A DNA stretch of 32,154 nucleotides, taken from the NCBI GenBank assembly GCA_013178155.1, contig JABLXH010000053.1:1-32154 (forward strand), read 5' to 3'. Shown piece after piece: positions 1-32,154 of this stretch (position 1 is the first letter of the stretch; every line of letters starts with the position of its first letter). The position numbers were made by a program, and so were the translations under genes. The stretch comes from Armatimonadota bacterium. GTDB taxonomy: Bacteria; Armatimonadota; Zipacnadia; Zipacnadales; UBA11051. The notes under the pieces were generated by a model, which saw only the letters and a list, made by a program, of their open reading frames with translations, was not told where the DNA came from and searched no databases.

Positions 1-3000
1 GTCGAAGGTGCCGTAGAAGAGCACGTTGGCGTCCATCCAGGTCACCAGGCGCTCGATGTCGTCGTCGTCGAGCTGCACGCCATGGTGACCGGCCAGCAGC
101 ATCTTCATCAGTCCGCTGCCGCGCGCCCCGTACTGGTCGGGGCGGCTGAGGGACTCCATGCTGCTCTGGTCCGAGTAGGGCACCCGGGGCGCGAGAGCGT
201 TGTAGGAGTAGGTGTAGTGGCCCTCCGGCTCTCCCGTCAGCCGCACGCCGCCGGCGGGGTCGTCGGCCCCGTGGCAGCTCACACAACGGCGGTCCAGCAC
301 CGGCTGCACCAGCCGCGGATAGCTGAAGGGCCTGGCTCCCTCCGGCGCCGGCCGGATAGCCGAGGCGGTCCGTCGCAGCGCCAGGGGGCGCTGCGCCAGC
401 GGCGCGGCCACGCGAGGCTCGTGGCAGCCGACACAGGATGTGGTCTCGCCGGGCTGCAGGTAGGTCAGACTGCGCATGACCTGCACCGCCTGCCCGCGTT
501 CATCCAGAACCTGGAAGGCCAGTGGCACGCCCGCCGGAGCGCGGAAATGAGCCGAACCGTCCGCCTCCACCGGTACGGTCCCCAGCACCTGCTTGCCCGG
601 CGCGCCCCGAGGGATGCCCACCGGCGGGTTGTCAATGCCCGGCGTGGACTTGGGCAGCACCTGCAGGACGCGCAACGCCCTGATGACTCCGGCCGGCAGC
701 GGCGGGTCGCTCTGGTAGACGTTCTGCACTACGAAAGTACCCTCGGCGGGCCGCGGCGTCTCGCCCGGCAGGGGCAGCAGTGGGGGGCGCTGCCGCGGTC
801 GCAGCGGCACAGGCCAGGCGCTGGCGATGTTCAGGTCGCGGTAGAGCAGCTCCTTGTTGCCGAAGCGGTCCACCAGGTACAGACCGAACATATTGGGCTG
901 GTTCGCCTGGGGCTCGCCAACCAGGCTGTCGAAGCTGTAGGCAGCCAGGAAGCAGTCCTCCGAGAGCGGGAAGGGGCTGCGGTAGCAGTGGCCCGGCCAG
1001 CGCTCCTGTTCCGGCGTGGTGCGGGGCTCCCGGGCCGCCGAGAACCAGACCGGGGGCACCAGGCACTCGCCCTCCGGGAAAACCACTTCCGGGGTGAGGC
1101 GCGTGATCGGGTCCTTGCCGTCCACGCCCGCCGCCACGTCCACCAGGATGATGGACCCGGCGGTCATGGCGTGGTGCGCCGCGGCCGTGGCCATCACGCG
1201 CCTGGAGCCAGGCACGGCCCGAGGCTCCCAGATACCCACCGGGTTGAAGGTGTTGTTCCCGTAATAGATGGCCGGGCGCGAACCGTCGGGGGTAGTCGTC
1301 CAGAGCTGCTCGAAGAAGACCGCGTTGCGGTCCACGTAGTCCCAACGCGTGTAGATGATGCGCCCGTCGTTGAGCAGCGCGGCGTCCCATTCCTGCGTCT
1401 CGTGGTACGAGATGGGCCTCGCCCCGGAGCCGTCGGCTTGCGCCACCGCCAGGGTGTAGTTCTCGCACCCGGGGCTGCCGCAGCGGTGCCAGCCCAGTCG
1501 GCGCGTGGACACCATCAGGACTCGCCCGTCGGGCAGTTCGCGGGGCGAGAAGTCATCGAAGGGCCCCTCGGTCATCTGCCGCAGGCCTGAGCCGTCCGGG
1601 CGTACCTCGTACAGGTGGAAGAACCGACCCGCGTGGCCGTTCCGTGTGTCCTCCGGGGGTGTCTCGGCCTGGCAGTAGGAGAACAGTATCCGGTCGGCAT
1701 CGAAGGTGACCTCGGGGTGCTGGTAGCTCCCGGCGGGCAGCTTGCCGCCGGTCAGCGACCGGGTGCGGAAGGATCGCCCCGGCTCCTCCAGCACGAAGAT
1801 ACCACCGCCGGGGCGAGCGTAGCGGCCGTAGTACTGGGTCAGTTGGTGGCTAAAGGCGCCTGGCACCTGCTTGGCGAAGACCAGCGGTCCGGTGTCAGCC
1901 AGGGGGTTGCGCAGGGCAATGCGACGCTTGAGCCAGTGCAGTTCACGCCACAGCTCCTCAGCCGCCGCCTCATCGCTCGGAGCCTGGCCTTTGAGCCCCC
2001 GCCATGCGCGCTCCTCGCCGGCCAGTGACACGCCACTGGCCCGCAGGTCCGCGATCAGGGCCTCTCCGCGCTGCAACAGCCGGGCCGTAGCCTCAGCAAG
2101 CGTGCTGGGCTGGCGTGGCGTGCCGATGCCATCCTGCATCCGCCAGTCCCACTCGATCAGCGCCCGCTCCATCGTCGGACGCAGCGGCGGCAGTTCCGGC
2201 GACGGCAGGGAGGTCTCACGGGGCAACCCAGGACGCAGTGGAATATCCAGGCCGAGCCCAGGCCCCTCCAGTCGTAACCCCCGCCACCACACCAGGGTCT
2301 CCGGACCCTCGGCATGGGCCGAGAGCCAGAGGGTGTGAGCGTTCTGCAGCTCCCCGACGTCGAAGCGCACCTCGTGCCGGCCCGGCCGTAGCTGGCGCGA
2401 CCGGCGGTCGCCGCCGCGCACCCCCGTCCAGACGGTCACTGGACCGACGTCCACGCGCACCTGGGCGACGAATGTCACCGGCTCGGCAAAGCCCGCGGCG
2501 TCAAACGACAGGCCGACCCATTCGTCGCCCCGCAGGGCCATGGCGAGCTCGGCGGGGCGCTCCACGAGGGCCACCTGCGGGCCCTCGGCGGGAGTCACCA
2601 ACGAGAGGCCGCAGTGCGACAGCGACAGGCCAGTGGCGAGGGTCCCGTTGAGGGTCAAGCTGGCAGGGCCGAGGGACGGCAGGCCCGCGGCCATGATCTC
2701 CACCTCGGCCAGGCCGCAGGTCTGGAAGTCGTTGTACGAGCTCAGAACCACGATGCGCAGCCAGCGGGCCCGCGTCGTCGGCAACTCCACCTCGCGGCGT
2801 GCCGCGCTCTCGTCCGGCAACTCGCCGGTCGCCACGCGCTGCCAGTCGCGTCCATCGCCGGAGACCTCGACCGCGAACTCCCTGGTGTGGTACATGTTTC
2901 CGGTCCAGACCGCCTGCACCAGCCCGATCCGGCGGAGGTCGGCCTCCCGGGCGAACTCGAAGGTGAGCGCCAGCGGCAGGGGGCTTTGGTCCCGCGAGTA

Positions 3001-3195
3001 CCAGCAGCCAGTTCCTGCCTCCAGGCTGCCGTCAGCGACCTTCGCCCCCGCGTACTCCGGCGCGAACTCCGTGTCGGCCACGATTCGCGTGCCGAAGTCA
3101 GGTCCGGCGATGTTGGCCAGTGGCTCCTCGGCCGCAAGCCGCCCTGTGGCGACCAGGGCCAGCAGTACTGTCATCATCAGGGCAGTGCGACCCAT
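1..3195 (-). CDS. HzsA-related dihaem protein with N-terminal discoidin domain (3' end beyond left edge)
   Basis: Open over the whole 1065 codons in the window; the C-terminus lies outside. Start is the ATG at 3195, with GGAGG about 8 nt upstream. Residues 1-22 form a Sec signal peptide (MGRTALMMTVLLALVATG). Residues about 25-165 look like a discoidin (F5/8 type C) sugar-binding domain, followed by a beta-rich region and a helical stretch to about 420. Residues about 430-800 look like a TolB/HzsA-type beta-propeller. The C-terminal part has two covalent haem motifs, CVGCH (921-925) and CVSCH (971-975). This order matches proteins annotated 'HzsA-related' or 'hydrazine synthase alpha middle domain', which are common in Planctomycetota and Armatimonadota and are not proven hydrazine synthases. 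A periplasmic or surface redox role is inferred; the substrate is unknown. It is the last visible gene of the minus operon, 57 nt after its neighbour. Confidence 0.85.
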   Translation of the reverse strand, partial: MGRTALMMTVLLALVATGRLAAEEPLANIAGPDFGTRIVADTEFAPEYAGAKVADGSLEAGTGCWYSRDQSPLPLALTFEFAREADLRRIGLVQAVWTGNMYHTREFAVEVSGDGRDWQRVATGELPDESAARREVELPTTRARWLRIVVLSSYNDFQTCGLAEVEIMAAGLPSLGPASLTLNGTLATGLSLSHCGLSLVTPAEGPQVALVERPAELAMALRGDEWVGLSFDAAGFAEPVTFVAQVRVDVGPVTVWTGVRGGDRRSRQLRPGRHEVRFDVGELQNAHTLWLSAHAEGPETLVWWRGLRLEGPGLGLDIPLRPGLPRETSLPSPELPPLRPTMERALIEWDWRMQDGIGTPRQPSTLAEATARLLQRGEALIADLRASGVSLAGEERAWRGLKGQAPSDEAAAEELWRELHWLKRRIALRNPLADTGPLVFAKQVPGAFSHQLTQYYGRYARPGGGIFVLEEPGRSFRTRSLTGGKLPAGSYQHPEVTFDADRILFSYCQAETPPEDTRNGHAGRFFHLYEVRPDGSGLRQMTEGPFDDFSPRELPDGRVLMVSTRRLGWHRCGSPGCENYTLAVAQADGSGARPISYHETQEWDAALLNDGRIIYTRWDYVDRNAVFFEQLWTTTPDGSRPAIYYGNNTFNPVGIWEPRAVPGSRRVMATAAAHHAMTAGSIILVDVAAGVDGKDPITRLTPEVVFPEGECLVPPVWFSAAREPRTTPEQERWPGHCYRSPFPLSEDCFLAAYSFDSLVGEPQANQPNMFGLYLVDRFGNKELLYRDLNIASAWPVPLRPRQRPPLLPLPGETPRPAEGTFVVQNVYQSDPPLPAGVIRALRVLQVLPKSTPGIDNPPVGIPRGAPGKQVLGTVPVEADGSAHFRAPAGVPLAFQVLDERGQAVQVMRSLTYLQPGETTSCVGCHEPRVAAPLAQRPLALRRTASAIRPAPEGARPFSYPRLVQPVLDRRCVSCHGADDPAGGVRLTGEPEGHYTYSYNALAPRVPYSDQSSMESLSRPDQYGARGSGLMKMLLAGHHGVQLDDDDIERLVTWMDANVLFYGTFD

Positions 3196-3252
3196 CGGCG
3201 GCCCTCCGTCATGTGCTGCTCTCCCCCGCTGCCAGGTTCGCGCGTCGCGCGG

Positions 3253-5730
3253 CTATCCCTGCTCTCCCGCCCGGGTCAGCCGCACGCTGGCAAAATGCCT
3301 CAGGTACGGCAGGCGCACCGTCGCCCACCCACGCTCCACGCGGGCCTCGGCAGGCGGGTCAGCATCCGGCGACAGTGTCAACACCTTGACGCCTTGCCAC
3401 TCGGGCGGAACCCGCACGCGCCACTCCAGCCTCTCCGCCGGGCGCACCGTGTCTCCGGTTTCGCTGATGTCGTAGTTCACCAGGTCACTGAAGACCGCCT
3501 GGCCGGAAGGTGACTGCCACGTGAACACACCCACGGTCGTCGGCAGGCGCTCGGCCCGTACCACGCCCGACCCGCCGACGAGACGCGTCAGGTCCGCCAG
3601 CAGGCGCGGGCGCTCACTCGCCTGCAGATAGTAGTCCATCCCCAGCGGTCGCGGCGTCCAGTAGACCTCGCCCCGGCCCACATCACGTCGTACCGGCGCG
3701 GCCTCGGACAGGCGGACGTCAGCGCCCAGCAGGTCCTCCAGCACCGGTCGCGGCCGCCGGGCGAAGTCCCCGGACGGCCCGCAGCGCACTCCCGAAGGCC
3801 CCGTCACGATGAGCCGCCCACCGCCCCGGACCCACACTCCCAGCGCCTCCGCCGCGCTCTTGTCCAGACACTCGGCATCGGGCACGATGAACACTCGCAA
3901 CCCCGCCAGGTGCGCCGCGTCCAGCCTCCAGTCAGTCACGGCGCGGTAGGGCACGTGGGCGTCCACCAGCGCCGTCGCCCAGCCATAGTGGCCGAAGATG
4001 TGGGGCTGGCGGTCCATGTCGGGGTAACCGCGCGGGGTCAGCAGGGCGAGCTGGTTGTCGGGCGAGAAGAGCACGCCCACGTCAGCTCGCGGCACCCGCT
4101 CCCCGAAGTCGGCCTCGTGGTCGCGCACGAAGCCATTCCACCACGCGTGGCTTTCCAGCGTGCCGCAGAAGCGCGGGTTATCGGGGCAGCACATCAGGAA
4201 GGCCCCGTTGGCGAAAGCCTCGGCGACGAGCACCTTCCCCATCTCAGGCTTGCGCTGATACTTCTCGTTGGGCCCATCCAGGTAATACCAGGCGGCGCTG
4301 AAGGGGCCCTTCTGGTGCTCCCGGGCCACCCGGTACACCACCGCCATCTTCCCCACCGGCGGGACCAGGATGCCGCGCGATCCGGTGCCCATGTGCCAGC
4401 CGGGGTTGATCTCGGTATTGATCATGTCCAGCCAGCCGTCCCGGGTCCAGCCGAGTCCGTAGAACGGCACATCATTGCCGCTCACGCAGAAGTCCGGACG
4501 ACCGGCGCGGACCGCCTCCTCGTGGATGACGGCGTAGTAGGCCGCCAGGTCCTCCTGAGCGCGGCGCTGGCGGAAGGCCTTGAACGCATTCCACACCGGC
4601 TCATCGAGCCAGCGGACATCGCGCCACGCCGCATCGTCCAGGTTCGTCGGGTCGGCCGCACCGAACTCGGCGGCCTTGCGCTTCAGGTGCTCCCGCACGT
4701 CAAAGGTAGCGAGGTCCTTGATGCCCAGTTGTGCCCGCGTCTCCGGGGTGCAGTCCTGGCGCAGATACTGGTGGAAACGGTACACCGACCAGTCGCCGAA
4801 GGCCCGCAGGGCCGGGTCGTAGCCGAAGTTGTCCCAGGGCGAGTAGTTGTCACACCACAGACCGTCCAGGCTCTGTTTCAGGATCTCGCGCACCGACAGC
4901 CGCGCATACTCCAGCCAGAACGGTGCGCTGAGGTCCTTGTGAACACTGATGACGCCGCAATAGACCGGGTCGCCGTCCTTCAGGCCTGGCAGGCGCGGGA
5001 CCTCCACCATGCCGGTGACCGCCGGGAAGAGCCCCTCCACAGGCCCGCGGGGCAGGCCCGTCGCCGGGTCCAGGTCGTTCACGCCCTCGGGCACCTCATA
5101 GGCGGCCGCAAGGCGGCCATTGAGGTCCTTGGAGCCGCAGGCGTCGTAGACCTCGGCGGTCAGTGGGTACTGCCCCGTCGGCAACCAGCCCGTTGCCGGG
5201 CGGCCATCGGGATAGGTCGGCGCAGGCAGGCCCCACTGTGCCAGCCCGTAGTCGGGCAGCACGAAGTCCTCGTTGGAGGTGGTGTTGTGCACGCCGACCC
5301 AGCGGAAGACGTTGCCCGGCGGGATCTCCTTGTTGGCCCAGCACCAGTGGGTGCGACACAGCCGCGCCACTCGCGGGTCGTCCTCGCGGCGCGCGAAGCT
5401 CCCATCGTCCTGCTGGTCGAGGGTCGCGGCATAGAGCATGCAGTCCCCGAAGGCCTCGATCCAGGTGATGACGCGGGCGCCGGTGGCGCGCAGCGCGGGG
5501 TAGGTGGTGACCTGGTCCAACTCGGTCAAGCGCTGGGCGTACGGCCCCCAGGTGGGGTCGCTGGCGGGGCCGTGCAGGTTCATCTTCGCCAGAGACCGGG
5601 CGAAGGTGGCGTTGTCATCAATCTGGGCGAAGGTCGGATAGCGCTGCCACCAGTAACCCTCGTCGGCCGGCGCTGCGCCGCAGACCATCAGCAGCGCGAG
5701 GCCGTACGCGGCGGCTCTGTACGGCTGCAT
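3253..5730 (-). CDS. Secreted TIM-barrel glycoside hydrolase-like protein, family unassigned
   Basis: 825 residues. The ATG at 5730 follows a GGGAGGGGG ribosome binding site. Residues 1-22 are a Sec signal peptide ending near CGAAPA. Residues about 25-560 read as a (beta/alpha)8 hydrolase barrel. Possible acidic catalytic residues are D294 (in LWCDNYSPWD) and E440 (in DMINTEINP); this is inference. Residues about 580-690 resemble the glutamine-amidotransferase-like 'beta-galactosidase trimerisation' fold (LRVFIVPDAECLDK, then GGGRLIVTGPSG). A beta-sandwich end follows (about 700-825). The architecture resembles GH42 and related clan GH-A proteins, but the canonical GH42 motifs are not obvious, so substrate cannot be assigned. 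It begins 2 nt after the stop of the GH2 gene, so the two are almost certainly cotranscribed. Confidence 0.75.
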   Translation of the reverse strand: MQPYRAAAYGLALLMVCGAAPADEGYWWQRYPTFAQIDDNATFARSLAKMNLHGPASDPTWGPYAQRLTELDQVTTYPALRATGARVITWIEAFGDCMLYAATLDQQDDGSFARREDDPRVARLCRTHWCWANKEIPPGNVFRWVGVHNTTSNEDFVLPDYGLAQWGLPAPTYPDGRPATGWLPTGQYPLTAEVYDACGSKDLNGRLAAAYEVPEGVNDLDPATGLPRGPVEGLFPAVTGMVEVPRLPGLKDGDPVYCGVISVHKDLSAPFWLEYARLSVREILKQSLDGLWCDNYSPWDNFGYDPALRAFGDWSVYRFHQYLRQDCTPETRAQLGIKDLATFDVREHLKRKAAEFGAADPTNLDDAAWRDVRWLDEPVWNAFKAFRQRRAQEDLAAYYAVIHEEAVRAGRPDFCVSGNDVPFYGLGWTRDGWLDMINTEINPGWHMGTGSRGILVPPVGKMAVVYRVAREHQKGPFSAAWYYLDGPNEKYQRKPEMGKVLVAEAFANGAFLMCCPDNPRFCGTLESHAWWNGFVRDHEADFGERVPRADVGVLFSPDNQLALLTPRGYPDMDRQPHIFGHYGWATALVDAHVPYRAVTDWRLDAAHLAGLRVFIVPDAECLDKSAAEALGVWVRGGGRLIVTGPSGVRCGPSGDFARRPRPVLEDLLGADVRLSEAAPVRRDVGRGEVYWTPRPLGMDYYLQASERPRLLADLTRLVGGSGVVRAERLPTTVGVFTWQSPSGQAVFSDLVNYDISETGDTVRPAERLEWRVRVPPEWQGVKVLTLSPDADPPAEARVERGWATVRLPYLRHFASVRLTRAGEQG

Positions 5731-5732
5731 GG

Positions 5733-8243
5733 CTAGCCCCCTCCCGCGGTCACGGCGTCGAAGTTGGCCCCGCTCACCAGGACCCTGGCGCTAACCGGGG
5801 TCACATGAGTCTGCACGGACTCGCCCGGAGCCAATAGCAGATAGTTCCGGCCCGCCTCCAGCCAGGCCTCACCGTCGGCAGGCTGGAGGTGAGCAAACAG
5901 GGCAACCACGTCGCCGACGTTGGTCACTGTGAGACACTCCTGGTCGCGGACCGCCTGCAGGCTGGTCCGTGGAGCGCTCAGCAGGGCGGCGAAGATGGGC
6001 TCGGGGCGGGTTGAGAAGACGTAGTCGTTTGCCGACTGCTGGTCGTTCGATGTGGCGGCCCGCAGGCGTAGGATGAAGACGCCGTCGGGCAGATCGCGAA
6101 CCGGCCACGCGACGCCGGTGATGCGCTGTGCGCTCCCCGCGCGGACGGATGCTGCCGTCTCTCCGCGCGCCAGTACCTCGCCGCGCAGGTCCAGTACCTC
6201 CCACGTGACGGTGCAGTCCGTCTCCCCGAGCGAGTTGTTGACCCACACCTCAGCCGTGAAGGTGTCCCCCTGCTGCCAGCCGAGCCTGTCATAGCGGGCG
6301 CTGACATGCAGCGGCTCATAGGCGTTGCGGCACCACCAGTACGCGGGACGAGGCTGACCGAAGTAGTCCACGACATTGGTGCAGGACAGGTTGGGCCAGG
6401 ACTCGTTGAACTGCCAGGGGCTGGTGCCGGCGCAGCGCCACTTGCGGCGGCGATTGCTTTCGATGGCATAGCGCAGCCCTTCGGCCTGCAGGAACTGGCT
6501 GGCCCAGACGTAGGTCTCCAGGTCCTCTATCTCGCCAAAGACGCGCCTCATCATCGGCCGCTGGATCCACCAGGAACCGCGGTGCAGCCACAGCGGGTTG
6601 GTGTCATCGGGGGGCCAGAGTTGCTCGGGCGGGTTGCACCGTCGCATGGACGCCAGGTTGGCAGCCCCCTCGACGCCGAACTCGGCGTGGAGCAGCGGGT
6701 CAATGCCGTTGTACAGACGGTACTGCTCCTCCGGGCCCTGGTACTGCCAGGGACCGTGCACATCGTGCATGTTGCCCACATGGTCCAGCGAGGCGTTCTC
6801 TACCGGCCCCGACGCCGAGGTCGGCAGCCATAGCCGCCCGGGGTCGAGCCGCTGCACACAGTCCTTGAGCACCGCCAGCGCCGGGTGGCTGTCATCCAGT
6901 GGCCGCCAGTCGTCGTGCATCAACTCATTGCCGCCGCACCAGAGCACCAGCGAGGGGTGGTTGCGCCGCCGGGGGATCATCTTCTCCGCCTGCCCGCGGA
7001 TGTACGACAGGTACTCCGGATCGGTGCTGGGCCGGTTGTCTATCCCCGACGACGACTGGATGAACTCCTGCCAGACCATGATGCCATGGGCATCGCACAA
7101 CTCGTAGAAGTCACGCTTCTCCAGCAGCCCGCCGCCCCAGACGCGCAGCAGGCTGCAGTGCGCGTGCCGCGCCAGTCCCAGCCAGCGCTCATAGCGCGCA
7201 CGCGGTGTGCGGCCGTAGAGCTGGCTGATAGGCGCCCAGTTCCAGCCCTTGATGAAGACGCGCTGGCCGTTGACCTCCAGGACATAGGGCAGGGCGCCCT
7301 CGGGGGCGCCATCGTTGGGGACGGCTCGCACCCGGCGGAAGCCGAAGGTGACGGTCCTGCCATCCAGCAACCGCCCGTCTTCGCTCAGCAGGGTCACACG
7401 TGCCTGGTAGAGCGGCTGCTCGCCGTAGCCGTTGGGCCACCAGAGGCGCGGATCCGCGACAGGCAGGGACAGGCGACAGCCATCGGCGCTGCGCACCGCC
7501 GCCTCGCTGCTGGCGAGGCTCTCCCCCTGGAAGCCGACCTCGACCCGAACGTGCGCCGCGCCCCGGCACGAGCCACCAGGACTGACGGTCACCTCTACCT
7601 CCGCTGCGCCCAGGTCATCACTCAGTCGCGGTGTCACCTGGACGTCGGCCAGGTAGGCGCGGCCGGTGACCAGGAGGCTGACGGAGTCGAAGATGCCGAT
7701 GGGCACCAGCCGCGTACACCAGTCCCAGTCGTAGGCGAACCGCGCCTTCCACAGCTTGACCTCGCTGGTGCGCCCGATCTGCCCCACCTCGCGCGGCGCA
7801 TGCTCAACGACGACCACCAGCTCGTTCATGCCGTCAGCGGCCAGCACACCGGTCACGTCGAACTCAAAGGCATCGTACATGCCCTCGTGGTCGCCGACGT
7901 GCTGCCCGTTGAGAAAGACGTGGCACGCATAGTCCACGCCCTCAAAGTGGAGCCGCACGAGACCGCCTGGCGGCAGGTCTGGCGTCGCAAACCGCTTCAC
8001 GTAGACCCAGTCACGCTCGCTGGTCCACTCGCAGGCCCGGCTGTTGAGGCCGAAGTCCGGGTCCGGGATGAGCCCGGCCTCCACGGCGTCCTCCTGGACG
8101 GTGCCCGGGACTTGCGCGGGTATCCACAGCACTGGCGTCAGGGCCGTGGGATTCTCCCACACCCGCCGCCATTCCCACTCCCGCGGCATGAGCGGCAGAA
8201 CCTGCCAGTCGCGACCGTTCAAGCTGATCTCAGTCAGTGGCAT
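5733..8243 (-). CDS. GH2 beta-mannosidase-like glycosidase, probably cytoplasmic
   Basis: Domains in order: sugar-binding jelly roll (about 10-200) with the YDWDWCTRLVPIG signature of beta-mannosidases, an immunoglobulin-like domain (about 200-320), then the TIM barrel (about 325-620) and C-terminal beta domains. Numbered from this start, the acid/base is E440 in WCGGNE and the nucleophile is E521 in LLHAEFGVEG. An ATG eight codons upstream (8267) extends the frame but has no ribosome binding site, while GGGAGGG lies 10 nt before the ATG at 8243, so I chose 8243 (836 aa). No signal peptide is visible from either start, unlike its neighbours; it should hydrolyse imported beta-mannoside-containing oligosaccharides inside the cell. 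It ends 2 nt before the next gene and starts 77 nt after the GH116 stop. Other GH2 activities remain possible. Confidence 0.88.
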   Translation of the reverse strand: MPLTEISLNGRDWQVLPLMPREWEWRRVWENPTALTPVLWIPAQVPGTVQEDAVEAGLIPDPDFGLNSRACEWTSERDWVYVKRFATPDLPPGGLVRLHFEGVDYACHVFLNGQHVGDHEGMYDAFEFDVTGVLAADGMNELVVVVEHAPREVGQIGRTSEVKLWKARFAYDWDWCTRLVPIGIFDSVSLLVTGRAYLADVQVTPRLSDDLGAAEVEVTVSPGGSCRGAAHVRVEVGFQGESLASSEAAVRSADGCRLSLPVADPRLWWPNGYGEQPLYQARVTLLSEDGRLLDGRTVTFGFRRVRAVPNDGAPEGALPYVLEVNGQRVFIKGWNWAPISQLYGRTPRARYERWLGLARHAHCSLLRVWGGGLLEKRDFYELCDAHGIMVWQEFIQSSSGIDNRPSTDPEYLSYIRGQAEKMIPRRRNHPSLVLWCGGNELMHDDWRPLDDSHPALAVLKDCVQRLDPGRLWLPTSASGPVENASLDHVGNMHDVHGPWQYQGPEEQYRLYNGIDPLLHAEFGVEGAANLASMRRCNPPEQLWPPDDTNPLWLHRGSWWIQRPMMRRVFGEIEDLETYVWASQFLQAEGLRYAIESNRRRKWRCAGTSPWQFNESWPNLSCTNVVDYFGQPRPAYWWCRNAYEPLHVSARYDRLGWQQGDTFTAEVWVNNSLGETDCTVTWEVLDLRGEVLARGETAASVRAGSAQRITGVAWPVRDLPDGVFILRLRAATSNDQQSANDYVFSTRPEPIFAALLSAPRTSLQAVRDQECLTVTNVGDVVALFAHLQPADGEAWLEAGRNYLLLAPGESVQTHVTPVSARVLVSGANFDAVTAGGG

Positions 8244-8253
8244 GGAACCCGTT

Positions 8254-8260
8254 CCCTCCC
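8254..8260 (-). promoter_or_regulatory. Ribosome binding site fixing the GH2 start
   Basis: GGGAGGG on the minus strand, 10 nt before the ATG at 8243 and inside the alternative N-terminal extension from 8267. It supports the shorter protein. Confidence 0.6.
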
Positions 8261-8320
8261 GAGTCATCGCGCGGTCAGAGCCACGGGTACTGGCGGGGCC
8301 GACCGCTCAGCCGTGGCTCA

Positions 8321-11300
8321 CTACTGGCCGGAGTTGAGTACTACTGAGAGCGTGTCGCCGGCCCGTACGACTACGCTGTCGTCCATCACGGTCCGCACCT
8401 CGTCACCGACCTGCCGCCATCGCGCAGGCAGGAGGGCCCCGGCTGACCGGACCTCGACGGCCTGAACCCGGCGTCCCTCAGGGACCGCGAACACCAGCTC
8501 GCGCACCTTGACCCGCCCCCAGCGGACCTCCAGGCGCTCCGTCTGGCGGTCTGCCGCCTGGTGCTGGACGAACAGCCCCCACCCCTCGGGCGCGGTGAAG
8601 AAGGAGCGATGGTCGGCGGGTTGCCAACGCGGCTTGAAGCCCAGGACACCCCGCGGCCCGTCCAGAACCTGCCCCTGCGAGACCAGCAGCAGGCCCCAGG
8701 AGCTCATGGCCCGGGCGTAGAACTTGCCGCACTCCAGCTCGTTGAAGGGGTTTCCGCCGGGCCCGGAGTTGAGACCGTCGCGCTTGCGCCCATCGTAGCG
8801 GCTGCGGGCCGTGCGCACGACCTGGCGCGCCTCGTCCCACATCCCCTCCGCCGCCATCAGACCGGCGGTGGCGTACTCAATGCCGGTCCAGACCTCGTCC
8901 GCATAGATGATGAAGGGGTCCGGCCGGCCGCCGTGGGGCCAGGTGCACATCAGGAGACCGCCCTCATCGTCCAGCACATAGCGCCGTGGCGCCTGCACAA
9001 ACCCGGCGAACTGGTCGCGGTAGTTGTAGCGCATGACTGCTTCCATGGCCCGGCGCACCTTGCGCTCCGGGTAGAGGTACCCCAGGCCCAACTGGTGGGC
9101 CCACCACTGGCCGAGGAGCTGGTCGGAGTGACAGCCGGCGTTGTAGTCATTCGCCGGCGGGTCGCCAGGACGCTGGATGTAGTACTGCCCATTCCACAAC
9201 TCCCGGTCCTGGTTGCGCTGGCCGGTCAGGCGCAGCCGTCGCCACCGCCCGGCCGTCTCTGGCTCATCCATGGCCAGCGCCATCTGCTCCGCGGCCGCCA
9301 GCGCTGCCAGGTATTGTGACCCGATGAACGTATTGGCTCCGGACACGGCACAGTCATAGGTGTTCCACTGGTGCCCGGTCGGAATGCCGTCCTGGTCCTC
9401 GTCGAACCGGGCGATCATCCAGTCGGTCGCCTTCTTCACGCCCGGCCAGACCTGTCTCAGAAAGGACAGGTCCGGAGACAGCAGGTGCTCCCGGTAGGCC
9501 CCCTCGATGCAGGCGCAGTGACCGTCTATGAAAGCGCCGGTCCCGGGGAACTGCCGATGCGATGTCTCCCCGTCGGGATGCAGGTAGGTCACGAAGTCCG
9601 ACACGCGCATGTTGCGGCCCAGGGCCGGGAACAGCCGCGCGTGGGTCTGGGCGTAGTTCCAGACGTGGGTGCAGTTCAGCGGGCAGCAGCCATAGCAACC
9701 CTCGAAGCCTGCGAAGTACCCGTCCGCCGACCGGAAGCACGTGGGGCCGCGGACGATGACGCTCTGCGAGGTCATCGCGTCCAGGAATTCCTCCGGCAGG
9801 TTGGACTGGTACACCGTGTCGTGGTAGAGCTTCGTCGCGGCCCAGAGGTCCGTATGGCTGCCGGCCAGTTCCCGCGCCACGGCCAGGGCGTCTTGCCACC
9901 GCGTGCAGTAGTAGTTGCCCAGATGACCCAGCCGGTCCACATACGGGAAATGCCACGTGATGGCGAAGGTGACGGTCCGCCGCTCTCCGGGACGCAGACG
10001 CACCGGCACGGAGAGCGCACCGTTGAGGGTCTGTCCCGCCGGACTGCGGCTGTCGGGCAGGTCCGGCCCCAGCACGCCCTGCTCGCCAAACCGCGCCGCC
10101 AGCGTCGCCGGATCCGTCCAGTTCGCGGCCGTAGCGCCCTCAGCGAACACGCTCAGGGCCAGTGTGCCGGTTCCATTGACCTCGGACACCAGGAGTTCGC
10201 CATCCGCCAGCGGACGGTTGGCCGCCGCGCGCAGGAGGCGAGCGGTCTCTGGCCACTCGGGCCTGCCCAGACGCAGCACCACGCGGCACTGGCCCACCGT
10301 CTGCCGCAAGAACGCCGGGCCGCTGGCGCGCTGATGGACGTTCTCGCGGGTCAGTCCAAAGCCGGTGGCGACCCGCTCCAGGGGCGTCGGCGCCGCCAGC
10401 ACTGGCACATCGGCCAGTGTGACCTGGTCAATGTTGATGTGCCCCCATGGCCCGGAGCTATGGTCCACGATCTCCAGCACCGCCTGCTGGCCGGCGAACT
10501 CGCGCACATCCCAGCTCATCGGCTCCAGCAGTTCCCGGTCCTTGCCGGTGGCGGTGCGGACGACTTTGCCGTTTACCCGCAGGTTGATGCACGTCTCGCC
10601 CGGGTGGTTGCCGCCGCCGATGAGAAAGGAGATGAAGCCCCGGTCCAGCGTGAAGGGATCTGATATGAGCTCACCCTGCGGCCCGTCGCCGTCACTGAAG
10701 GTGTTGACCAGCCCCTGGCCCTGGAACCCGCTGACGGCCTGCTGATGGGGCAGCGTGCCCCGGGCTGGCCGGTCGCCAAAGCAGTCACCTCGGACCGTCC
10801 ACCCCGCGTAGGAGTCGCCCTCGAAGTCAGCCAGCACGATAGTCCGCTCAGCGGCGGTGGCGCGCTTATCGGCAAGGTCCACCGCTGCGGCCAGGTCCCT
10901 CGCCGTCAGCCCGGTCAGCAGCAACCCGCCCTTGCCGTCCAGGGCACGGCTCACCAGCTCTTCGTTCGCGCCGCCGCCCCAGTCCTGCCAGCAGACGCCG
11001 GGCTCGGCGGTGAAGGTGCCACCCCGCCGCGCGATGCGGAACGTGCCCGGCAGCTCGTGGCCGCCCACGCGGTCCATGGCGATGGCCGTGTATCCGAGGC
11101 CGCGTGTCAAGCGGTTGCGGTTGCTGCCGTAGGCCGCGGACCGCACCCCCTCCACGGCCAGGCCGGTGCGGAAGCCCACCGCGTTCTGCAGGCTGCCCAG
11201 CAGGTCCACTCGCGCCGGCCGCGCCCCGGTGTTGGTGACGCTGAAGCGGAAGATGGCGCAGGGCATGGACGAGCGATCCACGTCCAGCGGGATCATGGGG

Positions 11301-11725
11301 CTGAAGGCCTCCAGGCGGACGCTCACGGGCAGGCCCGCGTCGGCGAAGTCCAGGCGGGCGATGGGGTAGCCGCCCTCGTAGCGCAGCGACTGCATCGGCG
11401 CGAAGCCGCTCTCCGCCTCCGTCTGTAGTACCCGGGTGACGGCGCTGCCGCCGTCGGGCTGCACCCGCACGGCGAAGAAGCTCCCGGGAAGGCGCGGCTC
11501 ACCGGAGTTGTTGAACACCTGCCAGACGCCCAGCCGCCCCTGGCCATCCAGCCAGATGGTCCCTGTGCCAATGCCCCCGATGGGCATGGCCACGTACTCC
11601 AGGTTTGCGCCCTCGTACACCCGTGGCGGGGTCATCGGGTAGGGGCTCACGCTTGCCGCCTGAACAGCGGCCATCAGTGCGGCGGCTGTCCCCCACCCGG
11701 CCAGTCGCGTTGCCATAGCGCGCAT
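8321..11725 (-). CDS. Secreted GH116 (DUF608/GBA2-type) glycosidase with an inserted accessory domain
   Basis: 1134 residues. The ATG at 11725 has AAGGAGGA 5 nt upstream and lies 1 nt after the stop of the peptidase gene; the frame is open further upstream but without signal. Residues 1-23 are a Sec signal peptide (cleavage near AVQA). Residues about 40-292 and 446-600 form the GBA2_N-like beta-sandwich domain with the MPIGGIGTGTIWLDG signature. Residues about 600-1030 form the (alpha/alpha)6 catalytic domain. By comparison with GH116, E675 (AGFEGCYG) is the likely nucleophile and D868 (HSDQLLGQW) the likely acid/base. Family members cleave beta-glucosides, beta-xylosides or N-acetylglucosaminides; the exact substrate is unknown. 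Residues about 293-445 are an insertion resembling the domain that accompanies GH32 fructanases. Confidence 0.9.
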   Translation of the reverse strand: MRAMATRLAGWGTAAALMAAVQAASVSPYPMTPPRVYEGANLEYVAMPIGGIGTGTIWLDGQGRLGVWQVFNNSGEPRLPGSFFAVRVQPDGGSAVTRVLQTEAESGFAPMQSLRYEGGYPIARLDFADAGLPVSVRLEAFSPMIPLDVDRSSMPCAIFRFSVTNTGARPARVDLLGSLQNAVGFRTGLAVEGVRSAAYGSNRNRLTRGLGYTAIAMDRVGGHELPGTFRIARRGGTFTAEPGVCWQDWGGGANEELVSRALDGKGGLLLTGLTARDLAAAVDLADKRATAAERTIVLADFEGDSYAGWTVRGDCFGDRPARGTLPHQQAVSGFQGQGLVNTFSDGDGPQGELISDPFTLDRGFISFLIGGGNHPGETCINLRVNGKVVRTATGKDRELLEPMSWDVREFAGQQAVLEIVDHSSGPWGHINIDQVTLADVPVLAAPTPLERVATGFGLTRENVHQRASGPAFLRQTVGQCRVVLRLGRPEWPETARLLRAAANRPLADGELLVSEVNGTGTLALSVFAEGATAANWTDPATLAARFGEQGVLGPDLPDSRSPAGQTLNGALSVPVRLRPGERRTVTFAITWHFPYVDRLGHLGNYYCTRWQDALAVARELAGSHTDLWAATKLYHDTVYQSNLPEEFLDAMTSQSVIVRGPTCFRSADGYFAGFEGCYGCCPLNCTHVWNYAQTHARLFPALGRNMRVSDFVTYLHPDGETSHRQFPGTGAFIDGHCACIEGAYREHLLSPDLSFLRQVWPGVKKATDWMIARFDEDQDGIPTGHQWNTYDCAVSGANTFIGSQYLAALAAAEQMALAMDEPETAGRWRRLRLTGQRNQDRELWNGQYYIQRPGDPPANDYNAGCHSDQLLGQWWAHQLGLGYLYPERKVRRAMEAVMRYNYRDQFAGFVQAPRRYVLDDEGGLLMCTWPHGGRPDPFIIYADEVWTGIEYATAGLMAAEGMWDEARQVVRTARSRYDGRKRDGLNSGPGGNPFNELECGKFYARAMSSWGLLLVSQGQVLDGPRGVLGFKPRWQPADHRSFFTAPEGWGLFVQHQAADRQTERLEVRWGRVKVRELVFAVPEGRRVQAVEVRSAGALLPARWRQVGDEVRTVMDDSVVVRAGDTLSVVLNSGQ
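10391..10849 (-). other. GH32-associated-type beta-sandwich domain inserted in the GH116 protein
   Basis: Encodes residues about 293-445 of the GH116-like enzyme. Features such as SFLIGGGNHPGETCINLRV, the following VVRTATG and WGHINIDQV match, from memory, the domain preceding the catalytic part of many GH32 levanases and fructanases. It interrupts the N-terminal beta-sandwich domain, which resumes afterwards. Boundaries are estimates. Confidence 0.65.
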
Positions 11726-11726
11726 C

Positions 11727-12965
11727 TCAGTCCTCCTTGGGAACAAGCTCCACGCAGTCCACGCCGAAGGCCCAGCCGCGGGATCTCGCCGCCTTACCCA
11801 CGACGCGTATCGCCAGCTCATGCCTGCCTGGCTGCAGCCGGACGTCGCCCAGGCCTATCTGCCCGGTGGGGAGCACCTCGCGGCCATACAGGTCGAGCGG
11901 CTCCCCCAGCGGCTTCCCGTCAAGGCTGACCTGCACGGTGCCGAAGTCCGGCGCGCGGGTGGCGTACAGGTTCAGTCTGTAGTGGCCAGGACGCTCGATG
12001 GGCAGGGCCAGCGCCAGCCGGGCTCCCTCGCCGCCGCTGCAGAAGAGCTGCCGACCCGCGCTCCAGAGCCTTGCGCCCCAGGGCTTCATGTCCTGCATCG
12101 CACTGCTGCAGCCGTCGTGCGCCAGCGCCTCCAGCTCCTCGGCTTCCCGCGGGTGCGCTGCGGTGCGGTTGCTGGGCAAGACGGTCCCGCCGCCGATCCG
12201 CAGGCCCAAAGCGTCGTTTCCGAAGGCCCGCACGTAGGCGTAGGGCAGGCGGGCGTGGCCTTGCTGTCGCCATGTCGGACCGGCGTGGTTGCGGAAAATG
12301 AAGGTCCCGCCGCCGGGCTGGGCTGTGTCGTCGTCATAGCCCACCAGAATGACGCTGTGGCCGTCGAACACCTCGCTTGCCCGCGGGACGACCAGCACAT
12401 CGCCGGCCGCGTACTCCTCCTGTTTGGGCCAGCGCAGGCCGATGGCCACCGGATGGCCCTCGGCCAGGCTCTGCTTCATGAGCCGCAGCATACGGTCGGT
12501 CATGCCGGTGCGCGGATTCCAGCGCTTGATCCATCGGCCCGAGATGTCGCGGCGTGAGGCGGCCTCCGCAATGGCTGCCGCAGGGGGAACCAGGTCCGGA
12601 TCGAAGTCCTTACGGTAGGGCAGGAGCGTCGAGCGACAGACCCCGAGCATCCACAGCCCGCGCAGGCCGTCGGCGAAAAAGGTGCCATCAGTGTCGCGGC
12701 CATTGCTTTGGTGCGAAGCCCAGTTCAGGTACTCCTCGGACAGCTTGGCTGCCCTGGCTCCCGCCAGCGCGTATTCGTACTCCAACACCCCCGTCATGGC
12801 GAACACCGAGCACGTGCCGCGAGCACCCTGGCGTTTGGGGATCAAGCCGAAGCGGGCGAACTGCGGCCGCAGGTCAACGGACGTGGGTAGATCCGCCGCC
12901 GCAGCGCACGAGACCAGTAAGGCCATGATAGCTCCTCCAGGAAGCAGTTGGCGCATGGACCTCAT
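11727..12965 (-). CDS. Papain-family (C1A) cysteine peptidase, predicted lipoprotein, with C-terminal carbohydrate-binding-like domain
   Basis: 412 residues from the ATG at 12965, which overlaps the stop of the M24 gene as ATGA. This start gives a lipoprotein signal: basic MRSMR, hydrophobic core, then lipobox LVSC with C20 as lipidation site. The C1 catalytic set is complete: Q46 (oxyanion), C52 (RGTCSVFA), H203 (FDGHSVILVGY) and N226 (FIFRNHAGP). The propeptide seems absent: mature sequence starts directly at LPTSVDLRPQ. Residues about 290-412 are a beta-rich domain (RPGHYRLNLYATRAPDFGTV) like those binding carbohydrate. A second possible start at 12926 has an excellent GGAGGAGC site but would remove the signal peptide. 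It likely acts at the cell surface on peptides or glycoproteins. Confidence 0.85.
   Translation of the reverse strand: MRSMRQLLPGGAIMALLVSCAAAADLPTSVDLRPQFARFGLIPKRQGARGTCSVFAMTGVLEYEYALAGARAAKLSEEYLNWASHQSNGRDTDGTFFADGLRGLWMLGVCRSTLLPYRKDFDPDLVPPAAAIAEAASRRDISGRWIKRWNPRTGMTDRMLRLMKQSLAEGHPVAIGLRWPKQEEYAAGDVLVVPRASEVFDGHSVILVGYDDDTAQPGGGTFIFRNHAGPTWRQQGHARLPYAYVRAFGNDALGLRIGGGTVLPSNRTAAHPREAEELEALAHDGCSSAMQDMKPWGARLWSAGRQLFCSGGEGARLALALPIERPGHYRLNLYATRAPDFGTVQVSLDGKPLGEPLDLYGREVLPTGQIGLGDVRLQPGRHELAIRVVGKAARSRGWAFGVDCVELVPKED
12931..12938 (-). promoter_or_regulatory. Internal strong ribosome binding site in the C1 peptidase gene
   Basis: GGAGGAGC on the minus strand, 4 nt before the in-frame ATG at 12926. 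It competes with the ATGA-coupled start at 12965 and could yield a shorter product without the lipoprotein signal. Confidence 0.4.
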
Positions 12966-14206
12966 ACCAGGTGAAACTCCGTCAGACGCCCGTCGAGCAC
13001 CCGGCAACCCGCCTCCGTGAAAACCACGTCCTCCTCCAGCCCCAGCGTCATCTCCTGACCCCCGCACTCGGCGACCGGTCCTGACACCGACAGCTCCATT
13101 GTGAAGGCATAGCCAGGATGGAGGACCACATCACCGCGGCCGGGACAGGCCTCCTGCTCCCAGGGCAGACCGATCAGCGGGCCCGGCTCGTGCAGCAGGT
13201 GGCCCAGGGAGTGCGAGTAGACTCGCGGGTTGGGCACGCCCTCCTGCCGGGCCCGAGACAGGATGTTGTGCAGCAACTCGTTGCCCGTGAGCCCCGCGCG
13301 GAACTCGCCCAGGTAGATGTCTTGCAGGCGGTTGCCTTGCGCCAGGAGCTCCTGCCAGCCGGCTGGCGCCCCGGTCTCGCCGGGTCCCAGGATGTACGCC
13401 GGCTGCTGGTGGTCGCTGCACAGGCCCAGGTAGCGAATCCCCACATCGGAGTGCACGACGTCGCCTGGCCGGATGGTCAGGTCGTCAGGCCCGTGACGCT
13501 CCCGCTGCTGCTCACTGCGAACCAGCACGAAGAAGGGCTTGAAGGAGGGCTCCAGACCCAGGTCGGCCACGCGCTGCCAGTAGCACCATTCCAGGTCGCG
13601 TGTGGTGGTCAGGCCCGGGATGATGGCAGCGCGGCTGTAACACTCACGCAGCAGGGCGTGGGCCACGTTCACCACGTGCTCCATGAGGCCGATCTGGGTC
13701 TCGGTCAGGGTGGCCAGCCAGCGGGTGGCCAGCGGCTCTGCCGATTCCAATCTTGCGGCCAGCTCCGGCCCCAAAGCACCCACCAACTGCCGGTACAGGT
13801 TGTGCGTCAGGCCGCCGGCGGCCCACTGCACCGAGCCGGTGTTGATGCCGATGCGCTGCGGATCGCGTTCACGGACCAGTTCGGCCAGGAGCCGCCACTG
13901 TTCAGCCGGCTCGCGACCGCGCCACGGCCGGTCGTACAGGTCGCCGGTGTCGGTCATGGACAGGTTGAGGCGCTCCAGCCCCGCCGGTGTGCGATGGAAC
14001 ACGAGCATCTGCAGGATGGGGCACCAGGAGTCCATCGGCACCATGGTCCGGAACACCGGATCGAGGTCGTCCTCCTGGCAGAGCACAATCCACATGTCCA
14101 GCCCGCTCTCCGTCATCAGATCGGGGAGCAGATTGTCCAGGCGGTCACGCAAGACCGCGCGCATGACCTCGGCACGCTCACGCAACGGCATGACCCGGGG
14201 AAACAT
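12962..14206 (-). CDS. M24 family metallopeptidase (Xaa-Pro peptidase-like)
   Basis: 414 residues. The ATG at 14206 follows GAGGAGG by about 8 nt; the frame extends upstream to 14314, but that part is basic, low-complexity and unsupported. Residues 1-170 resemble a creatinase/prolidase N-terminal domain. Residues about 170-414 are the pita-bread fold with the dinuclear metal set D254 (HSDVGIRY), D265 (CSDHQ), H336 (SHSLGH), E371 (TMELSVSG) and E391 or E392 (GLEEDVV), plus H339 as second conserved His. No signal peptide, so it is likely cytoplasmic and trims proline-containing or modified dipeptides. It is the first gene of the minus operon and its stop overlaps the start of the cysteine peptidase gene. 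Confidence 0.88.
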   Translation of the reverse strand: MFPRVMPLRERAEVMRAVLRDRLDNLLPDLMTESGLDMWIVLCQEDDLDPVFRTMVPMDSWCPILQMLVFHRTPAGLERLNLSMTDTGDLYDRPWRGREPAEQWRLLAELVRERDPQRIGINTGSVQWAAGGLTHNLYRQLVGALGPELAARLESAEPLATRWLATLTETQIGLMEHVVNVAHALLRECYSRAAIIPGLTTTRDLEWCYWQRVADLGLEPSFKPFFVLVRSEQQRERHGPDDLTIRPGDVVHSDVGIRYLGLCSDHQQPAYILGPGETGAPAGWQELLAQGNRLQDIYLGEFRAGLTGNELLHNILSRARQEGVPNPRVYSHSLGHLLHEPGPLIGLPWEQEACPGRGDVVLHPGYAFTMELSVSGPVAECGGQEMTLGLEEDVVFTEAGCRVLDGRLTEFHLV

Positions 14207-14234
14207 CGGCAGACCTCCTCTGGGGCCAGGCGGT

Positions 14235-14255
14235 GACCGGCAGCCTTCGCCGGTC
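14235..14255. repeat. Inverted repeat, 7-bp arms, divergent region
   Basis: GACCGGC, 7-nt spacer, GCCGGTC. Perfect arms. Possible operator half of a pair, or a hairpin in the operon leader; chance is also possible in GC-rich DNA. Confidence 0.5.
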
Positions 14256-14265
14256 GCGCCCCGAG

Positions 14266-14285
14266 ACCTGCCCCTGGCGGCAGGT
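14266..14285. repeat. Inverted repeat ACCTGCC-N6-GGCAGGT, divergent region
   Basis: Perfect 7-bp arms with a 6-nt spacer. Its centre lies about 30 bp, roughly three helical turns, from the centre of the repeat at 14235-14255. The core CCTGCC/GGCAGG recurs in the other divergent region at 20147-20158. Confidence 0.5.
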
Positions 14286-14344
14286 TCGGCCACAGCCGGA
14301 CGCGAAACAGCCACCAGCGCTTACCGGCAAAGGGGTGTGTTACG

Positions 14345-17281
14345 ATGCGTCAGATCACGCTCTCGCTGTTGGTGGTACTGGCCGGTGTCGCCCTGGCAGC
14401 ACCCGGCTGTGCGCAGGGCCTGCCCGAACTGCCGGACCTGACTGCCGACGAACGAGCGGCCCTGCCTCAGGGTGACTACACCCCTGCCCAGAGCTGGGAG
14501 GCCGAGGTGGCCCCCCATCTCACCGGGCGCGTCGTCCAGGACCTGGAGGCCAGCGGCGGCAACGCCCTGGAGGCGACGCCGGGGCGCGACAAGCCGGACA
14601 CATTGCTCTTCGGCCCGTACCTCGAGCTGGAGCCCGGCAACTACGTCGCCTTCTTTCGTGTGAAGCTGCTGGAGCCCCTGGAAGACGGGGTGGCCCTGCG
14701 CCTCGATGCCTGTGTCGAGTATGCCCAGCAGTTCCTGGGGGCGCGCGAGTTGGCCGCCCCTGACCTGGTGGTCGGCAGGTACGCTGAACTGGCGGTGGGC
14801 TTCCAGTACCCTGGCGGCAAGCTGGAGTGTCGCGCCACGTGGCCTGGCGAGGCGGCGCTGCGAGCAGACCGGGTCAGCCTCTACCGGGTGACGGGCGGTG
14901 ACTTCACCCGGACGGGCTGGCGAGTGCCGGAGGCCAAGCCCAGCGGCCTGCCCAGGGACCTGGCCTACATTCCTGTCGAACGCCCCTTTCCCGATGTCTT
15001 TCCACGCTCCGGGCCCCCGGCCGAGGAGTTGCTGATCGCCGACCTGCGGTCCGAGCGTCAGGACATGCGGCTGCTGATGTACTGCCTGCAGGGCCTCGTG
15101 AACCGCTCCCAGCCCCGGCTGTACTGCATCTCCCACGACATGGACGCCTTCTGGCTGGAGCAGATGACGCAGCGCGGCTTTGTTGCCCGCACCAAGCCGA
15201 TGGCCCAGCCGCGCGACCTGCTGCAGCAGTTCCGCGACGTCTATCAGGGCCTAATCATCACCGATCCGGCGCTCCCAGCCAGCAAGAACGTCGCGACGAT
15301 GCTGGCGAGCGTCCGCGATGGCCTGGCGGTCTCTCCCAGGCTGGCGCGGGAGCTGGATTTGCCGGTACTTGAGGATCTGCGAGGGCGTTGGACGACCAGC
15401 GCCGAGGCCTACCGCTGGGCCTTCGACCACCTCTGGCCCGAACTGAACCACTTCGTAGTCGCCTGCTCTTGGCCTGATCACCTGGGCCTGCGGGACTATC
15501 TGGTGCAGCACAAGGTCTTCATCTTCTGGCTTTCGGGGCCGCTGGATGGCGCCCGCAAGTACGCCTCTCCCGATGCCGAGGTCCGGCTGATGGAGGAACT
15601 GCTGGCCCAGATGCCCGCAAACATCCCGGTGATGAGCTACCCGTGGGCGGGCAAGGATGTCGGCATCGGGGAGGGGCCGGGGGTCAGCCTGTTCGCCGAG
15701 TTCGGCAAGTACCTCGTGGGCTCCATTGACACGACCAATCTGAGTGTCCATTCGGGCCTGCGCCTACCGGAGCCCCGCCAGCAACCCGCGCCGCCGGCCC
15801 CGGCCCTGGACCCGACCAAGGTCTACCTGTCGGTCATCATCTCCGACGGCGACAACCTGCCGGTGCTGAAGGTCAACAACTTCCCGCAACTCTGGCAGGA
15901 CCCGTTGCGCGGTCAGTTCCCGATCGGCTGGACGCTCTGCCCGGCGGCCCATGTGCTGCTGCCGGACCTGGTGGACTACTACTTCCGCACCGCTACGCCG
16001 CAAGACGCCTTCCTGGGCGCGGTGTCGGGCGTGGGCTACACTTACCCCGACCTCTACGGCAAGCGCTTCCGCGACGGTGACCGCCAGCGGGTCTACGATG
16101 GTTTCCTGGACCAGACAGCGGAGTACATGCGTCGCAGCGACCTGCGGGAGCTCTGGATCATGAACGCGACCCGCCCGGAGGTCATTGCCCGTTTCGCTGA
16201 GCGCATCCCGGAACTGGACGCGCTCTTTCCGGACTACGGCCGGCGGGTGCTCTCGGGCGCCGAGGCAACCCACGCGACGGCCCGCAACGTGCCCGTCTTC
16301 CACGCCATCGGCCGGTGGGCGGAGGGCCTCAAGCGCGAACAGCAGATCGCCAACCTGGTGGCCGAGATCCAGGAGATGACCCCCCGCCAGCGCCCGGCCT
16401 TCCTGCACTTCTTCGTCCTCAACTGGTTCGCCGACTTGCCGCTGCTGCAGGAGGTGCTGCAGAGGCTGGGGCCTGACTACGTCGCCGTTCGCCCGGACCA
16501 CCTGGCCCAGCTATGGCACGAGGATGCGCGGCAGCGACAGGTGGACCTCACCCTGCCGCCGACAGCCGCCTACCTGGAAGGACAGCCCTTGCGCCTGCAG
16601 GGCACGCTCCGCAATCTGACCGACCAGGCGCTCTCGGTCTCGCTTACCCTGCAGGGCGCGGGAGAGGCGGCGACCATCGCGCCGGAGCAGGTGGAGTTGG
16701 GCCCGGCGGAGGAGACGTCGGTGATCGTCGGGGGGGTACCCACAGAGAAGCTCGCTACCATCGCGTGCAGCGGCCTCTTCGGGACGCGCACGACCGAACT
16801 GCAACTGACTCCCATCGCGGCCAGCGACATCATTGGCGAGGTCGGGACACTCGGCGCACTCAGCCCGGCGCTGTACCTGGAGGCGGAGGCGCTGGCGCAC
16901 CGCTCGGGTCGCGAGGCAGGGGACGCGGCGGCCAGTGGCGGCAAGTTCTGGTCGGCACAAAAAGGGCAAGCAGAGCCGGGGTATATCGTGTATGGGCCCT
17001 ACCAGCCGCTCGAGGCGGGCAGCTACCTGGCCCTGTTTCGCCTACGGCGCGATGACCCGGGCGATGGGCTGCTGGCGCAGGTGGACACCTGCGTCGGGGG
17101 AGGGTCGCCGCAGACCGGCTTGCGTGATGTCCGGTCCGACGAACTCCCCGAGGGCCAGTTCCGGTGGGTGGCTGTCCCCTTCACCCATCCCGGCGGGCCT
17201 TTCGAGAGCCGGGTTCTATGGTCCGACGCGGCGTCGCTGGCCGTGGATGCCATTGCGGTGTGGCGGGTGCACGAGCGCTGA
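14345..17281 (+). CDS. Secreted GxGYxYP-family putative glycoside hydrolase with duplicated flanking domain
   Basis: 978 residues. The name motif is present exactly as GVGYTYP (562-568) in the central barrel (about 490-740), preceded by the family's N-terminal domain (about 205-480). Residues 1-24 are a Sec signal peptide (MRQITLSLLVVLAGVALAAPGCAQ); the Cys at 22 lacks a canonical lipobox. Residues about 740-840 are an Ig-like linker. Residues 50-183 and 843-976 are two copies of the same beta-rich module, one before and one after the core. GxGYxYP proteins are assigned to glycoside hydrolases only by structure and context; no activity is firmly established to my knowledge. It is monocistronic: divergent from the M24 operon and convergent with GH127. 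The start follows an AAAGGGG sequence at a somewhat long spacing. Confidence 0.88.
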   Translation: MRQITLSLLVVLAGVALAAPGCAQGLPELPDLTADERAALPQGDYTPAQSWEAEVAPHLTGRVVQDLEASGGNALEATPGRDKPDTLLFGPYLELEPGNYVAFFRVKLLEPLEDGVALRLDACVEYAQQFLGARELAAPDLVVGRYAELAVGFQYPGGKLECRATWPGEAALRADRVSLYRVTGGDFTRTGWRVPEAKPSGLPRDLAYIPVERPFPDVFPRSGPPAEELLIADLRSERQDMRLLMYCLQGLVNRSQPRLYCISHDMDAFWLEQMTQRGFVARTKPMAQPRDLLQQFRDVYQGLIITDPALPASKNVATMLASVRDGLAVSPRLARELDLPVLEDLRGRWTTSAEAYRWAFDHLWPELNHFVVACSWPDHLGLRDYLVQHKVFIFWLSGPLDGARKYASPDAEVRLMEELLAQMPANIPVMSYPWAGKDVGIGEGPGVSLFAEFGKYLVGSIDTTNLSVHSGLRLPEPRQQPAPPAPALDPTKVYLSVIISDGDNLPVLKVNNFPQLWQDPLRGQFPIGWTLCPAAHVLLPDLVDYYFRTATPQDAFLGAVSGVGYTYPDLYGKRFRDGDRQRVYDGFLDQTAEYMRRSDLRELWIMNATRPEVIARFAERIPELDALFPDYGRRVLSGAEATHATARNVPVFHAIGRWAEGLKREQQIANLVAEIQEMTPRQRPAFLHFFVLNWFADLPLLQEVLQRLGPDYVAVRPDHLAQLWHEDARQRQVDLTLPPTAAYLEGQPLRLQGTLRNLTDQALSVSLTLQGAGEAATIAPEQVELGPAEETSVIVGGVPTEKLATIACSGLFGTRTTELQLTPIAASDIIGEVGTLGALSPALYLEAEALAHRSGREAGDAAASGGKFWSAQKGQAEPGYIVYGPYQPLEAGSYLALFRLRRDDPGDGLLAQVDTCVGGGSPQTGLRDVRSDELPEGQFRWVAVPFTHPGGPFESRVLWSDAASLAVDAIAVWRVHER
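14492..14893 (+). repeat. Protein-level repeat, copy 1 (GxGYxYP protein residues 50-183)
   Basis: Shares with copy 2 the pattern GPY-x2-LE-x-G-x-Y-x-A-x-FR, then D-x-CV, then PGG and a W residue before the final hydrophobic-R-V. Compare GPYLELEPGNYVAFFRVK here with GPYQPLEAGSYLALFRLR in copy 2. Likely a carbohydrate-binding-type beta-sandwich. Confidence 0.75.
16871..17272 (+). repeat. Protein-level repeat, copy 2 (GxGYxYP protein residues 843-976)
   Basis: Second copy of the flanking module, at the C-terminus. Ends in DAIAVWRV, matching ADRVSLYRV at the end of copy 1. The copies are clearly related in protein but too diverged to suggest recent duplication. Confidence 0.75.
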
Positions 17282-17296
17282 CTGTTCCCGACCGGT

Positions 17297-20086
17297 CTAC
17301 TCCAGCCCGCCGGTTGCAGCCAACCGACGGATCTCGTCGGCGGTCAGTGCGCGGGCGTAGAGCGCGAAGTCATCGAGCCTGCCCAGGAAGCACTCATTGC
17401 CGCCGGTGAAGTTGGGGTTGCAGCCCACGCCGACATTGTGGGCGGCGGAGAAGAGCTGAGCGGGTGCGGCGCAGGTGGCCCGCGCCTCGCCATTGACGTA
17501 GAGCGTGAGCACGGCTCCCTCCTTTACCGCCGCCAGGTGTACCCACTGTCCGTTCTCCAGCCGTATGCCCTCGCTGCCGGCTCCCGTCGAGCCCTCGATG
17601 CGCGCGAAGACGGCGTGGTCGTTGACCACGATCCGCAGGGGGTCGTCAACCGGAACCGCCCAGGCTGAGAAGATTTGCTGGTTGCGGTCGGTGGGCAGGC
17701 CCTCGGGACAGGCCCAGATACAGACCGTGTAGTCCTCGCCAGGGAACTCCCCCACCTCATAGGTCAGCTTGCTCGTGGCGCCGTTACAGGCGATGGCTCC
17801 GGTGGGATTGCCCTTCCGGTCCATGGCGGCGGTGATATCGCGCTGAGTGTCCAGCGTCCCGTAGCTGGGTGTGCCGTCGCCATCCAGGGGACTGGCGACG
17901 ACGACCTCTCCCGGGCCACGCACCGGCGGCTCAGCCTCCGGTGGCACGGTGTTGGGCAACGAGGCGTCCACCGTGAAGCGCCATGGTCCATTCGCGGCGA
18001 GGGTCTCCCCGTGCTCGTTGACCGCGACGACATGCCAGCGATAGGTCCCGTTCGCCTGCAGCCCTTCGGACAACACCACCCGGGTGCCCTCCAGACCCTC
18101 GCGGACGACGACCGGCCCGGCGTCCGGGCCATCGGGAGCAATGACCAGCCGGAAGCGCCGCCCGGTCTGGGCCGAGCGCCGGTAGCCGGTCCACTCGAAA
18201 GCCGTCGGGCCGGCGGCGATGGCTTCACCATCGCGCGGGTGCTTCAGGTAGAAGGGTGCCGGCACCCCGCCGGTCGCCGGGAGCCACGAGCGGTAGTGGG
18301 TGCCATGCGCGCCGGCAGTCGCAAAGTCACAGAGTGTCACCTCGCGCCCGTCCGTCGCCCTCGCGGCCACCAGAACCAGGGGCGCGAAGCGCGTCTGCGG
18401 TGCGCGGACCTCCCGGAGGCGCAGACTGCCCAGGTCCAGGGCCGGCAACTCCGACTCGTCCAGGTCGCTGAAGTGCTGGTCCCAGGCCAGCAGCAGCGGT
18501 CCGCGGTAGATGGCCGCCTGACCCTGGCGACCGAGTTCGCCAGTCCAGTACCGGGGCGTCATGTCCAGCCGCAGGACCACCGTGTCGCCGTCGGCCCAGT
18601 CGCGCTCCAGGGCCAGGTACTGCCCTGCCGACACCTCAGAGACTACCTCACCGTTGACGGCCACTCCAGTTCGGTGGGACCACGCGGGGATACGGAGGCG
18701 CAGGTTCAGCCGCCGGGGCTGGTCGAGTCCCACTTGCAGCCGAACCACACCCTCGGCGGGGTACTCCGTCTCCTGGGTCAGGCGCAGACTGGACCCGTCG
18801 GCCAGCTTGATGTCTGTCGTGCCCGCCCCGTAGAAGTTCACCACCGGCCCCGCCTCGTCCACCATCACGGCCCACTCCGGCAGCATCCCCAGCCCGCGCG
18901 GACCGTTGACCGAGCAGCAGTTGAGCTCCGGTGTGCCGAAGCGTGCCTGGAAGACGATGGCGTGGGCGCTGGCGGCACGCACGCCGTCTGGGGGCGTGTC
19001 GTAGGTCCACCAGCGGCCCGAGGGGTGCTGGGCGCCCAGCAGGGCGTTCCAGGTGGACAGCTCCAGCTCATCGGCCACCGTCGAGTCGCCCGTCAGGCGC
19101 AGCATATCGGTGCTCAGCACCATCCAGGCAATGGTGCAACAGGTCTCGATAGCCCCCTGACTGTAAGGGTTACCCACTGCTTGCTCGCCGGTGGTGAAGC
19201 CGCCGGTCGGGTGGCGGTCGTAGTTGCGGATGCTGGTCCAGTGCTGGATGAAGGCCCGCCGGTAGCGCTCGTCGCCAGTGATGCGCCACAGCTCCACCAG
19301 GCCCTGCAGGCCATGCAAGCTTTCCCAGCGGGGCTTGGGCGTGCGGTAGAAGTCGGTGCCGGCGAGAGCGCTGCGCAGATAGTCGCCCGCTGCCGGGTCC
19401 TCCCACTCCTTCTCGATCTGTCGCACCAGGCGGAGGTAGCGGTCCTCGCCGGTCGTCCGGTAGAGCCAGCCCAGGGCATGGATGATGGAGAGGTTCATCT
19501 CGGTGGACCCGGCCTCCACCATACGCCGGCCAGTGTCGAGATAAATGGCACAGACCAGGTCGGCGACGCGCCGGGCGCAGGCCAGCGCCGCCTCGTCACC
19601 GGTCTCCTCATGCCACAGGAGCAGGGCCACCAGGCAATGGTAATGCCCCCACAGGTCCCAGTGGCCCAGGAGGCGCTCCTGCTTGGGGAAGGGCCCCAGG
19701 TAGCCGTCCTCGGCCTGGGTGCCGATGAGTTCGACGATGACGGCGGCCACATGCTCGCGGAGACGCGGGTCGTCGGTCAGGCGCAGGGCGCCGATGGCCG
19801 AGGTGAGGTACTTCCCCACGAACTCCCCGGCCCAGGGCACCAGGTCCGGCGGCGGCTGGCGGTCGCGGAGGCGGAACATCTCCAGCATCCCCGGGTTGGC
19901 CTGGGGTGCGGGGAGGAGCCAGTTCTGCGTGTTGGCCGCGACGCGCTCCCCGAGCGGACCAGACAGGCGGTACTGACCACGTGGGCTGTGCAGCTTCATG
20001 CTTCTGGCCTCCCTGAGGGCACCATGGCCGTGACTTGGCAGCCAGGAGGCAAACAGCGTGAGTGCGGCCAGACGCGAGGTGATCAT
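17297..20086 (-). CDS. GH127 (DUF1680) beta-L-arabinofuranosidase-like enzyme with fibronectin-like and LamG-like domains
   Basis: 929 residues; the ATG at 20086 follows AGGAG at 8 nt. Residues 1-23 are a Sec signal peptide. Residues about 30-600 form the (alpha/alpha)6 barrel and beta domain of GH127. The zinc and cysteine-nucleophile set of HypBA1-type enzymes is visible as E314, C316 (in AIETCC) and C390-C391 (in ELNCCSVNG); E301 (TTGEQAVG) is a possible acid/base, with a loop shorter than in HypBA1. Residues about 600-715 resemble a fibronectin III-like domain, and about 735-929 a LamG/concanavalin-like domain (GRLDDFALYARALTADEI). The expected reaction is release of beta-L-arabinofuranose from glycans or hydroxyproline-rich glycoproteins outside the cell; other GH127-clan sugars are possible. 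It is divergent from the membrane-protein gene. Confidence 0.9.
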   Translation of the reverse strand: MITSRLAALTLFASWLPSHGHGALREARSMKLHSPRGQYRLSGPLGERVAANTQNWLLPAPQANPGMLEMFRLRDRQPPPDLVPWAGEFVGKYLTSAIGALRLTDDPRLREHVAAVIVELIGTQAEDGYLGPFPKQERLLGHWDLWGHYHCLVALLLWHEETGDEAALACARRVADLVCAIYLDTGRRMVEAGSTEMNLSIIHALGWLYRTTGEDRYLRLVRQIEKEWEDPAAGDYLRSALAGTDFYRTPKPRWESLHGLQGLVELWRITGDERYRRAFIQHWTSIRNYDRHPTGGFTTGEQAVGNPYSQGAIETCCTIAWMVLSTDMLRLTGDSTVADELELSTWNALLGAQHPSGRWWTYDTPPDGVRAASAHAIVFQARFGTPELNCCSVNGPRGLGMLPEWAVMVDEAGPVVNFYGAGTTDIKLADGSSLRLTQETEYPAEGVVRLQVGLDQPRRLNLRLRIPAWSHRTGVAVNGEVVSEVSAGQYLALERDWADGDTVVLRLDMTPRYWTGELGRQGQAAIYRGPLLLAWDQHFSDLDESELPALDLGSLRLREVRAPQTRFAPLVLVAARATDGREVTLCDFATAGAHGTHYRSWLPATGGVPAPFYLKHPRDGEAIAAGPTAFEWTGYRRSAQTGRRFRLVIAPDGPDAGPVVVREGLEGTRVVLSEGLQANGTYRWHVVAVNEHGETLAANGPWRFTVDASLPNTVPPEAEPPVRGPGEVVVASPLDGDGTPSYGTLDTQRDITAAMDRKGNPTGAIACNGATSKLTYEVGEFPGEDYTVCIWACPEGLPTDRNQQIFSAWAVPVDDPLRIVVNDHAVFARIEGSTGAGSEGIRLENGQWVHLAAVKEGAVLTLYVNGEARATCAAPAQLFSAAHNVGVGCNPNFTGGNECFLGRLDDFALYARALTADEIRRLAATGGLE
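17307..17330. terminator. Possible hairpin at the convergent gene ends
   Basis: CGGTTG-CAGC-CAACCG forms a 6-bp stem with 4-nt loop, extended by 3 bp beyond one mismatch. It lies inside the last codons of GH127, near the 15-nt gap to the GxGYxYP stop. No T tract, so a terminator role is weak. Confidence 0.25.
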
Positions 20087-20227
20087 CGGACGGACGCTCC
20101 TGGACGGCGTTGCCGATGGACCCCTTCCTTGCGGTTGCCCCGGTGTCCTGCCGGCAGGTCACAGCACGCGACCGAGGGAACCGTCCAAGGTAAGACTTGC
20201 AACCCCGCACCGTTTCAGTGTGTCCAC
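20087..20227. promoter_or_regulatory. Divergent promoter region between GH127 and the DUF6785-like gene
   Basis: 141 nt between divergent starts. It must drive both genes. No convincing sigma70 pair is seen. It contains the palindrome at 20147-20158. Confidence 0.55.
20147..20158. repeat. 12-bp perfect palindrome CCTGCCGGCAGG
   Basis: Perfect dyad in the divergent region; same CCTGCC/GGCAGG arms as the repeat at 14266-14285, but with no spacer. Candidate regulator binding site, unproven. Confidence 0.45.
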
Positions 20228-22147
20228 ATGGGTGACAGCAGACCCCTGCTAGCCGGTGATACCGCACCGCAGCGCCCGGTGACAGGGCGTGCGCTGGTGC
20301 TAGGGCTGGTGCTGATCCCGCTCAACGCCTACTGGGTCATCATGGCGGAGATGCGTTGGTACCAGATCCTGACCCTGAACCCCTTGTTCGTCACCCCGGT
20401 CTTCTTCCTGCTCGCCCTCGTCGCGTTGAACCGTCTGCTGGTCGTGGTGCGCCCTGCTGCCAGGTTCACCGTAGCCGAGCTGCTCACCGTCTACGTCATG
20501 TTGGCCATCTCCTGCACGGTTGCCACCCACGACTACATCATCAACCTGATGAACACATTGGGGTGGGGGGCCTGGTTCGCCACGCCGGAGAACAAGTGGG
20601 CCGACAACATCCTGCCCTACATGCCCCGCTGGGCCTACGTATGGGATACATCGGCCCTGCGGGGCTACTACGACGGCGGCGGGGGCCTGTATCAGGCCGA
20701 TGTGCTGATGCCGTGGTTGCTGCCTCTGAGCATCTGGCTGGCCTTCATGCTGGTCATGTTCGGCACCATGCTGTGCCTGAACGTCCTGGTGCGCAAGGCC
20801 TGGATCGAGGAGACCAAGCTCAGCTTCCCGGTGGTGCGCCTGCCGCTGGCCATGGTGGGCCTGGACACGCCGGGGCTGTTCCGCTCGTGGGCCATGTGGC
20901 TGGGCGCCGCCTTTCCGCTCATCAACGGCACCCTTAGCGGCCTCAACAAGCTCTGCCCGACCGTGCCCTTCGTCAACACCCGCGCCGTCTTCCCCAGCTT
21001 CCGGAATCCGCCCTGGAACAGCCTGGGCGCGCCTCGGTCGTTCTACCCCTTCGCCATCGGCCTGGGGTACTTCGTGCCGCTGGACGTGCTGTTCTCCTGC
21101 TGGTTCTTCTATCTCTTCATCAAGGCCCAGATGGTCGTGGGCCACTACGCCGGCCTGCGGCTGCCGGGGTTCCCCTATGTCATGGAGCAGGGCATTGGCG
21201 CCTGGACGACCTACGGGGTCCTGCTACTGTACATCACGCGGAGCCACTGGCAGCGCGTACTTGGTGCTCTGTGGAACCGCAGTGACCTCAGCGACGCCGA
21301 TGAGTTGCTGCCCCATCGCGTGGCGTTCTGGGGGGCCATGGCGGGCATGGCGGCGCTGGTGGTGTTCTGGCGCGTCGTGGGGATGACTGTGTTCCCGGCG
21401 ATCCTGGTGGTGGCCGTGTACTTCCTGCTCGCGCTGTCCATCACCCGCGTACGGGCCGAGGCGGGCAGCCAGCACACGGTCTGGGACCTGGAACCCTCCA
21501 ACCTCTTCCGCCTGGTGGACAGCCGCCTGCTGGGGCGCGGCAACATCATCGGCGCGGGCATGAGCCACTGGTTCTGGCGCCTGAACCGCAGCCACGCCAT
21601 GCCGACGCAGCTTGAGGCTCTGAAGATGTGGCATGACCTTGGCCTAAGCCCCCGCAGCCTGCTGGTGCCGCTGGTGGTGGCCACGGTCGCCTCGTGCGTG
21701 GCCGGGCAGTGGGCCTGCCTGCAGGTGGGCTATGACCAGGGCCTGGCCACTCGCTGCATTGGCTTTGCCCGGTGGACGGGCATCGAGATGTTCAGCAGCA
21801 TGAACTCGATGCTGGTGGCCGGGCACAGCTTCGAGTGGCCGCGGCTGGCGGCAGTGGTGCTCTCTTCTCTGTTCACGCTGCTGCTGTGGGTCCAGCAGTC
21901 GCGCTGCGCCTGGCTGTGGCTACACCCGCTGGGCTACTGCGCCGGGCCGGGCATGATCTGGGTCTGGTGCCCCTTCCTGATCGCCTGGGTATTGAAGTCC
22001 GTGATCGTCCGCTACGGCGGCCAGGGCGCCTACCGCCGGGCGATCCCCTTCTTCCTCGGCCTGGTCCTGGGCGACTACTTCATCGGGTCGGTCTGGGCGG
22101 TGCTCAGCCCGGTCCTCAACATTCAGGGGTACCAGATCTTTCACTGA
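20228..22147 (+). CDS. DUF6785-like polytopic membrane protein (candidate transporter)
   Basis: 639 residues from the ATG at 20228. The frame is open far upstream (to 17675), but that part is antisense to GH127 and unlike real protein. No clear ribosome binding site precedes this ATG; a leaderless or weakly initiated message is possible. The protein has about a dozen hydrophobic segments, beginning with ALVLGLVLIPLNAYWVIMAE and LFVTPVFFLLALVALNRLLVV, then conserved soluble stretches (FATPENKWAD, LPRWAY-like MPRWAYVWD, and RKAWIEETKLSFPVVRLPLA). This matches large membrane proteins called DUF6784/DUF6785 in Armatimonadota and Planctomycetota, which have no known function. Divergent pairing with GH127 suggests sugar or oligosaccharide uptake or export; this is inference. 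Confidence 0.8.
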   Translation: MGDSRPLLAGDTAPQRPVTGRALVLGLVLIPLNAYWVIMAEMRWYQILTLNPLFVTPVFFLLALVALNRLLVVVRPAARFTVAELLTVYVMLAISCTVATHDYIINLMNTLGWGAWFATPENKWADNILPYMPRWAYVWDTSALRGYYDGGGGLYQADVLMPWLLPLSIWLAFMLVMFGTMLCLNVLVRKAWIEETKLSFPVVRLPLAMVGLDTPGLFRSWAMWLGAAFPLINGTLSGLNKLCPTVPFVNTRAVFPSFRNPPWNSLGAPRSFYPFAIGLGYFVPLDVLFSCWFFYLFIKAQMVVGHYAGLRLPGFPYVMEQGIGAWTTYGVLLLYITRSHWQRVLGALWNRSDLSDADELLPHRVAFWGAMAGMAALVVFWRVVGMTVFPAILVVAVYFLLALSITRVRAEAGSQHTVWDLEPSNLFRLVDSRLLGRGNIIGAGMSHWFWRLNRSHAMPTQLEALKMWHDLGLSPRSLLVPLVVATVASCVAGQWACLQVGYDQGLATRCIGFARWTGIEMFSSMNSMLVAGHSFEWPRLAAVVLSSLFTLLLWVQQSRCAWLWLHPLGYCAGPGMIWVWCPFLIAWVLKSVIVRYGGQGAYRRAIPFFLGLVLGDYFIGSVWAVLSPVLNIQGYQIFH

Positions 22148-22156
22148 AGGTTCGCA

Positions 22157-22185
22157 GGGGCCGAATGGGGGACGTTGGAGGCCCC
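22157..22185. terminator. Possible hairpin between convergent genes
   Basis: GGGGCC and GGCCCC, 17 nt apart, in the 62-nt gap between the convergent stops at 22147 and 22210. Alternative pairings exist in this G/C-rich stretch and no T tract follows. Confidence 0.25.
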
Positions 22186-22209
22186 CTCCGGCCCCTCCCG
22201 CTAACCCCG

Positions 22210-25200
22210 CTACCGCCCTACCTTTACCACCCGCAGATCCTCGGGGCCGAGTGTGCCGATGAGCTGCAGCTTGTCCCCCACCCGACTCGCCCCGGCATCA
22301 GTGTCCGCTAGCACATCGTGCAGACGGTTCGCCTCGACTTTGAGGGCCTTCAGGTCCACTGCCAGCCGGTAATCCTGCGGCTGGTCCGTGGGGTTGAAGA
22401 GGGCCAAGTAGAGCTCTTCGCCCCGACCGTAGCGCTCGATCCAGACCTGCGGATTGCCGGTGGTGGCGTGGGTCAGCGGCTCCCACCCGGCGGCGCTAAG
22501 CTTCTGGTGCAGTGGCACATAGCGTTTGAACAGATGCCGGTCACGGTTGTAGATCTCCGGTCGGCTCCAGTACGTGGCGCTGGCGGCGTTGTGGGAGAAG
22601 AAGCTGGGGGCCATGCCATAGAAGACCGCCCGCTTCATGTACTTCTCCACCAGGTCGGGAGTGAAGGCGGCGAAGTCGGTGTTTTGGAGTAGCAGGTAGG
22701 GCCGCTGGTAGCACAGCGCGCGCTTCAGGTTGCACTCCTGGTCGGTCATCGGCCTCCAGGTGCCACCCGGGTACCAGTTGGTTTCCACCCCCATCAGGTC
22801 CAGCATCGCCGCTGGGTGGGGGAAGCGCAGGAGGACCGAGTTGGCGAACGCGGTGCGACCCTCGGCATGCATCTGCTGGCTGACGTCTTTGACGAACTCG
22901 CAGGAGGCGAACATCAGCAGTTCGGCCGGAAGCCCCTCCATAGTGGTGTAGACGAGAGGAGTCTGCGCCGCGCCCCAGTGCCGTCGGTCGAAGTCCAGCA
23001 TTGAGGCACCCATTTCCAGGGAGTCGAAGTAGGTGCCATCCACCCAGACCTTGAGGTCCTCAGTGGGCTCCAGTCCCGGGTTGAGGACATACTCCCGGTC
23101 CTGCCCGGCGACCCGCACCGAGAAGTCGTCGAACCACACCTTGCCGGAATGGTTCAAACGGAACAGCCCGTAGACATAGACGACCAGGACGGGCGCCGGC
23201 AGGTCAATGACCACTTCCTGCCGCTCCCAGTCGTGGGTGCCGGGTGTGAAGGGTGCGACCAGGACCGCCGTCTTCCCATTCTTCAGCGCAATGTCGCAGT
23301 ACAGGGAGTAGTCGGCATCCGGGTTGCCGGTCACCCCCTCGGCCTTGCTCCAGGCGCTGACCGTGATCTTGCCGGGAGCGGCCTGGTCCACCATGACACT
23401 CTGCGACAGACCGTGCGCCTGACCGATGACCGGCATGTCGCACACGGCCCCTTGCGAGCCGTTGCGCCCCTCGCCGGGCACGGCCTCGTACCCGTCACCC
23501 CAGAACCGCCAGCCCGGTGCAATGGTCGGCGGGGTATCTAGATCGGTGCGGATGGCCTTCCAGAGAAGCTGCCCCTGGTTCAAGGGAAGCTCGTCGGTGG
23601 TCGGGATGTCCGGGTCAGGGTTGTTGGTGAACAGCGCGCCGTCGCACCACGGCGCGTTGGTAATGGCCACCACCAGTTGACCGTCGCTGTCACGGATCCC
23701 CGAAACCTCGGTCGCCACGGCTCGCGTCTGCTTCTCCGCGAGCTGCCTGGCGAACAGCTCCTGGGCGGCCTGCAGTGTCCGGGGCAGATCGCCCATGGCC
23801 ATCCAGTAGCTGGTCGGCTCCACATAGGTGTAGGTCAGGATGCCGTGGGCCTCGTCGAAGGCCGGGTTGTTGGTGCCCTCCTTGAAGGCAAGGCCGAAGT
23901 CCTGGAAGCCCTGGACACCGGCGATGTCGTCGAAGGCCACCCACAGGCCCTCCTGCTTCAGCCGCTTGACGAAGTACTCCGGGAACAGCCGGTAGTAGTG
24001 GTCCAGCGCGTGGCGGAAGTCACCGGGGGCGGTCACCTGGTAGAGCACGAAGGAGAAGGGGGCCTTACCCGGGGCATGAGTGAAGTCCCGGCTCAGGCCG
24101 AAGTCCTGCACAGCGTACAGCTCGCCGCTGGGCTCGTCGTAGGCGAACCGGAAGAGCCGTGGCGGGTCCAGCGGCGCGCCGAGACAGAAGCCGTAGCCAT
24201 CGCGGGTCACACAGCCGAAGGGGTACAGCGACATGCGGCCATTGGCGCCGCAGCCCACCGAGGCGTAGTGTCCGTAACTCTGGCCCGTCTCGATGGTCCG
24301 GGTGTTGCGCACGTCATCATGCCAGACCTCGGCGCCCGGCACCGGTAGCGCCGCATAGACGCTCACCCCACGGTCCTCGCCGGTCAGGTCCTCGACGACC
24401 CCCTCCACCCGCACCGCGCCGGTGGCCGGATCTGTGCGGTAATCAGCGGTCAGCTTCAGGCCCAACTCCTCGTCGGTGGCCTCCCAGTGCGGGAAACCGT
24501 TGACCAGTGTCACCTTGCCGAGCGGCTGGCGGAAGTCCGAGCGCCGCCGGGCGTCACGCAGAAACAGCCCGCCGACCCGTCCCGAGACCGTGCGCCATTG
24601 GCCCGTCGCGCGGTCCAGGAGGATCACCTTGTCGGAGATGCCGGAACCCAGGGAAAAGGCCTGCTCGTCAGTGGCGAAGCCCGGCTCCGCCACCGGCCTC
24701 GGCGCCACGACCGGCAAGCCGTCAAAGGTGGCCGTGCCCTCGGGGAGTTGCAGAGCTTTGAGCGAGAAGTCGTCAAACCACGCGACGCCGGTATGGCGAC
24801 GGAAGATGCCGTGAAACTGCACCTCGCGAATGGGTTTCTCGGGCACCACGGTGATGGTGCGCTTCTCCCAGTCGTGGGTGCCGGTCGAGAAGGGGATGAC
24901 ATTGCCCCACAGCGGTGTGCCGTCGGTGTAGGTCAGGTCCACATAGAGGGAGTAGTCGGCATCGGGACTGCCGGAGACATCCACCGCCTTGCTCCATAGC
25001 TCCGCGATGAAAGGCAGCGGTGTGGTCTGGTTGAGCGGGACCACGTAGGTCAGGCCCATCTCGCCGGCCGCGACGTCGGTGATGGCGCACTTGGCCGCCA
25101 CCTGCCCACTACGGGCGTCCGCGTCCAGTACATAGCCCAGGCCCCAGGGCTGCAGTTCCAGCGCTTGCCCATCGCGCACGTCCTCCAGATCGCCGTTGGC

Positions 25201-25317
25201 GAGCAGCTCCTTGCTGGCCATGGAAGCGTCCAGGGCCTTCTTCACCACGATGGCGCGGGCATGGGCCCCGCCAGCGGTCAGAGCCAGCAGCGCCAGCAGA
25301 GCAAGCAGGGCTCGCAT
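22210..25317 (-). CDS. Secreted hydrolase-like protein with two related carbohydrate-binding modules, one nested in the core
   Basis: 1035 residues; ATG at 25317 preceded by GGAGGG. Residues 1-22 are a leucine-rich Sec signal peptide ending in AHARA. Module A (about 33-188) and module B (about 596-738) are related CBM_4_9-like beta-sandwiches: both contain PDADYSLY, then F-T/S-x-GTHDWE and finally WFDDFS. Between them lie a beta-rich domain (about 215-430) and the first part of a TIM-barrel-like region (LWVAFDDIAGVQGFQDFG, about 457-575). After module B the barrel seems to resume (WVDGTYFDSLEMGASMLDFDRRH, about 758-940), followed by a small beta domain (about 955-1035). Family and catalytic residues are not identified; D463, D464 and D760 are candidates only. 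Related unassigned hydrolases occur in Armatimonadota and Planctomycetota. It is a single gene, divergent from the HAD operon. Confidence 0.78.
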   Translation of the reverse strand: MRALLALLALLALTAGGAHARAIVVKKALDASMASKELLANGDLEDVRDGQALELQPWGLGYVLDADARSGQVAAKCAITDVAAGEMGLTYVVPLNQTTPLPFIAELWSKAVDVSGSPDADYSLYVDLTYTDGTPLWGNVIPFSTGTHDWEKRTITVVPEKPIREVQFHGIFRRHTGVAWFDDFSLKALQLPEGTATFDGLPVVAPRPVAEPGFATDEQAFSLGSGISDKVILLDRATGQWRTVSGRVGGLFLRDARRRSDFRQPLGKVTLVNGFPHWEATDEELGLKLTADYRTDPATGAVRVEGVVEDLTGEDRGVSVYAALPVPGAEVWHDDVRNTRTIETGQSYGHYASVGCGANGRMSLYPFGCVTRDGYGFCLGAPLDPPRLFRFAYDEPSGELYAVQDFGLSRDFTHAPGKAPFSFVLYQVTAPGDFRHALDHYYRLFPEYFVKRLKQEGLWVAFDDIAGVQGFQDFGLAFKEGTNNPAFDEAHGILTYTYVEPTSYWMAMGDLPRTLQAAQELFARQLAEKQTRAVATEVSGIRDSDGQLVVAITNAPWCDGALFTNNPDPDIPTTDELPLNQGQLLWKAIRTDLDTPPTIAPGWRFWGDGYEAVPGEGRNGSQGAVCDMPVIGQAHGLSQSVMVDQAAPGKITVSAWSKAEGVTGNPDADYSLYCDIALKNGKTAVLVAPFTPGTHDWERQEVVIDLPAPVLVVYVYGLFRLNHSGKVWFDDFSVRVAGQDREYVLNPGLEPTEDLKVWVDGTYFDSLEMGASMLDFDRRHWGAAQTPLVYTTMEGLPAELLMFASCEFVKDVSQQMHAEGRTAFANSVLLRFPHPAAMLDLMGVETNWYPGGTWRPMTDQECNLKRALCYQRPYLLLQNTDFAAFTPDLVEKYMKRAVFYGMAPSFFSHNAASATYWSRPEIYNRDRHLFKRYVPLHQKLSAAGWEPLTHATTGNPQVWIERYGRGEELYLALFNPTDQPQDYRLAVDLKALKVEANRLHDVLADTDAGASRVGDKLQLIGTLGPEDLRVVKVGR
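23104..23532 (-). repeat. Nested carbohydrate-binding-like module B (residues about 596-738)
   Basis: Matches module A in the same protein: NPDADYSLYCDIALKNG here against SPDADYSLYVDLTYTDG in module A, and TPGTHDWERQEVVI against STGTHDWEKRTITV. Edges are estimates. Confidence 0.7.
24754..25221 (-). repeat. N-terminal carbohydrate-binding-like module A (residues about 33-188)
   Basis: First copy of the CBM_4_9-like module, directly after the signal peptide. It starts with LLANGDLEDV, the usual opening of such domains, and ends with AWFDDFSLKAL. Confidence 0.7.
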
Positions 25318-25336
25318 CCGGCATCCCTCCGCAACA

Positions 25337-25355
25337 GTCCGGCACAGCGCCGGAC
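25337..25355. repeat. Inverted repeat GTCCGGC-N5-GCCGGAC
   Basis: Perfect 7-bp arms in the 5' leader of the minus-strand gene, 20 nt before its start. Possible operator or leader hairpin close to the ribosome binding site. Confidence 0.45.
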
Positions 25356-25416
25356 GGACTGGCTGCCCCCTTCCCTGTGCCTGGCGGCGCTTCCTGCGTT
25401 CTCCGCTGTTGCCCGG

Positions 25417-25445
25417 TTGTGTCGTCAGCCCGTTTGGGGCATAAT
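25417..25445 (+). promoter_or_regulatory. Sigma70-like promoter of the HAD operon
   Basis: TTGTGT (25417-25422), exactly 17 nt, then CATAAT (25440-25445). It is the clearest promoter in the window and stands out as AT-rich in a GC-rich background. Expected transcription start is near 25452. Confidence 0.6.
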
Positions 25446-25449
25446 GCGC

Positions 25450-25478
25450 CTACGGCCCGCGTCACCGGCGGGCCGTAG
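25450..25478 (+). promoter_or_regulatory. Strong hairpin at the predicted 5' end of the HAD operon mRNA
   Basis: CTACGGCCCGC, 7-nt loop, GCGGGCCGTAG: an 11-bp perfect stem starting about 5 nt after the -10 box and ending 27 nt before the start codon. It could stabilise the transcript or be an operator; without a T tract, attenuation is unlikely. Confidence 0.6.
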
Positions 25479-25505
25479 CCTGTTGCTCCGAGAGGGGTCT
25501 GGCCG

Positions 25506-26306
25506 TTGTCCACCAGTATCAAGCTCATCGCTCTGGACCTGGATGGCACCCTGGTCCATGACGCCACCCACATCCCCGAGGCCAACCTGCAGGCCGTCCG
25601 CCAGGCCATGGACCGGGGGGTGATGGTGGCTATTGCCACCGGACGCATGCACAGCAGCGCCGAGAGCTTTGTCAGCCGCCTGGGGCTCGAGGGCACTCCA
25701 CTCATCTCCTACAACGGGGCCATGGTGCGGGTGCCGGGAGACCCTCAGCCCCTGCTGCATGTGCCCGTCCCGGCGGACCTCGCCGCCGAGATCGTGCAGC
25801 ACGCCGTGGAGGAGTGGTACCACCTCAACTACTTCCTGGACGATGTGCTCTACGTGTCGCATATGGACCACTGGTCGTGGCTCTACCACCGCCGGACCGG
25901 CAACTTCCCGGTGCTGGCGGGCGACCTGCGCCGGTTCGCTGGCCGGACACCGACCAAGCTGCTCATCGCCGCCAAGCCCGAGGACGTCCCCGCCCTGCTG
26001 GCCAAGGAGCAGGCCCGGTACGGGGATCGTCTCTATGTGACGCGCTCCATGCCCGAGTACATCGAGTTTCTGAACCCGGAGGCCTCCAAGGGGGCGGCCC
26101 TGCGCTGGCTCGCGGGGCACCTGGGATTGGAGCGGGAGCAGGTGATGGCCATGGGCGACATGCTCAACGACCTGCCAATGATCGAGTGGGCGGGGATCGG
26201 CGTGGCCATGCCGGAGGCCGAGGAGTTGGTGCGCGCCGCGGCCGACTTCGTGCCGCAGAGCGCGGAGGAGGGAGTGGCCGAGGCGATAGCGAAGTTCGTG
26301 GGGTAG
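25506..26306 (+). CDS. Cof-type HAD-IIB hydrolase (sugar phosphatase-like)
   Basis: 266 residues from a TTG at 25506, with AGGGG 8 nt upstream; no in-frame ATG or GTG fits before the first HAD motif. HAD motifs are complete: I, D11 and D13 in LDLDGTL; II, T45 in IATGR; III, K195; IV, GDMLND (217-222). SYNGA (68-72) and the large C2-type cap (about 85-190) mark it as Cof/IIB. Family members dephosphorylate sugar phosphates and similar small molecules in the cytoplasm. It is first in a plus-strand operon, 34 nt before the GH20-like gene, which suggests a role with phosphorylated sugars from the same glycan. The TTG start may keep its expression low. Confidence 0.88.
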   Translation: MSTSIKLIALDLDGTLVHDATHIPEANLQAVRQAMDRGVMVAIATGRMHSSAESFVSRLGLEGTPLISYNGAMVRVPGDPQPLLHVPVPADLAAEIVQHAVEEWYHLNYFLDDVLYVSHMDHWSWLYHRRTGNFPVLAGDLRRFAGRTPTKLLIAAKPEDVPALLAKEQARYGDRLYVTRSMPEYIEFLNPEASKGAALRWLAGHLGLEREQVMAMGDMLNDLPMIEWAGIGVAMPEAEELVRAAADFVPQSAEEGVAEAIAKFVG

Positions 26307-26340
26307 CGATCGTCGGAACGCCCGACACGGAGGCTCCCCC

Positions 26341-29300
26341 ATGCGTATCCTCGTTGCGGTCTGCCTGCTGCTGTCCCTGGCGCTGGCAACGCACGCTGCT
26401 GACCTGCGCCTGATCCCCATGCCACAGAAGCTGCAGCTCGTGCCCGGTGAGTTCTCCTGGTCGGAGGCAGCGGGGGTGGTGCTGACTGCTCCGGCCCGAG
26501 CCGACGACCGCTTCGCCGCCCAGCAGCTTGCCGAGGAGCTCCAGACCACCATGCGGGTGGCCCTGACTCCCGGCACGCCCCGGCGCCCGGTCTATCTGGG
26601 TCAGGTAGGGGATGCACCCATGGGCCGCTTGCTGCAGGGCGAGAGCCTGGGGGACCTGCGCGAGCGTGGCCCCGAGGCGTACTTTCTCCTGGTGCGGCCC
26701 GAGCGCATCATCGTTGCGGGAGTCGGCCCGGCCGGGACCTTCTACGGTGTCCAGACGCTGAAGCAGCTCATTCGAGCCAACCGCAAGGGCCAGACCATCC
26801 CTTGCGTTCGGGTGTTGGACTGGCCGGGCCTGCGCTGGCGCGGCTACTCTGACGACATCAGCCGCGGCCCTATCCCCACCATGGACTTCTTCAAGCGCCA
26901 GATCCGCACCATGGCCGAACACAAGATGAACATGCTCACCTTCTACACGGAGCATGTGTTCAAGCTCAAGAAGCACCCGATCATCGCACCGCCGGATGGT
27001 ATCACTGCCGAGGAAGTCAAAGAGCTCTCGGCCTATGCCCGACGCTACCACGTGGAACTGGTGGGCAACTTCCAGTCCTTCGGGCATTTCTACAACATCC
27101 TGCGCCATGAGGAGTATGCCCATCTCCGCGAGACCATGAGCGTGGTCACCCCGGCCAAGGAGGAGACCTACCAGTTCCTGGATGACGTCTACAGCGAGAT
27201 CGCCACGGCCTACGACTCGCCGCTGTTCAACGTGAACTGCGATGAGACCTATGGACTGGGAGAGGGGCCGAGCAAGGAGTTGGCGGCCCAGATTGGCGTC
27301 GGTGGGGTCTACCTGCGCCACATGAACCGAATCCATGATCTGCTGCGCGACAAGTACGGCAAGCGCATGATGATGTGGGGCGACATCGCCCTGCAGCACC
27401 CGGACATCGTGCCGCAGTTGGCGCGGGACACCATCCTGCTGTCCTGGGGCTATGGGGCGGCGCCCAACTATGACGCAGCCATCCAGCCCTTCGTGCGGGC
27501 CGGGTTGGAGTTCATGGTCTGCCCAGGCGTGTCATGCTGGTCGCAGATTTTCCCCCAGTACGAAAACGCCATGATCAACATCCAGAACTACGTCCGGGAC
27601 GGCGCGCGCTTCGGCGCCCTGGGGATGCTCAATACTACCTGGGATGACGATGGCGAGAACCTGTTTTCCTGGAACTTCTACGGCACCAACTGGGGTGCGG
27701 CCTGTGCCTGGAGGCCCCTGGACTCAGACCGGGAACGGTACGACGACGCCTTTGCCGCCACCAACTACGGCACCCTGGACACCCGCATCACCCGGGCCAT
27801 CAAGCTGCTGGCCGGCTGCGCCAACAACCCGCTGACCCAGCGCAACTTCGACCCCGCCTTCTGGGTGCGACCCACCACGGTCCTGGCGACAACCTACGAG
27901 GGTGTCATGAAGCAGGCCAACGCCCTGTGCGACACCACTGCGGAGGCCATCCAGCTCATCGAGGCGGCGCGCCCGCATGTCAAGCTCAACGCCCAGGACC
28001 TGGATTACCTGCTCTTCGCCGCCCGTCGGCTGCACTTCATCGGCCGCATGCGGCAGATCCACTTCGCTTCCGCCCGGCAGTACTCCGAGGCGCTGCTGCG
28101 GTTCCCCGAGACCCAACCCGCCGCCGAGGCCCTGGCGGCCGCGACCCGGGGCGCCGACGAGATGGTGACGACAGTCGAGGGGCTGCTGGCCGAGTACCGG
28201 CGGCTGTGGCTGCTGGAGAACCGGCCCTGGTGGCTCAAGGAGATGGCGGGCAAGTACGAGGCACTGCTCAAGGACCTGCGGGCTTACCACCAGGGCATTG
28301 TGGACGCACAGGCGGAACTGGCTGGGACCGGGGTCCCGCCCGACCCGGCAACCGTCGGCCTGCAGTTGGTCGAGACCGGCAAGCGCAGTCTCCAGGCCGT
28401 CCCTGCGGCGGAGCCCCTGTTGCCTCCCGACACCGCCTGGTGGGACGCCCGCTGGCCCCACCGCTTGCCGCTGCGGGTGCAGGCGGCGGATAACCCGCTC
28501 ATGGACTACCCGGTATCGGTGGCGGTCAACTTCGGCGAACAGGCCGTGGACCCGGCGTCGGTGCGAGTGGTGGAGCACACGGGCGGCACGGCCATGCCGC
28601 TGTTGACCCAATACGAGCCGGGCGAGGGCAACACGGGCCGCATTGTGTTCATCTTACCCGGCGCCACGGCCCCGCAGGCCACGCGCAGCCTCGCGGTCTA
28701 CTTCGATGCCCCCGGCAGCCCTGCCAAGCCCCCGCAGCCGGACAGCGACCTGAAGGTGTGGGCGGAGGGCGGCGCGTTCTGGGTCGAGAACGACCGCCTG
28801 CGAGTGCTCATCGGCCGCCAGGGAGCGCATGTCTACGAGTGGTTCGTAAAGGCTCTCGGCGACCTGGAGATCACGGAACCGGGACGCTGGAGCTACTTCG
28901 GCTTCGCGGACAGCGGCTTTGAGGACCGGGACGCCGACTTCGCTCTCACCCTGGAAGCCGCCGGGCCGGTGCAGGTCCGCATCCGCGGCGTTTCCAACAC
29001 CGGCAGCAATGAGAAGGTCCTCCTGATCCAGGCCGGCAAGCCCTATGTCGAGGTGATGCTCGCCCGGCCCGTCGGCTTCTACTGGGACTACGACAACGTG
29101 AGCAACTTCGCCGCCGACAACGGCAATCCGGGTACGGCGCTGTTTTCGGATGGCAAGCGCGAGCCCGTCTGCCGCTCGGATGAGCAGGTCCACAGCGTTG
29201 CCAGCGACGTCTACTGGGGCGCCAAGGTGCGCGCTGACGGCCTGGTGCTGGCCAACATCACGCCTAGCCAAAAGACGGTCCACATGACCGGGCCCGGCGG

Positions 29301-29469
29301 CGGCTGGGGCGGTGTGGGCATCGAGTCCAGCCCCGCGACCTCACACTTCGTGACCTTTGCCGACCAGGTGACCGGGGACCCCATGCCGGTCCTGAACGTC
29401 ATCCAGCAGACCCTCGACCTGCGGGTCCAGCCGAGGCTGTGGGTAGGCAAGGTCGAGACGCGGCCATAG
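26341..29469 (+). CDS. Secreted GH20-like beta-N-acetylhexosaminidase with long C-terminal extension
   Basis: 1042 residues; GGAGG lies 7 nt before the ATG. Residues 1-20 are a Sec signal peptide (cleavage near THAA). Residues about 22-155 are the GH20 N-terminal alpha/beta domain (LIPMPQKLQLVPGEFSW). Residues about 158-500 are the TIM barrel, opening with GLRWRGYSDDISRG and carrying the Asp-Glu pair D301-E302 (NVNCDETYG) used in substrate-assisted catalysis. Residues about 510-690 are helical. From about 700 (WWDARWPHRLPLRV) a DUF2341-like beta domain and further beta-rich sequence continue to the end. It should release terminal beta-linked GlcNAc or GalNAc outside the cytoplasm. The DE context differs from the classical GGDE motif, so a divergent subfamily is likely. 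Downstream spacing to the lyase-like gene is 27 nt. Confidence 0.82.
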   Translation: MRILVAVCLLLSLALATHAADLRLIPMPQKLQLVPGEFSWSEAAGVVLTAPARADDRFAAQQLAEELQTTMRVALTPGTPRRPVYLGQVGDAPMGRLLQGESLGDLRERGPEAYFLLVRPERIIVAGVGPAGTFYGVQTLKQLIRANRKGQTIPCVRVLDWPGLRWRGYSDDISRGPIPTMDFFKRQIRTMAEHKMNMLTFYTEHVFKLKKHPIIAPPDGITAEEVKELSAYARRYHVELVGNFQSFGHFYNILRHEEYAHLRETMSVVTPAKEETYQFLDDVYSEIATAYDSPLFNVNCDETYGLGEGPSKELAAQIGVGGVYLRHMNRIHDLLRDKYGKRMMMWGDIALQHPDIVPQLARDTILLSWGYGAAPNYDAAIQPFVRAGLEFMVCPGVSCWSQIFPQYENAMINIQNYVRDGARFGALGMLNTTWDDDGENLFSWNFYGTNWGAACAWRPLDSDRERYDDAFAATNYGTLDTRITRAIKLLAGCANNPLTQRNFDPAFWVRPTTVLATTYEGVMKQANALCDTTAEAIQLIEAARPHVKLNAQDLDYLLFAARRLHFIGRMRQIHFASARQYSEALLRFPETQPAAEALAAATRGADEMVTTVEGLLAEYRRLWLLENRPWWLKEMAGKYEALLKDLRAYHQGIVDAQAELAGTGVPPDPATVGLQLVETGKRSLQAVPAAEPLLPPDTAWWDARWPHRLPLRVQAADNPLMDYPVSVAVNFGEQAVDPASVRVVEHTGGTAMPLLTQYEPGEGNTGRIVFILPGATAPQATRSLAVYFDAPGSPAKPPQPDSDLKVWAEGGAFWVENDRLRVLIGRQGAHVYEWFVKALGDLEITEPGRWSYFGFADSGFEDRDADFALTLEAAGPVQVRIRGVSNTGSNEKVLLIQAGKPYVEVMLARPVGFYWDYDNVSNFAADNGNPGTALFSDGKREPVCRSDEQVHSVASDVYWGAKVRADGLVLANITPSQKTVHMTGPGGGWGGVGIESSPATSHFVTFADQVTGDPMPVLNVIQQTLDLRVQPRLWVGKVETRP

Positions 29470-29496
29470 CCCGCCGTCTGAGGGGAGGCAAGCTTG

Positions 29497-31548
29497 ATGG
29501 GCCTTGGCATCATGATGGCGACCATCGCCGGCGCGGTGGCGCTGGGGGTCAGTCACGCTGACGAGGCCGCGCCGCTCGGGCCACCCTGGGACGGCCAGCT
29601 CCCCGCCGCCGAGACCCACCCGTGTCTCTTCTTCGGCGTCGAGGACCTCCCCCGCCTGCGGCAGCGCGTACAGCGGGAGCCTTACAGGCTCTGGCTGGAC
29701 CGGTCGCGCGGCTCCTACCTTCCCCTGGGGCCGGCGCTCGTCTGGGCCCTGACCGGTGATGAAGCACAGGCCGCGGTCGCCCGCCGTGAACTGGTAGACA
29801 AGCCCATCTGGCGCGAACCGGTCCACCAGTACATCGAGCCCAGCTCGCATCACCTGTACCTGGCCGCCGCGGCCTATGACCTGCTCTACTCCTGGGGGGG
29901 CCTCAGCCGCGAAGATCATCGGCTCATCCGCGACAAGCTGGCCGCCGAGGCGGAGTTCTACCTCAAGACCATGGATGCCGTGCCCGGTGGCTGCAACTTC
30001 GGCAACCAGCGCACGCTGGGCGCCTCGGCCCTGGGCATGTGCGCGATGGTGCTGGCCGACTACGAGGGGTCGGCGCACACCCCGCAACAATGGCTGGACC
30101 GGGCCTTGCTGGAGATCCGGCGTCCCGAGAACTACTGGTTCTTCCGGCCCGACGGTTCCTTCGTCGAGGGCTACGGCTACACCACCTACATGGGCTGCCT
30201 GCTCACGCCCTTTACCGTGGCCTACTACCGCAACACAGGACAGAACCTGCTGGACGATCCGGCGCTGCGGGCGATGCTGCGCTGGCATGCCTACTTCCTG
30301 CTGCCCGACGGTCACAACCCCAACTTCGGCACCACCAACCATGTCAGCGGCGGGAACAGCCTGTTCGCGCCCTTCGTCAATCGTGAGTTCGGCGGCGACA
30401 TGGTGGGCCTGTACGCCTGGGCGGCCCGTCGAACCACGGACTGGCGGGTACATCCGTGGCTCCATGCAGCGGCCATCGCCTGGTTCGATGACACCATCAC
30501 CCCGGCGCCCGACCAGTACCCGCCCTCGGCGGTCTTCCCCATCTCAGAGATGATGGTGATGAAGGACGGTTGGGGTGACGACCTGACCGGCGTCTGGGTG
30601 ACCGGCAAAGACAGTGGCTGGCTGGAGCATCGCTACCAGACCTACAGCCACGCCGATGCCACCAGCTTCCTGTTCTACAGCCATCGCTCGTGGTTGGTGG
30701 GGGACTCGGGCTACCCGCACTGGCGCAACTACACCGACGGCTACGGGCCGGAGTACCACAACCTGGTGCTGGTGGATGGGGCCGGCCCCGGGCAAGACAC
30801 ACGGGCCGAGTTGCGTCACGCGGTGATGACACCGCAGGCCGATGCCTGCACCATCGAGACGGAATACGCCGGGGTGAAGGTCCAGCGTCTCTTCCTGTTC
30901 GCCGAGAAGCGCGTGCTGTTGGTCATGGACTTCCTGCGGGGCGAGGGCCCGCATGAGTACCTCTACCAGTTGCATACACCCTTGCCGCTGGAAGCGCCCG
31001 GCGTTCGCGTGGGGGCGCGACAGCTCCGCTGGCCGGGCTGGGATATGAGCCGCCAGCAGGCGACCGAGGTCCAGGCCTGGGCCCACTTCGCCGGGCCGGT
31101 GCAACTGGAGCGTATACCCAGCCAGTGGCTGCCCACGACCGAGGCCCTGGAGCCCAATGTGGCCTTCGGCGCGCGCTGGTTCATCGAGGGCCCGAACTGC
31201 CTGGTGTCGGCGCTGCACGCCCAGCGCCCGAGTCAGGAGGAAGTGACAGTGACGACCCGCCAGGAGGGTGTCATACAGCACCTGGAGGCGCGCACCGGCA
31301 ACTGGACGCTGACCGCTCAGGCCCGGCCCCAGCCCGGGCCCCTCGCCGATGGCGGCGCGCGGGCCGTGGCGCAGGCGCTGGTGGTCTGCCGTGATCGCGG
31401 GGGTGGTGCGCGATGGGTCTACGTATGGGGCGCGGAGGAGTTCACCCTGCAAGGCCTGCCAGACGTCGCCGCATCTGGTCTGCACCGCGCCCTCATCGTG
31501 CGCCAGGGAGGTGCGTGGGACGTGGCGCCCACGGCGGAAGGCACATAG
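29497..31548 (+). CDS. Secreted heparinase II/III-like polysaccharide lyase
   Basis: 683 residues. GGAGG lies 8 nt before the ATG at 29497; a TTG directly upstream is also in frame. Residues 1-22 are a Sec signal peptide (cleavage near SHA). Residues about 40-330 are an (alpha/alpha) toroid, with N167 and N170 (CNFGNQ) and EGYGYTTYMG (224-233), where lyases of this fold keep Asn and Tyr. Residues about 345-640 form the beta-sandwich with HADATSFLFYSHRSWLVGDSGY spread over 385-406, the heparinase II/III signature including H385. It most likely cleaves a uronate-containing polysaccharide by beta-elimination; the exact PL family (PL12, 15, 17, 21 or 33-like) cannot be told. Placed between the GH20-like gene and the next gene (25-nt gap). 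Confidence 0.82.
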   Translation: MGLGIMMATIAGAVALGVSHADEAAPLGPPWDGQLPAAETHPCLFFGVEDLPRLRQRVQREPYRLWLDRSRGSYLPLGPALVWALTGDEAQAAVARRELVDKPIWREPVHQYIEPSSHHLYLAAAAYDLLYSWGGLSREDHRLIRDKLAAEAEFYLKTMDAVPGGCNFGNQRTLGASALGMCAMVLADYEGSAHTPQQWLDRALLEIRRPENYWFFRPDGSFVEGYGYTTYMGCLLTPFTVAYYRNTGQNLLDDPALRAMLRWHAYFLLPDGHNPNFGTTNHVSGGNSLFAPFVNREFGGDMVGLYAWAARRTTDWRVHPWLHAAAIAWFDDTITPAPDQYPPSAVFPISEMMVMKDGWGDDLTGVWVTGKDSGWLEHRYQTYSHADATSFLFYSHRSWLVGDSGYPHWRNYTDGYGPEYHNLVLVDGAGPGQDTRAELRHAVMTPQADACTIETEYAGVKVQRLFLFAEKRVLLVMDFLRGEGPHEYLYQLHTPLPLEAPGVRVGARQLRWPGWDMSRQQATEVQAWAHFAGPVQLERIPSQWLPTTEALEPNVAFGARWFIEGPNCLVSALHAQRPSQEEVTVTTRQEGVIQHLEARTGNWTLTAQARPQPGPLADGGARAVAQALVVCRDRGGGARWVYVWGAEEFTLQGLPDVAASGLHRALIVRQGGAWDVAPTAEGT

Positions 31549-31573
31549 ATGGCCCAGTCTCGGAGGCTCAGCC

Positions 31574-32154
31574 ATGGGTCGCAGGTTGGTCGCTACGGCG
31601 CTGCTGATCGGTGTGGCTCTGGAGGCATGGGCAGCCGAGATGCCGGTTCTGCCCACGGAGGGCTTCGAGAGCGGCCAGGCCGCCGCGGAGGCCGCCGGCT
31701 GGGTTTTCGACCCGGGATGCAGCGTCGAGGCCGGAGCGGAGGGCAGTTTCGTGCGCTGTGGCCCGGTCGAGGCGGATAGGGCGTCGGCGGTCCGTCTGAT
31801 GGGCATCAAGGTGAAGCCGCGGACCGGCTACATCGCTCGTTACCGGATGCGCAGCGATGGCGCGGCGCACCACACTTTCGGCATCGTCAACGCCAACGGT
31901 GTCTTCTTCGTCTGCAAGGACGCCTACGCGACCGCACAGTGGGGCGAGTGCGCCCTGGCCTTCCGCACCGGGGAGCAGACCGAGATCGGCCTGTACTTGG
32001 GGCGGCGCTACGGTGCCGGGGCGATCCTGTACGATGACGTAAGCCTGGTGGAGGACGATAGCGTGCGCGTGGGCGACCTGTCGCCCGCGCCGAACCCGCC
32101 GCTGGCGCCGACGGCGGCCGAGGCCCGGCGCGGCTACCTGGTCTCCTCCCAGCA
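31574..32154 (+). CDS. Secreted protein with N-terminal carbohydrate-binding-like domain (3' end beyond right edge)
   Basis: 193 codons are visible. GGAGG lies 7 nt before the ATG. Residues 1-20 are a Sec signal peptide (MGRRLVATALLIGVALEAWA). Residues about 28-160 look like a CBM_4_9-type beta-sandwich: opening GFESG, central TGYIARYRMRSDG and closing ILYDDVSLVEDD. A Pro/Ala-rich linker follows (PAPNPPLAPTAAEA), leading to a domain outside the window. The CBM module suggests a glycan-acting enzyme or binding protein in the same operon. The main function cannot be read. Confidence 0.75.
   Translation, partial: MGRRLVATALLIGVALEAWAAEMPVLPTEGFESGQAAAEAAGWVFDPGCSVEAGAEGSFVRCGPVEADRASAVRLMGIKVKPRTGYIARYRMRSDGAAHHTFGIVNANGVFFVCKDAYATAQWGECALAFRTGEQTEIGLYLGRRYGAGAILYDDVSLVEDDSVRVGDLSPAPNPPLAPTAAEARRGYLVSSQ

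Follow-up and report, generated by a model that had tools for sequence, protein, structure and literature searches.

The gene at positions 20228 to 22147 on the forward strand of the window (an entire contig of 32,154 nt) very probably encodes a polytopic secondary transporter of the cytoplasmic membrane. Judging by the predicted fold of its product, the sequences of its relatives and the analogy with a characterised plant carrier, it would belong to a divergent branch of the OPT superfamily in which paralogues have diversified, the local copy importing a small compound.

Domains and predicted fold

The reading frame, present in the ORF list and genuine by its Pfam matches, specifies a protein of 639 aa. 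DUF6785 (PF20581) occupies 20285 to 21742 on the forward strand (467 bits, E 7.5e-140, profile positions 2–498 of 498) and DUF6784 (PF20580) follows at 21851 to 22141 on the same strand (87.7 bits, E 6.6e-25, residues 542–638), where it makes up the C-terminal end of the fold. Both pass the curated Pfam cut-offs, which are 25 and 26.4 bits, respectively. The ATG at 20228 is a plausible start, because the N-terminus of the product (...LAGDTAPQRPVTGRALVLGL) is similar to that of the paralogue L016 (...LAGDTPGPRPVTARALILGL). A limited literature search found no paper naming either domain.

An AlphaFold2 model of the protein, built from 36 aligned paralogues of the source genome, has a mean pLDDT of 90.4 and a pTM of 0.92. 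When compared with the PDB by Foldseek, it gave two significant matches, both to barley Yellow Stripe 1 (HvYS1; E 7.1e-10 and 1.1e-9), the better being 7wst_A (E 7e-10, TM 0.68/0.71). VIA-align matched the same chain over its full length (Z 25.4, 552 residues aligned, rmsd 3.9), while the runner-up, an unrelated fold, reached Z 4.9. The match is specific rather than that of a generic helical bundle, given the gap to the next structures in the Foldseek and VIA-align results and the lack of significant structural homologues of the two YS1 domains when these were published (PMC9691689). The sequence-only reading had proposed a transporter candidate and a comparison with transporter folds, and the model bears this out, as it contains the whole OPT/Yellow-Stripe fold and, at the level of fold, is a predicted member of the OPT superfamily. 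That reading had also suggested a new type of transporter; the OPT/YS1 fold is already known, and what appears to be undescribed is the DUF6785 branch.

The likeness to HvYS1 (7wst/7wsr; YSL branch of the OPT superfamily) extends over the whole length, with 552 of the 639 residues aligned, and includes a broken helix around residues 98–101 of the model that resembles the discontinuous TM2 of HvYS1. However, identity is just 12% and HvYS1 is missed by sequence search. DUF6785 proteins are also prokaryotic and hugely multiplied, whereas HvYS1 is a plant iron-chelate carrier. The YSL metal-chelate transporters have features of their own, namely a conserved Fe(III)-DMA site (F130, Y451, K482 and Y551) and the aspartates of the proton site (D446, D490 and D494).

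A shared fold is not a demonstrated function, but the mechanism proposed for YS1, proton-coupled and elevator-like (PMC9691689), offers a model for the DUF6785 proteins. By this analogy, a single solute would bind to a mobile core, inside a central cavity, and the core would slide against a scaffold domain like an elevator, with protons or another ion as the probable driving force.

Sequence relationship to the OPT family

In Pfam, DUF6785 and DUF6784 are two distinct families, neither with an assigned function. The window protein (P0001) has no match to the Pfam OPT family (PF03169) up to E 10, and is therefore not filed under canonical OPT; a search of its genome with PF03169 gave nothing at E ≤ 0.001. 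When P0001, A1, A4, L132 and A11 were compared by sequence with the PDB, no relative was found and YS1 was not retrieved. A remote link is provided by related proteins. Among the PF03169 matches in 81 genomes (61 related, and 20 behind other loci), DUF6785 proteins form the majority. Several match mostly in the C-terminal half, and some exceed the curated cut-off, such as L145, which scores 29.0 bits against a cut-off of 25.8 and passes the DUF6785 cut-off as well.

A second OPT-like membrane family was observed in related Armatimonadota (L128, L129, L130 and L132), with members 50–52% identical to L132. Its sole Pfam match is a weak one, the OPT score of 24.5 bits for L132, slightly below the cut-off; matches to DUF6785 and DUF6784 are lacking, and identity to DUF6785 is about 14%. 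A tblastn search of L132 against plasmids gave no match. In profile–profile comparison, DUF6785 and this second family align colinearly over 569 columns (E 8.5e-6, prob 83), whereas control alignments of SSF and MFS proteins from the same genome gave E 0.16 and prob 0.4. Homology to OPT is thus detectable in sequence by way of relatives (L145) and profiles (E 8.5e-6 against E 0.16). An OPT-type secondary transporter is the most likely identity of the window protein, because the YS1 match is full-length and some DUF6785 relatives pass the OPT cut-off.

Gene neighbourhood and candidate cargoes

The sequence-only reading had described the gene as divergent from GH127 with a common control region of 141 nt, and the divergent arrangement and the length of the gap were confirmed. 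The GH127 gene (17297 to 20086, reverse strand; a beta-L-arabinofuranosidase-like protein with a LamG domain by Pfam) starts at 20086, leaving an intergenic region, delimited by the ORF ends, at 20087 to 20227. The GH127 protein has a hydrophobic, signal-like N-terminus (MITSRLAALTLFASWLPSHGHGA). A near-perfect 20 bp palindrome, GTGTCCTGCCGGCAGGTCAC, at 20143 to 20162 is the sole one in the gap and a candidate operator; 153 of the 20,000 shuffled versions of the gap contain a palindrome of this type, and no other exact copy was found in the genome. Searches for a sigma-70-like promoter in the gap and around the DUF6785 gene, and for a terminator around that gene, found none. On its other side, the DUF6785 gene is convergent with a gene for a 1035-aa protein (22210 to 25317, reverse strand) with a hydrophobic, signal-like N-terminus, which has no Pfam match and an insignificant PDB match. 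A gene truncated by the contig end (1 to 3195, reverse strand) has an F5/8 type C domain, a match to the hydrazine synthase alpha middle domain and a weak cytochrome c match.

By Pfam, the glycan-related genes of the window comprise GH2, GH116, GH127, GH20, GxGYxYP (a putative glycoside hydrolase, 14345 to 17281, forward strand) and a weak heparinase II/III-like match; two peptidases, papain-like C1 and M24, are also encoded. As noted previously, no ABC, MFS, TRAP or SusC/D genes occur among the window genes scanned. The proposal that the DUF6785 protein is the only transporter holds for the contig but not for the genome, which has 19 ABC permease, 22 MFS, 8 SSF and 19 SBP_bac_1 matches elsewhere; no TonB plug domain was found in it.

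The window copy would most likely take up either a soluble compound released by the glycan enzymes nearby or a small organic molecule related to it, and a glycan breakdown product is a plausible cargo. The narrower proposal, that this copy and its close clade import mono- or oligosaccharides or uronates for the window glycan cluster, is possible, with the balance somewhat against it. It is consistent with the divergent GH127 gene and the palindrome between the two genes, with a window GH2 that starts without an obvious signal sequence, and with the neighbours of close relatives. A GxGYxYP gene, near the transporter gene in the window, lies directly downstream of the orthologous one in L047 (67% identical transporter); a heparinase II/III-like gene, a type also present in the window, is directly upstream in L056; and a GH78 rhamnosidase gene lies two genes downstream in L051. 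However, other close relatives adjoin PhyH-like, HAD or unknown genes, and a paralogue in the same genome with 57% identity lies beside a carbon–nitrogen hydrolase and a ketopantoate-reductase-like gene. No sugar appears among the OPT cargoes named in the parts of PMC9691689 and PMC12687453 consulted.

A link to glycosidases in other genomes, which the earlier reading had named as a check, is weak, as family-wide neighbours are varied and the correlation with GH2 is slight. The neighbours include GH32, GH42, GH123, GFO/IDH/MocA, KDPG aldolase, aldo/keto reductase, 2-hydroxyacid dehydrogenase, MTTB and carbon–nitrogen hydrolase. Glycosidases also occur among genes at least five positions from the paralogues, along with more housekeeping genes, and the comparison, which is indicative, showed no clear glycosidase excess beside the paralogues among the matches listed (the best 25 of 39–49 families per list, where one protein can count in several). 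Across 143 genomes, the number of first-look DUF6785 candidates correlates with that of GH2 (rho 0.33), but when genome size is allowed for, the partial rho is 0.14 (p 0.09); for SBP_bac_1, the corresponding partial correlation is 0.12 (p 0.15). Families f5, f28 and f29 are rich in DUF6785 and poor in GH2. Glycosidase linkage is present in the close clade of the window copy, where it is suggestive, and is not evident family-wide; the saccharide part of the original proposal is retained, weakly, for that clade.

Other features of the neighbourhoods were observed. Genes of the MTTB (trimethylamine methyltransferase) and URO-D families adjoin some DUF6785 copies of the same genome, a hint that the substrates of these copies may be methylated. 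In several loci of Poribacteria (e.g., L070, L074, L086, L090, L091 and L102), adjacent genes of about 710–720 aa on the same strand recur in a similar position. The commonest domains in the whole neighbour set are FG-GAP/ASPIC, ankyrin and glycosyl transferase family 3.

A less likely cargo class is that of peptides, glycopeptides, amino-acid derivatives or metal chelates, as in characterised OPT members. The OPT cargoes named in PMC9691689 and PMC12687453 include oligopeptides, glutathione, folate and metal–phytosiderophore complexes, which would agree with such a role, as would the papain-like C1 and M24 peptidases of the window. Forty-odd paralogues per genome, however, are many for metal chelates alone, and the KDPG aldolase, GH32, GFO/IDH/MocA, aldo/keto reductase and 2-hydroxyacid dehydrogenase neighbours point instead to carbon compounds. 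That the protein is a membrane-embedded enzyme or flippase, as its family label of unknown function and the numerous enzymes among the window genes might suggest, is highly improbable in view of the full-length OPT match (Z 25.4) and the predominance of transporters among the PDB matches listed for the model.

Family size and significance

For an OPT-type importer of this kind, the unexpected element is the size of the family, not the fold. The source genome has 45 DUF6785 matches, representing about 42 genes, and the family occurs in 123 out of a sample of 151 genomes from the phylum, where first-look candidates number 13 at the median and 48 at most; these candidate counts serve as a proxy for copy number, and in the source genome 45 candidates yielded 45 matches. 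Many Poribacteria also have DUF6785. In a FastTree reconstruction, 37 copies from the source genome fell into at least 27 separate lineages that are mostly long-separated, which indicates that the expansion is old. A first conserved-block search across 36 paralogues found no conserved stretches. One copy (G000:C68:37769-39270; L020 16856-18810) is divided between two gene calls, with a TAG within the profile match, and is probably a broken paralogue. Paralogues have probably become specialised for a wide range of small nutrients.

A broader role can be put forward tentatively, and is somewhat less likely to be right than wrong: that DUF6785/DUF6784 proteins are an undescribed OPT-fold family serving as the main secondary importers of carbohydrates and organic acids in Armatimonadota and Poribacteria, where they have multiplied to tens of paralogues, with the window copy a sugar transporter. 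If so, they would fill the role played elsewhere by SusCD, TRAP or ABC systems. Whatever the cargo, two Pfam families of unknown function, found in most of the sampled Armatimonadota genomes, gain a predicted fold and a likely role, which fills a gap in the picture of food uptake by the mostly uncultured Armatimonadota, and by Poribacteria. Of the solved structures searched, only a plant iron-chelate carrier of the OPT superfamily matched over the whole length, and the superfamily is now extended to a large bacterial branch with a testable range of substrates.
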